Positions 1 through 49,718 of a stretch of 49,718 nt of DNA are shown here, piece after piece. The translations under genes were made by a program, and so were the position numbers. The first letter of the stretch is position 1. Each line of letters starts with the position of its first letter. Source of the stretch: a virus; the IMG/VR virus record IMGVR_UViG_3300031692_000140, positions 1 to 49,718 of that record. One strand, written 5' to 3'. The notes below the pieces were generated by a model that was given only the letters and a program-made list of their open reading frames with translations, was not told the DNA's origin and did no database searches.

Positions 1-153
1 TTATTTTCCCTTTTTCTTTTCTGCTTCTACTGCTCTTACCCATTCCTTGAAACTTCCAACATTACCGCACTTTCTACATTCATAATGACCTTTTTCAAGT
101 ATTAAATCATCACTTCCACATTCAGCACACTTTCCATTCGCTTCTTTCATCAT
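1..153 (-). CDS. Small zinc-ribbon protein
   Basis: A 50-residue protein with two CxxC knuckles, CAEC near residue 9 and CRKC near residue 31, the classic spacing of a one-zinc ribbon, followed by a basic, helical, Lys-rich tail. The start is a double ATG behind a GAAAGGA site about 8 bases upstream. It follows the MuF-like capsid gene in the same direction. Its stop codon TAA is the first base triplet of the window. If the molecule is circular, the ATG of the next minus-strand gene (49718) abuts it directly. The target is unknown; zinc ribbons of this size usually bind nucleic acid or proteins. Confidence 0.8.
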   Translation of the reverse strand: MMKEANGKCAECGSDDLILEKGHYECRKCGNVGSFKEWVRAVEAEKKKGK

Positions 154-230
154 TTTCAATCCTTTCTATAATTTATTAATTGATTTATCAAACTTTTTAC
201 ATACCACATAGTTAATATAAAACCCCTGAT

Positions 231-1421
231 TTAATGAGCTTTTTTAATCTGTTCTCTTGTGTATTTTCTATGTAAAAATTTATTTTTTTCTAAATGTTCC
301 CTTTGTTCTTTTTGCCAAAAATTAATTTTAGCTTGTGAATAGTCTTTTCTATTATCATTTAAAGAAACTGACTTTCTTCTTTTCCATGTTCTTATTTGTC
401 GTTCTATTGCTCTTTGTCTTTGTTGTGCTTCATATGCTATTTGTTGAGCTTTATTATATCCATGCTCGTCTATAAGCTTTTGTTCGTATGGATTAACCCT
501 TGGCAGCTCTTCTGGTGTTATACATTCGAAAAATGCGGATACATCATGTACACAATTGCAATGAAAAAGACCATTTCTTATTGCATCATCAATACTTTCA
601 TATTTATTACTTTTCCCATCAATAGAGAGCGTTACACCTTCATATGGTATACACATTTGACAAGCTCTAAAATGACTAGATACTATTACTAAATTATAAT
701 CATTTTGCATTAATCTATTTAAATTAGCTTGAAGTCCACATCTAGCGGTAACAGTTCGGCCAACTGTTTCACAATAAGAATCAATACTATATCTAGCCCC
801 ATTTTTATATGTAATAGTTTGAAGTCCTCGCTTCGCAAAGTCATCCAACATAGCTTGCGAAAATTTACGCCTTGTGAAAATGTCTGCTTCACTATAAAAA
901 TTTTCACCTGACATAATTGAAACTTTTTTAAATATATCATTCGAAGCTCTTAATATTTGAAATTGCTGTCCATCTAAACTGTAATAAGCTGCCTGTCTAA
1001 ACACTCCAAAAAATGTTTTATGGTCTGCATACTTTCCAGAAAACAACATACTAATTTGTCCAGATAATTCAGGAATACCGGGCGGTGGGGGGAATTTCTT
1101 TAATAAAAGTCTGCCATCTGATATTTTAGAAGTTATGGCAACACTTTTTCCAGCTGCTTTTATTGTATTTTCAGCATCATGAATTCCTTTAAAATAATCT
1201 TCGGCTAAGTCATTATTCGCCCATAGCTTCCATTTTTTATCAAAATTAGAAGCTATTATTTTTATATTTCTTTCATATATCTTTCTATATTTAATTATAT
1301 TTTTGGGGTCTTTTATAATTACTTTATGTAACTTTACTAATTCTTCACTTACTAATAATACAACTTGTTGAGCATCATATATAAGTATATCCCCATATTT
1401 ATCATAATTTTGCTGATTCAA
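231..1421 (-). CDS. MuF-like minor capsid protein (phage minor capsid protein 2 type)
   Basis: A 396-residue head protein. The diagnostic part is in the last third: a conserved ARCGLQANLNRLMQ helix, then VIVSSHFRACQMCIPYEG and NGLFHCNCVH, matching the Cys/His-containing core of SPP1 gp7/MuF-type minor head proteins. Members bind the portal ring on the inside of the procapsid and may be ejected with DNA. The C terminus is a Lys/Arg-rich helix. It follows portal and a 152-residue gene, the usual portal-MuF order. The start is TTG behind AGGGAAAATGAA, and it overlaps the stop of the upstream gene by four bases, so translation is probably coupled. Confidence 0.85.
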   Translation of the reverse strand: MNQQNYDKYGDILIYDAQQVVLLVSEELVKLHKVIIKDPKNIIKYRKIYERNIKIIASNFDKKWKLWANNDLAEDYFKGIHDAENTIKAAGKSVAITSKISDGRLLLKKFPPPPGIPELSGQISMLFSGKYADHKTFFGVFRQAAYYSLDGQQFQILRASNDIFKKVSIMSGENFYSEADIFTRRKFSQAMLDDFAKRGLQTITYKNGARYSIDSYCETVGRTVTARCGLQANLNRLMQNDYNLVIVSSHFRACQMCIPYEGVTLSIDGKSNKYESIDDAIRNGLFHCNCVHDVSAFFECITPEELPRVNPYEQKLIDEHGYNKAQQIAYEAQQRQRAIERQIRTWKRRKSVSLNDNRKDYSQAKINFWQKEQREHLEKNKFLHRKYTREQIKKAH

Positions 1422-1876
1422 TTCATTTTCCCTTCTTTTTCACATTTAAAAAAATATTCTGAATTTTTACATCCAACAATTTTCATATAACTATTCGCTA
1501 CGGTTAAAAATAATGTTGCCTTACTTATAACATTGTTATCATAAGACATTTCTTTGTTTGAATCTAAAATTCTTTTTCCGATTTTAAATTCATTACATAA
1601 TAAGTCATAGCCTTTTATATAATAAGAATAACCTTCTATTAGTAAATTATGTGATTCTTTGTAGTTTTCTGGAACTGTCATTGCTTTAAATTCATCAGAT
1701 ATCTTTGTCATTTTATTTAATATCGGTCTATAATTTGGTACTTTCATCTTTGCAACATTTTCTGAATCACTTAACGCAATAGCTGCCTCATTTGATAATT
1801 GATATATTTTAAATCTATAATTGGCCTCATTTTCAGTTTCCCATTTAAATCTTATAAACTCGTATTTCCCATTCAT
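1418..1876 (-). CDS. Hypothetical protein between portal and MuF genes
   Basis: A 152-residue, mostly helical protein that I do not recognise. No signal peptide or membrane segment is evident, and there is one Cys-containing stretch near the C terminus. It has a strong site (AAGGAGCTGAGAAT before ATG). It lies between the portal and minor capsid genes, a position often taken by small head-completion or accessory virion proteins, so a virion role is possible but only inferred. Its last codons overlap the TTG start of the MuF-like gene. Confidence 0.7.
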   Translation of the reverse strand: MNGKYEFIRFKWETENEANYRFKIYQLSNEAAIALSDSENVAKMKVPNYRPILNKMTKISDEFKAMTVPENYKESHNLLIEGYSYYIKGYDLLCNEFKIGKRILDSNKEMSYDNNVISKATLFLTVANSYMKIVGCKNSEYFFKCEKEGKMN

Positions 1877-1958
1877 ATTCTCAGCTCCTTATAATAATAT
1901 TATTATTATACTTTATTCTATTTTAATAAACAAGGTATAATAATAATTATTATATTAC

Positions 1959-3518
1959 CTATTCTTTTTTATTATCATCATTTTTATTATCATCATTATT
2001 ATTATCATTGTTATTATTATCATTGTTATTCCCTGTAAATAAGATATCAGGAGTTGTCCCATTTTCTTTTAATATCTTATCTACTTCTTCCAATATTGAA
2101 GATTCTTCCCAATCTGGATGCTGTAAAGCTACTTTTGTAAATGTGGAAATAGCTCTAGCTTGGTCTAGATTTCTTATAACCTCGGATAATTCTTTTTGGT
2201 CAGTTATAATTGAGTCTTGTAAATCAATAGCAATTTCTTCTAACTGATAAGATGTATTTAAATTAGAAGCTATGTCGATTTTTTGCATTTGATTAATTAG
2301 TTCCTTTATTGCAGGTGTCCAATATCTACTTTTCTTTTCTCTAGTTAATTGACTTTTATGTTCTAATATCTTTAAAGCAGTACCAGAAGCAACATTCCCA
2401 AAGTCACCTAATCCAAAAGTTTGTGGACTATATCCAGATTGTGTAATTATTTGAAAGAATAGTTGTTCGCAAGTTAATTTATGTTCTTCAACTCGTAATT
2501 CAAATTGAACTTCCTCAATCGGTTTCACACCAGATGCATCACCCATTTTCCAATTTGTTAAATTTAACTTAGTAAAAGCTTTTTGATATTTACTAAATGT
2601 ATTCAAATAAGATGTTTCCCCAGTCGCTTGATTAGCTGTTTTTGTCAATAGTTCTTCATCTATAAATAATTGGGCCATACCTAGTTCAATATCTCTCATC
2701 CAGCTACTCCAAGCAATATCTAATGAATCCATTAATGTTAAACTTACCGAGTAATCATTAATTCCAAGATATGAACCAGGTATTATTTTATTTGGGCGTT
2801 GATTTGGAACATATACACAACCAAGACCATTTATATTGTTATATTCTATATTTTCAAGATATAAATTAGCTGTTTCATCAATACTGTTTATGTCTTTTAA
2901 TTCACCGATTAAATTATTTGTACCTTCATAAAGTTCGTATTCTATTAATAAATTACTTTTGTTTCTACTTCTTTTTTCAAACAGTCTCCAAATCTTTCCA
3001 TTATCTGTTTTTCTAATTTCTCTAAATGTTATTACTTCCCATAATCTTCCACGCCAAAATTTAGGGAAAAATTGAGATGGAGTCAATACACTTACTAAAG
3101 GAAGTTTTAATAAATCAGGCTCAACATCTATTTTTAATAGGCAGCCAGATAATGCAGCTGCCAATTCTGCACCTTCAAGTAATAAATTTTCAAATCCATT
3201 TTCAGCTATAAAAGAATTTATTCTTTGTCCCCCCATAGTATCTTTTTTATATTTAAACTGTGGTAGTTCACTAAATAATAAATTTGCCGAAGTACCTGCA
3301 ATATCATCAGCAGCTGGAAGATGAACTAAACCTTCAAAATCTTTAATTCTCGCCCACATTTTCGCTTGGGCGATTATATCTCCTACAGCTGTAATATTAT
3401 AGTATTCATATAAGTGAGCTGGTTCTCCTGAGTACCATGCTCCCCATTCATCATATTTATTAAACCAAAATGACCATTCATCTGGCGGAAATTTAGTTTT
3501 CGATGCAAAAAAAGACAT
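1959..3518 (-). CDS. Portal protein (SPP1 gp6-like)
   Basis: A 519-residue portal of the SPP1/A118 type. Portals form the dodecameric ring at one capsid vertex, through which the terminase pumps DNA and to which the tail connectors attach. The N-terminal part (DEWSFWFNKYDEWGAWY, then KMWARIKDFEGLVHLPAADD) and the middle region with SGYSPQTFGLGDFGNVASG fit this family, as does the position after terminase and before the MuF gene. The last 30 residues are a nearly pure Asn/Asp/Lys tract from AT-rich trinucleotide repeats, probably disordered. The start has AAAAGGAG eight bases upstream. Confidence 0.9.
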   Translation of the reverse strand: MSFFASKTKFPPDEWSFWFNKYDEWGAWYSGEPAHLYEYYNITAVGDIIAQAKMWARIKDFEGLVHLPAADDIAGTSANLLFSELPQFKYKKDTMGGQRINSFIAENGFENLLLEGAELAAALSGCLLKIDVEPDLLKLPLVSVLTPSQFFPKFWRGRLWEVITFREIRKTDNGKIWRLFEKRSRNKSNLLIEYELYEGTNNLIGELKDINSIDETANLYLENIEYNNINGLGCVYVPNQRPNKIIPGSYLGINDYSVSLTLMDSLDIAWSSWMRDIELGMAQLFIDEELLTKTANQATGETSYLNTFSKYQKAFTKLNLTNWKMGDASGVKPIEEVQFELRVEEHKLTCEQLFFQIITQSGYSPQTFGLGDFGNVASGTALKILEHKSQLTREKKSRYWTPAIKELINQMQKIDIASNLNTSYQLEEIAIDLQDSIITDQKELSEVIRNLDQARAISTFTKVALQHPDWEESSILEEVDKILKENGTTPDILFTGNNNDNNNNDNNNDDNKNDDNKKE

Positions 3519-3541
3519 ATCAATTCTCCTTTTTATTAATT

Positions 3542-4108
3542 TTATTTTTTAGTTTGCCAGCTATATATTTTATATCCTTTTCTAGCAAATTCATTCCAGT
3601 AAACAACATAAAAAGTTGCCTGTCCTACTTGTTCTTTATTTGTTCCGTTAACAGCTGAATATCCTTTATCAATATATTCAATTATATCTTTAGTTTTTGC
3701 AATTGCACATGTCATCAAATTATTATTGCTCTTACGTATATAAGCATGTACAGTATAAAAAGGATATAAATAACCATTTTTAATTGCATATTTTCTTTTT
3801 TCAAATTCTGTTAATACTCCTGATTCTCTTTGTTTTCTTATTGTAAAAGTATTAAATGATTTGGCATTTGGAAACTTAATATCATCGATAATCTGAATTC
3901 TACTTGCAATTCCTCGCAATCCTCTTTCAAAATCAATATGCCAAGAATCAATTCCACTTAATTGGTCTAGTATTAATTTCATTTTATCAGTAGTTTGACC
4001 TTCAACAATTAAAAATTCTCCTTTTAATATTTTAGCTATTCTAGGTTTAATTATTTGTTCAAATCGATTACTACTTAATGTTAAATCATTCATAACTGTT
4101 TTATTCAT
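3542..4108 (-). CDS. Hypothetical protein between methyltransferase and portal
   Basis: A 188-residue protein, not recognised. It is basic and appears globular, with a conserved-looking segment SWHIDFERGLRGIASRIQ and a later YIRKSNN. Its ATG overlaps the last codons of the ParB-methyltransferase gene by eight bases, so the two are probably translationally coupled and may act together. A virion or DNA-processing role is possible. No catalytic motif is clear enough to name. Confidence 0.7.
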   Translation of the reverse strand: MNKTVMNDLTLSSNRFEQIIKPRIAKILKGEFLIVEGQTTDKMKLILDQLSGIDSWHIDFERGLRGIASRIQIIDDIKFPNAKSFNTFTIRKQRESGVLTEFEKRKYAIKNGYLYPFYTVHAYIRKSNNNLMTCAIAKTKDIIEYIDKGYSAVNGTNKEQVGQATFYVVYWNEFARKGYKIYSWQTKK

Positions 4109-5309
4109 TTAATTTACACCCTCTTTTAATTGCAATTTCAACATTTTCTTTATTTATATCGCATCCAAAACCTTTTCTATTTAGCTTATTTGAAGCAATT
4201 ATAAAAGTTCCAGTACATGTAAATGGGTCTAAAACAATATCGTTTTCTTTAGTTGAATGTCTTATTAATCTTTCTGCTAATTCAAGCGGTTTTTGCCATG
4301 TATGATATCTATCCCCTATTCTACCATCAGGAGCATTAATCGATTGAACTGCCCATTGTTCATTAGTAATAGGACAATCAAAATATTTATTTTCAATACC
4401 TTTATAAAATAAAATATTTTGATAATTTAATTTATATCTATCTTTAGGGTTATTGCCTAATGTATTTTTATATTCCCATACTAATATTTGTTCTAATCTA
4501 ATATGTTTTGAAATTTTTGCGTTTAAATAAGCTTTTACTTCATTTGGATATGCTCCAATAAATATATATGCAGCTCCTGTTGGTTTAACTTTTGTTAATG
4601 CTTTAAATAACCACTCATTTACAAATTTATCAATATCTTCGATATCTGTTGAGTATGGTGGGTCAGTTAAAAGTAAATCACAGCCATTCATTTTAGATAA
4701 CCAAGTTGAATATGATTCATTGTAGATAATCGGCTTATTGTCTTCGATTACCTGATTAGTTTGTTTTAGTATTTGCTGTTTCTTTGATTCCAAATCTTTC
4801 TTCTTTTTCTCTTTGTTAATTTCTCGCTTAGTTGTCTCTCCCTTTAAAATCTTTTCGGCTACCTCTGGATTATCTTCAACAAATTTACCATCTCTTCTAA
4901 TTGTTTTTTCTGATACTTTGTATTTTTCGCCTAATTTTTCAGCTGTTTTTAACTTGTGGTCAACTTGACCACAAGTTAAATCACTTCTTTTTCCCTGTTC
5001 TGTGCTTAGATTATATAATTTTCCCCTTATAATGCTCATTTGATCAGGATTTAAGTTTCTTCTACTTAACTGGTTCATAAGTATCCATTCAACAACAGTA
5101 GACCTGCTATCGAAAGGCAGCTCTTTGGTATCATATAACAGTCCATGCCTACAAGCTATTTCATATCTATTATGGCCATCAATTATAATACCTTGCCATG
5201 TTTTTATACTATCCTGAATACCTCTTTCAAGGCAGCTCTGTTCAAGTCCTGTAAATTCTTCATGAGTTAATGCTGGTATTAAATTTTTAAATTCATTATC
5301 TATTTTCAT
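4101..5309 (-). CDS. ParB-domain / DNA methyltransferase fusion
   Basis: A 402-residue protein. Residues 1-100 form a ParB/Sulfiredoxin-like domain with the IDGHNR motif (43-48). Residues 110-190 are a charged linker with a helix-turn-helix-like segment (AEKLGEKYKVSEKTIRR). Residues 195-402 are an S-adenosylmethionine-dependent amino-methyltransferase with catalytic DPPY (216-219) and the motif DPFTCTGTF (361-369), in the order of beta-class N6-adenine/N4-cytosine enzymes. It probably methylates phage DNA against host restriction; the target sequence is unknown. I chose the ATG at 5309 over an earlier in-frame ATG because GGAGG lies seven bases before it. The gene has its own promoter and a structured leader. 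Confidence 0.88.
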   Translation of the reverse strand: MKIDNEFKNLIPALTHEEFTGLEQSCLERGIQDSIKTWQGIIIDGHNRYEIACRHGLLYDTKELPFDSRSTVVEWILMNQLSRRNLNPDQMSIIRGKLYNLSTEQGKRSDLTCGQVDHKLKTAEKLGEKYKVSEKTIRRDGKFVEDNPEVAEKILKGETTKREINKEKKKKDLESKKQQILKQTNQVIEDNKPIIYNESYSTWLSKMNGCDLLLTDPPYSTDIEDIDKFVNEWLFKALTKVKPTGAAYIFIGAYPNEVKAYLNAKISKHIRLEQILVWEYKNTLGNNPKDRYKLNYQNILFYKGIENKYFDCPITNEQWAVQSINAPDGRIGDRYHTWQKPLELAERLIRHSTKENDIVLDPFTCTGTFIIASNKLNRKGFGCDINKENVEIAIKRGCKLNE

Positions 5310-5326
5310 ATATTCCTCCAAATAAA

Positions 5327-5425
5327 AAAGTTTTACATATGCCAAAGTTCCCGCCTCGACATATATAAAACTTTATTGTATTTTCATACAATATGCATAG
5401 GGCGGGAATCAATGCATATTGTATG
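5327..5425 (-). ncRNA. Leader with two kissing hairpins upstream of methyltransferase
   Basis: Read on the minus strand. Hairpin 1 has 14-bp perfect arms (5412-5425 and 5385-5398) around a 13-base loop. Hairpin 2 has 15-bp arms (5360-5374 and 5327-5341, one G-U pair) around an 18-base loop. Loop 1 contains TTCCCGCC (5401-5408 on the plus strand as GGCGGGAA) and loop 2 contains the exact complement (5348-5355), so an 8-bp loop-loop helix can form in an otherwise AT-rich region. Hairpin 2 runs into a U-rich tract and then GGAGG and the ATG at 5309. A cis-acting attenuator or translation switch is inferred. Confidence 0.6.
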
Positions 5426-5433
5426 TTGATTAT

Positions 5434-5461
5434 ATTATAACATTGATTCCCATATAATCAA
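5434..5461 (-). promoter_or_regulatory. Promoter of the methyltransferase gene
   Basis: On the minus strand TTGATT and TATAAT are separated by 16 bases (-35 at 5456-5461, -10 at 5434-5439). Transcription would start just before the first leader hairpin at 5425. A 10-bp inverted repeat (5405-5414 with 5441-5450, GGAATCAATG/CATTGATTCC) has one arm in the promoter spacer and the other in the leader, so it could be a DNA operator. Confidence 0.55.
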
Positions 5462-5471
5462 TATATTTTAA

Positions 5472-6008
5472 TTATTTAATTATGTAAATATCATCAACTA
5501 GACCTGCTAAAATTTCTAAAATATCATCTGGTGTTTGTTGTGCCCCATTAATAACATTTCCCTTACAAGTGAAATCAGATGTTGTTAAAATTGATAGGGC
5601 TGCTAATAAATATTTTCCTTCTACTTCATAAGTATTTAATGATTTCATATTAAATGATGGCTGAGGTTGTGTCCATGATCTAAACTTTTCTATTTTATCA
5701 ATTAACCCATATGTATTTCCATTAAAATTTATACATCTATCATCAATAGTTAGATATGCAGCTGGTTTCGTTGCTGTAATATCATTATAATTTATATTGT
5801 ATTTACAGCAATAATCAGCAATACAACAACGTCCATTGGGATTGCTGCATCTACTTGAATAAATAATTATTTCATAACCTTTATCAATTAAATTATCAAT
5901 AGTTTCTTTGATTCCCTTAACTGGCAAGTCATTCGCAACATTGACTCCCTGCCATCCACTTGTATAACTATGTATTACTCCATCAAAATCAAAACATAAT
6001 TTTTTCAT
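5472..6008 (-). CDS. HAD-superfamily phosphatase
   Basis: A 178-residue protein with the HAD signature: nucleophile and acid DFDG (D7, D9), motif II Ser in YSSR (51-52), motif III Lys in TKPAA (81) and motif IV acidic pair TIDDR (89-90). Such phage enzymes dephosphorylate nucleotides or nucleic-acid 3' ends; the substrate here cannot be told. A Cys-rich insert lies at residues 54-68. A roughly 65-residue C-terminal extension after the HAD core is not one I recognise. It lies between the large terminase and the methyltransferase, with AAGGAG before the ATG. Confidence 0.82.
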   Translation of the reverse strand: MKKLCFDFDGVIHSYTSGWQGVNVANDLPVKGIKETIDNLIDKGYEIIIYSSRCSNPNGRCCIADYCCKYNINYNDITATKPAAYLTIDDRCINFNGNTYGLIDKIEKFRSWTQPQPSFNMKSLNTYEVEGKYLLAALSILTTSDFTCKGNVINGAQQTPDDILEILAGLVDDIYIIK

Positions 6009-6025
6009 AATATTCTCCTTGAATT

Positions 6026-7513
6026 TTATTTTTTATTTTCTAAACTATCAGCATATATTCCCAATAATCTAAATTTACTAGCTGCCCAAGCGATAAGACT
6101 ATCTGGATAATGGTCATCTATTTTATCAATTGTTTGTAAATCTACATTTTTATAATGATATTTCTTCATTTTATCCTGGCACTCTTTATCTGATATATTC
6201 ATTAGATTTCTTTCTAATAAATATCTTAATACATTGATTCCTACATTTTTCCACTTATTAAATGCTATAGGCACTAATTGTGTCCCTGTTCTTTTAGCTA
6301 GTAATGTCTTTTGTAATGTTATATTGCTATCTTTGGGATTACTGTCTGCATAAATTGTGACTATTTTTCTATCAATACATATATCAGCTATTAATCGACA
6401 TCTTTCAGTTAATTCCACATATTCAAATGGATGGGATTCTATATTTTTATATATTTCTCTAGTATCTTGGATATTATTAACTACAGTACATGTATATCCC
6501 CAGTCAATTCCTGCCTCTGTAATTAAGTTATTATCGAATCTATCTTTCATCCCCCTTCTATAAGCTCTATCTATAGATTGAAAATCAAAAATAGTATCTC
6601 CCAATTTAGGTCTTTTTAATTCGTATTCAGCTTCCCACATTGCTTTAGTGGTCTGCTTTTTACGTCTTTCAATCTCTGGAATAGTCCAAAATCCTCGTGG
6701 CTCCATTACTTCATTAACACACCAAGGATATAACTTCGCTCCAATATTTTCTCTATCATCTATTAATTCAGACATTAGACCAAAGGCATTATGCAATGTT
6801 GAACTAATTATAATATTATCACTTATTCCAAAATTAGTTTTAGGCTGTCCCATTGCTGCATCATAAATTACTTTATCCATTTCATCAACTTCGTCTAATC
6901 GCAATTTCTGAGGATGAGGCCCACGAACTGATTTTGTGGATGCTGCGAGAGCATTAATCCATGACCCATTACTAAGTCTGAATCCACGTCCTCCAACATC
7001 TTTATTGCCTAATAAACTATTAGCTATTGGACCAGTAATATATTCAAAACTATTGCAATTTTTATAATTTTCAAAATCATTGACATCGGTAACTTGAAGA
7101 CGAAATTCCAATCTATCTACTGATGGCAGCTGTTTCCATGTTTCCCATATTTGCTTTAAATATACAACCGCTCTCGTTGACTGTTCAAGTGAACCTCCTA
7201 AAATATTTGTACCACAATGAGGTTTAAATACTGCTTCTAAGAATGAAAGTAATGATAAATCATATGTTTTACCAGTTCCACGCATAGCATACCAAATTGA
7301 ATAATCGTCCAATTCTGCATAAGCTGCCCACATTGCATCAAGTGGTGAGGCATGCCCATTTTCTATGCAATATTTATCGTTTGACGCTGGATAAGGAAAT
7401 CTAACATTAAATACTACCGCACAATATAAAGCGAGATGTTCCTTAGATTTTGGAGCAATACATTCAAATGAATCCCCAAGGTCTTGAACATTTAAAATTT
7501 TATGATTTTTCAT
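6026..7513 (-). CDS. terL: Terminase large subunit
   Basis: A 495-residue packaging motor that cuts concatemeric DNA and drives it through the portal by ATP hydrolysis. The ATPase domain has Walker A RGTGKT (78-83) and Walker B LRLDE (204-208). The RNase H-fold nuclease domain has acidic residues at D337 (AGIDWGY), D390 (YADSN) and D471 (DHYPDSL). Length and motif order are normal. It overlaps the small terminase by 14 bases, and portal follows after three genes. Confidence 0.93.
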   Translation of the reverse strand: MKNHKILNVQDLGDSFECIAPKSKEHLALYCAVVFNVRFPYPASNDKYCIENGHASPLDAMWAAYAELDDYSIWYAMRGTGKTYDLSLLSFLEAVFKPHCGTNILGGSLEQSTRAVVYLKQIWETWKQLPSVDRLEFRLQVTDVNDFENYKNCNSFEYITGPIANSLLGNKDVGGRGFRLSNGSWINALAASTKSVRGPHPQKLRLDEVDEMDKVIYDAAMGQPKTNFGISDNIIISSTLHNAFGLMSELIDDRENIGAKLYPWCVNEVMEPRGFWTIPEIERRKKQTTKAMWEAEYELKRPKLGDTIFDFQSIDRAYRRGMKDRFDNNLITEAGIDWGYTCTVVNNIQDTREIYKNIESHPFEYVELTERCRLIADICIDRKIVTIYADSNPKDSNITLQKTLLAKRTGTQLVPIAFNKWKNVGINVLRYLLERNLMNISDKECQDKMKKYHYKNVDLQTIDKIDDHYPDSLIAWAASKFRLLGIYADSLENKK

Positions 7514-8084
7514 CTTTTTCTAATTCTTTCTTTTTATTTTCTTCAATTTTTTTGCTTACATTTGGATATAAGACATCAAAAGCTTTTTTGATTAAATCAT
7601 TTGAATATCTTTCTTTCAAATCATTGATTCCATCAATAGCATCGTTCAACTTTTCATCGACTGCTTTGTCTGCTCTTGTGAAGTCTTCAGGAGCTAAGTT
7701 ACATAATGCGAACATTAACAATGATGGAACTCCTCTTGCCTTCTTTTTAGTTATAGTTTTCTTTATTTTCTTGGGTTTTACTTTTCTATTATTTTCTTTT
7801 TCTTTTTCTTCATCTGTATTGACTTCCATATATTCTTGAACTTCGCTATAATCGTATCCAATAGCTTCTTGCCATAAAGATTTCTTTAAATTAGCGACTA
7901 ACTTCTCCTTCGAAGCTCTGAGAGCTGCCGAGAGTGCCTGTTCCCGGTCTCTATACTTTCTAAATGTCGAATATGCAATATGTAATTTTACCGATATTTG
8001 CCTTTCAGTAAATCCAGCTTCTCGCCAACTTGTTATAAGTTCCAAATTGGGTTCTACATGTGAATGATATTTATCATTTGGCAA
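7500..8084 (-). CDS. terS: Terminase small subunit
   Basis: A 194-residue DNA-recognition subunit. Residues 12-47 form a helix-turn-helix (SWREAGFTERQISVKLHIAY followed by a recognition helix with FRKYRD), which in this family binds the packaging start site. A Lys-rich central linker and a helical C terminus follow. It lies directly before and overlaps terL. The start is TTG behind AAGGAAGTGA. Low sequence conservation is normal for this family; the assignment rests on the helix-turn-helix plus position. Confidence 0.85.
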   Translation of the reverse strand: MPNDKYHSHVEPNLELITSWREAGFTERQISVKLHIAYSTFRKYRDREQALSAALRASKEKLVANLKKSLWQEAIGYDYSEVQEYMEVNTDEEKEKENNRKVKPKKIKKTITKKKARGVPSLLMFALCNLAPEDFTRADKAVDEKLNDAIDGINDLKERYSNDLIKKAFDVLYPNVSKKIEENKKKELEKDEKS

Positions 8085-8107
8085 AAAATCACTTCCTTTT
8101 CAAGAAA

Positions 8108-8974
8108 TTAAAATAATTTCTTATATTTTTCGTCAACTATGCGTGGAACCGCATGTTTCCAAAATATTTTATGATGTATTCTCCTTTCTATATGTCCCAT
8201 TCTAGATATCTTTACACATGAAGGAGCGAACATAACAGTATAAAAACTTTTGACATATGTTCCATTTTCTAAGTATATATCAGTCATTCCCCCATCATTT
8301 GATTGTGTACTTATTTGTCCCACACTTAAACAACTTATAGTAAAGAATAGTTGTCCTAATTGACCTAATCTAACATATGTATTAACATCTTCATTAACTC
8401 TGCCCATGAATTGAAATGGCCTATCTATGCTACATAATAATGTATTCATTGCTTTTCTTTTCATCATTATATTTTTACCAAGAACATTTCCGGTCCCACC
8501 GATAAAATCTCCATCTTGAGCCATTGCAAGACAAGATATATTTTTACATCGTTTAAATAAAACTAACATTGCTGCAAATACTTCGTCCAAGCTTTTATTT
8601 AAATGTATATGTTTAAATATACCCTCTTTTGTAAATCTAAGGCCAAAATTCGTATAATCATCGTCTAGCTGCATAAAATATTTTATGTTTAATTCTTTAG
8701 CTAATTGAAAACAATAATTTCGAGCATAAACTATTGTCTTTCTATTTTCAAAATTATCTGCCTCATCAAATGTTTTAGAAATAGCTAGCTTGTCAAACAT
8801 CTTAACCTTATCGCCATATTTATCGTAATACTCGTTGCTTGTTTTATCTTCATTATCTATCACAATATACCATTTACCTGTATATTTTAATCGTTCTAAT
8901 GTATGCAGAGTATGTATATTATTGGCCCTTCCATGAGATAATATAAAAATACAAAAATTATTCAATATCTTCAA
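8108..8974 (-). CDS. TAGT-like DNA glycosyltransferase
   Basis: About 288 residues resembling the TET-associated glycosyltransferase family of phages, which add sugars to modified bases in phage DNA. The N terminus has IFILSHGRANN, then YTGKWYIVIDNEDKT, RKTIVYARN and the metal/sugar-nucleotide site QLDDDYTNFG, in the order I remember for this family. The reading frame is open further upstream (to 9049), but TTG at 8974 follows GAGGAG at a normal distance, so I prefer that start; it overlaps the ParB gene by 17 bases. No TET oxygenase or base hydroxylase is visible in the window, so the acceptor base is unknown. Confidence 0.75.
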   Translation of the reverse strand: MKILNNFCIFILSHGRANNIHTLHTLERLKYTGKWYIVIDNEDKTSNEYYDKYGDKVKMFDKLAISKTFDEADNFENRKTIVYARNYCFQLAKELNIKYFMQLDDDYTNFGLRFTKEGIFKHIHLNKSLDEVFAAMLVLFKRCKNISCLAMAQDGDFIGGTGNVLGKNIMMKRKAMNTLLCSIDRPFQFMGRVNEDVNTYVRLGQLGQLFFTISCLSVGQISTQSNDGGMTDIYLENGTYVKSFYTVMFAPSCVKISRMGHIERRIHHKIFWKHAVPRIVDEKYKKLF

Positions 8975-9785
8975 AATTAATCTCCTCATCTTCATATATA
9001 TTTTTGCCAAATTCGGCCAGACCATATTCAATAGCTTTATCATAGTCAATTATGATTAATGCTAGTTTTTCCATAAATTGCTGTATTTCTTTATCACTAT
9101 GACAATAAAATTCAGCAATATTTTCATAATTAAAATTTATAAATCTATATGCAGAAAATATTAAAAAGTCTTTTGTTTTTTTATCAATTTTACTTTTCTT
9201 TATTTCATTTATTAATTTTGCAGCTTTTTTCGTATCCATTAATTCTTCAATTTCTGGAGCTTTATCTTTCTTAGCTTCATACAAAGGAGCTTTTATTTTT
9301 TCTGTATAACTATCAGTATGATTATCAGTTCCATTATTATTATTATTATTATTGCTACTTCCACTATTATTGATATTACTAAAATCTTTCATGATATTTT
9401 CAAATTCAGTATTATCAAAACCAGTAAAATTAAAAAGTTCTTCATTTTCAATTTTAATTTCATTTAATAAACTGCCTAACTTTTCAAAATTCCAATCCCC
9501 ATCTATTTTATTCAATGCAATATTTAAAGCTTTTAACTCCTTTTCATTAGTTATATCAATCTGGACAACATCAATTACTTTATATCCTAACTCTTTTAAA
9601 ACTGGAAGTCTTTGATGTCCCCCAACAATTTTAAAATTCTTGTTTATTATCACTAAATCAATATATCCAAACTTTTGAATACTATTTTTTAAATCTTCAT
9701 ATTTTTTGTCCCCAGGTTTTAATTGAATTCTTGGATTGTATTCAGCTGGTATCAAATCATCAATATTTACTTTTATTATGTCCAT
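8958..9785 (-). CDS. ParB-like nuclease-domain protein
   Basis: A 275-residue protein. Residues 1-95 form a ParB N-terminal-type domain (IDDLIPAEYNPRIQL, then IVGGHQRLPVLKELGY with the GGHQR phosphate-binding motif). A poly-Asn linker lies near residue 145, followed by a charged C-terminal half that I do not recognise. ParB-like domains in phage operons often accompany DNA modification or packaging genes, as here: it overlaps the glycosyltransferase and precedes terminase. It may guide modification to DNA sites (inference). The site AAAGGAAG precedes the ATG. Confidence 0.82.
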   Translation of the reverse strand: MDIIKVNIDDLIPAEYNPRIQLKPGDKKYEDLKNSIQKFGYIDLVIINKNFKIVGGHQRLPVLKELGYKVIDVVQIDITNEKELKALNIALNKIDGDWNFEKLGSLLNEIKIENEELFNFTGFDNTEFENIMKDFSNINNSGSSNNNNNNNGTDNHTDSYTEKIKAPLYEAKKDKAPEIEELMDTKKAAKLINEIKKSKIDKKTKDFLIFSAYRFINFNYENIAEFYCHSDKEIQQFMEKLALIIIDYDKAIEYGLAEFGKNIYEDEEINFEDIE

Positions 9786-9789
9786 TATA

Positions 9790-10137
9790 TTACTTCCTTT
9801 CTGAATTAATTCTTTTAATCTTTTCTATTAATGCAGAATTTTCACCACCCAATTTTTGAGCGATTAAATTCAACTCATTATCATTAAGCTTTTCTGATGG
9901 AACATACTGCATTCCCCCAGTATAACCGCCATATGATTCTATCTGATATCCAAGATATATTAATGTCGTTTTATAATAATTAATACTTCTTTTCGATGTT
10001 ACTTCTAAGGCCTTCATTAATTCAGCTGTTTTCATTCTGCCATTTGTTCTCAATAATTGTAACATCTTAAAACAATTTTCTAATTTATTAGTTTTAGTTC
10101 CAGTAAATTTATCTTCACTTTTACAAAGTCTATTCAA
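9790..10137 (-). CDS. Winged-helix transcriptional regulator
   Basis: A 115-residue protein with an HTH_11-like winged helix: MLQLLRTNGRMKTAELMKAL, a recognition helix ending SINYYKT and a wing around ESYGGYTGGMQY. It is the first gene of the packaging operon, directly behind one copy of the shared TTTACA-17-TATTAT promoter, so it may control this operon or itself. The start is TTG behind AAAGGAG. Confidence 0.75.
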   Translation of the reverse strand: MNRLCKSEDKFTGTKTNKLENCFKMLQLLRTNGRMKTAELMKALEVTSKRSINYYKTTLIYLGYQIESYGGYTGGMQYVPSEKLNDNELNLIAQKLGGENSALIEKIKRINSERK

Positions 10138-10164
10138 TTCAATCAGCTCCTTTATTCTATTTTA

Positions 10165-10193
10165 ATAATATCATGTTGCATTTATTATGTAAA
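10165..10193 (-). promoter_or_regulatory. Shared-type promoter, copy 1 (packaging operon)
   Basis: On the minus strand TTTACA and TATTAT are separated by 17 bases, with the spacer element ATGCAACATGA common to six promoters of this genome. It drives the 10137 regulator and perhaps the packaging genes after it. The -35 is contained in one arm of a 15-bp inverted repeat (10189-10226). Confidence 0.7.
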
Positions 10194-10226
10194 GAATCGA
10201 GTATACATTAATACTCGATTCTTTAC
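10189..10226. repeat. 15-bp inverted repeat overlapping a -35 box
   Basis: Arms 10189-10203 and 10212-10226 are perfect complements with an 8-base loop. On the minus strand it lies between genes 10288 and 10137 and its last arm ends in the TTTACA box of promoter copy 1. It has no good U tract, so it is either a weak terminator for the upstream gene or an operator at the promoter. Confidence 0.5.
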
Positions 10227-10287
10227 AATGTTTTAATAAGTTCTTTTTGTTTTTCTAATACTCAGCTTTCCTCCTTCAGCTCTTTTT

Positions 10288-10638
10288 TTAAAATTCTCTT
10301 TTACTAGTTAATTTTAAGTAATAACGTTGGATATCTTCAACTGTATTGATTTTTTTATCTAATCTAATATTGAAATTATCAAAATAATATACTTCCTTTA
10401 TTGCGAATTTAAGCCATTTTCTATCAGTATTGATATCAGTTAATATATAAATTGTTCCCTTTTCAGCTGCAACTTTATAACATGCTAATTTCATTGATTC
10501 CAGAGTTTTAAGTCTTTCATTTCCTGTATACTTACTTATTGATGATTTATTTTTATTAGAAGTATATCCCCTACCAAATTTGACTTCATAATAAACACAA
10601 GTTTCTTGACTAAAGTTCACAAAAAATTTTATAATCAT
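10288..10638 (-). CDS. Hypothetical protein
   Basis: A 116-residue basic protein with no family I recognise and no membrane segment. It starts with a hydrophobic strand (MIIKFFVNF) followed by a Gly/Ser/Lys-rich loop. The TAGGAGG site lies nine bases from the ATG. It follows a small zinc-ribbon gene in the same direction and precedes the packaging operon promoter. Confidence 0.6.
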   Translation of the reverse strand: MIIKFFVNFSQETCVYYEVKFGRGYTSNKNKSSISKYTGNERLKTLESMKLACYKVAAEKGTIYILTDINTDRKWLKFAIKEVYYFDNFNIRLDKKINTVEDIQRYYLKLTSKREF

Positions 10639-10663
10639 ACTGCATTGCCTCCTAAAATTTTAT

Positions 10664-10691
10664 TAAGTGGGAAGGCTTAATCTTCCCACTT
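10664..10691. terminator. Intergenic hairpin (possible terminator on the plus strand)
   Basis: AAGTGGGAAG (10664-10673) pairs perfectly with CTTCCCACTT (10682-10691) and is followed by TTTT on the plus strand only. The flanking genes are on the minus strand, where no U tract follows, so it may rather be an RNA processing or stability hairpin. Confidence 0.4.
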
Positions 10692-10692
10692 T

Positions 10693-10863
10693 TTAATCAA
10701 ATTTCTTAATTGTTATAACTCCATTCTCTGTTTTGATATGAAATGTATGTTTACAAGTGTTACAAAAGTATGTTTCAAGTTTCTTTCCATTAATGTCTAA
10801 TTTTGATAACTTCTCGGTGTTTTTACTTTGGCAGCTTTTTCTAGGACATCTTACTGTTTTCAA
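10693..10863 (-). CDS. Small zinc-ribbon protein
   Basis: A 56-residue protein starting at TTG, eight bases after a near-perfect AAAGGAGGTGAT site. It has CPRKSC near residue 6 and CNTC near residue 37 with a beta-strand pattern between them (FCNTCKHTFHI), a zinc ribbon. It directly follows the 357-residue gene, which also has Cys pairs. The function is unknown; nucleic-acid binding is the usual role of this fold. Confidence 0.75.
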   Translation of the reverse strand: MKTVRCPRKSCQSKNTEKLSKLDINGKKLETYFCNTCKHTFHIKTENGVITIKKFD

Positions 10864-10882
10864 TGAATATCACCTCCTTTCA

Positions 10883-11956
10883 TTACTTTTCTTTTTCATT
10901 GTGAAGTGTTTCGCAGACAGCCTTTTCAAAAGATTTCAATGTAAGTACATACATTTTTCGAGCTGCTTCATTCGCTTCTTTCCAGCTATAACCGGGATAT
11001 TTTAATAAAATAACTGAGGTCATTTGTTCACAAATAATTTTTGCTTTTTCCATAATACTATTATCTTTATTATCAGTCATATCATTAATGGCAGCTATCA
11101 TATCAGGACAATTATTGCAATAAGTTAAACTTTTATTTCTATTTATGCAGTTTGTACACTCTGAATATTTTTCTTGTTTTTGCTCCTCTATTTTTTTATC
11201 ATTTCTATTTTCAAGTATTTCCTTAATATCTGATAAATACATATTTTTAAATTCTTTATAATCGTTACTATCTGGGGAATAGTTACTTAATATTTCTTTT
11301 TTCTCTAATTGTCTTTTTCTTATTGCTGCAAGTGTTTTTTCTACTAAATTTGAGCCATGCATACTATTAATTTTTTCCATTCTAGCTTCTTTTGTTACAA
11401 TTCTAGTTAAGCCATTATCCCAATCTTTTATATTGATAGACTGTTCATTAATTCTAAGAGTTCTCATTTTTTCTCCAATTTCTTTAATATCATAATTAAT
11501 TCCATAATTATCATTGATTACAGTTACTATTTCATACCATCCAGCATTATTAGCCATATCACCATGATTGTAAAGTACTTGACCAACTTCAAATTTGTTA
11601 GTTTTATTTTCTGTGAAAGTTTCTGCTAAAGTTTCAACTTTTTCAATTAAAGATTCTTTTGTTGATTCCCCATTAATAGTAGATTGTAATTCCTCAGCTA
11701 AAGTTAAAAATCTTTTAATTTCGCTATATTCAAAAGCAATCATATTTTTTGTTAAGCTTGTTGATAAATGTTTACAACTTGTACTTAAATTCATTTGTTT
11801 TCTCATTGTTCCAATACTTGAATGTAAATCAATGACTAGCTTTTTCATTTCTTTGTTTGTTTTGCCTATATTTGCTTCATTTACTATTGCGTAAAATGCT
11901 CTTAATGTAATTTTTCCTTTTAAAATCATTTCTTTCTTTGTTAATTTCTTATTCAT
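10883..11956 (-). CDS. Hypothetical protein with a cysteine knuckle
   Basis: A 357-residue, Lys/Glu-rich, mostly helical protein. A Cys cluster CTNC-x8-CNNC lies near residues 280-295 and probably binds zinc. I recognise no enzyme motif. It is the first gene behind shared promoter copy 2, with the leader TTTTAGGAGGAACTACTATG that is repeated almost exactly before the 12886 gene, which points to duplication of the control region. Confidence 0.65.
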   Translation of the reverse strand: MNKKLTKKEMILKGKITLRAFYAIVNEANIGKTNKEMKKLVIDLHSSIGTMRKQMNLSTSCKHLSTSLTKNMIAFEYSEIKRFLTLAEELQSTINGESTKESLIEKVETLAETFTENKTNKFEVGQVLYNHGDMANNAGWYEIVTVINDNYGINYDIKEIGEKMRTLRINEQSINIKDWDNGLTRIVTKEARMEKINSMHGSNLVEKTLAAIRKRQLEKKEILSNYSPDSNDYKEFKNMYLSDIKEILENRNDKKIEEQKQEKYSECTNCINRNKSLTYCNNCPDMIAAINDMTDNKDNSIMEKAKIICEQMTSVILLKYPGYSWKEANEAARKMYVLTLKSFEKAVCETLHNEKEK

Positions 11957-11998
11957 AGTAGTTCCTCCTAAAATTTAATTAATTAACTTACTAAATAC

Positions 11999-12027
11999 AT
12001 TGTATCACGTTGCATGTATTATGTAAA
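11999..12027 (-). promoter_or_regulatory. Shared-type promoter, copy 2
   Basis: On the minus strand TTTACA and TACAAT are 17 bases apart with the conserved spacer AATACATGCAACGTGA. It precedes the 11956 start by about 40 bases. Confidence 0.75.
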
Positions 12028-12066
12028 GAAGGTGCCATTACAATTATATTACAAATTTAGCCATTA

Positions 12067-12105
12067 ATAAAGAGAGAGAATAGGGCAACTATTTTCTCTC
12101 TTTAT
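12067..12105 (-). terminator. Terminator after the 12116 gene
   Basis: ATAAAGAGAG (12067-12076) pairs with CTCTCTTTAT (12096-12105), and the stem extends further with a wobble. It sits between the 12116 gene stop and promoter copy 2 and can work in both directions. Confidence 0.55.
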
Positions 12106-12115
12106 GTAATTTCAT

Positions 12116-12886
12116 TTATCTTGAAGCTCTTCGTTCATTCTGCTCTTTTATTTTTTGTTCAACATATGAATATCCCATCTTTTTATAGTTCTCACAATCC
12201 TCAATTGTAACAATATAAGAGAATACTTTACAATTTTTCTCAGTATGTTTTAATATGAAATCTAAAACCGCTGATTCTTTTACTTTTCTATCACTTATTG
12301 TAAGACCTTCTTTTCTTAATCTAAAAATAAAACTTTTTCTTGTTTCTTTTCCATCACTTACTTTTACAATAGTTTCATCATCTACTATACAGATAGCTTT
12401 GAAAATTTTTGCTTTTTTTTCTGTCTTGACTACTTTTTTAATTTCCCTATTTTTTGACTTTAAATTCTCTGCATTTTCTATTGCCTCAATTTTTTCTATT
12501 TTTTTAATAATTTTCTTTTCTCCTTCAGCTGCTATTTCAGATTTAATTTTTTTGTTAGTATCTAATATTTTTTCCAATACTACATTTAATTTGATTAAAT
12601 CTGCCAATTGTTTTGTCAATTTTTCATATAAAGCAATTAATCTCTTTTTACTATAATTCTTTTTTAATGATTCAAGTGTGATATTAAAGTTAGTATTTAC
12701 TTTTATCATTTTAATATTAGTCATTGCAGCTTCCCTTAAACCAACAAGATCAGATGTATTTGCTTCTAGATTTTCTTGACAAGCTGCTTTATTATCTGTC
12801 AATCTTTGTGTATTTGCATGTCCCATTTCAATGCCTTTCATAATTTCAGTAATCATCATTTCTCTTTTCATATTCATATTTAACAT
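12116..12886 (-). CDS. Hypothetical coiled-coil protein
   Basis: A 256-residue protein with long Lys/Glu/Ile heptad-like stretches (about 70-160), probably coiled coil. The C-terminal 90 residues look globular (FKAICIVDDETIVKVSDG, later SYIVTIEDCENYKKMG). It has its own shared-type promoter and the same GGAGGAACTACTATG leader as its neighbour. No family recognised. Confidence 0.65.
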   Translation of the reverse strand: MLNMNMKREMMITEIMKGIEMGHANTQRLTDNKAACQENLEANTSDLVGLREAAMTNIKMIKVNTNFNITLESLKKNYSKKRLIALYEKLTKQLADLIKLNVVLEKILDTNKKIKSEIAAEGEKKIIKKIEKIEAIENAENLKSKNREIKKVVKTEKKAKIFKAICIVDDETIVKVSDGKETRKSFIFRLRKEGLTISDRKVKESAVLDFILKHTEKNCKVFSYIVTIEDCENYKKMGYSYVEQKIKEQNERRASR

Positions 12887-12929
12887 AGTAGTTCCTCCTA
12901 AAAATTTAATTTATTTTCTTACTAAAGCC

Positions 12930-12958
12930 ATTGTATCATGTTGCATGTATTTTGTAAA
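12930..12958 (-). promoter_or_regulatory. Shared-type promoter, copy 3
   Basis: On the minus strand TTTACA and TACAAT are 17 bases apart with the spacer AAATACATGCAACATGA. It serves the 12886 gene. Confidence 0.75.
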
Positions 12959-12960
12959 GA

Positions 12961-12987
12961 GAAATTAGGAAATTTATTCCTAATTTC
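12961..12987 (-). terminator. Hairpin after the 12980 gene
   Basis: GAAATTAGGAA (12961-12971) pairs with TTCCTAATTTC (12977-12987). The stem overlaps the TAG stop of the 12980 gene and is followed on the minus strand by TCTTTACA, which is the start of promoter copy 3. It is a weak terminator candidate. Confidence 0.5.
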
Positions 12988-13210
12988 CTAATCTTTTATC
13001 AAGTTTTGAAATCATTTTATTTTGAAAGTTTACTATTTCATATTTTATTTTTGTTTTTGTTTTGCCATTTTTTACTTCTTTGTTTAATTTGGCATGAAGC
13101 TCTTCGACTGTTTTGTATACTACATGATAACTTAGTGTTTCCCCATTAAACATCCATTCTATTGTTTTTTTCTCACTTCTAAATTCTTTTCTAAATTCTT
13201 TTATAGTCAT
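12980..13210 (-). CDS. Small hypothetical protein
   Basis: A 76-residue, strongly basic protein (MTIKEFRKEFRSEKKTIEW and so on), without Cys pairs or a membrane segment. It is a single-gene transcription unit with its own shared-type promoter and a GGGGGATTC site before the ATG. Such small early genes often take over host functions, but nothing in the sequence shows which. Confidence 0.6.
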   Translation of the reverse strand: MTIKEFRKEFRSEKKTIEWMFNGETLSYHVVYKTVEELHAKLNKEVKNGKTKTKIKYEIVNFQNKMISKLDKRLGN

Positions 13211-13250
13211 ATCTGAATCCCCCTAAAAATTTGTTTTTCTTACTAAATCC

Positions 13251-13279
13251 ATTGTATCATGTTGCATGTATTTTGTAAA
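13251..13279 (-). promoter_or_regulatory. Shared-type promoter, copy 4
   Basis: On the minus strand TTTACA and TACAAT are 17 bases apart with the spacer AAATACATGCAACATGA, identical in spacer to copy 3. It serves the 13210 gene. Confidence 0.75.
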
Positions 13280-13300
13280 GAGAGATAGTAAAAAATGGCA

Positions 13301-13339
13301 AAAAAAATAACAGATATAAAAATTATCTGTTATTTTTTT
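13301..13339 (-). terminator. Strong terminator after the 13346 gene
   Basis: A 16-bp perfect stem (13301-13316 with 13324-13339), loop 7, A-rich on one side and T-rich on the other, so it is bidirectional. It closes the 14047-13346 transcription unit before promoter copy 4. Confidence 0.75.
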
Positions 13340-13345
13340 TATTTT

Positions 13346-14047
13346 TTATGAAAGGTAACATCTTTCATATCTGAAATAATGACAGGCAATATCAATATAT
13401 AAGTTACCATTATCATCTTTTCTGACTCCATTATCATCTTTTCCACCTATCAATACATACCATCCAGATGGCGACTCAATAAGAGTTTTACATATATCCA
13501 TTTTATCAATAGTTCTATCTTTAGAAAAATTAGCAGCTGCATCCGCTGCATAATCATCTGTAGTTTCCTGCCTTGTTATAACTTTACTTATCTGACCATT
13601 AAGCAGCATCTTTTTGATATCACCTAGATTTAATTTAGTCTTTTCTATATTTACAGCTTTTGGAATCTTACCAAAAGGAGTAAATACATCTTTTGAATCT
13701 AATTCACGAATATATTTTGATAAAACTTCATCGTTGAATTTTACTTTATCAGGATTTATTAAAAATTCATTAAAAGTTAAACCAGAATCATTATAATTTA
13801 ATATATCAACAGCAAAATTCAAACAACGTTGACTCCTATCAACTTTTGGCCATTCTTTAATAAAAACAAATTCATTGCATTTTTTGCCTCTTACCAATGC
13901 ATTATGTAAATGTGTTATATGAAAAGAATCGGAATAGTTATGAAAACATACACCAATATCTTTTACATAAATAGTTGAAAACAATGTATATGCCATCTTT
14001 TCACTATCTTCCTTATTTTTTACAGTCTCAATTATTTTAATACTCAT
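13346..14047 (-). CDS. Hypothetical protein
   Basis: A 233-residue globular protein, not recognised. It contains HITHLHNALVRGKKC (two His near 45) and a C-terminal SGWYVLIGGKDDNG segment followed by CHYFRYERC. It is monocistronic, with shared promoter copy 5 upstream, GGAGGAAATAACT before the ATG and a strong terminator behind it. It lies next to the putative origin, divergent from the replication genes. Confidence 0.6.
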   Translation of the reverse strand: MSIKIIETVKNKEDSEKMAYTLFSTIYVKDIGVCFHNYSDSFHITHLHNALVRGKKCNEFVFIKEWPKVDRSQRCLNFAVDILNYNDSGLTFNEFLINPDKVKFNDEVLSKYIRELDSKDVFTPFGKIPKAVNIEKTKLNLGDIKKMLLNGQISKVITRQETTDDYAADAAANFSKDRTIDKMDICKTLIESPSGWYVLIGGKDDNGVRKDDNGNLYIDIACHYFRYERCYLS

Positions 14048-14086
14048 AGTTATTTCCTCCTAAAAATTTAATTTACTTACAAATAT

Positions 14087-14115
14087 ATTGTATCACGTTG
14101 CATGTATTATGTAAA
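14087..14115 (-). promoter_or_regulatory. Shared-type promoter, copy 5
   Basis: On the minus strand TTTACA and TACAAT are 17 bases apart with the spacer TAATACATGCAACGTGA. It serves the 14047 gene and marks the left edge of the non-coding region. Confidence 0.75.
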
Positions 14116-14271
14116 TATACAATAATATATTCTTTTGATATATTAAATATATAATTATTAGTCTGTAATTATTTACGACTCCCACATATCAATATATTTA
14201 TTTTAATTTAGATGATTTCATCTTTTTTTTTATCAGTTAATAAAATACTATTATCGATACTTTTAATTAAT

Positions 14272-14712
14272 TGAAACTTTTCTTAAAACAAATCATCATA
14301 AATCTATTAAAAATCAGTGAGTGAAACTTTTCAGGTTTCACTCAAAAACAAGGTCAAACATAGTTATATCAACTGATATAAGGAATTCTTGTTTTTGAGT
14401 GAAACCTGCTGAAACCTGCCCAAGTTTCAGCTGTATCTATTGATATGACTGCACTTGACCTTGTTTTTTATACTGAAACCTAAAAAAAAAACACAATATA
14501 TATATATATAAATATTTATGTATACATATGTATATATTACATACATATAATGTATATACGTATACATATGTATACATTACCTCACGCATATATATATAGT
14601 ATATATATATATAAGTTTCATGGTTTCAATATATATATATATAAGTAATAGATTGATTTATATGAAACCTATATGAAACTTTTGTGAAACCTGACCCTAA
14701 AAAAAAGTTTCA
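14272..14712. other. Putative replication origin with iterons
   Basis: No gene fits 14116-14993. Within 14272-14712 I count 13 copies of TGAAAC/GTTTCA (direct: 14272, 14322, 14400, 14410, 14474, 14663, 14674, 14685; reverse: 14335, 14424, 14615, 14623, 14707), often extended to GTGAAACCTG. They lie inside inverted repeats: 14319-14327/14335-14343, 14334-14352/14388-14406 (19 bp, perfect) and 14344-14357/14455-14468 (14 bp). A TA-run at 14490-14645 could be the unwinding region. The primase-helicase gene follows. The function is inferred from structure and position. Confidence 0.65.
14334..14406. repeat. 19-bp inverted repeat in the origin region
   Basis: Arms 14334-14352 and 14388-14406 are exact complements, each holding one TGAAAC box and an A5/T5 run. 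The 35-base spacer contains a smaller dyad, TTATATCA-AC-TGATATAA. Confidence 0.85.
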
Positions 14713-14922
14713 CTCGTATTTTATAGACTCTTTTCTCTTTAAATGATAAGGTTTTAAAACAGATTAATTTATTTCGCTCAAAAACATGTCTAGAATTGAT
14801 TTAAATTTCAAAGGTATAATTCTGAGTAAATAATCTAAATAATAAGCTGTGCTTAAAATTTAATGTATAGAAATATATTCTATTGATATTTGTTTGAAGT
14901 AGAAGTTTTATTTTATTAGTTA

Positions 14923-14951
14923 TTGATTTTACTTAGTAGTTACATTATAAT
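14923..14951 (+). promoter_or_regulatory. Promoter of the plus-strand replication operon
   Basis: TTGATT (14923-14928) and TATAAT (14946-14951) are 17 bases apart, about 40 bases before the ATG at 14994. It is of a different type from the shared minus-strand promoters. Confidence 0.65.
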
Positions 14952-14993
14952 GATAATACTTAATAATACTACTAGATTGGAGAAATATTTAAT

Positions 14994-15377
14994 ATGAACA
15001 ATTTAATAAAAGTAAAAAAAGATAATCTTTATATATCTACTGATATTCTAGCTAAACAACTAGATAGACAACATAGAGTAGTATATAATTTGGTCAATTC
15101 TTACAAAAAACAACTTGAAATGTTGGGGGTTTTACACTTTGAAAATGTTCCAAGTATTGGAAATGATAAAGGTGGTGGTACTAAAAAAATATTTTATCTT
15201 AATGAGGAACAATATATTTTTCTTATAAGTAACATGAGAACAAAATCCACTGAATTTGATACAGTTATGCGAAAAAAAATAGAAATATCAAAACAATTTG
15301 TTTTAATGAGAAATAAATTAAATTTCAAAGAAATAATACCAGGAGCAGAATTTAAACAAATAGAAAGGACTGAATAA
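14994..15377 (+). CDS. Rha-family-like regulatory protein
   Basis: A 127-residue protein. YISTDILAKQLDRQHRVVYN near the N terminus, then FYLNEEQYIFLIS and FDTVMRKKIEISKQFVLMRN, follow the layout of Rha phage regulatory proteins (a DNA-binding-like domain, then F-L-T/N-x-D/E-Q). Rha proteins in temperate phages affect growth and antirepression. Here it leads the replication operon, next to the putative origin, so it could regulate replication. It has TTGGAG before the ATG and is followed after three bases by the helicase gene. Confidence 0.7.
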   Translation: MNNLIKVKKDNLYISTDILAKQLDRQHRVVYNLVNSYKKQLEMLGVLHFENVPSIGNDKGGGTKKIFYLNEEQYIFLISNMRTKSTEFDTVMRKKIEISKQFVLMRNKLNFKEIIPGAEFKQIERTE

Positions 15378-15380
15378 TAT

Positions 15381-17330
15381 ATGATTTCTTCTGAATTATT
15401 TAAGATTGACGAAGAGGAATATAAAGTTTTTTTAACAGAAAAAAACTGTATTATATATCTAAGTCATGAATTAGAATTAATAACAGAATTTCTACCAACA
15501 GATAGTATAAAAAGAATAAATACTTCATCAAGAATAAATAAAATACGAGAAGAAATTGAATTAAATTACGGAAAAAAATTAATAATTAAATATACTATGA
15601 ATGACTTTGTTGTTCCTGATAATTTCTATTTAAAAGCTGATGGATTGTATATCAAGAAAATAATAATAAGAAATAAAAATGAATATATTGACTATGTAAA
15701 AATTTGTCCAAAATGGTTATTTGTTGTCGCCGATGTATATTCAAATGAATATGATATTCATCAATATGAAGTTGTTTCGAAAAAACCTTATTTGAAAACA
15801 TCTAAAATTCAATTATGTGACAAAGATGTTTTATTCAAAAATAGTTTAATCATAACATTTCTATCTAATAAACTCGATGTTCCTGTTGATGACTCATTAA
15901 AAGCCGATTATACTAATTATTTTTTTAACTTTGTTCAAGAAAATCAAAATAAATTTATAAAAAAGAATACAGTTCCAACATTAGGCTGGAATGATAATTT
16001 TAATCAATTCGCTCCATATAGCAAAGATTTACATATTGATTACAGCAAAGACAGATATAATTATTTTAGAAATTTAATATCTGGATTTAAACCAAAAGGC
16101 GATAAAGTTAAGTTTATAAATAAAATGAAAAAGCATGTAGAAAATCCATTCGCTGATTTTGCGGTATCAACTGCTTTTACTGCTCCACTTTTAAAAATAT
16201 TAGGTGTTAGAAGTTTCTTATTAAATTATTATGGAAAGTCAAAAAATCAGAAAAGTTTATCGGCAAGAATTGGTCTAGCTGCTTTTGGAGATTATCAAAA
16301 ATTAGAAATGTCTGGAGCTGATACGGTCAATGTTCTTAAAAGTAAAATACATAAAATGCAAAATCATCTATGTTATGTTGATGAAATAATACAAAAGGGA
16401 AAAAATGCTCCACAAATAAATGCATATGATATCGGAAATGAAAAAGACCGGCATAGACTAGATAGTAATAGTCAGATAAAAGAATCTAAGTCGTGGAGAA
16501 CTATTGTATTTTGTACCAGTGAATTAGCAATATCAAAAGATAACGATATGTCAGGAGAAATCAATAGAGCTTTAATTTTTGATGCTGACTGTAGAAATAA
16601 ATCAATTAAAAATGAAACTGAGATGCATATTTATGCGAGTGATTATTATTCATTTTTAAGTAATAATTATGGTTTACTTGGGGATGAATACATTCAACAT
16701 ATAATCGAAACTGATAATGATGAAATCAGAAATATATATAAAGATATTAGAAATTTACTTCAATCAGTAAATCAAAACGAAAATTTAACTGACCATATTA
16801 ACTCAATTGCTGCAATATGCACAGGTAATTTTTATTATAGAAAGTTCTTTTTTAATGAAATTGATTATCAATACTCCGTCGAGCTTGCTTTTCAAATATT
16901 AAAGAGTCTAAAAACTGTTGAAGAACTTGACCCAAAAATAAAAATGATGGATGAAATTTACAATTTTTATGAAATACATAAAAGTTGTTTTCTTGGTACA
17001 GCTGATAGAGTAAAAAGTCCAAGCTCTCCTATTTATGGGAAATATGATGTAGCTAAAAAAGAAATTTATTTCATCCTATCACCTTTAAAAGATTATTTAG
17101 AAAGAAGTGGATGGACTTGGGAAGCAAAAAAAGAACTGCAAGAAACTAATTTAATTTCATATGGATTACGTCGTATTGATGGAATAGCCGGAAAAAGAAT
17201 TATTATACCTGCAGACAGATTATATTTAAAAAATAGTGAATATGAAGATGAGGAAAGAGAATCAATAGTTAATCAAGATAAAGAACCCATTAACATTGAA
17301 AATTATAGGAAGGATGATATAAATGGATAA
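15381..17330 (+). CDS. DUF927-type primase-helicase with degenerate Walker A
   Basis: A 649-residue protein. Residues about 195-430 match the DUF927 helicase-like domain: TLGWNDNFNQFAPYSKD, then NPFADFAVSTAFTAPLLKIL and GVRSFLLNYYGKS. The P-loop reads GKSKNQKS (285-292), where GKSGSGKT is usual, so the second Gly is Gln. Walker B CYVDE (331-335) and the CTSE sensor (378-381) are present. The N-terminal 190 residues are unassigned. It probably unwinds the adjacent origin; altered ATP binding is possible. AAAGGA precedes the ATG. Confidence 0.78.
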   Translation: MISSELFKIDEEEYKVFLTEKNCIIYLSHELELITEFLPTDSIKRINTSSRINKIREEIELNYGKKLIIKYTMNDFVVPDNFYLKADGLYIKKIIIRNKNEYIDYVKICPKWLFVVADVYSNEYDIHQYEVVSKKPYLKTSKIQLCDKDVLFKNSLIITFLSNKLDVPVDDSLKADYTNYFFNFVQENQNKFIKKNTVPTLGWNDNFNQFAPYSKDLHIDYSKDRYNYFRNLISGFKPKGDKVKFINKMKKHVENPFADFAVSTAFTAPLLKILGVRSFLLNYYGKSKNQKSLSARIGLAAFGDYQKLEMSGADTVNVLKSKIHKMQNHLCYVDEIIQKGKNAPQINAYDIGNEKDRHRLDSNSQIKESKSWRTIVFCTSELAISKDNDMSGEINRALIFDADCRNKSIKNETEMHIYASDYYSFLSNNYGLLGDEYIQHIIETDNDEIRNIYKDIRNLLQSVNQNENLTDHINSIAAICTGNFYYRKFFFNEIDYQYSVELAFQILKSLKTVEELDPKIKMMDEIYNFYEIHKSCFLGTADRVKSPSSPIYGKYDVAKKEIYFILSPLKDYLERSGWTWEAKKELQETNLISYGLRRIDGIAGKRIIIPADRLYLKNSEYEDEERESIVNQDKEPINIENYRKDDING

Positions 17331-17754
17331 TGATAGTTATTTATCAATTGCTTTTGATAAATGTGTGAACGAGACAATTGAACGTATAAGCGGTATGAAA
17401 GAAAAAATATATAATAATCTTATTGAGAACGCATGTATGCATTATCAAAGTTTAGAATATTTAAATGAATCAATACATTTTAATCAATTAAAAGAAATAT
17501 TTAACTCGATAAAAGAAATATCTTTGAATAGAAAGATACCTAGTAAATATTTTAGTTCAAAGAATGATAAGATATTAAAATTGTTACTTGATTTTAGAAA
17601 TATTTCAGATATGGTTATCGAAGATGTTTTAGAAAATAACGACATTAGTTTGAATGATTTTAAGAAAAAAATTGCAATTGATTTGATGGAAAAAGAATTT
17701 AATATTGAATTATCTGAAATTGATTTTGATGATATTCAAAAAAATGAATTGTAA
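17323..17754 (+). CDS. Hypothetical protein of the replication operon
   Basis: A 143-residue acidic, helical protein, unrecognised. It overlaps the end of the DUF927 gene by eight bases, with AGGAAGGATGAT upstream, so it is coupled to it and may be a helicase partner (inference). Confidence 0.65.
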   Translation: MDNDSYLSIAFDKCVNETIERISGMKEKIYNNLIENACMHYQSLEYLNESIHFNQLKEIFNSIKEISLNRKIPSKYFSSKNDKILKLLLDFRNISDMVIEDVLENNDISLNDFKKKIAIDLMEKEFNIELSEIDFDDIQKNEL

Positions 17755-17771
17755 TGAAAGGAAGCTGAGAT

Positions 17772-18032
17772 ATGAATAAACAAGTTAAAAAAAGTATAAC
17801 AAAGATATTTGTATTAAAAAATAAATATGAACAAAATATTGAATATTTACTTCATGAACTATATATATTTGAAATAAAATATGGTAATTTAAAAATGTCT
17901 AAACGCCTACAAGCTGATTATGTAAGAATTTTATCATATGTATCTATTGAAATCTTATATTATAATGAAATGTGTAAAAAACATAAATTTCCTTTTATAG
18001 ATTTTCAAATAGTATCTCATATAAAAATATAA
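17772..18032 (+). CDS. Small hypothetical protein
   Basis: An 86-residue basic, helical protein, last in the plus-strand replication operon, with GAAAGGAAGCTGAG before the ATG and a strong terminator just behind its stop. No motif recognised. Confidence 0.6.
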   Translation: MNKQVKKSITKIFVLKNKYEQNIEYLLHELYIFEIKYGNLKMSKRLQADYVRILSYVSIEILYYNEMCKKHKFPFIDFQIVSHIKI

Positions 18033-18037
18033 ATAAT

Positions 18038-18069
18038 AAAGCAGCTGATAAAATTTTATCAGCTGCTTT
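18038..18069 (+). terminator. Terminator of the replication operon
   Basis: GCAGCTGATAAAA (18041-18053) is followed directly by its complement (18054-18066) with A-rich and T-rich flanks, so it works in both directions. In 18070-18305 I see no further gene or clear signal. Confidence 0.8.
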
Positions 18070-18305
18070 TGTAAGTAAACATTTAAATTCTAGGAATATA
18101 CAAATAATAATTCAAATTATTCAAATCAATTCAAACTATAAAATTATTCTCAATGCAATTGTATAATAAATACTATCTAATTACAACTATTAGTTCTATC
18201 TTTAATTGATATCCTTACTACCCTCTAATATCACACGTTGTCCTATAAACTCAACGTTCCCGACCAAGATATATATTATATCACTTTTTATAATGATTAA
18301 TATTT

Positions 18306-18521
18306 TCAAATCAACTTTATATAAAGACATTTTTGATTTTTATTATATGAATCAGTTGGAATAATCTCTACAATTTCTCTTGTCATAATATCTACATCGG
18401 TCTTGTCATCTTCATATCCCATAAAAGCTAATTTATAGATTTCAAAACAATCGCCATTTTTTTTATCTAATCTTATCAATGTTTTATCATCTATATATGG
18501 CAGTAAATCTTCAAATGTCAT
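18306..18521 (-). CDS. Small hypothetical protein
   Basis: A 71-residue acidic protein (MTFEDLLPYIDDKTLIRLD...) with no recognised family. It is the last gene of the 23257-18306 minus-strand operon, with AGAGAGG before the ATG. Confidence 0.6.
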   Translation of the reverse strand: MTFEDLLPYIDDKTLIRLDKKNGDCFEIYKLAFMGYEDDKTDVDIMTREIVEIIPTDSYNKNQKCLYIKLI

Positions 18522-18548
18522 AATAATATCCTCTCTTCATTATTATTT

Positions 18549-18902
18549 TTACCATGGTTTATAAGGTCCATTTCTATTTCCTGTTCCATCTTTCAATCTC
18601 TTTTGAATTGCAGCTTCCTCCGCCGCTGCTTTTTTCTTTGCTTCGGCAACTTTAGTTTTTGCAGTATTCTTTATATTTTGTAAATCAGCTCTTAATTTTT
18701 TCACTTCTCCTTCTAATTTTGCTTCCTTACTTTTATCTTTTTTTGCCTCAGCTTTTTTATTTTTTATCTTTTCTTTTATAGCTCCTCCCATCTTGATATA
18801 TTCATTCGCAACTGAGGATACAGCTTCGCAAGCTCCATTTGCGAATCCATTAACTATATCATCAAAGATTCCTTCGAATCCAATATCTTCTAACCATCCC
18901 AT
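18549..18902 (-). CDS. Hypothetical Lys/Ala-rich coiled-coil protein
   Basis: A 117-residue protein. The N-terminal 35 residues are amphipathic (MGWLEDIGFEGIFDDIVNG). Residues 40-105 are a long Lys/Ala/Glu helix, probably coiled coil, and the tail is GNRNGPYKPW. It carries no signal sequence. GAAGGAAG precedes the ATG. Role unknown; a structural or membrane-surface protein is possible. Confidence 0.6.
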   Translation of the reverse strand: MGWLEDIGFEGIFDDIVNGFANGACEAVSSVANEYIKMGGAIKEKIKNKKAEAKKDKSKEAKLEGEVKKLRADLQNIKNTAKTKVAEAKKKAAAEEAAIQKRLKDGTGNRNGPYKPW

Positions 18903-18936
18903 ATTAACACTTCCTTCATATTATTTTTTAATTTTA

Positions 18937-19224
18937 TTATACTTTTCTCATTTCATTTTCATTATTACAATAAACATAGTTTCTTCCATTTGATTCAATT
19001 AAATACATATTATCGAAACCTACTAATTTAATAGTTCCAACAATTTCATTATTGAAATTTCTATCAATTTTTATACCATCTATACTTTTTCCAAATATCA
19101 TCTTATTATAATCATATGTATTATAATTATGCAGACCTTTTATATATTCATCCGCTGATATAATTATTGAATCACCAACATTAAATTCTTCCTGCGGACC
19201 CGCAGTTAAATCAAAATCACTCAT
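18937..19224 (-). CDS. Hypothetical protein
   Basis: A 95-residue protein with a likely beta-rich C-terminal half (KLVGFDNMYLIESNGRNYVY). I chose the ATG at 19224 (MSDFDLTAG) because AAGGAG lies seven bases before it; an earlier in-frame ATG at 19248 lacks a site. It overlaps the end of the upstream membrane-protein gene by eight bases, so the two are coupled. Confidence 0.6.
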   Translation of the reverse strand: MSDFDLTAGPQEEFNVGDSIIISADEYIKGLHNYNTYDYNKMIFGKSIDGIKIDRNFNNEIVGTIKLVGFDNMYLIESNGRNYVYCNNENEMRKV

Positions 19225-19450
19225 TATTTTCTCCTTCAGCTTCATCATTTAATATTTCAGAATAATCTATAATTTTACTATCAATAAGATTATTTTGATT
19301 AAAGTTAATAAAGAAATTAAATAAATATAGTAAAACAGCAAGTTTCCATCCATAGTTATAACATATCAATGTATAAATAATTATTCCCATAATAGCAGCT
19401 ATAACATTATTTATTAATAATCTTCTTTTAACTTTCTTTTCATTAATCAT
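19217..19450 (-). CDS. Small membrane protein
   Basis: A 77-residue protein with two hydrophobic segments (about residues 12-32 and 35-48), a basic N terminus and an acidic C-terminal tail, so both ends are probably cytoplasmic. It overlaps the flanking genes on both sides. Unknown function; two-helix phage membrane proteins can be holins or superinfection-exclusion proteins, but nothing here decides it. Confidence 0.6.
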   Translation of the reverse strand: MINEKKVKRRLLINNVIAAIMGIIIYTLICYNYGWKLAVLLYLFNFFINFNQNNLIDSKIIDYSEILNDEAEGENNE

Positions 19451-19655
19451 TATTTTCTTCCTTTTCTAAAAAAATTTCTATTCCATCACATATCAAGACT
19501 ATATATATTTTTGAAACTTTTAAATACAATATTTTTGAATATTCAATTGATAATGATAATTCTTTATTTTCAATATATAAATTAATCTTTCCAAAAGTTC
19601 TTTTGCCTATAAAATTATTTCTATTTAAAAATATCTCTACTGTTCTTTTATTCAT
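19443..19655 (-). CDS. Small hypothetical protein
   Basis: A 70-residue, beta-strand-rich protein (KINLYIENKELSLSIEYSKI...) with a Glu/Asn-rich end. Starts behind AAAGGTGCTGAG and overlaps the next membrane-protein gene. Not recognised. Confidence 0.55.
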   Translation of the reverse strand: MNKRTVEIFLNRNNFIGKRTFGKINLYIENKELSLSIEYSKILYLKVSKIYIVLICDGIEIFLEKEENND

Positions 19656-19668
19656 ATCTCAGCACCTT

Positions 19669-19920
19669 TTAATCAAACGGAGGTTTTATATAGTCTGCTT
19701 TATTTATTTCTATAACTTTGACTGCTTCTACTTGATTCAAAAGTATAATAATTATTGGCCCATTTTTAGAATTTTCTCTGAAATCATACCAATTTTGCTC
19801 ATTTTTAAAACTAGGCATTTTTTCTTCTAAAAATTGATAGATTGTTTGTCCATCAGTATCAATATCTTTACAATATATATTTTTATGAATTATCCCACTT
19901 TTCATATAAATATCAATCAT
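19669..19920 (-). CDS. Small hypothetical protein
   Basis: An 83-residue protein with alternating strands and one helix; a WYDFRENSKNGPIIIILLNQ segment is the most distinctive. It overlaps the start region of the next upstream gene by eight bases. No family recognised. Confidence 0.55.
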   Translation of the reverse strand: MIDIYMKSGIIHKNIYCKDIDTDGQTIYQFLEEKMPSFKNEQNWYDFRENSKNGPIIIILLNQVEAVKVIEINKADYIKPPFD

Positions 19921-20110
19921 TTTTATTTTCCTTTCTATTTTTAATTTTTTTTAAGTATTGGATATCTTTATTGAAAATATACAGACCTTCAGCAAAAATA
20001 AATAATATAAGAATTAATATAATTGTTTCATCAGTTAAAAGAAAAAATATTGTCAATAAAGAAAAGCAAACTCCAACTATTATAACTTTTAGAATTAAAA
20101 ATAATATCAT
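19913..20110 (-). CDS. Small membrane protein
   Basis: A 65-residue protein with two hydrophobic helices (residues 2-25 and 29-45) and a basic, hydrophilic tail (KKIKNRKENKND). The stop and start codons overlap with both neighbours. It is part of a run of coupled small membrane genes. Confidence 0.6.
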   Translation of the reverse strand: MILFLILKVIIVGVCFSLLTIFFLLTDETIILILILFIFAEGLYIFNKDIQYLKKIKNRKENKND

Positions 20111-20343
20111 TATTTCTCTTTCATAGAATCATACATAAATTGTATTTGATCTTTCAAATCATTGTTTTTACTATTTAGAAGGTTTACTTCCATTTCAAAT
20201 GCTTCAATTATATTTTTTTTATCATTTGACAATTTATTAATATATTTGTCTTGTAATCTACAACGATTTAACAAATATATTAAGCAGCATATAGTTAGAA
20301 TTGATAGAACATTTATAGATATTGACTTTAATAATATTTCCAT
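20110..20343 (-). CDS. Membrane-anchored coiled-coil protein
   Basis: A 77-residue protein: one N-terminal membrane helix (about residues 8-26), then a hydrophilic coiled-coil-like segment. I chose ATG at 20343, seven bases after AAAGGAGG, over an in-frame TTG that lies inside that site. A 14-bp inverted repeat (20357-20393) sits immediately upstream of the site. Its topology is like a small spanin-type or signal-anchored protein, but no function is claimed. Confidence 0.6.
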   Translation of the reverse strand: MEILLKSISINVLSILTICCLIYLLNRCRLQDKYINKLSNDKKNIIEAFEMEVNLLNSKNNDLKDQIQFMYDSMKEK

Positions 20344-20356
20344 TTGTCCTCCTTTC

Positions 20357-20393
20357 AATTAATAGCAGCTCTTTTATATAGCTGCTATTAATT
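20357..20393 (-). repeat. 14-bp hairpin just before a ribosome binding site
   Basis: AATTAATAGCAGCT (20357-20370) and its complement (20380-20393) with a 9-base loop lie between the LPQTG gene and the 20343 gene. On the minus strand the 3' arm ends five bases before AGGAGG, and no U run follows, so it is more likely an RNA processing or translation-control hairpin than a terminator. Confidence 0.6.
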
Positions 20394-20403
20394 TAGTTTT
20401 AAT

Positions 20404-20562
20404 TTATCTCTTTGAATCTTTTAATTTAAACTTTATTAGTTTAAATGCTATAAGACCAACAATTATAAAGCAAAATCCAGTAACTATACTATTTTGTATT
20501 GACATTCCAAAAAATCCTAAACCAATCATTCCAGTTTGTGGTAATACCGTTTTATTATACAT
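20404..20562 (-). CDS. Mini protein made almost only of an LPQTG sorting signal
   Basis: A 52-residue protein. LPQTG stands at residues 7-11, followed by a Gly-rich stretch, a hydrophobic segment (about residues 25-41) and a basic tail (KLIKFKLKDSKR): the three parts of a sortase cell-wall sorting signal in the right order. There is no N-terminal signal peptide and almost nothing before LPQTG, so it is not a normal surface protein. It starts four bases after the stop of the GT2 glycosyltransferase, with its site TGGAGA inside that gene. It may be a sortase decoy or just a membrane peptide with a chance motif. Confidence 0.72.
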   Translation of the reverse strand: MYNKTVLPQTGMIGLGFFGMSIQNSIVTGFCFIIVGLIAFKLIKFKLKDSKR

Positions 20563-20566
20563 TTTA

Positions 20567-21601
20567 TTATCTCCATTCAATTTTTATTTTTAATAATGCT
20601 AAAGCAGTTCCATAAATATATAATATATTATTCAAAAGACTGTATAAACACATAGGTATCATACTAAATAATATTAAATACATCTTCCAGTCCTTATTTT
20701 TAACATATTTACTTCTTATACCTGTGTTTATATAATAAACAACTATGATAGCTACTAACCATACTAAATCAAGGTTATGAACCTTAATTGCTTCAATAGC
20801 AAATATTAATTGAAACAACATCAGTAAAAAGTAAAATAACATTTTATTTATATCTAAAGAAGTATATTTTTTATATCCATGTCTAATTAAATCAGCAGCT
20901 CCACCTTTTATCCATCGTTTACGTTGTATAAAAAACTCTTTAAATGTTGTAGGTGTATCTGTAAAAGCTTTTATTCTATTACTAGTATTTAATTTATATC
21001 CTAATTGTTTAAGTACTAAGGTTAAATCATAATCCTCTGTTATACTATCGACATTATATACAGTGTTACGTTTTTTTATTACATTTTCTAGAGCGATTTT
21101 TCTATACATTGAATACATACCGCGACAAACAAATACATTCCCCTGATTCTCAATAAAGCTCGTATCTCCAAAACCATACTCAATATTTTGTAAATACCAT
21201 AATAAATTTTTATTTTTAGGTTCTATAAGTCCAGCCATTGAACAAACAGCACCTGTTTCGTAATTTCTTGCTAAAAACTTCACCCCCTCTTCAATTGCTT
21301 TTCTATGAAGCACCGTATCGGCATCCATTACTAAAACATAATCATTCATATTTTCAAAATAGTAATTAAAAAGTTGATTAAGGGCACCAGCTTTTTTATC
21401 TTTGTTGTTAACACTTTTAAAAATTTTAACATCGTAATTATCATCAAAATTATTGATAATTATTTTCTCTGTATTATCAGAGCAATTATCAAGACAACAA
21501 ATTATATCGATATCCCAATAAGTTTGATTCAATACACTCTGAATTGAATCTTTTATTATCTCCGCCTCATTGTGAGCAGGCAGAATAACTGTTACACCCA
21601 T
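20567..21601 (-). CDS. Processive-type family 2 glycosyltransferase, membrane-bound
   Basis: A 344-residue inverting GT-A enzyme. N-terminal ILPAHNEAE, DAD (93-95) for the nucleotide sugar and metal, TEDYD (188-192) with the catalytic base, and QRKRW (226-230), the Q-x-x-R-W motif of polysaccharide synthases such as hyaluronan or cellulose synthase. Two to four membrane helices follow in the last 110 residues. It probably makes or extends a surface glycan at the host membrane, perhaps to mask receptors (inference). AAGGAGG precedes the ATG. It is coupled to the LPQTG gene. Confidence 0.85.
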   Translation of the reverse strand: MGVTVILPAHNEAEIIKDSIQSVLNQTYWDIDIICCLDNCSDNTEKIIINNFDDNYDVKIFKSVNNKDKKAGALNQLFNYYFENMNDYVLVMDADTVLHRKAIEEGVKFLARNYETGAVCSMAGLIEPKNKNLLWYLQNIEYGFGDTSFIENQGNVFVCRGMYSMYRKIALENVIKKRNTVYNVDSITEDYDLTLVLKQLGYKLNTSNRIKAFTDTPTTFKEFFIQRKRWIKGGAADLIRHGYKKYTSLDINKMLFYFLLMLFQLIFAIEAIKVHNLDLVWLVAIIVVYYINTGIRSKYVKNKDWKMYLILFSMIPMCLYSLLNNILYIYGTALALLKIKIEWR

Positions 21602-21619
21602 GTCATTAATCCTCCTTAA

Positions 21620-22264
21620 TTATTTTTTTAAAAGTTTAACTTTTAGTCCTTTTATTTCAAGTTTTGTTCCTTCAGGAAGTTCTATATTTTTATATTCCTT
21701 TTCATACATGCCAGCCTTAGTCCCCATTATTGCATTGATACCACCATCAAACATATTATCACTTATAACATTCCCATTTCCGCTAATAGCTGTTATAGTA
21801 TAGGTTCCTGACTCAAAATCATCCCCAGCATAATAATTCCCAGATGAAAAAGTATAATCTTTTTTTATTTCTTTTTTTGCAGTTACTTTTGGCTCAACTG
21901 AAACTTTGACAATTTCTTTTTTAACTGATTCTTTTACTTTAATATTAGATTCTAACTTATCAATTTTATCTTTTAATTCATCAATTTCGATATTCTTTTT
22001 ATCAATTTTATTATGCAGATTAGAAATATTATCAATTAATGATACATTGCTAGTATATTCATTTGATGGACTATCAGCGTAAAATATTCCCCATCCTATT
22101 GCAGTTATAAAAAAACTTAAAAATCCTATTAACACACCCTTTGCAATACTATTATATTTATTCTTAGCTTCAATCCCTATCAAGACAAAAGGAATTAAAC
22201 TTAATGCAAAAAAACTTTTTACAAAACTCTTTTTATTTTCTTTGTTATTCTCCATATTAATCAT
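21620..22264 (-). CDS. Membrane-anchored protein with coiled coil and C-terminal beta domain
   Basis: A 214-residue protein with hydrophobic segments near residues 15-32 and 42-62, a coiled coil (about 75-115), a Lys/Val-rich linker, and a C-terminal domain with SSGNYYAGDDFESGTYTI and GGINAIMG. This pattern is familiar from secreted proteins of Firmicutes, where its function is unknown. The C-terminal domain is probably outside the cell. I chose ATG at 22264, which has the better distance to GAGGAG. It lies before the GT2 gene. Confidence 0.65.
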   Translation of the reverse strand: MINMENNKENKKSFVKSFFALSLIPFVLIGIEAKNKYNSIAKGVLIGFLSFFITAIGWGIFYADSPSNEYTSNVSLIDNISNLHNKIDKKNIEIDELKDKIDKLESNIKVKESVKKEIVKVSVEPKVTAKKEIKKDYTFSSGNYYAGDDFESGTYTITAISGNGNVISDNMFDGGINAIMGTKAGMYEKEYKNIELPEGTKLEIKGLKVKLLKK

Positions 22265-22296
22265 TTTCAATTCTCCTCATTTAAATTTTAACATTA

Positions 22297-22506
22297 TTAA
22301 GCTGTTCCAGATGGACAACCTATATTTACATAACATATAGTACAATAAAATTCATTAGTCATATAATTATAAGTTCCATCACTTCTAGCAATAGAATCAG
22401 CTGTTGAATTTTCTGCTATTCCTGCCTGAATATATTCATTTATTTCAATTGCTTTTCTTTTACAAATCTTACAAACTGGACTTGTTTTTTTAGCTTCCAT
22501 ATACAT
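22297..22506 (-). CDS. Small zinc-binding protein (DksA/TraR-like layout)
   Basis: A 69-residue protein with CKIC near residue 12 and CTIC near residue 55, separated by a helical NEYIQAGIAENSTADSIARS segment. Two CxxC pairs at this distance fit a treble-clef or TraR-like zinc site, although no DKA-type motif is visible. GGAG precedes ATG. Confidence 0.6.
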   Translation of the reverse strand: MYMEAKKTSPVCKICKRKAIEINEYIQAGIAENSTADSIARSDGTYNYMTNEFYCTICYVNIGCPSGTA

Positions 22507-22520
22507 TGTTATCTCCTTTC

Positions 22521-22715
22521 TTATTTCTTTTTAAAAAATCCATCTTTTCTTTTTGCTTTATCTTTTCTCAATTTATTAGCACTTTTCACATTATTTTCAA
22601 TCAATTTAGTATTATCAATTTGTTTAATGCACTTTCCAAAATATTTATCACATTTTCCATTTTTACGAAAACTACAGCTCTTATCATCACATTTTTGTCC
22701 ATATTCAGTAGCCAT
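22521..22715 (-). CDS. Small Cys-rich basic protein
   Basis: A 64-residue protein with four Cys in the first 30 residues (C9, C14, C22, C29) and a Lys-rich tail ending FFKKK. It probably binds zinc or nucleic acid. Site AAAGGAG lies upstream; the stop is just before the next gene's ribosome binding site. Confidence 0.55.
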   Translation of the reverse strand: MATEYGQKCDDKSCSFRKNGKCDKYFGKCIKQIDNTKLIENNVKSANKLRKDKAKRKDGFFKKK

Positions 22716-22748
22716 ATTAGTTGATTTCTCCTTTCTATGTTTACAATA

Positions 22749-22952
22749 CTATCCACATAATTCATCATCACCTTGTTGCCATTTTCTTGCAGTCATTGAC
22801 CAATTATATCTATTATCATTATTATGTCTATATTTTTCCCTAAGTCTGTTCATTGCATCAAGTGCCGAAGTCCCTTTTACAAGACCTGAATACGTTGCTG
22901 TCATACTTGAGACAGTTACAAAAAAATTTTTTAATAATTCATCATCATTCAT
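22749..22952 (-). CDS. Small hypothetical protein
   Basis: A 67-residue protein with an alpha-helical N-terminal half and a basic Asn/Arg-rich segment (MNRLREKYRHNNDNRYNW). No motif recognised. AAAGGA precedes the ATG. Confidence 0.55.
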   Translation of the reverse strand: MNDDELLKNFFVTVSSMTATYSGLVKGTSALDAMNRLREKYRHNNDNRYNWSMTARKWQQGDDELCG

Positions 22953-22972
22953 AAATTCATATCCTTTCTAAT

Positions 22973-23257
22973 TTATTCTTTAATAATTTCTCTTAAATCA
23001 AATAGTTTACCCCAATCAAAATCACTATCATTATCAAGTGCCACTACTTCATCATGCCATATTCTATCAATTTTTTGATTTAATAAGTCTTTTTTAGTTT
23101 CAATATTGTTATCATAATATGTTCTCGTCATGTATTCATTAAAACCAACAGCAAATTCACAATCAGGGTCAATGCATGCAAAATCATTATTCGACTCATA
23201 GCAGCCGCCCCCACATATAGGACATTTATAATCATTTCTATTTTTAATTGCTATCAA
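22973..23257 (-). CDS. Zinc-ribbon protein, first gene of the operon
   Basis: A 94-residue protein with CPICGGGC and CIDPDC in the N-terminal half, a zinc ribbon of the kind found in small phage DNA-binding proteins, then an acidic C terminus. The start is uncertain: the frame opens with TTG preceded by AAAAGAG, which is weak. It is the first gene behind a promoter that contains a ribbon-helix-helix operator (23301-23313). Confidence 0.65.
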   Translation of the reverse strand: MIAIKNRNDYKCPICGGGCYESNNDFACIDPDCEFAVGFNEYMTRTYYDNNIETKKDLLNQKIDRIWHDEVVALDNDSDFDWGKLFDLREIIKE

Positions 23258-23291
23258 CTCTTTTCTATAAATAAAATTATTACAATAATAG

Positions 23292-23318
23292 ATTATAATA
23301 AAAGTAATACTTTGTCAA
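23292..23318 (-). promoter_or_regulatory. Minus-strand promoter with AAAGTAnTACTTT operator
   Basis: TTGACA (23313-23318) and TATAAT (23292-23297) on the minus strand are 15 bases apart, and the near-palindrome AAAGTATTACTTT fills the spacer. It drives the 23257-18306 operon. A second operator copy lies at 23334-23347. Confidence 0.6.
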
Positions 23319-23347
23319 TACTTTTATTATATGAAAGTATTACTTTT
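23300..23347. promoter_or_regulatory. Paired operator in the divergent region
   Basis: Two 14-base arms (23300-23313 and 23334-23347) are exact inverted copies, 20 bases apart, and each is itself a palindrome apart from its central base. One lies in the minus-strand promoter spacer, the other in the spacer of the plus-strand promoter (-10 TATAAT at 23353-23358). Binding would control both directions. A second such pair is at 26571-26606. Confidence 0.7.
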
Positions 23348-23383
23348 TATGATATAATGGAAAGAGCTGATAGGAGGTGTATT

Positions 23384-23554
23384 ATGAAGAAAAGAAAAAA
23401 AGGAAAAACAAGGGAAATAAAAAATGTACATTCATATAAAATAGAGAATTCAATATATGAAGAGGCAGAAAATATAATAAGAAGAAAGACTGGTCTAGCA
23501 GTTGGGACATTTTTAAGAATGTATTTAATAGAATATATACAAAAAAATAAATAA
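23384..23554 (+). CDS. Ribbon-helix-helix transcriptional regulator
   Basis: A 56-residue protein: basic N terminus, a short strand (NVHSYKI) and two helices (SIYEEAENIIRRKTGL and GTFLRMYLIEYI), the fold of Arc/RelB-type regulators. I chose the ATG behind TAGGAGGTGT. It stands alone on the plus strand between two minus-strand operons and is flanked by paired operators, so it very probably represses itself and the divergent operon. There is no toxin gene beside it, so a simple regulator is more likely than an antitoxin. Confidence 0.75.
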   Translation: MKKRKKGKTREIKNVHSYKIENSIYEEAENIIRRKTGLAVGTFLRMYLIEYIQKNK

Positions 23555-23577
23555 AACTGCTATAATAGCAGTTTTAT
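23551..23577. terminator. Terminator after the RHH gene
   Basis: ATAAAACTGCTA (23551-23562) pairs with TAGCAGTTTTAT (23566-23577), loop 3, with A/T flanks, placed between convergent genes so that it serves both. Confidence 0.75.
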
Positions 23578-23592
23578 TTATTTCAATATATT

Positions 23593-23799
23593 TTAAGAAT
23601 TTTCTATTATTTTATTCATGTCTATTAAATGATGATTACATAATAATTTTCTTTCTGTATAAGAATACTTTCCAGAATATAGAATAGAATCACCATCAAT
23701 ATCTAAAATATTTTTACATGAATCAATAAGTAAATCTTCATTTTCGAATATAGCTATAATTTGATTATCTGAATCTCTTACTAACACACATGCACCCAA
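23593..23799 (-). CDS. Small hypothetical protein
   Basis: A 68-residue acidic protein beginning at TTG behind GAGGTGATT. MGACVLVRDSDNQIIAIFEN suggests a beta hairpin. It follows the ERCC4 nuclease gene. Unrecognised. Confidence 0.55.
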   Translation of the reverse strand: MGACVLVRDSDNQIIAIFENEDLLIDSCKNILDIDGDSILYSGKYSYTERKLLCNHHLIDMNKIIENS

Positions 23800-23848
23800 T
23801 TAAATCACCTCATTCTATTAATAATTTCAACTGATTAAAAAACAAATT

Positions 23849-24316
23849 TTAGTTTTTACAAGATAATTCATTAATATATCTTATAAAAACTGAACAAATA
23901 TAATTCGCTGAATCGTTACTATCTCTAAATACTACATATATTCCATGTTTTCTTTTCCAGCTGTTTAAACTTCCCAGAATAGCGTTAGGATGGACTTTAT
24001 TTCTATAATCATGACTTTCTATTCTTTCAATACTTCCATTTTCAATTAATAAAATAAATATTGACCTTGCTTCTACAGCTCTTTGTATTTCAGCTTTTAA
24101 TCGTTTACGTTTTATTCCAACAATACATCCAGCTAATTCAGTCAAACAATATTTTCGTTCAATAACTATTTTATTTTCAAATGATAGACCTTTATAAAAA
24201 AAAGAATAATCCCCAAAATCTAATTTTTGCTTTTTAATTTTTATGCCATTTGCAATTAATCTTTTTTTTATATGCCATGTTTGTTGTTCTCTGGTATCCT
24301 GTATTATATCAAACAT
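23849..24316 (-). CDS. ERCC4-type nuclease
   Basis: A 155-residue single-domain nuclease of the XPF/ERCC4 fold. DTRE (7-10), FGDY (34-37) and IVIERK (50-55) form the metal site; the Asp expected after ERK is replaced by Glu at residue 60 (CLTEL). In phages, such nucleases process branched or single-strand/double-strand junctions in recombination. It lies in the same region as RecD-like and RecT genes. It has its own promoter, an unusual kissing-hairpin leader, and GAGGT before the ATG. Confidence 0.8.
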   Translation of the reverse strand: MFDIIQDTREQQTWHIKKRLIANGIKIKKQKLDFGDYSFFYKGLSFENKIVIERKYCLTELAGCIVGIKRKRLKAEIQRAVEARSIFILLIENGSIERIESHDYRNKVHPNAILGSLNSWKRKHGIYVVFRDSNDSANYICSVFIRYINELSCKN

Positions 24317-24333
24317 ATTTTACCTCAAAATAA

Positions 24334-24436
24334 AAAGTATTCATTAATCAATGGTTTGCGTCCTCTTGATTAATGAATACTTTATAGTTCTTTATATGAA
24401 CTTTGTTATGGGACGCATACATAACAAAACTCATAT
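24334..24436 (-). ncRNA. Leader with two kissing hairpins upstream of the ERCC4 nuclease
   Basis: On the minus strand, hairpin 1 has an inner 9-bp stem (24402-24410 with 24420-24428), a 6-bp extension (24394-24399 with 24431-24436) and a loop with TGCGTCC. Hairpin 2 has a perfect 18-bp stem (24334-24351 with 24366-24383) and a loop with the exact complement GGACGCA (plus strand: 24357-24363 and 24411-24417). The second stem is followed by a U-rich tract, GAGGT and the ATG at 24316. The layout repeats that of 5327-5425 with different stem sequences. Confidence 0.65.
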
Positions 24437-24447
24437 TAATTTATTTT

Positions 24448-24476
24448 AGGATACCAAAGAACTTTTATTTTGTCAA
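24448..24476 (-). promoter_or_regulatory. Promoter of the ERCC4 nuclease
   Basis: TTGACA (24471-24476) and TATCCT (24448-24453) on the minus strand are 17 bases apart. Transcription would begin just before hairpin 1 of the leader. The -35 abuts the stop codon of the upstream gene. Confidence 0.55.
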
Positions 24477-24803
24477 TTAATTTATTAATTCATCAATAAA
24501 ATTTAATACTTTTTTTCTTTCTTCATTTCTAAATTCATTAATGTAAATAATTTCATTATCATTTAATAGTTCTTCAATTGATTTTTTTAAAGCTTTTAAT
24601 TCAGTAAAATGTATATCAATATCAGTCAAAAATTCTGCTATTAATTCTTTTTTTATATCAATTTCATTAATATCATTAACTTTTTTTAATATAGCACTCA
24701 TGTTAGAAGTATCAATTGCTTGTAGTTCCTCATGATATTTTAATAACTCTTCTTTAATTTCTTTCTTTTTCTGCATATATTTATTTTTTATATTCATCCT
24801 CAT
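24477..24803 (-). CDS. Hypothetical coiled-coil protein
   Basis: A 108-residue, Lys/Glu/Ile-rich, mostly helical protein. The true start may be the second Met (ATG at 24797), which has a better distance to AAGGAG. It overlaps the upstream gene. Not recognised. Confidence 0.55.
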   Translation of the reverse strand: MRMNIKNKYMQKKKEIKEELLKYHEELQAIDTSNMSAILKKVNDINEIDIKKELIAEFLTDIDIHFTELKALKKSIEELLNDNEIIYINEFRNEERKKVLNFIDELIN

Positions 24804-25029
24804 TATCTCCTTCAGTATTTTTATTAGTATCTATTAAAAATTTTCGTGCTGCTAAAAATCCTTTGATATCTTTTATATCAGATGTAATTATTTTAAAACA
24901 TTCTTTTGAATATTTATCGGAAAAGTTATTCATATTTTCAACAGCTATTATATCCGTAATAATAACAAGTGCTTCATTTAATTTTTGCCTAGCATAATCA
25001 TATCTTTTCATTATATCCTTTTCATGCAT
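24781..25029 (-). CDS. Small hypothetical protein
   Basis: An 82-residue, helical protein with an acidic, Asn-rich tail. AAAGGAG precedes the ATG, which lies one base after the end of the upstream gene's stop region. It is part of the 26538-24477 operon. Not recognised. Confidence 0.55.
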   Translation of the reverse strand: MHEKDIMKRYDYARQKLNEALVIITDIIAVENMNNFSDKYSKECFKIITSDIKDIKGFLAARKFLIDTNKNTEGDNEDEYKK

Positions 25030-25030
25030 G

Positions 25031-25363
25031 TTATTTCTCCTTTACTTTCTTGATTTCTTTTTTTATAAGTTGAAATTTTTTTTCGCAATTACTACACCAA
25101 TTATTAGCAGTTAAACAATTACAAATTTTGCATTGATATATTTTTTTATAATCACCATTTAGAAAACTTTGTAATTGCATTTTTGTATAATGATAATTTT
25201 TCTTTGTTTCAATATCCCACATAGATATAACTTTATGCCTATAATTTGTTTTACAATATTGAAGTATTCGTCCAGTTCGTTTGTTTGTAACTGTACCATC
25301 TGAATCAATCTTATATCTTTTTTTTAATCGATTCAGAATTATATATTTTTTTTCAATCATCAT
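25031..25363 (-). CDS. NUMOD4-like and zinc-knuckle protein
   Basis: A 110-residue protein. Residues 14-60 (RYKIDSDGTVTNKRTGRIL... then MWDIETKKNYHYTKMQLQSF) look like the DNA-binding NUMOD4-type segment that precedes HNH homing endonucleases. The C-terminal half has CKIC-x9-CSNC, a zinc knuckle, but I see no HNH catalytic His-Asn-His. It may be the remains of a homing endonuclease or a DNA-binding protein derived from one. Confidence 0.55.
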   Translation of the reverse strand: MMIEKKYIILNRLKKRYKIDSDGTVTNKRTGRILQYCKTNYRHKVISMWDIETKKNYHYTKMQLQSFLNGDYKKIYQCKICNCLTANNWCSNCEKKFQLIKKEIKKVKEK

Positions 25364-25764
25364 ATATCACCAAAGCTTTTTGGCCTTTTTGAGCTAAAAT
25401 CATAATGAATATATTTCGATGCTTTTTCATTCTGTTCTTTCAAGTTTAAAAATTTATATATACCTGGTCGTCCACAATATTCAAAACAGTGATGTTTGTA
25501 ATTTTCTAATATCTTTCTTTTAGGCTCAAGCATATTCCAACAATCTAATTTTCTTAATTCATTCAATGATATCCAATTTTCTAGTATTTTTATATAAATT
25601 CCATCTAAATTTTTTATTAAATGATCTGCGTAATATATCCACTCTTTATATTTTTTACTATGCTCTGAATTGTTCATATCATTAACCTGATCTTGATATT
25701 GAGTGAACACTTTAACAATTAAATATTCGTATAACATTTTAGTAGATACTGTTATTTTCATCAT
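25360..25764 (-). CDS. Hypothetical protein
   Basis: A 134-residue protein with helical N-terminal part and aromatic-rich middle (KNLDGIYIKILENWISLNEL). No recognised motif. AAGGAGG precedes the ATG; its stop overlaps the next start by four bases, so the two are coupled. Confidence 0.55.
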   Translation of the reverse strand: MMKITVSTKMLYEYLIVKVFTQYQDQVNDMNNSEHSKKYKEWIYYADHLIKNLDGIYIKILENWISLNELRKLDCWNMLEPKRKILENYKHHCFEYCGRPGIYKFLNLKEQNEKASKYIHYDFSSKRPKSFGDI

Positions 25765-25798
25765 TTAGTCCTCCTTTACTTCCTTTAATTAATATCTT

Positions 25799-26050
25799 TT
25801 AATAAAATTTCTCATTTATTAATTTTTGACTTCTATATTCATCCACTACTTTGAAAAGTTTCTTTTCAGCTTCTACTACTCTCATCCTAGCAATATATTT
25901 ATAATTTCTGCTAGATGGTGGCTGCCAAATAAACTCTTTATATTTTGATAGATAATATGTAAATTCAACTTCAATAGTTTTTCTATCTATCAAAATATAG
26001 GTCATTACTCCTTTTCGCTTTTGACTTATATCTCTTAATGTAACAAACAT
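25799..26050 (-). CDS. Small hypothetical protein
   Basis: An 83-residue basic protein (YILIDRKTIEVEFTYYLSKY..., then SRNYKYIARMRVVEAEK). AAGGGATT lies before the ATG. Not recognised. Confidence 0.5.
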   Translation of the reverse strand: MFVTLRDISQKRKGVMTYILIDRKTIEVEFTYYLSKYKEFIWQPPSSRNYKYIARMRVVEAEKKLFKVVDEYRSQKLINEKFY

Positions 26051-26055
26051 AATTA

Positions 26056-26538
26056 TTAATCCCTTCTTATAATATTTTTATTTTTTATGTTATAGACTAT
26101 CATTTTTTTATCTTTTTTATATTCAGCAGCACCTATAATTTTTGAATTATAAATAATATCAGTTAAATGGAATGTTATACATTTTAAATGATTTCTATAA
26201 TCATTTAATGATTTTTTACCTATTTCAGTTTTATGTATTATAGGCATATTATATGTATCATGAATAGGATAAACTTCTTTTATTTCTATTTCAGTTCTAT
26301 ATGCCTCATAAACAATTTGGGATAAAATAATATTTCTTTTAGCTTCATCATCAATAAAATCTATATTAAAATTAGTATCTCTTAATTGATAAAACATTTC
26401 CTTAAATATATCTTTTTTTAATGTATTATATCTTAATAAACCATTAGTTCTTTTTTCAGTTTCTAAAAAATCATTTAAATCTTTTAATCTATCGCATATC
26501 TCATTAACTAAACTTCCAATATATTCATTTCTAATCAT
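26056..26538 (-). CDS. Hypothetical protein, first gene of an RHH-controlled operon
   Basis: A 160-residue helical protein, unrecognised. It is the first gene behind the promoter at 26561-26589, which carries paired ribbon-helix-helix operators. AAAGGAGG precedes the ATG. Confidence 0.6.
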   Translation of the reverse strand: MIRNEYIGSLVNEICDRLKDLNDFLETEKRTNGLLRYNTLKKDIFKEMFYQLRDTNFNIDFIDDEAKRNIILSQIVYEAYRTEIEIKEVYPIHDTYNMPIIHKTEIGKKSLNDYRNHLKCITFHLTDIIYNSKIIGAAEYKKDKKMIVYNIKNKNIIRRD

Positions 26539-26560
26539 TGTAAATCCTCCTTTTTTATAT

Positions 26561-26589
26561 ATAATATAATCAAAGTATTACTTTGTCAA
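26561..26589 (-). promoter_or_regulatory. Promoter with RHH operator in the spacer
   Basis: TTGACA (26584-26589) and TATTAT (26561-26566) on the minus strand are exactly 17 bases apart, and AAAGTATTACTTT (26572-26584) fills the spacer. The TTGACAAAGTATTACTTT block is the same as at 23313-23318. Confidence 0.75.
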
Positions 26590-26606
26590 TATTAAGTAAT
26601 ACTTTG
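26571..26606. promoter_or_regulatory. Paired RHH operator, second locus
   Basis: CAAAGTATTACTT (26571-26583) and its exact inverted copy (26594-26606) are 10 bases apart. The distance between operator centres is about one helical turn shorter than at 23300-23347, so the two sites face the same way on the helix. Confidence 0.7.
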
Positions 26607-26617
26607 ACTATATTAAT

Positions 26618-28720
26618 TTATTCAGAATCAAATTCGCAAATTAATCTTTCTTTTAACTTAGTATTTCTTTTTAATAAATTATTTCTTGGAACAATTTTAT
26701 TAGTTAGTGCTTTATTAGTTAACATTACAACAGTTTGTTTTCCTCTCGTAATTGCTGTGTAAAGTAATCTAGAATCGCAGATAGGTGAATCAGTTGGAAT
26801 TATTAGTACTATGTATTTAAACTCACTACCTTGTAATTTATGAACTGTTGAGCAATAAGATAATATAAATTCATCTATAATCTCTTTTTCCTTTTTATAT
26901 GTTACAAATTTTTCTAAATCTTTATAAAATACAGTAAATGTCGTTTTATCAATAATAGTAACTCTTCCAAATTCCCCATTAAATATGCCGTTATCTCTAT
27001 CATTTTTAGTACACATGACCTTATCGTTAACATCAAATGGGAACCAATCATTTTTATTTTTCTTAGGATTTATTAAATTTTTAATCATTTCATTAATACT
27101 TATTACACCTACCTGACCTTTTTTAATTGGAGAAATAAATTGAACTTCTGAAAAGAAAGTATCAATAGAATCATATTTATTTTTTAAGTAATTAAAAAAG
27201 TATTCAATACTTTCTAAATATTCTTTAGGAGTAAGAGCTTCTTTTACATAAAAATCGGCTTTTTTAACATAATCAAAATTTTCATTATGTCTTACTTTTG
27301 TTGCGATATCTAGTATGTTAGAATCTCCTTTTTGTCTAAATGTCTTTGTTAATGGAAATACATTTAATTTCTTTGATTCAATCATATCATTTAAAACATT
27401 TCCCGGTTGTACTGATGGTAACTGGCCTATATCTCCAACAGATATAATTTTGACAAAATCAACAGAACATTCATCCATCTTTTCTAATAAGGCGAACATT
27501 AATTCTGTATCTACCATAGACATTTCATCAATTATCATTACTCCATTTCTAGCTGTAAAATGATTAGCAGCATCATTTAAAAATCTATGAATTGTTGTCG
27601 CTTCATGACCTGTCGATTGATTCATTCTTCGTGCAGCTTTACCAGTTGGGGCAGTTAAGAAAAGTTTAAATCCTAACTCTTTTAAAATAAATAATACACA
27701 TTTTAAAAGAGTTGTTTTTCCAGTTCCAGCACTGCCCGGAATAATTACTACAGTATTATTTACAGCTCCTTCTATTGCTACTTTTTGACTTATATCAAAT
27801 TTTATTTTATTTATTTTCTCAAAATCAGTTATTAAACTGTTGATATCATATTTTTCAAGTCTAGTTTCATCAACTTGTCTATTATTTATTCTTTTTAAAT
27901 GTAAAGGAATTAATGTTTCTGCTTTAAACATTGATTCGGTGTAAATACAATCATCTTCACAAACTAATCTACCATTATTTTCTATTAATTCAAAATGATT
28001 CTCAGTAATACCAGCTTCATTGAGTCTATCAATTAAATCATTTTTTGTAATAAAGCAATTTCCTGTTCTAGTATATTGTTTAACTATGTATTCAGATAAA
28101 TATTTTAGTCTGTTTTTATCATTTAATTTTATTCCCATCGATAACGCAATTCTATCAGCTTTTTTAAATCCAAAATCACTCATATCAATTAATACATTAT
28201 ATGGATTAGTTTTGAATTCATTCATTCCATCATTTATCATTTCAATTGTTTCGGTAACATCTTTTATTGTTTTAGCAGAGCATTCAGCTCCTATCATCAT
28301 GTTAATTTCTTTAAATGTCTGCATTTTATCTAATTGCTGTAAGCCCTCTCTAATTAATAAAATAGTTCCAGGTCCAACACCTTTAATTTGAGGATGACTA
28401 TCATTTCTAAATACATTAATATCATCAACATTATTTACTATTAAATCAGCTTTTGATTCTTTAATTCCTTTAATTGACATCAACAAATTCTTTTGAGCTT
28501 CTTTACTATTTGTATTGAATTCTTCAAATTTACAAATGAAACTTTTCTGTCCTTTATATGTTCCCATTTGCCCCGATAATACTTTTTCACCTTTGCATAA
28601 TGTAAATCCATCTGTTTTAATTGTAAGCTCTTCAAAACTGTTTTTTAATGTGCCTACATAGATATGAAAATCCCCATTATTGTATATTTCATTTCTAACC
28701 TCACAACTTATTTTATCCAT
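26618..28720 (-). CDS. RecD-like DNA helicase
   Basis: A 700-residue superfamily 1B helicase. Walker A GSAGTGKT (329-336), motif Ia TAPTGKAARR (356-365), Walker B IIDEMS (396-401) and a late VHKLQGSEFKYI motif are all present, followed by the YTAITRGKQ motif near the C terminus. The N-terminal 300 residues include helix-hairpin-helix-like segments, as in RecD2. It unwinds DNA 5' to 3' (family knowledge). It has its own shared-type promoter and GGGAGG before the ATG. Confidence 0.9.
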   Translation of the reverse strand: MDKISCEVRNEIYNNGDFHIYVGTLKNSFEELTIKTDGFTLCKGEKVLSGQMGTYKGQKSFICKFEEFNTNSKEAQKNLLMSIKGIKESKADLIVNNVDDINVFRNDSHPQIKGVGPGTILLIREGLQQLDKMQTFKEINMMIGAECSAKTIKDVTETIEMINDGMNEFKTNPYNVLIDMSDFGFKKADRIALSMGIKLNDKNRLKYLSEYIVKQYTRTGNCFITKNDLIDRLNEAGITENHFELIENNGRLVCEDDCIYTESMFKAETLIPLHLKRINNRQVDETRLEKYDINSLITDFEKINKIKFDISQKVAIEGAVNNTVVIIPGSAGTGKTTLLKCVLFILKELGFKLFLTAPTGKAARRMNQSTGHEATTIHRFLNDAANHFTARNGVMIIDEMSMVDTELMFALLEKMDECSVDFVKIISVGDIGQLPSVQPGNVLNDMIESKKLNVFPLTKTFRQKGDSNILDIATKVRHNENFDYVKKADFYVKEALTPKEYLESIEYFFNYLKNKYDSIDTFFSEVQFISPIKKGQVGVISINEMIKNLINPKKNKNDWFPFDVNDKVMCTKNDRDNGIFNGEFGRVTIIDKTTFTVFYKDLEKFVTYKKEKEIIDEFILSYCSTVHKLQGSEFKYIVLIIPTDSPICDSRLLYTAITRGKQTVVMLTNKALTNKIVPRNNLLKRNTKLKERLICEFDSE

Positions 28721-28756
28721 ATTAACCTCCCAAAATTTAATTTGTTTACTAAATAC

Positions 28757-28785
28757 ATTGTATCACGTTGCATGTATTATGTAAA
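28757..28785 (-). promoter_or_regulatory. Shared-type promoter, copy 6 (RecD-like helicase)
   Basis: On the minus strand TTTACA and TACAAT are 17 bases apart with the spacer TAATACATGCAACGTGA, identical in spacer to copies 2 and 5, 14 kb away. Confidence 0.75.
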
Positions 28786-28789
28786 GATA

Positions 28790-28821
28790 AACATGGAGAA
28801 ATATTGAAATTTCCCCATGTT
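28790..28821 (-). terminator. Terminator between operons
   Basis: AACATGGAGAAAT (28790-28802) pairs with the segment 28809-28821 with one G-U pair. It lies behind the small 28827 gene and before promoter copy 6, so it ends the operon upstream. Confidence 0.6.
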
Positions 28822-28826
28822 ATTTA

Positions 28827-28955
28827 TTATCTCTGATATATTTTATATATTTGAGGTTTTCTATTTTTTTTAACATAACACTTTATTATTTTTATATCTT
28901 TATTAGTTATTTTTATAAATAGCCATAATAACATATTACCTATTATTTCTCTCAT
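28827..28955 (-). CDS. Very small basic protein
   Basis: A 42-residue protein with a hydrophobic N-terminal stretch (IGNMLLWLFIKI) and a basic tail (VKKNRKPQIYKIYQR). The ATG has GGAG seven bases upstream. It is last in the 31483-28827 operon, just before the terminator. Unknown; the size makes the call moderate. Confidence 0.5.
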   Translation of the reverse strand: MREIIGNMLLWLFIKITNKDIKIIKCYVKKNRKPQIYKIYQR

Positions 28956-28965
28956 TTTTATTCTC

Positions 28966-29784
28966 CTATCTATATTTTTGTTCCACTATATTTTTTTCCA
29001 TTGATTGATACAATATATAATCAATTTTATTATTGTAATCAGTTAATAAGGATACTACATTATTCAAGAAATCTAAATGTTTTAATGTCATTCTATTACC
29101 TATTAATGTTTCTAGAGTCATATGATAATTTAATATATTAAATATAATTTTCATATCAGTATTTAAAGTAACTGAGAAATTACTTCGTTCAATAGTAAAT
29201 AATTTTTCAAAATAATTAAATCTAATAGTTTGTGGAATAATTATTGATATCGAATCTAGAGTTGTCATTATTAGATTCGATATATCTTCATTATCTATTC
29301 TTATATTTTTTTGATTATTTATCTTGTTAATATATTTTGTTTTCATTCTATCAATATAACTATCTATTAATTTATTTTTGTTTCTTTCTATCCACTTAAA
29401 AGTAAATATATTATTTTTTTCTTTCATCAACTCAATAAGTTTAAAAAGATTATTAAAAATATGCTTATTTATATTTTCGGATTTATTAACATTATTTAAT
29501 ATATCAATAACTGGTTTACTATCACATAAAAATATTAAATTTAAAGATTCTTTCATTTTTTCGCTTTCTTGATTACTCTTTATAAACTGAATCGCCCACA
29601 AAATAGCGAATGCTTCCATATCAGCTGTTTCGAGGGTTCTTGTTATATTGTGAGATATATATAATACATTACTAGATTCACAATCATTTCTAAAACACAT
29701 TCCAATAATTGATTTTAAATACTCAGGCATAGTTGTAATATCTGTATTTATATAAATTCTTGATGGTATCTTTAATAAGTTCAT
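28966..29784 (-). CDS. RNase H-like fold protein, divergent
   Basis: A 272-residue protein whose N-terminal 160 residues show the order of an RNase HI fold: RIYINTD (first Asp), TADMEAFAILWAIQF (Glu helix), LIFLCDSKPVIDIL (second Asp) and a late IERNKNKLIDSYID. The last 110 residues are unrecognised. It may remove RNA primers or act on hybrids; loss of activity is possible. I chose ATG at 29784, with GGAGG upstream, rather than an upstream in-frame start that would include the site. Confidence 0.6.
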   Translation of the reverse strand: MNLLKIPSRIYINTDITTMPEYLKSIIGMCFRNDCESSNVLYISHNITRTLETADMEAFAILWAIQFIKSNQESEKMKESLNLIFLCDSKPVIDILNNVNKSENINKHIFNNLFKLIELMKEKNNIFTFKWIERNKNKLIDSYIDRMKTKYINKINNQKNIRIDNEDISNLIMTTLDSISIIIPQTIRFNYFEKLFTIERSNFSVTLNTDMKIIFNILNYHMTLETLIGNRMTLKHLDFLNNVVSLLTDYNNKIDYILYQSMEKNIVEQKYR

Positions 29785-29789
29785 TTTTT

Positions 29790-30083
29790 TTATTCCTCCA
29801 TACAATCATTGCATATTTTATCCCCATTATCATCAAAACTACAATCCTCACAAATTGAATTTCCACATATTTTACATGCCCATATATGCTCGAAGCAAGT
29901 ATCATTACCACAGATAAAACACATTTGAATAACTTTAAAAATTTTCTCACAATCTAAGCAAAAAACCCTATCATCACATAAATGACAATAAGAAACTTCC
30001 CCATTATTTACTATTTCCTCAGTTATTTCAGCTTTACAAAAATTACAAATTTCAATTTCTTTTCCATCTTTTATTATTTTCAT
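29790..30083 (-). CDS. Cys-rich protein with tandem zinc knuckles
   Basis: A 97-residue protein with many CxxC pairs (FCKAE, CHLC, CLDC, CFIC, CKIC, CEDC, CNDC) in regular spacing, at least three zinc sites of ribbon or treble-clef type. The ATG overlaps the AbrB-like stop in an ATGA arrangement and the AAAGGAG site lies inside that gene. Function unknown; nucleic-acid or protein binding. Confidence 0.7.
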   Translation of the reverse strand: MKIIKDGKEIEICNFCKAEITEEIVNNGEVSYCHLCDDRVFCLDCEKIFKVIQMCFICGNDTCFEHIWACKICGNSICEDCSFDDNGDKICNDCMEE

Positions 30084-30253
30084 AGAAAATTTTCTCCTTT
30101 ATATTTTTTTATTATAATTTGTTCATCTTTCTCATAAATGATAACAACATCATTATCTTTTATGTTTAATTTCTCTAGTATCTTCTTAGGAAGAACCAGT
30201 CCAAAACTGGTCTTCCCTATTTTTGTTAAACCTTTTAATGATGGTTTTATCAT
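30080..30253 (-). CDS. AbrB/MazE-like swapped-hairpin protein
   Basis: A 57-residue protein with LTKIGKTSFGLVLPKKILEK and then LNIKDNDVVIIYEKDEQIII, the SpoVT-AbrB beta-hairpin DNA-binding fold. Its ATG overlaps the TGA of the RecT gene (ATGA) and its own TGA overlaps the ATG of the zinc gene, so three genes are coupled. It is a plausible transition-state-type regulator; no toxin partner is adjacent. Confidence 0.72.
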   Translation of the reverse strand: MIKPSLKGLTKIGKTSFGLVLPKKILEKLNIKDNDVVIIYEKDEQIIIKKYKGENFL

Positions 30254-31269
30254 TCTTTTTTGTCCTCCTTCTTTTTGTCTGCTTTTTTCTTATCATTATT
30301 CACAGGTTTTGCGATTTTAGTATCTTCAACAGGTAATTCATTTCCCAATCCATCTGGTGGTGTTTCTAAAGTTACTTTCGCATTTTTCTTTTTTAATTCT
30401 TCAAATTTTTTCTCTTTTAATTCAACAGATTTTTTTATCCATTCTAATACTAGATTTATTTTAGATACTGGCAGACTTGTTAAAATAATTGATGGTTCTA
30501 ACTTCTTTTGACGAATTAATTCATCAATAACATATTTACATAATTTCTCACTATCAATTTTTATTTCTTTATTTGTACTTTTAGCTGTTTCATATAGAGT
30601 TTTTAATTGTTCATTATTTATAATCTCTTCATATTCAGTATCGACGAAATTATCATTTGAAGTTTTTGTATTATCACTACTTTCTCCAAATTCTTCTGAC
30701 GAATACAAGCCTGTAAAGCTTTTTGGAAATACTTTTCTACAACTAGCAGCAATAACACATTTTACAATCATTGTCGCAGTCATTGTTCCCCACTGACCCA
30801 TCGGTTTATGAGTTTTTGAATCTTTATCATAGTATTCTCTGTAATATTCATGTAATGGAATAGACCAGTAAAAATCATCTTTCCATCCCTGTCTTTTTAA
30901 TGAGAAATAAGCTCCAACAATCTTTTGAGTTTTAAGATAAAATGTTCCTTTTTGTTCTATTATCTTTCCATCCTGCTCCAAGAGTAAACCAGCTTGCCAT
31001 CCTTCACATAGTGGATGCTCATTTAATCTGTTTGTAAATGTATCAATTCCAACAACTTTTTGAACTTTTCCTTTTACATAAATAAAATGTATTTCTCCCA
31101 AGAATGGGTCAAGTTTTTGATGTTCACACATTTTCAAAAATGTATAAATATCAACATCTGATACTTTTTCATCAATATTTAATGCTTTTCTTGCCAAACC
31201 TAATGTTAATTCTATTTTATTTCCAGCTCCTGATACATATGATACATTACAATTTGTTATTTCATTCAT
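30250..31269 (-). CDS. RecT/Bet single-strand annealing protein
   Basis: A 339-residue annealase. The core (TLGLARKALNIDEKVSD, then CEHQKLDPFLGEIHFI and VVGIDTFTNRLNEHP) fits the phage Bet/RecT family, which pairs complementary single strands in recombination. The last 60 residues are Lys/Glu-rich and disordered. A RecE- or lambda exo-like partner is not visible; ERCC4 and RecD-like genes are nearby. AGAGGTT precedes the ATG. Confidence 0.85.
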   Translation of the reverse strand: MNEITNCNVSYVSGAGNKIELTLGLARKALNIDEKVSDVDIYTFLKMCEHQKLDPFLGEIHFIYVKGKVQKVVGIDTFTNRLNEHPLCEGWQAGLLLEQDGKIIEQKGTFYLKTQKIVGAYFSLKRQGWKDDFYWSIPLHEYYREYYDKDSKTHKPMGQWGTMTATMIVKCVIAASCRKVFPKSFTGLYSSEEFGESSDNTKTSNDNFVDTEYEEIINNEQLKTLYETAKSTNKEIKIDSEKLCKYVIDELIRQKKLEPSIILTSLPVSKINLVLEWIKKSVELKEKKFEELKKKNAKVTLETPPDGLGNELPVEDTKIAKPVNNDKKKADKKKEDKKE

Positions 31270-31483
31270 TTGATAACCTCTTTCTAATTTTATTTTGTTC
31301 TAAAGTAATACAACCTACTTTGTATTTAATAACATTTTCATAATTAAAAAAATTTTTCAACTTATCTAAACTTTCTTTGTCCTCAAGTTCTTCATATATT
31401 CTATTTTCTTCAATTTCCCATAAGACATCATTTAAAATTTCAATATCTTTTTCACTTAATATTAATTTTTTTGTTGTCTTCAT
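31262..31483 (-). CDS. Small hypothetical protein, first gene of the RecT operon
   Basis: A 73-residue acidic, helical protein. Its end overlaps the RecT start by eight bases, so they are coupled. AAAGGAG precedes the ATG. The region 31484-31642 is a divergent promoter area with no gene. Not recognised. Confidence 0.6.
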   Translation of the reverse strand: MKTTKKLILSEKDIEILNDVLWEIEENRIYEELEDKESLDKLKNFFNYENVIKYKVGCITLEQNKIRKRLSNE

Positions 31484-31642
31484 AAATTACTCCTTTCTTT
31501 TTTTTATTACTATAAATATGTTATCATTCTAAATATATAATGTAAATACTTTCATTTAAATATTTTATTGTTTTATATTATGGTTGATTTATTATAATAA
31601 ATGATATATGATAAAATTATATTTAGAGAAAGGAGTGATATT

Positions 31643-31825
31643 ATGAGGGGCAAAGATGAAACTGGTATCAACATTAGACTTCCAGACGATATGTATTTTC
31701 AGTTAAAATTTTATGCAAAGAAACATCGATTAAAAATAAAAGATATAATACTTGAGGCAATAGATACTTCAATTAAAAATTTAGCTAATAAATCCGATAC
31801 ACTTATTCAGATTGAAAAAAAATGA
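31643..31825 (+). CDS. Ribbon-helix-helix protein, second
   Basis: A 60-residue protein with a strand GINIRLPDD and two helices MYFQLKFYAKKHRLK and IKDIILEAIDTSIKNL, an Arc/CopG-type fold. The ATG lies behind AAAGGAGTGAT. It stands divergent from the RecT operon, mirroring the arrangement of the 23384 regulator, so it may control the RecT operon. Confidence 0.7.
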   Translation: MRGKDETGINIRLPDDMYFQLKFYAKKHRLKIKDIILEAIDTSIKNLANKSDTLIQIEKK

Positions 31826-31864
31826 TGATTTTCTTTAATTGATAATTTATAATGAGGTGTTATT

Positions 31865-32065
31865 ATGAAAATAAAAAGGATATTTGCTGAATTAAATGGA
31901 CAGTTAAAAACATTTAAAAATAGGGATGAACTAGTTTCAGAAATAAAGAAATTAAATAGTTTGAATTTAATTTTAAAAATTGAATTTGAAGAAAAAACAA
32001 TTGAATTATCCATACTTTCATCAATGAATTTTATCGTAACTGGAGAAATACAAGACAATATATAA
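31865..32065 (+). CDS. Small hypothetical protein
   Basis: A 66-residue protein with alternating strands and helices (MKIKRIFAELNGQLKTFKNR...). ATGAGGTG lies upstream. It is second in the plus-strand operon that ends with the endolysin. Not recognised. Confidence 0.6.
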   Translation: MKIKRIFAELNGQLKTFKNRDELVSEIKKLNSLNLILKIEFEEKTIELSILSSMNFIVTGEIQDNI

Positions 32066-32094
32066 AAATATAAAATATTTGGAGGAATAATATA

Positions 32095-32826
32095 ATGAAT
32101 AGAAGTGAATTTTTGAGTTTTTGTGGAGTAAATGCAATAGGAATAATATTTTTTTATACAATTTTTTTAATCTTATTCATAAATTATGTAATAAAGAAAG
32201 TAAATAAAATGCGGAAAATTTTCAATGAAACAATTAATTTCGCTCAAAGTAGTCATAATGAATTTGCAAAAGATGTTGGGGCTATAGATTCTCAATCAAG
32301 AATAATAAAAAAAACACAAGAAAAAATTATATTTGATGTTAACTATATTTTGAAATTGCTTGATAAATATAAAGGAGTAACTTTTGACACGAAGATAAAT
32401 AATCAAATTTCATCTGAAATTGCCGATATAATCAATTCAAATGTTTCTGATACTAATAATGGATGTACTGAAACAAAATCAATCATAGAGGAATCTAATA
32501 ATGATAAAATTGATATTAGTGATTGCGTAAGATTGTCTGATATCTGTTATGAAGATTCTATTTTATCTGAAGGAGATATAAATCAATATACAAATCAAAA
32601 AAAATCAATTAAAAATGATTCTTATAGCTCTAATATTAAGATAGGTCAGGAAGTTAGATTTTCATCTATTGTTGAAAAAACTATTGATTTTTCCGAAAAA
32701 GTTAAAACTAAATTTAAAAAGCAAAGAAGTAAAGATAAATCAAATAGTTCTAATGATTTTATGAAAGAATTAGAACCAGAATCGGAATCAAAAAAATATA
32801 TAGAAAAGGAGTTTATTTATGTCTGA
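32095..32826 (+). CDS. Membrane-anchored hypothetical protein
   Basis: A 243-residue protein with one N-terminal membrane segment (about residues 12-35) and a long hydrophilic, Asp/Ser/Lys-rich remainder, partly disordered. It overlaps the endolysin start by eight bases, so it is coupled to it and could be a lysis accessory (inference). TTTGGAGG precedes the ATG. Confidence 0.6.
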   Translation: MNRSEFLSFCGVNAIGIIFFYTIFLILFINYVIKKVNKMRKIFNETINFAQSSHNEFAKDVGAIDSQSRIIKKTQEKIIFDVNYILKLLDKYKGVTFDTKINNQISSEIADIINSNVSDTNNGCTETKSIIEESNNDKIDISDCVRLSDICYEDSILSEGDINQYTNQKKSIKNDSYSSNIKIGQEVRFSSIVEKTIDFSEKVKTKFKKQRSKDKSNSSNDFMKELEPESESKKYIEKEFIYV

Positions 32827-33589
32827 TTTTTTTTATTTTGGAAGTTACTATTCACCATACATCGTTGTTGCTTCATCTGGACATGGCCCAAACACAGCAG
32901 GAAAAAGAACTCCATTAATTAATGGTAGAAGTATAAAAGAGTTTGAATTTAATCAGCCTACAAAATTAAAGTTTTTAGCAGCTTTAAAAAGATGTGGAAT
33001 AGCTTGTTGTGATGCTAATTATGAAGCAGAAACAAAAGCAATTGATGTTTCCAGAGATACGCGAATTAAAAGAGCTAATTCTTTAATTAAGTGCGATAAA
33101 GATAAAATACGTATAATTTATGTTGAAATTCATTTCAATGCATATGACGGTAAATTTGATACAAATAAAGGAGGTTTGGAAGTATTTTATTATACAGGAA
33201 GTACAAAAGGGAAATTACTTGCTTCATCTATATTGCACTATTTAAAAAATGGAACAAAACAAATAAATAGGGGTGTCAATTCAGCGAATTTTGATGTATT
33301 AAAATATACTTTAATGAAAGCGGTTCTATCTGAAAATGGTTTTATGGATGATAGATTTGAAGCTTCTATTATGTTAAATGAAAATTTTCAAACTGAGGTA
33401 GCCGAAGAACATTGTCAAGGAGTATGTGACTATCTTGGATTAATATATGTTCCCCCCAAACAAGTAAATCCAAAAGGACTTTATAAAGTTCAAGTTGGAG
33501 CATTTTCAAATTATGATAATGCAAAAAATCTAAGTAATAAACTTAAAAAAGATGGATATCCTACATATATTGTTGGGGATGATGTGTAA
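32819..33589 (+). CDS. Endolysin: amidase_3 with SPOR domain
   Basis: A 256-residue N-acetylmuramoyl-L-alanine amidase. Zinc/catalytic positions seen are H22 (SSGHG), an early Glu in the EFEFN segment (41-45), H105 (VEIHFNA) and E172 (LSENGF). A C-terminal SPOR repeat (about 212-254: GLYKVQVGAFSNYDNAKNLS) binds glycan lacking stem peptides at division sites. No signal peptide; it presumably needs the holin at 33638, transcribed from the opposite strand. Confidence 0.9.
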   Translation: MSDFFYFGSYYSPYIVVASSGHGPNTAGKRTPLINGRSIKEFEFNQPTKLKFLAALKRCGIACCDANYEAETKAIDVSRDTRIKRANSLIKCDKDKIRIIYVEIHFNAYDGKFDTNKGGLEVFYYTGSTKGKLLASSILHYLKNGTKQINRGVNSANFDVLKYTLMKAVLSENGFMDDRFEASIMLNENFQTEVAEEHCQGVCDYLGLIYVPPKQVNPKGLYKVQVGAFSNYDNAKNLSNKLKKDGYPTYIVGDDV

Positions 33590-33621
33590 AATATCACATA
33601 TATCATAGAAGTTTATGTATA

Positions 33622-33652
33622 AAAAAAGCAGTATAATCTATACTGCTTTTTT
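33622..33652. terminator. Bidirectional terminator between endolysin and holin
   Basis: A 14-bp perfect stem (33622-33635 with 33639-33652), loop 3, with A6/T6 flanks, between convergent genes. It overlaps the last codons of the holin gene. Confidence 0.8.
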
Positions 33653-33856
33653 ATCTTGTAAATATTCATAAACTTTATTTTGACTTATTTTCATTTCTGC
33701 TATTTCTTTTATTAATTGATTTTGAATAACTATTAAGGCACTTACTTCTTTTATTAATCCAATCATTGATTTATTATTATTTTTTAAGAAATAAATCATT
33801 AATACTACTGCGATTCCATTATTTATTACAAATCTTAAAATTTCTTCTATTTCCAT
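33638..33856 (-). CDS. BhlA/UviB-like holin
   Basis: A 72-residue protein with one N-terminal membrane helix (about residues 10-24) followed by a helical, charged tail ending DKKAV. The layout MEIEEILRFVINNGIAVVLM, then KNNNKSM, resembles BhlA/UviB holins, which permeabilise the membrane. It is the last gene of the late operon, next to the endolysin on the other strand. AGAGGTG precedes the ATG. Confidence 0.75.
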   Translation of the reverse strand: MEIEEILRFVINNGIAVVLMIYFLKNNNKSMIGLIKEVSALIVIQNQLIKEIAEMKISQNKVYEYLQDKKAV

Positions 33857-33872
33857 GATAACACCTCTTTCT

Positions 33873-35618
33873 TTATTGAAATACTTCTGTTACTACAACA
33901 CAACTTGAGGTAGTTAAATCAGTTGGATTTCCTGCATCTGTGTTATATTGTGCTCCTCTACATTGTAGATATCCCCCATCATTTCCAGTTTCTACAATGA
34001 AATTTTCTGTGGCAGCACTTGAAGTCGAAATTGCGGAAAGTGCATATCGAATATCAGTAGTTAGTCCATGGACAGATGTTCTCACATTATTAGTTGACGA
34101 AGGTTCAGTCGCTGCACTAACAGCAACACCACCGACTGAAACTCTATTTGATAAAGCAGTAACACCACTACTTTCCCAATCTACTCTAAAATCAGGAGTA
34201 GCACTTCCAGTATTTTGTATACTAAAAAAAGCTTCGATTCTAAAAGTTCTATTTGCTGGTAATTTAATAAAAAAATCATCTATATTTGTTAATACATTAC
34301 TTGTATATGACTGAGTAGTAAATAATTTATATAATTTTGGTCCTTTACTCCATTCATTATATAAATTTAAATCCCCATAATTAGATGATATCGCAAAATC
34401 AGTTACTAAAGACCATGCGTTTGCTGACGATGATTGTATATAAACGCATCCAACAGAATCAGCTGCGATTGATGTTTCATATTCTAAAACATGCATCATT
34501 TCACCATCTTTGTATAAAATAGCTCTGCATGTATCATTATCTTTTTCAAGTTTTATAATTATTCTTTCATCTTTTAATAAAGTATTAGATAATACAACAG
34601 TAACATTAGTGGTAACACCTGCTTCGGTTACACTTAGATAAAAAGTACCATTATTAACATATGTTTCGATTAAATTATCAGAATCAACTTCCCAAGACAA
34701 TCCTAATGAATAATCTTCATATTTACAATACATTTCTATATAAGCTATAAAAGATAAAACACTACAATAAATATGTAATACTGAGCCTGTTGGTTCAGGT
34801 GGCATTAACATTATTCCATGTCTATTCAGTTTTTCATCATATACAACACTTAGAATATCAAGAATAATATCAAATTTATTTTCCCATCCAGTAGCTAAAC
34901 CCATATATTCTTGAAATGAATTAGGCCATCCACCAAATAAGCTATCTTCCTTTACCATTTGTAAATAATCGCATGTAATATATTCGTCTTGAGCATTAGC
35001 AAGTGATGTCGCTTCAATTCTTATATGGGTAATATCATCCCATCCAGCAGGTGCCCCAGTTATAGCGAATGCAGATTTAGCAGCTGCTAAATAATTATAT
35101 CCATTTGAAAATCCTGCGGCTGCTACTGCATAATTATAATTATTCGCATTATCATCACCAAATTTAAATTGAAATACATTAAATTTAGTTGTGTCAGTAA
35201 TATAAAATATCAAATAAATAAAATCTGATACACTAGATGCTTGGCCATCATTGAAAACACTTAAATCAATAGAAGGTATATCTTTATAGATACCGAGCCA
35301 TCCAGCATTGTCGTCATGCTCAGTAAATCTAACAGAATTTGAACCAATCATATTATTTGTAGTATCATCTGATATATCCGTTGAAGCTGTGCTTGCTGTC
35401 CATTCATCGCCACTTGTGAAATTGCAAATTTCTTTAGTACATCTTTGCCAGAAATATTCTTTTAATTTACTTTTTTCAAAATTTAAACATTGACTCCTTC
35501 TTAATTCTTCATCGGTTAATGATAATACATCTTCATGACTTAATAAATTATCCGCATCTATACATGGAGGCCCCCCATTAATCCAAGCTATAGGAGTATA
35601 TTTGCCGAAATCACCCAT
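33873..35618 (-). CDS. Tail fibre / receptor-binding protein
   Basis: A 581-residue, beta-rich protein with many Ser, Thr, Asn and aromatic residues and higher G+C than its neighbours. Residues about 80-220 look like a lectin or jelly-roll domain, and 280-420 a laminin-G-like fold. It is the last virion gene before the holin, where receptor-binding proteins of siphoviruses usually lie. The ATG follows GAGGAGG, in the motif GCGTAAATATGGG, which recurs before the scaffold gene. Confidence 0.7.
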   Translation of the reverse strand: MGDFGKYTPIAWINGGPPCIDADNLLSHEDVLSLTDEELRRSQCLNFEKSKLKEYFWQRCTKEICNFTSGDEWTASTASTDISDDTTNNMIGSNSVRFTEHDDNAGWLGIYKDIPSIDLSVFNDGQASSVSDFIYLIFYITDTTKFNVFQFKFGDDNANNYNYAVAAAGFSNGYNYLAAAKSAFAITGAPAGWDDITHIRIEATSLANAQDEYITCDYLQMVKEDSLFGGWPNSFQEYMGLATGWENKFDIILDILSVVYDEKLNRHGIMLMPPEPTGSVLHIYCSVLSFIAYIEMYCKYEDYSLGLSWEVDSDNLIETYVNNGTFYLSVTEAGVTTNVTVVLSNTLLKDERIIIKLEKDNDTCRAILYKDGEMMHVLEYETSIAADSVGCVYIQSSSANAWSLVTDFAISSNYGDLNLYNEWSKGPKLYKLFTTQSYTSNVLTNIDDFFIKLPANRTFRIEAFFSIQNTGSATPDFRVDWESSGVTALSNRVSVGGVAVSAATEPSSTNNVRTSVHGLTTDIRYALSAISTSSAATENFIVETGNDGGYLQCRGAQYNTDAGNPTDLTTSSCVVVTEVFQ

Positions 35619-35620
35619 AT

Positions 35621-35950
35621 TTACGCCTCCTCAATTTTGAAAGTTGTCATATCAATTCTTTTAGGTTTCTTTAATAATTGTCTTGTAGCATGTACATTTT
35701 TTATTTTTTTTCTAAGTGCTGGTATTGTAACTTTATATCGAATAGCTTTTTTTTCATCTTTGATACTAATTAAATCTATTTGTAAATCAAATTTATCTTT
35801 TATTTGATTTACAAGATTTACACAAAATGTTGAATACATATTTTTTAATATTTTGTCATCAACTTCCTCAATTTTTTTTATATCAGCTGTTTCGATATCA
35901 ACTGATATATTTTTATCATTTTCTAATTTAAATATATTTGTAAAGTCCAT
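35621..35950 (-). CDS. Small baseplate-region protein
   Basis: A 109-residue protein with no recognised family, between the tail-tip gene and the fibre gene. Strand/helix mixture with a basic C terminus (LLKKPKRIDMTTFKIEEA). A baseplate or chaperone role is inferred only from position. Confidence 0.6.
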   Translation of the reverse strand: MDFTNIFKLENDKNISVDIETADIKKIEEVDDKILKNMYSTFCVNLVNQIKDKFDLQIDLISIKDEKKAIRYKVTIPALRKKIKNVHATRQLLKKPKRIDMTTFKIEEA

Positions 35951-35954
35951 TATA

Positions 35955-36467
35955 TCAACTCCTATCTATTTGATATTCCCATGTAACCTGTATTTCTTCA
36001 CTTCCTATTTTATTTTCTACAGGATTTAAGACTATTCTCGATATCAATAATCCGTAATCTTTTCCAGCACCTTCTAACCAATCATATGATGTCGAGCCAG
36101 CGAACAGTCCTATTTCTTTAATAGTAACAATTCCAGAATAATCTTCTGGTTGAGTATCTTTTAAAATTGCTCTAGCTTGTAAAGTTCCAACGCCTGTTCT
36201 AGTTCTTACAATAATAGGAACACGATAAATTTCATTTACTAAATGTTGCATATTATTAGTATTTACACTATTATCATCGCCAAACGCAATATGCTTAAAA
36301 AACATATTTGAATTTGGGGGATAATAAAATGATTTAATTAATTCATCTAAAGCATCATCCATTATTCTATTTTTTATTATTCTTATCTCAGTTTTATTAT
36401 TATTACTTTTATCTCTTTTTACTATAGTAACTTTACCTTCAATTGAAAAGGCTGTTTTTATTCTCAT
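35955..36467 (-). CDS. Baseplate / tail-tip protein
   Basis: A 170-residue protein, beta-rich, with FKHIAFGDDNS and TIKEIGLFAGS segments that recall N-terminal domains of tail-tip or fibre-attachment proteins of phages and prophages. It lies between the hub and a small protein. Function inferred from family resemblance and order. Confidence 0.6.
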   Translation of the reverse strand: MRIKTAFSIEGKVTIVKRDKSNNNKTEIRIIKNRIMDDALDELIKSFYYPPNSNMFFKHIAFGDDNSVNTNNMQHLVNEIYRVPIIVRTRTGVGTLQARAILKDTQPEDYSGIVTIKEIGLFAGSTSYDWLEGAGKDYGLLISRIVLNPVENKIGSEEIQVTWEYQIDRS

Positions 36468-36469
36468 TA

Positions 36470-38077
36470 TTAATCACTATCGCTTTCGTAATAGATTTCA
36501 GTATTATTTATAGTACCTGGAACTGGCCCACCTGGAGCGACATTTGGGTGAAGGCCTCCCGGGTCAGTTTCAGGATATAAGCAATCTATACTATCAATTG
36601 TTACAACTCCGGCAATGTTAAATTCTTCTGATTCTATAAAAGGAATACTTACGATAGCATCTTCTCTAATTGTAAAATAATCATTTGCTGTTAACCATTT
36701 TTTAAAGAATCTAATCCATCCACCGATTGGTAGTCCATCAATTAGAGTTACTGTTCTTTTCAATCTATTTCCTCTATCTTTAATTGATAATTCCATCACT
36801 AAATAATCAGAATCTATTTGAAAAGTTGGTAACACTAATCTACATAATTGTCCTATTTCCCATCTATGATTATATGATGATATTTTAAATTTCTGAGCAA
36901 TTCTACAATATTTATTTAAAAGTGCTTGGGCTTTTTCATTTCCAAGAACTATTCCAACTACATTCGAATTTTCAGTTATATCATAATAGATACCACTTCC
37001 ATTTTCCGCAGCTGCTCTTGCTGCTATTGCTGTATCATTTGATTTAATAATATCTATTTCATAGCTTCCTCTATATTTTAGAACAATGTAATAACCTGCT
37101 TCAATTGCTGGATAATCACTATTTTGATAAATCTGATTATTTCCATCGGTATAAAACCATTGAGGTGTAGTTTCAAGTCCACTTATACCAATCGTTTGTC
37201 TTGTATCACTTGGTGGATCATTTCTTTGAATCCAAGTACATACATACACTTGGGGTTCCCCTAAATCATCACAAATAGGATAATTAAGAAAAAAATTTCT
37301 AGTTTCCCCATTTGGAAAGGGGTTAGATGTTTCTATTAATTCATCGGTAACATCTTTTACATTTCTTAATACTTCAATATTTCTATATTCTGACCTATCG
37401 TTTATTCTTGCTAAATCTTCACTTAATGTTCCAATATATTCATGAGTATATGGCCCTTTTTCAAAAGTATACTCATGAAAATGAAATTTCTTATTAGGTT
37501 CTATATACCACTGCCAGCCTAAAAAATCCGATAATTCAGTAAATACTTTACTAGCATATATATATGGACAATTTACCGATACTTCTTTTGTTGTTGATTG
37601 AATAGAAGTTGAATCATACCAAATACCATCAGCTTTTAAATATTTATCAATTATTTCTTTTACTAAAACATTTATTTTAGTTTTAGCATATCCTTGATTT
37701 ATAGCTATTCTATCGCATATACTATGATGATCTATACCAACAATACCGATTCCCATTAATAATTTCTCATTTATTTTTCTAGTATTCGGTTCGTCTAGCT
37801 GACCACCCCATATTAACTTCCATGAATTAATATCATTTCCCGTACCAGTATATTCCCATACATTTATTAATCGTCCTACTAAAGATTCTAAATAAAAATT
37901 ATTACTTTCATCTTTTAAAGTAAAATTCAAAACTGCTCTCGTACCTGATTCACCTTGATTTATACTTAAACTCTTTGATAATACATATACATTTTCAGGC
38001 CATCCCCAATTAGGAAGATTTTCACTTCGTTCTATAGGAGATAGCCCATCAAGTGTTATTCTAAATGCTACTGACAT
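36470..38077 (-). CDS. Tail hub / tail-associated protein
   Basis: A 535-residue protein that directly follows the tape measure gene (ATG overlap at 38077). The N-terminal half has a hub-like layout (WGWPENVYVLSKSLSINQG, VGIVGIDHHSICDRIAI, SDFLGWQWYIEPNKKFHF), resembling gp27/Tal baseplate-hub domains. No peptidoglycan hydrolase domain is visible. The C terminus ends in a Pro/Gly-rich segment. Confidence 0.7.
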   Translation of the reverse strand: MSVAFRITLDGLSPIERSENLPNWGWPENVYVLSKSLSINQGESGTRAVLNFTLKDESNNFYLESLVGRLINVWEYTGTGNDINSWKLIWGGQLDEPNTRKINEKLLMGIGIVGIDHHSICDRIAINQGYAKTKINVLVKEIIDKYLKADGIWYDSTSIQSTTKEVSVNCPYIYASKVFTELSDFLGWQWYIEPNKKFHFHEYTFEKGPYTHEYIGTLSEDLARINDRSEYRNIEVLRNVKDVTDELIETSNPFPNGETRNFFLNYPICDDLGEPQVYVCTWIQRNDPPSDTRQTIGISGLETTPQWFYTDGNNQIYQNSDYPAIEAGYYIVLKYRGSYEIDIIKSNDTAIAARAAAENGSGIYYDITENSNVVGIVLGNEKAQALLNKYCRIAQKFKISSYNHRWEIGQLCRLVLPTFQIDSDYLVMELSIKDRGNRLKRTVTLIDGLPIGGWIRFFKKWLTANDYFTIREDAIVSIPFIESEEFNIAGVVTIDSIDCLYPETDPGGLHPNVAPGGPVPGTINNTEIYYESDSD

Positions 38078-40860
38078 TATTCGAAAATCCTCCCCCCATA
38101 TCTTTTTACTGTATTATTCATTTCACTCATAAAGTTTTCAATATTCTGAACTCCATTAAATATAAATGTTCCACTTATATTTGTTCCACTTGAAATAGAA
38201 GCTGTTTCAAGTTTTGAATTTTCTGGCCCATTTATAACTATTTTTCCTAACCAATCATTCATTATTGCATCTTTTGCATTATTCAATGATTTTAATATAG
38301 GGTCTTTAAAATTCAATTTATCTAAATTTTTCAATGCTCCCATTTTAGCAGGTGAGTGCGGTAGATAAGAACTAATTATTGACCCAATTCCAGCAGCTGT
38401 ATTTCCTAAACTTCTAAACATTGAAGTAATTCCATCTATTACAGATTGGACAACATTCTTGCCAGCTTCTTTAAAATCAATTTTTGTAATTCCTTTTAAC
38501 AATTTTCCCGCAGCTTCTTTTCCAGCAGTATATAATTTGGCAGCTTCTATAATTACTTTCGATATAAATCCTCCAAAAGCTATTACACCATTTTTAACAG
38601 CTGATTTAATCCATTTAACAAAATCATCTTTAAAATTTCTTATTTTCTTAATAACACTTATAACCATATTTATAATTGCGAGAGTTACTTTAGTATTTAA
38701 ATCTTTGAAAAAGTTTATAACTTTGCTGATTAATTCAGGAACAATTCCATTTCCTATTTTTTTATATAAATTTTTAAAGTAAGTAACTGCAATTTTAAAG
38801 AAATTTCCTATAAAATTCTTTATTAAACTAAATGCATTTTTCCACACATTTATAACAGCTGCCCACATTTCCTCAAAACCTTTTTGAATTAAGTCACCAT
38901 TTAAAGTTAATATTCCCATAATTATCTTGAATACACTTCTTACTATTGTTCCTAAACTTACTATAATTCCAATTACATTTGGAATTATACTCAATAAAGC
39001 TCCAAATAATGAAATCATTATGCCTAATGAATTAACAAATACAAAACCAATAATTTTTCCTAGATTTTGCAATACAGGAATTAATGGTTCGAGTGATTGT
39101 TTCGCTAAATCTAATGATTCTTTAAATGATGCCCAATCAATGTTTGACAGAGCTTCTTTTAATGCATTTATTGTTGGCTCTGCTACATCTTTTACAGTTG
39201 AGGCAAAATCAAAAATCTTATCTCTTATTTCAAGAACTTTTTCCCTAAATAATATTAATTTAGTAACTGCATTTATTAAATTATCTCTAAACTTATCAGG
39301 AATCATTTCTATCATTGCAGCTGTAAAATTAGCAAAGTTACCAGTATCAAGTCCTTCAGCAAATCCCTTTATTGCTTTTTTTATATCATCGATATGTTCA
39401 ATTATAAATTCAACAGTTTTTTTGATTTTATCTCCAATTTCTTTAAATTTATTAATTATTGAGCTTCTTACAGTTTCGGATGATAACACTAAAGTTCCTA
39501 ATATACCGATTAATGAAGCAATTGCTCCTATTACAATTAAAGTCGGTGCGCCTATTGTACTAATAATACTTGCAATAGTTGAGATTGCACTTGCTACACC
39601 AGCAGCAACACCAATTAAATTTCCAAATGCTAGAATAATTAAAGGCATTATTGCTGATAACGCAGTAAATGCTAATATTCCAGTTTGCATCGGTTTTGAT
39701 AGATTTTTAAATTTATCCCCAATAAAACTTACAACTTTATTAAATGTATTCAGTATTGGAAGTAAAGCTCCTTTCAATACATCAAAGAACTCAATAGCAG
39801 TTGACTTTATTTGACTTAATGATTGGTCGAATTTGAAATCTAAAGTTTCCGATGCTGCTTTAAAAGCTTCATCCAACATACCTGTTGAATTAGCAACATT
39901 TTCAAATACTTTTTTATTATCTTCTAAATTAGCCCCCATCAAATCAAGAATTCCCATCAAAGCTCTTATATTCGGAAATACTTTTGCCACTGTTTCTTCT
40001 CCATATTTTTTTGTTGATTCTCTTAACTCAATTAATGTATTTAAAAGGCCATCTTCTTTTATCTTTTTTCTCATTTCGGAAGCAGATGTTCCCATTTTTT
40101 TCAATGTATCATTAGCTTCCTTAGTTGGTTTAAGCAAGCTAGCCATTATACCTTTTAGTTGGGTAGCTGCTTCACTTGCATCCGTTCCAGTTCTTGTCAT
40201 AGCTGCCTGCGTAGCAGCTACTTCCTCAAATTCGACTCCTAATTCAGATGCTAAAGGCAAGACTGCTCCCATTGAGCCAGCTAAATCAGCCGCGGCAGCT
40301 TTTCCTTCTCTAACCGCTGCAACCAAGATATCGGTTGCTTTTGCAGCTGATAAATTTTTAGGTCCATATGCATTCATTGCACTTGTTACTAAATCAGCAA
40401 CAACCGCAGTTTCGCCCAATCCAGCTGAGGCAGCTTTACCAGATAGAGTCAATACGTCCATCGCTTCGGCTCCTCGTAATCCTGCACTTGTAACATAAAA
40501 AAGTGCCTCTGCTAAAGCTTTTGGAGCTTGACCAATTTGTGGGCCTAATTTGAGTATTTGATTGCCCCATTGACTTACTTGTTTTTCAGAGATACCAACA
40601 AGACCAGTAACTTTCGAAAGTTCTCTTTCGAAGTCTCCTCCTAGCTTTACAACTGCAATTCCAGCAGCTAATAAAGGCAATGTTACTGACTTTGTAAGTT
40701 TTCCCCCTAAATCTTGCATATCAGAACCAATTGACTTTAAACTTTTCGAAAAATTCGAGCCAAATGTATTTCCATCTCTATTTAATTGATTTAATCTTTG
40801 ATTAAAAGGTGAAGTATTTGCGTCAACTCTTGCAGTTAATTCACCGATAACAAAACTCAT
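38077..40860 (-). CDS. Tail tape measure protein
   Basis: A 927-residue protein, the longest gene, typical of tail length control. N-terminal SKSLKSIGSDMQDLGGKLTK and VAGSM-type repeats are like the TP901 family core (KLGGDFERELSKVTGLVG, then AAATQAAMTRTGTDASEAATQLKG-type region). Hydrophobic stretches at about residues 395-470 and 600-670 fit the membrane-inserting segments. It follows the frameshifted chaperone genes, the normal order. Confidence 0.92.
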   Translation of the reverse strand: MSFVIGELTARVDANTSPFNQRLNQLNRDGNTFGSNFSKSLKSIGSDMQDLGGKLTKSVTLPLLAAGIAVVKLGGDFERELSKVTGLVGISEKQVSQWGNQILKLGPQIGQAPKALAEALFYVTSAGLRGAEAMDVLTLSGKAASAGLGETAVVADLVTSAMNAYGPKNLSAAKATDILVAAVREGKAAAADLAGSMGAVLPLASELGVEFEEVAATQAAMTRTGTDASEAATQLKGIMASLLKPTKEANDTLKKMGTSASEMRKKIKEDGLLNTLIELRESTKKYGEETVAKVFPNIRALMGILDLMGANLEDNKKVFENVANSTGMLDEAFKAASETLDFKFDQSLSQIKSTAIEFFDVLKGALLPILNTFNKVVSFIGDKFKNLSKPMQTGILAFTALSAIMPLIILAFGNLIGVAAGVASAISTIASIISTIGAPTLIVIGAIASLIGILGTLVLSSETVRSSIINKFKEIGDKIKKTVEFIIEHIDDIKKAIKGFAEGLDTGNFANFTAAMIEMIPDKFRDNLINAVTKLILFREKVLEIRDKIFDFASTVKDVAEPTINALKEALSNIDWASFKESLDLAKQSLEPLIPVLQNLGKIIGFVFVNSLGIMISLFGALLSIIPNVIGIIVSLGTIVRSVFKIIMGILTLNGDLIQKGFEEMWAAVINVWKNAFSLIKNFIGNFFKIAVTYFKNLYKKIGNGIVPELISKVINFFKDLNTKVTLAIINMVISVIKKIRNFKDDFVKWIKSAVKNGVIAFGGFISKVIIEAAKLYTAGKEAAGKLLKGITKIDFKEAGKNVVQSVIDGITSMFRSLGNTAAGIGSIISSYLPHSPAKMGALKNLDKLNFKDPILKSLNNAKDAIMNDWLGKIVINGPENSKLETASISSGTNISGTFIFNGVQNIENFMSEMNNTVKRYGGRIFE

Positions 40861-40868
40861 AAATACAC

Positions 40869-41593
40869 CTAGATTCTATCAATATTATTTTCGATATCTT
40901 CATTATTGAATTCTACGAAATTTCTTTTACTTTTATCTTTGTACCATCTTCTATAAGCAGCATCATTTGGTAACTCTTGTGTTAAAACAATAAATTTTCT
41001 CCAAGAAATTTCATTGTTAAAACAGCAATTATTTAAATCTAAATTATAATAACGTAAAAAGTCAGCTTCTAAAGCTGACCATCCCCATATTAAAATCCTC
41101 GGGTCATCACTTTTTTTTCCAATTCTGCTTTATTTTTTGAATTAGTTTCATATCCCCATGAATTCAATATATTTGGAATGATGTTATTAGTTACAAAGTC
41201 CAATGATACATTAACATTATTTGACCTTTCTAGTGCAGTTAAAAATTCTCTTCCAAACATTAACTCTATAAATCTTAAAACTTTATCTTCTGGTAAAATA
41301 ACTACCATTTTCCCATCTATTTTTTTATAACAATATCGAAGAAAAAATGTTGAAAAATTAAAAGGCATTCTCGATGATAATTCATATATTTTGCCTAGAA
41401 ACCTTATTGTTAATTTATTTTTACTTGCTGCATATTCTTTTAAGGCTTCATCAAAATCATATGTTAATTCGCTTTCTTGCCTTTCTTTTATTTCTTCAAC
41501 TTTTTCATTCAATTGATTTATTCTTTCTTGATTAATTCTTTGTATTTCTTCATCAGTCATTGTTTTCTTTTTTTCATCTTTTATATTGTCCAT
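40869..41593 (-). CDS. Tail assembly chaperone GT fusion by -1 frameshift
   Basis: The upstream chaperone frame ends at 41090, but an A8 run (41111-41118 on the plus strand) lets ribosomes slip back one base at A-AAA-AAA-G. The shifted frame then reads SDDPRILIWGWSALEADF and stays open for 80 codons to TAG at 40869, with no start of its own. This matches the conserved DPR-WGWSALEADF block of siphovirus GT chaperones. The fusion would be 241 residues. A small hairpin (41061-41079) lies 32 bases downstream. The chaperones wrap the tape measure protein encoded next. Confidence 0.85.
41090..41593 (-). CDS. Tail assembly chaperone G
   Basis: A 167-residue protein, the non-shifted product. A charged, helical N terminus (TDEEIQRINQERINQLNEKV) and a globular half with IRFLGKIYELSSRMPFNFS are present, between the tail tube and tape measure genes. 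The last codons (EKKVMTRGF) contain the slippery A8 used for GT. Confidence 0.82.
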   Translation of the reverse strand: MDNIKDEKKKTMTDEEIQRINQERINQLNEKVEEIKERQESELTYDFDEALKEYAASKNKLTIRFLGKIYELSSRMPFNFSTFFLRYCYKKIDGKMVVILPEDKVLRFIELMFGREFLTALERSNNVNVSLDFVTNNIIPNILNSWGYETNSKNKAELEKKVMTRGF

Positions 41594-41623
41594 AAAAATA
41601 CCTTTCTTTCTTTTATTTGTTGA

Positions 41624-42049
41624 TTAGCTTCCTGGAACTATATCAACTTTTGAATTAACCCTAAATGTTGTTTTATATTTATAAACACCGCTGACATCGC
41701 CAGTTTCATTATATCCTGTAAAGAATCCTGTCAATAGATATCCATATCCAGTATTTCTAACATGTCTTATTGTTACTGTTTTTCCTTTTTCAGCAGCATT
41801 TCTTAATTCACTTTGACCAGCATTTAAACCACCAGCAGCTGTTTCTATTGTTATTCCTTCAACAGATGCAGTTTCCGAAACCGCAATACTTGCAAATTCA
41901 GTATGTAATACATCGGTTCCAGCAATAACATTCTCCGCAGCAGTAACATCCTCTTCCGAAACCGATAAATCTTTATTAAATGCAGTTACCTTCGCAACAA
42001 CTAGGGCATCAACTTCAACAACTGTTCCAGCGAATTTTACTTCATACAT
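41624..42049 (-). CDS. Major tail (tube) protein
   Basis: A 141-residue protein with Ala/Thr/Val-rich strands, the size and place of a tube protein: after the connectors, before the chaperones. MYEVKFAGTVVEVDALVVAK, and later TGYNETGDVSGVYKYKTTF, fit a tail-tube beta-sandwich. It would form the hexameric rings of the tail tube. Codon use is richer in G+C, as in highly expressed genes. Confidence 0.78.
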   Translation of the reverse strand: MYEVKFAGTVVEVDALVVAKVTAFNKDLSVSEEDVTAAENVIAGTDVLHTEFASIAVSETASVEGITIETAAGGLNAGQSELRNAAEKGKTVTIRHVRNTGYGYLLTGFFTGYNETGDVSGVYKYKTTFRVNSKVDIVPGS

Positions 42050-42070
42050 AATAATTTCCCCCTTTCACTA

Positions 42071-42487
42071 TTAAAGTCTATACTTATTATCTTTTGTCTG
42101 TACTCTTAATCTATAACTAGCAGTATATTCATGTCGTCCTTTGTCATCTTTTCCTATTCCAAATGGAATGATATCAACAAATGAAGCAGTTACAACATTT
42201 TCACTTTCATCAATTAATGAACAACCCCCAAAACCTATAAATGATTTATGAATATTCATTAAAATTGTCTTTGCTTCATTCTTTTGAGTGTTTCGTACTA
42301 ATACTCTTATTCCTAGCTGGTCAACTGATAAAGAAGATGATTCATCTATTGAGGGAGCTTGATAGTCAAAGACTGTTATTTGATTACTGGGTGATTCTGG
42401 TTGAAAATTATCATAGATATTTCCTCCATCAGAAAATGTTCCAAAATCATTATTTTCTAGCCATTGACAAAATTCGTCTGCTATCAT
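42071..42487 (-). CDS. Tail terminator / minor capsid protein 3-like
   Basis: A 138-residue protein in the connector region with LGIRVLVRNTQKNEAKTI and EYTASYRLRV, the layout of tail-terminator or Minor_capsid_3-type proteins. It overlaps the upstream gene by one base. It probably caps the tail at the connector end. Confidence 0.65.
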   Translation of the reverse strand: MIADEFCQWLENNDFGTFSDGGNIYDNFQPESPSNQITVFDYQAPSIDESSSLSVDQLGIRVLVRNTQKNEAKTILMNIHKSFIGFGGCSLIDESENVVTASFVDIIPFGIGKDDKGRHEYTASYRLRVQTKDNKYRL

Positions 42488-42858
42488 TACATAAACCTCC
42501 TCATTTCTTCTTTCATAAATGATTCCAAACTTGATTTTGCTAATCGATTGAATGGGTCACGTAAATAAAAAGCTTTTCTTCCATGTTGAAAATTAGCTGT
42601 ATGCTCATGCCATTTTATAGCGTATGGTATCACTGGATATCCAGTTCCCGGCCCACCACCAAAAGTTATACAGCACGCTGGAACATTTGCTTTGGCCATA
42701 ATAACTATTCCACTATGTAAAAGTGGGCCTTCATCTAAGGGAACCTCATTTCTAGCAGCTCCAAGAACGACTTCTCCTGTTTTATTAACAGCTGAAACAC
42801 TTGCATTATTAACTAATTCCTTCAAAACATCACCAAGCCAGCTTGTCCAGTAGTTCAT
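42487..42858 (-). CDS. Minor capsid protein 2 / HK97 gp10-like
   Basis: A 123-residue protein with LKELVNNASVSAVNKTGEVV, then EVPLDEGPLLHSGIV, and WHEHTANFQHGRKAFYLRDPF, typical of the gp10-like head-tail joining family (the H-x-F-x-x-R-K-AFYLRDP motif). Located between the connector genes and the tail terminator. Confidence 0.75.
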   Translation of the reverse strand: MNYWTSWLGDVLKELVNNASVSAVNKTGEVVLGAARNEVPLDEGPLLHSGIVIMAKANVPACCITFGGGPGTGYPVIPYAIKWHEHTANFQHGRKAFYLRDPFNRLAKSSLESFMKEEMRRFM

Positions 42859-42862
42859 AGTA

Positions 42863-43204
42863 TCACCTAACTATTAATTCATAATGATGTGTTAATCCAT
42901 CTATTGGATTATCAATTGGGTCAATCTGCAAAACTTCCATATCATTTCTTATTTGTGGTAATAATTGATTAATCATCCAGTATTCATGATTAATATCTAT
43001 GTTACTATCATTTTTAAGAAATATAATCGCAGTTGATGTAACTTTTTCGCCTGTTTTAAGAGTTACTAATTTATTTCCATATTCACAAAAACCATTTTCC
43101 TGTGGATAAGTTGTTTCATTTACAAAATCACCAGAGTTATTTCTTTTTCTTTTTATTAAAACTAATGTGTGGGTCATTAATGAATTAAATACTGCTAAAC
43201 TCAT
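42863..43204 (-). CDS. Head-tail connector / minor capsid protein 1-like
   Basis: A 113-residue beta-rich protein (KRKRNNSGDFVNETTYPQEN, then GLTHHYELIVR) with the size and place of the head-closure (stopper) proteins. It overlaps the next gene by four bases. Confidence 0.65.
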   Translation of the reverse strand: MSLAVFNSLMTHTLVLIKRKRNNSGDFVNETTYPQENGFCEYGNKLVTLKTGEKVTSTAIIFLKNDSNIDINHEYWMINQLLPQIRNDMEVLQIDPIDNPIDGLTHHYELIVR

Positions 43205-43656
43205 AATATTTCGACTTCTCTATTTATTGATAATGACGATTTTATTTCTCTATTTATTATTCCTGAAGAAATTAAAATACTATCAACAAAACCCATCGAA
43301 TCCGGAAGTATAGAATTTCCAGCATTATTTCCCTTTTGAGTTGAGAATCTTCCAAGTTTAACAGACTTTGAATTATTTGGAGTTGTTCCACTTGTTACCA
43401 TTTCTTGAATCATAGAAGCTACCCACATTTTTATAGCCTCTTTTTGTCCTTCAGTTACAACAACAGTATTATTTACATACCAGTTAGACAATTCTTTGAT
43501 TTTATATCCGTTACTATAGATTTTATAATTGCCTATTCTAGAATCTAATAATTTACATGCTAATTTAATTAATAAATTAGTAGCCTCAGAGGCAGGTCGT
43601 TCTGTATATGTATTATATTCTGTTGGAGTTAAATACATACTTTTCACCTTCCCCAT
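43201..43656 (-). CDS. Head-tail adaptor protein
   Basis: A 151-residue protein with helical segment and a GQKEAIKMWVASMIQEMV stretch; it follows the small capsid-adjacent gene. Adaptors of this size bind the portal from outside. Family assignment rests on position mainly. Confidence 0.6.
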   Translation of the reverse strand: MGKVKSMYLTPTEYNTYTERPASEATNLLIKLACKLLDSRIGNYKIYSNGYKIKELSNWYVNNTVVVTEGQKEAIKMWVASMIQEMVTSGTTPNNSKSVKLGRFSTQKGNNAGNSILPDSMGFVDSILISSGIINREIKSSLSINREVEIL

Positions 43657-43665
43657 TTATTCTTT

Positions 43666-43926
43666 TTATAATATATCAGTTAATGAAACAATTAATGATT
43701 CTCTAGTTCCAACAGCTGGTATATTATGTTGTTTGCATAATTTTTGTAAATATTTATAAGATTGTATAGTTAAATCAATTCTTGTTTTTCTTTGCGATTT
43801 AGGAGTATGAAATGTTGCAACGTTCATATCTGTAAATGCTTGCGCCGAAAGAACTTCTAATTCAACTATATCCCCTATCTTATAATTATTTATATTTTTA
43901 GTAAATTTTATTGTTGATTTCATCAT
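43666..43926 (-). CDS. Small protein with SAP-like C terminus
   Basis: An 86-residue protein directly after the major capsid gene. The last 35 residues (YKYLQKLCKQHNIPAVGTR and further) have the L-x-x-L-C-x-x-x-x-I-P-x-x-G pattern of SAP-like DNA-binding helices. The position suggests a head-decoration or head-completion role. Confidence 0.6.
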   Translation of the reverse strand: MMKSTIKFTKNINNYKIGDIVELEVLSAQAFTDMNVATFHTPKSQRKTRIDLTIQSYKYLQKLCKQHNIPAVGTRESLIVSLTDIL

Positions 43927-43938
43927 TTTACCTCAATC

Positions 43939-44931
43939 TTAGGAACCTTCTCTTTTAAAAACAGCAAATGGATATCTAGTTGTTTCATCTTCATTCAATG
44001 TATTGATAGGATTAGGTACTTGCCATGCTAAACGCATACATGCTCTTAATGCTACCATATTTTGTTGTGGCAGATTTACAACTATTTCCTTAGTAACTGG
44101 GTCTTGCAATACTGCTTGGTCAAGTAATTTCCAACTTATGTCCTGTCTAACTGCATACATCAACTGTTTCCAGTCACCTGTTATTTGCAATGACATTGAA
44201 GGAATTACACTTCCGTTTCTTGGGAAAATACAGTTGTCACCATCAAGCATATAGTTAGTTTGACCTTGGACACCTTCTTTATTAAGTGATTTAAAGATAG
44301 GCTCGCCAGTTCCATTTACTCCCCCAACTCTTAATCCTCTATATTCTGAACGCATAGTCATTGCACAAACATGTCCATCAACAAAATAACCGTCCTCTTC
44401 AACTTTTGAAATCAATCCACCAACACCCAAAACATCATTATAAATATCGCCTAAAGACCCTTTTACAATTGCATTTCCAGCAGCAATCGAAGATTGATAT
44501 ATTGGAGTAGGCCAAATTCTTGGAGCATTAATTCCGTAAAAAACTGCTTGGTCAAAAGCTTTACCAAATGCAGATAATAATTTAGGTTTTGCTTCTGCCC
44601 ATATATTATATGCAGAATCGGCCAAAACTGCTTCTGGGATACTTATAATGACGTTCAATTCCTCAGCGTCAAGATATTTATTCTCCCATGCCATTGTTGT
44701 TAATTTCTTCCATTGTTTTCCTTCTTCAACACTGCCAGGTCCTGGATTGGAAAAGTAAGCCACTGGTAAAACTGCTAAACAAGGCATCCTTCTTTGTCTT
44801 CTACTCATGTTTGGAGCTTTATAGCCCAATGTCATTACTGTTGATGATTCGGAAACACTTTCGATTATTTCTCTTGAATATTCTTCAGGCATTAACGCGT
44901 CAACATCACTTCTAGGTATATATGAACCCAT
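43939..44931 (-). CDS. Major capsid protein (HK97 fold)
   Basis: A 330-residue protein. The N-terminal helix (MPEEYSREIIESVSESSTVM), LPVAYFSNPGPGSVEEGKQW and the ELNVIISIPEAVLADSAYNI stretch fit HK97-type shells; later KAFDQAVFYGINAP and QNMVALRACMRLAW complete the pattern. It follows the scaffold gene. GAGTGATG-type spacing before the ATG is weak but translation is probably strong by context. Confidence 0.9.
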   Translation of the reverse strand: MGSYIPRSDVDALMPEEYSREIIESVSESSTVMTLGYKAPNMSRRQRRMPCLAVLPVAYFSNPGPGSVEEGKQWKKLTTMAWENKYLDAEELNVIISIPEAVLADSAYNIWAEAKPKLLSAFGKAFDQAVFYGINAPRIWPTPIYQSSIAAGNAIVKGSLGDIYNDVLGVGGLISKVEEDGYFVDGHVCAMTMRSEYRGLRVGGVNGTGEPIFKSLNKEGVQGQTNYMLDGDNCIFPRNGSVIPSMSLQITGDWKQLMYAVRQDISWKLLDQAVLQDPVTKEIVVNLPQQNMVALRACMRLAWQVPNPINTLNEDETTRYPFAVFKREGS

Positions 44932-44953
44932 GTGTACATCACTCCTTTAATTT

Positions 44954-45643
44954 CTAAAATCGTCCAGCTGCCCTTCTAATTATTGAATTGAAATCATTGC
45001 CAGTAGTTTTTTTTGATTTTACAGAACTTTCATCATTGGTATCGTCCCCAGTTTTTGAAGGTCGATTATTTGCATTTAATAAATATGCTTTTTCAGCAAC
45101 TAATATTTTTAATGCTTTTTCAACTCCATGAACTGTTCCATCATCATCAACTTCGATATCATCCATTTCCATCAATTTATAAGCAGCTGAATAATCAATT
45201 ATTCCTAAATCTTTACTTTTCATCATTACTTCTGATTTTATCAATTTTTTATTAGCTTCTTCTACTTTTAAATTGGCACTTTTTTCAGCATCTTCCTTTT
45301 CTTGCTGTAATCGTTGTGTTTCTGTCATTTCACTTTTTTTCTTTTCATTTTCCTCCGCTGCTCTTGCTGCTTTTATTGCTTTTGAGACTTTTCTATTTAC
45401 TATTGCATCAAATTGCTTTTGATTATCAAATATAACTCTTTCATCCTTAGTTTTTGAATCATCATTAGTTTTTGAATCATCATCATTTTTTGAATCATCT
45501 TCATTTGTTGAATCATCATTTTTTGAATCATCATCATTTGTTGAATCATCTTCATTTGTTGAATCGCCGCCACCGACAACTCCAAAAATTGGAAATAACA
45601 TTGCTGTAAAAAGAAGAAAAAACATTTTTTTAAAATTTTTCAT
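44954..45643 (-). CDS. Scaffold-like protein with signal-like N terminus and acidic repeats
   Basis: A 229-residue protein before the capsid gene. Residues 80-200 are helical and Lys/Glu/Ala-rich with NRKVSKAIKAARAAEENEKK, a scaffold type. Unusually, residues 1-25 look like a signal sequence (basic start, then a hydrophobic run ending GVVGGGDS), and 26-70 are an Asp/Ser/Asn/Lys tract made of short tandem repeats (NDD, DDSK, STNED). A scaffold does not need export; the segment may anchor procapsids or be a chance product. GGGAGG precedes the ATG. Confidence 0.7.
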   Translation of the reverse strand: MKNFKKMFFLLFTAMLFPIFGVVGGGDSTNEDDSTNDDDSKNDDSTNEDDSKNDDDSKTNDDSKTKDERVIFDNQKQFDAIVNRKVSKAIKAARAAEENEKKKSEMTETQRLQQEKEDAEKSANLKVEEANKKLIKSEVMMKSKDLGIIDYSAAYKLMEMDDIEVDDDGTVHGVEKALKILVAEKAYLLNANNRPSKTGDDTNDESSVKSKKTTGNDFNSIIRRAAGRF

Positions 45644-45653
45644 AAAATCCTCC

Positions 45654-45724
45654 CATATTTACGCTTGGTAAGCTCTATATCATATTTACGCCTGATATTA
45701 AACTGGCTCATGTCATATTTACGC
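45654..45724. repeat. Three copies of GCGTAAATATG before the scaffold gene
   Basis: On the minus strand GCGTAAATATG occurs at 45714-45724, 45681-45691 and 45654-45664; a fourth copy lies at the start of the fibre gene (35616-35626). In one frame the region would read KRKYD-type repeats (KRKYDMSQFNI, RRKYDIELT, KRKYG) and end in a TGA that overlaps the scaffold ATG. No good start for this frame is visible except an internal ATG giving 23 residues. Confidence 0.5.
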
Positions 45725-45755
45725 TTGACAAGCTCTTTTTTAATAACTTTCTTTT

Positions 45756-45784
45756 ATTATACAGGTAGTTTAAAAAAAAATAAA
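45756..45784 (-). promoter_or_regulatory. Possible late promoter of the head operon
   Basis: TATAAT (45756-45761) on the minus strand with a poor -35 (TTTATT, 17 bases away). It lies between the terminator and the three repeats, upstream of the scaffold gene. Weak: a phage activator could be needed. Confidence 0.35.
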
Positions 45785-45824
45785 GCTTTTATTCTATTCT
45801 ATGTAGAACAAAAACTTTATTTTT
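45776..45824. terminator. Terminator between NUDIX and head operons
   Basis: AAAAATAAAG (45776-45785) pairs with CTTTATTTTT (45815-45824) and the stem continues inward with TTTTATTCTA/TAGAACAAAA apart from one mismatch. A/T flanks on both sides allow use in both directions. Confidence 0.65.
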
Positions 45825-45858
45825 ATATTATTGATTGTAAAATTATTTACTTATTAAA
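45815..45858. repeat. 44-bp direct repeat, copy A (right after the NUDIX stop)
   Basis: 43 of 44 bases match 46385-46428. This copy lies directly beside the NUDIX stop (45859). It contains what would be the end of the primase gene (the AAG TAA ending) but without that gene. Confidence 0.85.
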
Positions 45859-46365
45859 TTAACACTCCTTTTCATAGTTAGAACTATCTGGTGGGCGACA
45901 ATATATACTAATAAGTCCTACATGATTAAAAGCCCATTTATATGTTTTGAAATCATCTAATGGTATCCATCTAACCTCTTCAACTTCGCCATAATTTGCA
46001 TTTTCAATAGTTAATGTTAAGTCTTTTATATTTTCTGATAATGAACAAATAAATCTTATTGTTACATTTTGTCGTCCAAATGGAACGCTATCGATGCCAA
46101 TTAAAGAAAATTCTTCCTCATTAATTCTAAGGCCTGTCTCTTCAAAAGTTTCTCTGCATATAGCCTTTTCACATGTTTCGTTAAAATCTAAATATCCACA
46201 AGGGAGACACCAATATCCCTGAAAATCTGGAGTATTAACCCCCCTTTTATTTGCTAATATATACCAATGCCAATTATCATCATGGGCCATAATTAACCCA
46301 ACAACGGCGACCGACCTGGAATACCAATATTTTTTACCCTTGTAATCAAATTCAAAATTATTCAT
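45859..46365 (-). CDS. NUDIX hydrolase
   Basis: A 168-residue nucleoside-diphosphate-linked hydrolase. The full NUDIX box GX5EX7REUXEEXGU is seen at residues 57-79 (GYLDFNE, then CREtFEETGL). The fold starts at KYWYSRSVAVVGLIM. It could clean up modified nucleotides or ADP-ribose-type signals. It is flanked by 44-bp direct repeats, so it may be an inserted gene. Confidence 0.88.
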   Translation of the reverse strand: MNNFEFDYKGKKYWYSRSVAVVGLIMAHDDNWHWYILANKRGVNTPDFQGYWCLPCGYLDFNETCEKAICRETFEETGLRINEEEFSLIGIDSVPFGRQNVTIRFICSLSENIKDLTLTIENANYGEVEEVRWIPLDDFKTYKWAFNHVGLISIYCRPPDSSNYEKEC

Positions 46366-46384
46366 TTGTGATTCCTTTCTATTG

Positions 46385-46428
46385 CTTTATTTTTATATTA
46401 TTGATTGTAAAATTATTTACTTGTTAAA
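46385..46428. repeat. 44-bp direct repeat, copy B (at the primase 3' end)
   Basis: Includes the primase stop codon (46417-46419) and its last codons. Together with copy A it encloses the NUDIX gene. Confidence 0.85.
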
Positions 46429-47499
46429 ATTCTTTACATTGTTAACTATCTTTCTTATTTCATGGGAAAAAAAATCTTTTTCACATTTTAAATAAAATTC
46501 ATTTGCATCTTTATAGCCTTTTAATCTCATAATAAAGCACATTATCCCCATTTTTCTAATGTTAGTATCAAGTGTTTGAATTGCATCTTCCCCAGCTGAA
46601 TCATTATCACAACAAATTATAAATTTAATTTTTCTTTGAACTAATAAAACATTATAACTTTTAATATATGTTATAAATGTATTGACCATTGATGTTGAAT
46701 TAAGTACGATACATTTATATTTCATTTGTTCAAATGTTAAACCATCAAATATTCCTTCAGTTATAAATATAATATCATTATCTTTTGCATATTTAATATA
46801 ATCTAAATTACATATTTTTAATGGCAAATTTTTCAAATTTAAAACTTTTGCATTATTTTGCGAATATTTATCGTCTCTTCTTAAAATACAATTTACAACT
46901 TTTCCATCTTCCCATACAGGAATAATATTTCTGTATGCATATAAATTATAAAATTGAGGCAATAGTTGTAAAGGAAATACATTTTTAGGATTACTAATAA
47001 TTATTTTATATTTACTAAATATATTTAAAGATGTTATTCCCCTACTATAAAAATACTTATATTGCCATGTCTTTGTTTTTTTATAATTTTCTGTTATTAT
47101 ATTAGTTAAATTAAAATTTTGTATATCTTTATATTGTTTTTTAATTGAGTTCTCAGCTTTTATTTGTTTATTATTATTTTTATTAATTGTGACTTCATTC
47201 GTGGGGTCACAATTAAGTATTTGAAGACCTCTTTCTACTAATTTACTAAAGTCTTTATAAACATCATATCCTTCAATTTCAGCAATAACATTAAATGAAT
47301 CTCCCTTTAGTCCACAATGACAACAACATACATTTTCTTTAACTGATAAATCATTTTTCGGTGTTTTGTGTCTACTTTTTAAACATGTCCAATTAGGGGA
47401 TGATTCTTCTGCACCATAATAAGTTAATATAGCTCTTAAATTATTTTTTACTTTCTGTTTATCTTCATAAGTAAAAAATGGTTTTCCTTTTTTATTCAT
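46417..47499 (-). CDS. DnaG-type primase
   Basis: A 360-residue primase: CHC2-type zinc finger (C39, H44, C59, C62) at the N terminus, a linker, and a TOPRIM domain with IFITEGIFDG (E245) and DNDSAG (295-300). It makes RNA primers for lagging-strand synthesis. The third TOPRIM acidic residue is not obvious. It lies behind a coiled-coil gene in the cassette between portal and capsid operons. Confidence 0.85.
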   Translation of the reverse strand: MNKKGKPFFTYEDKQKVKNNLRAILTYYGAEESSPNWTCLKSRHKTPKNDLSVKENVCCCHCGLKGDSFNVIAEIEGYDVYKDFSKLVERGLQILNCDPTNEVTINKNNNKQIKAENSIKKQYKDIQNFNLTNIITENYKKTKTWQYKYFYSRGITSLNIFSKYKIIISNPKNVFPLQLLPQFYNLYAYRNIIPVWEDGKVVNCILRRDDKYSQNNAKVLNLKNLPLKICNLDYIKYAKDNDIIFITEGIFDGLTFEQMKYKCIVLNSTSMVNTFITYIKSYNVLLVQRKIKFIICCDNDSAGEDAIQTLDTNIRKMGIMCFIMRLKGYKDANEFYLKCEKDFFSHEIRKIVNNVKNFNK

Positions 47500-47513
47500 T
47501 TGAAAGTCATCTC

Positions 47514-48074
47514 CTATAATTCTTTTATAGTCAGTTCTAAATCAGTTAAATAAAAATATGCACTGACTATTTCCCCAGTTTTATTATATACAATATCTTT
47601 GTCTTTAATACTTAGCGAATCTATTAATTCTTTTTCTTTTAACTTTTCATCAACTATATATTCAGGACAATTCTTATTTATCCATGATACTAATTTATAC
47701 ATATCTTTTATCTTTATTTGCTGTTTTTTAATAATTATTTTAGACATAGGCAATCTATAATAAATATGAGTTGAATCCTGTTCTAATAAATTTACGGAAA
47801 TTGTTTCTTCGTCTATTGCTTCTTTTAACCATGTCATTATATTCATTTTTACAGTATTATCGATAAATTCAAATCTCTCCTCAGCAACTTTTATTTTTTT
47901 ATTATAGTTTGATATCATTCCATTACAAACTTTAATATATTTCTGAGCTTTATATTTTGATTCTTTTATTTTTTCAATTTCCTGTTCTAATAATATATCT
48001 AATGATATATTACTATCTAATTTTTTATTATTTTCAAATGAATTATTATTATTTTCATCTATAAAATTAATCAT
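47514..48074 (-). CDS. Coiled-coil protein, Gam/Gp157-like
   Basis: A 186-residue protein with a Lys/Glu coiled coil (about 28-75) and a basic C-terminal half ending FYLTDLELTIKEL. The layout resembles the phage Gam or siphovirus Gp157 families, which accompany recombination genes, but the resemblance is loose. Its stop lies 12 bases before the primase start. Confidence 0.5.
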   Translation of the reverse strand: MINFIDENNNNSFENNKKLDSNISLDILLEQEIEKIKESKYKAQKYIKVCNGMISNYNKKIKVAEERFEFIDNTVKMNIMTWLKEAIDEETISVNLLEQDSTHIYYRLPMSKIIIKKQQIKIKDMYKLVSWINKNCPEYIVDEKLKEKELIDSLSIKDKDIVYNKTGEIVSAYFYLTDLELTIKEL

Positions 48075-48089
48075 TTAATTATCCTCTCA

Positions 48090-48239
48090 TTATTTATTTT
48101 CTTTCTTCCAAGTATTATTGCAGTTTCTACAGAAATAATTTGTATATTTACCGATAATATTACCGGTTTTATCTCTTTTTAATTCTGTGCCTGTTATAAC
48201 TGTATTATTACTTTCACAACGTGGACATTTATTTTCCAT
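48090..48239 (-). CDS. Small zinc-ribbon protein
   Basis: A 49-residue protein with CPRC (5-8) and CRNC (about 37-40), a Lys/Arg-rich body and a NYFCRNCNNTW motif. Too short to have been predicted by length filters. ATTAAAATGG-type start with a weak site; a stop just before the next gene. Probably nucleic-acid binding. Confidence 0.7.
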   Translation of the reverse strand: MENKCPRCESNNTVITGTELKRDKTGNIIGKYTNYFCRNCNNTWKKENK

Positions 48240-48240
48240 T

Positions 48241-48672
48241 TTAATTCTCCAATTCTCTTATATATTTTAAATATTTTTCTCTTAATGATACATTATTTGT
48301 AAAAAATATAATATTCTTTTCTCTAAAAATATTATTAAATAACCTCTCCCCTAAAAATATTTCCATCTTTGCAGCTTGATTATTATTATCAAATATATAA
48401 ATACAACAATACTCATCAAAATTTATATAATTTAAATCATTAATACTTTCATCATAGAATTCAATATTATTTTCTTTTAATGGCCCATCTATAAAAAGGA
48501 TTTTATCTTTTTCTACCTTCAGCAATGATATATTTTTAGTTTTTAACAATGTTACTAATTCTTTCTTTTTATATGTTGATTCTTTAAATATATTACTAAG
48601 TGTAATTATAGTACTAATACATAGTAACGATAGTATAATTGATATAACACTTGATTTATTTAACTTATTCAT
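48241..48672 (-). CDS. Membrane-anchored hypothetical protein
   Basis: A 143-residue protein with one N-terminal membrane helix (about residues 8-28), and a hydrophilic domain with strands (KDKILFIDGPL, EYCCIYIFDN) outside. I chose ATG at 48672, where AGTGAGGAT precedes it, over an in-frame upstream Met inside the XRE gene. It overlaps that gene by eight bases. Not recognised. Confidence 0.55.
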   Translation of the reverse strand: MNKLNKSSVISIILSLLCISTIITLSNIFKESTYKKKELVTLLKTKNISLLKVEKDKILFIDGPLKENNIEFYDESINDLNYINFDEYCCIYIFDNNNQAAKMEIFLGERLFNNIFREKNIIFFTNNVSLREKYLKYIRELEN

Positions 48673-49159
48673 TATTATCCTCACTCTTCTCAAATAACAT
48701 TGATTTTGATACATCTAATACTTTCGCAATTTTCGATATTAAAGACTTTTCTATTGTTCTTTCATTCTTTTCAATTCTTCCAAGTAATTGATAATCGATA
48801 TCTACTTTTTCTGCGAGTTCTCTAATAAGAAGTCCTCTCCAAATTCTTAGTTTTCTAATACAATTTACTTTCATTATTCCTTCAGAAACAATTAATGGCT
48901 TTATTTTTGGACAAAGTTTATCAACTATTTCTCTATATACTTCATTTAGAGAACCTCTGAAAATTAAATTATTTTTAATATGTGATTTTTTATAATGTTT
49001 TGATCTGTTATACTCAAAAACAAATTTATTATCATTCTCAAAATAATACAAAACAATAGATTTATTGAAATATTTAATTGTTATCATTTTTATTTTTTGA
49101 TTCTGCATATTTCTTAATACATCATAAAGCTTTTTATTATTACTTTTTCTAAAATACAT
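48665..49159 (-). CDS. XRE-type regulator with an N-terminal domain
   Basis: A 164-residue protein. The last 65 residues form an HTH_3 domain (RKLRIWRGLLIRELAEKVDI, then YQLLGRIEKNERT and KIAKVLDVSKSMLF). The first 95 residues are basic with strands and are unassigned. I chose ATG at 49159, at a proper distance from AAAGGAA; a GTG upstream would lie too close to it. It may be a repressor or late-gene regulator. Confidence 0.72.
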   Translation of the reverse strand: MYFRKSNNKKLYDVLRNMQNQKIKMITIKYFNKSIVLYYFENDNKFVFEYNRSKHYKKSHIKNNLIFRGSLNEVYREIVDKLCPKIKPLIVSEGIMKVNCIRKLRIWRGLLIRELAEKVDIDYQLLGRIEKNERTIEKSLISKIAKVLDVSKSMLFEKSEDNNE

Positions 49160-49178
49160 TTGAAACACTTCCTTTACT

Positions 49179-49718
49179 TTATTTTAATAAAATATCTATT
49201 TTCTCAGGAATATTTATAAGTTTTAGTCCCTCAACAACTCTTTTTTGGTCATCAACTAACTTATTATTTTTATCAATAGATAATTTAGTTTTATATTCAT
49301 TCCATTTTATATTCCCATATTCATCAATATATTCTGGATTTATATCTTTGATAAATTGTGTCAATATAGAATAATCTTTCTCAATTTGTTTAGTAGCTTT
49401 TGAAATCATAAAATTACCTGATAATCCAATAAGTGTTTTATCTTTTTTTGTTTCATTTAAAATGTTAAGCTTTTCAGCTTCATTCATTAATGATTCAATG
49501 TCTTTATGTATTTCTAACATTGAATCATCAAATTTTAATGTTAAATTTTTCAATTTCTGTTCATAATAAGAAATACTGTCAATCGCAGCTAACCTCAATC
49601 TTAGATAAGTATTATTTTTATCCTTGTAACTATTAATAATTCTTTCCATTTCAAGTGTTATCTCTTTTGAATCATTTATTTTTTTACCATCTTCACTAAT
49701 ATTATTATTATTTTTCAT
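49179..49718 (-). CDS. Hypothetical coiled-coil protein, starts at the window edge
   Basis: A 179-residue protein whose ATG is formed by the last three bases of the window. The middle has a coiled coil (AIDSISYYEQKLKNLTLKFD...) and a NPEYIDEYGNIKWNEYKTKL segment that recalls Gam/Gp157-type proteins. If the molecule is circular, the stop of the zinc-ribbon gene (1-153) joins directly to this ATG, with AAAGGGAAA as site. Confidence 0.55.
   Translation of the reverse strand: MKNNNNISEDGKKINDSKEITLEMERIINSYKDKNNTYLRLRLAAIDSISYYEQKLKNLTLKFDDSMLEIHKDIESLMNEAEKLNILNETKKDKTLIGLSGNFMISKATKQIEKDYSILTQFIKDINPEYIDEYGNIKWNEYKTKLSIDKNNKLVDDQKRVVEGLKLINIPEKIDILLK

Follow-up and report, generated by a model that had tools for sequence, protein, structure and literature searches.

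Kissing-hairpin leader RNAs before an ERCC4-type nuclease and DNA methyltransferases in a small phage lineage

The window analysed here is the whole 49,718-nucleotide stretch of the virus record IMGVR_UViG_3300031692_000140. Within it, an ERCC4-type nuclease gene and a DNA methyltransferase gene are each preceded by a leader containing two hairpins with complementary ("kissing") loops. The features of the two loci, all on the minus strand, are as follows, in the order in which they would be transcribed.

24448..24476, minus strand: promoter-like sequence TTGACA-17-TATCCT, with a predicted start about 3-5 nt before hairpin 1
24394..24436, minus strand: hairpin 1 (HP1), 17 bp including G-U pairs, 9-nt loop TATGCGTCC; the covariance model R1, described below, matches 24319-24436
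24411..24417, minus strand: HP1 kissing sequence TGCGTCC
24384..24393, minus strand: HP1-HP2 linker, 10 nt
24334..24383, minus strand: hairpin 2 (HP2), a perfect 18 bp, loop GAGGACGCAAACCA, terminator-like (d-score 8.2)
24357..24363, minus strand: HP2 kissing sequence GGACGCA, directly 3' of the loop's 5' GA
24327..24333, minus strand: U tract TTATTTT
24323..24326, minus strand: Shine-Dalgarno-like GAGG
23849..24316, minus strand: ERCC4-type nuclease gene, 155 aa, ATG at 24316 (Pfam PF02732, 2e-16; PHROG 3490, 3e-36)
5434..5461, minus strand: promoter-like sequence TTGATT-16-TATAAT of the sister leader
5385..5425, minus strand: sister HP1, 14 bp, loop TGATTCCCGCCCT, kissing sequence TCCCGCC at 5407-5401
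5327..5374, minus strand: sister HP2, terminator-like, loop GAGGCGGGAACTTT, kissing sequence GGCGGGA at 5355-5349
4101..5309, minus strand: ParB-like/N6-N4 DNA methyltransferase gene, 402 aa (Pfam PF01555, 6e-31)

Every part that the first-pass annotation had listed for the nuclease leader, from the promoter through both hairpins, the loop complement, the U tract and the GAGG to the ATG, is present on the minus strand. The sequences TGCGTCC and GGACGCA form an exact 7-nt complement between the HP1 and HP2 loops. The same annotation had held that hairpins lying within a translated region would count against its reading; here the preceding ORF stops at 24477, which makes the leader intergenic and untranslated. 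Its minimum free energy is -43.8 kcal/mol (z -6.8), and none of 200 shuffles was equally stable. The sister leader, at 5461-5310, precedes the methyltransferase gene. Since the products carry a DNA methylase domain (PF01555) and an ERCC4 domain (PF02732), the suggestion that both genes act on phage DNA fits, and it is possible that their leaders share a regulatory signal.

The genome is AT-rich and its hairpins are numerous, and two palindromes might therefore have acquired matching loops by accident. A detector that scores two hairpins at short distance with complementary loops gave 47.9 for the nuclease leader and 46.9 for the sister leader, against a best score of 33.5 among 158 dinucleotide-preserving shuffles of the window. 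In a scan of further phage and bacterial DNA, approximately 3.0 Mb in all, the only score of 38 or more outside the family described below belonged to a GC-rich CCCCTTCGGGG repeat in L266, followed by the phage contig L027 at 37.6. Both window leaders score higher on the sense than on the antisense strand. This difference is due to G-U pairs, as expected for RNA. Given these scores and the relatives described next, which by themselves already refute it, chance can be dismissed for practical purposes.

Two colinear phages provide the relatives. G001, the 26 kb viral contig behind L003, shares most of its common genes with the window at 35-75% amino-acid identity, and its ERCC4 orthologue (52% identity) is preceded by a two-hairpin leader that also kisses but differs in sequence, with loops ATTGGCCTC and GAGAGGCCATTGA. 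The third colinear phage, G793, is the 55.9 kb record behind L016. Its positions 48631-48732 are a clear homologue of the window methyltransferase leader, with a perfect TTGACA-17-TATAAT promoter that ends just before HP1, and the position of HP1 relative to the -10 element is alike in the window and G793 leaders. The gene that follows encodes a different methyltransferase (483 aa, PF01555), with only about 25% identity to the window enzyme over the catalytic domain. The place of the methyltransferase leader among neighbouring genes also differs between the two phages, so that leader and gene look like a movable cassette. A lack of similar pairs in related phages had been named in advance as the outcome that would overturn the idea of a selected structure; as the leaders of G001 and G793 illustrate, such pairs do occur.

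Comparison of the window and G793 methyltransferase leaders alone shows that, apart from a gap in one cell, none of the 40 named pairs is lost, and that four of them have changed on both sides (one in HP1, one in the kiss and two in HP2); in slid controls of the same two leaders, only 28-52% of cells pair. A covariance model built from these two leaders only (R1; window 5311-5426 plus G793) recovers both ERCC4 leaders on the correct strand, the window's at 59.5 bits (E 8e-9) and that of G001 at 52.2 bits (E 2e-7). Across 142 kb of related phages it found no other strong sense match; the antisense copies of the leaders came next, and all others scored at most 21 bits.

In the four leaders, the 13-nt region between the HP1 arms reads UGAUUCCCGCCCU, UGAUUGCCGCCCA, UGUAUGCGUCCCA and UGAUUGGCCUCCA, with the kiss always at positions 5-11, and the HP2 partner is always the 7 nt after the loop's 5' GA: GGCGGGA, GGUGGCA, GGACGCA and GAGGCCA. 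In this one register 28 of 28 kissing pairs form, with two-sided compensatory changes at five of the seven positions, although the register was chosen after the match had been seen and four sequences are few. Reassigning the HP2 loops among the leaders gives at most 26 pairs, compared with 28 for the true assignment, and with the register shifted no more than 15/24 or 14/28 pairs form. The stems covary as well, at 8 of 14 HP1 pairs and 14 of 16 HP2 pairs.

Pairing that is kept while the letters change indicates a real RNA element, and that the nuclease leader is real as a structured RNA can be held with very high confidence. Judged on R1 recovery, the common register, the complete set of pairs and the compensatory changes, the four leaders from three phages are one divergent leader-RNA family selected for loop-loop pairing. 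Loop identity between ERCC4 and methyltransferase leaders is 7 to 10 of 13, above chance for the closest pairs, and makes shared descent likely. The first-pass annotation was thus strongly supported in preferring selection for structure over chance, and the common architecture that it described holds. Its description of the stems as unrelated was partly wrong, as the covariance model links the 5327 and 24334 leaders, and its "two independent examples" are probably members of one diverged family.

The same comparison bears on whether the palindromes act in DNA, as operators, cruciforms or recombination sites. They are long, perfect and close to promoters, and extra inverted repeats surround both promoters of the window leaders. 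However, the stems and kisses of the four leaders are 100% paired on the sense strand and broken in six cells on the antisense strand, a preference arising from G-U pairs; kissing covariation would be meaningless for double-stranded DNA, and the loop letters are not conserved as those of a protein site would be. A function at the DNA level is accordingly very improbable.

Further members were sought by several routes. No Rfam family fits the leaders, which gave only chance matches at gathering and relaxed thresholds; the SpF25 sRNA model (RF02432), for example, reached 30 bits against a gathering cut-off of 48, on the antisense strand of G793. The kissing-hairpin leader is apparently an undescribed RNA element. 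A tight DNA pattern search returned the G793 leader as the only true homologue, and a loose one returned random matches among the matches listed. By blastn, the leaders had no matches in phages and only short AT-rich matches in plasmids. No kissing leader was found upstream of the ERCC4 genes of approximately 145 distant ERCC4 relatives, and R1 had no match in 391 Clostridia and 395 Bacilli-class genomes (786 in total, a set that holds no positive control genome). In 50 ERCC4 phage records, model R2 gave nothing convincing, the best match being 32 bits in G824, without a kissing pair.

Some candidates were set aside. Upstream of the methyltransferase relatives in L004-L007, Rfam found a different RNA in L004 and L005: the Betaproteobacteria-1 RNA (RF02932), at L004:942-1064 and L005:1204-1326, approximately 135 nt before the ParB-methyltransferase relatives. 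The leader-like match at L009:3087-3205, which precedes the gene at L009:3208-3513, contains two hairpins, yet lacks both a kiss and a U tract. In the window itself, a third candidate at 14318-14715 proved to be an iteron-like GTTTCA repeat region of other architecture. It lies within a long AT-rich intergenic region (14050-14990) with divergent flanking genes, many GTTTCA/TGAAAC repeats and TA runs, which is iteron-like and perhaps a replication origin or operator region.

The L027 candidate (L027:2942-3039, in a phage contig of 49% G+C) consists of TTGACT-17-TACAAT, a hairpin, a terminator hairpin and the ATG of a primase-like gene. Its 8-nt kiss, AGTGGTAG, is in a different register from that of the family. 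It may be an independent example in an unrelated phage, and is treated as a lead only because it is without a close homologue and its HP1 has a stronger alternative fold.

What the kiss might do is suggested by the position of HP2. In all four leaders HP2 is terminator-like (d'Aubenton-type scores of 5.8 to 18.2) and directly precedes the Shine-Dalgarno sequence. A terminator-like hairpin with its U tract between a promoter-like sequence and the start codon is the arrangement of an attenuator leader. Transcription is predicted to start at about the foot of HP1 in the leaders of the window and G793. A steric precedent is available in the guanidine-IV riboswitch, where a rigid pair of kissing hairpins is proposed to pull the linker taut and thereby keep the outer pairs of the terminator from closing (PMC7736828), and where single-molecule work supports a model in which kiss and terminator compete (PMC11611296). 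On this basis, the leaders would act in cis, at the 5' ends of transcripts in a small phage lineage, as kissing-loop attenuators, with the kiss as antiterminator. We give this reading a probability of roughly one half.

In such an attenuator, the RNA would start at the foot of HP1 and continue through HP1, a 10-16 nt linker, and HP2 with its U tract, so that HP2 would form an intrinsic terminator just before the ribosome-binding site. As the 5' arm and loop of HP2 emerged, they would kiss HP1, the two loops forming a 7-bp helix. Owing to the short linker, the stretched complex would exclude the outermost HP2 pairs, the terminator would be incomplete and the gene would be read (ON). Were the kiss blocked, HP2 would close fully and transcription would stop (OFF). 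That the kiss forms in vivo, opposes termination and is regulated is what we infer from the four sequences and their arrangement, and the same applies to the sign of its effect and to any trigger.

Simple estimates are consistent with this model. In a straight HP1-kiss-HP2 stack, with stems of 14-18 pairs and linkers of 10-16 nt, 2-6 outer HP2 pairs cannot close. The estimated energy of the kiss outweighs the lost HP2 pairs by 2-3 kcal/mol in the window leaders and by 6-10 kcal/mol in the other two; both the geometry and the energies are crude, as loop strain and Mg are ignored. On these figures the window leaders would be near a balance between the kiss and the full HP2. Against the steric model, kissing complexes can bend, which would remove the conflict. 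Termination itself may be weak, since the part of HP2 that adjoins the U tract is rich in A and U. There are also only four leaders in three phages, and the G793 nuclease orthologue has a terminator-like hairpin before its start codon and an upstream hairpin that does not kiss it, which counts against an attenuator.

The nearness of HP1 to the transcription start also suits a different role. Strong 5' hairpins stabilise mRNAs in Firmicutes. In the leaders of the window and G793 only a few nucleotides separate HP1 from the predicted start, and the kiss could tie this hairpin, at the very 5' end, to HP2, shielding the mRNA from 5'-end-dependent decay and keeping the ribosome site open without any switching. 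This is a less probable account. It leaves unexplained the U tract right after every HP2, and covariation maintains a specific loop-loop kiss where a hairpin alone would suffice.

That U tract raises another alternative. A promoter, two hairpins and a terminator make up a complete small-RNA unit, and kissing in trans is also open to RNAs with two hairpins whose loops are complementary. The product may be a small RNA that terminates at HP2 after about 110 nt and is shaped or dimerised by the kiss, with the gene expressed only via read-through. We consider this unlikely: a ribosome site and ATG follow directly after the U tract in 4/4 leaders, and, as the two leaders of the window have different kiss sequences, no common trans target is visible.

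By mechanism, the attenuator proposed here resembles the guanidine-IV riboswitch (mepA/GGAM-1), in which a leader hairpin and a terminator hairpin are likewise joined by a kissing loop (PMC7736828, PMC11611296). It is not classed as a member of that family, as neither the conserved ligand-binding loop letters nor the gene context is found. The guanidine-binding loop nucleotides there are highly conserved, whereas the phage kiss changes its letters at five of seven positions and forms a helix of 7 bp, mostly G-C, for which no ligand is needed on paper; the genes controlled there are for efflux or guanidine metabolism, in contrast to the DNA methyltransferases and ERCC4 nucleases of the phages. 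Rfam 15, whose 4227 models perhaps do not include that family, gave no guanidine-IV match in the window at gathering thresholds or in the leaders at E-values up to 5-10.

The resemblance to two other riboswitches is less close. In the cobalamin riboswitch, the L5-L13 interaction is one in which a receptor loop kisses the loop of an expression-platform hairpin (PMC10907184), but a large conserved aptamer is present and the described case acts on translation, neither of which applies to the phage leaders. In guanidine-II (mini-ykkC), two hairpins, P1 and P2, kiss (PMC9300104), though by a very short pairing of conserved ACG trimers (PMC7736828) and with a different function.

Among phage RNAs, HK022 putRNA also has two adjacent stem-loops in early transcripts, directly after the promoter in the case of putL (PMC9378689), and a comparable RNA might bind RNA polymerase and render it termination-resistant. 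The likeness is coarse, however, and this explanation is improbable. PutRNA acts on the polymerase and on distant terminators, the text of PMC9378689 shows no kissing, other loop-loop pairing or pseudoknot for it, and its two sites share sequence similarity, while here the kiss letters are free and the pairing is kept.

Plasmid attenuators of the pT181 type also use loop-loop kissing to decide whether a leader terminator forms. Their kissing partner is an antisense RNA in trans, in contrast to the phage leaders, which would kiss in cis.

If the leaders do function as kissing-loop attenuators, they may, tentatively, constitute a new class: a self-contained cis antiterminator in which a fast-varying kiss with no ligand pocket decides terminator closure, which is portable between unrelated DNA-modifying genes, and whose copies avoid cross-talk because their kiss codes differ. 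Ligand riboswitches already offer examples of kissing between a leader hairpin and a terminator; a phage family in which covariation preserves the kiss as its letters change, possibly without any ligand, would be a clean natural test of the proposed steric mechanism. Such leaders also hint at a way for a phage to restrain genes whose products cut or modify DNA, and the differing kiss codes within a genome might be usable as naturally insulated regulators.

Both promoters of the window leaders contain complements to later segments. In the sister leader, the promoter spacer at 5441-5451 (GGGAATCAATG) is an exact 11-nt complement of the HP1 loop region at 5404-5414, and in a read-through RNA this pairing would compete with the kiss. 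In the nuclease leader, 24449-24463 (promoter spacer plus -10 element, GTTCTTTGGTATCCT, minus strand) forms a 15-nt complement to 24286-24300, the ERCC4 codons for DTRE, and 0 of 300 shuffles gave as good a complement to GTTCTTTGGTATCCT. Only in transcripts with a start further upstream could these complements play a part, and no such promoter-to-later-segment complements were found in G001.

Other observations concern the genomes more broadly. At window positions 195-223, Rfam gave one CRISPR repeat match, borderline at 45.6 bits against a cut-off of 45. The terminase ORF of G793 (46258-48591) is 823 aa in one frame compared with 495 aa in the window, perhaps reflecting an in-frame insertion such as an intein. 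Finally, the small gene at 18937-19248 in the window is 94% identical to L009:3208-3513, while the other proteins shared by those phages are mostly 35-75% identical, which points to either recent transfer or strong constraint.
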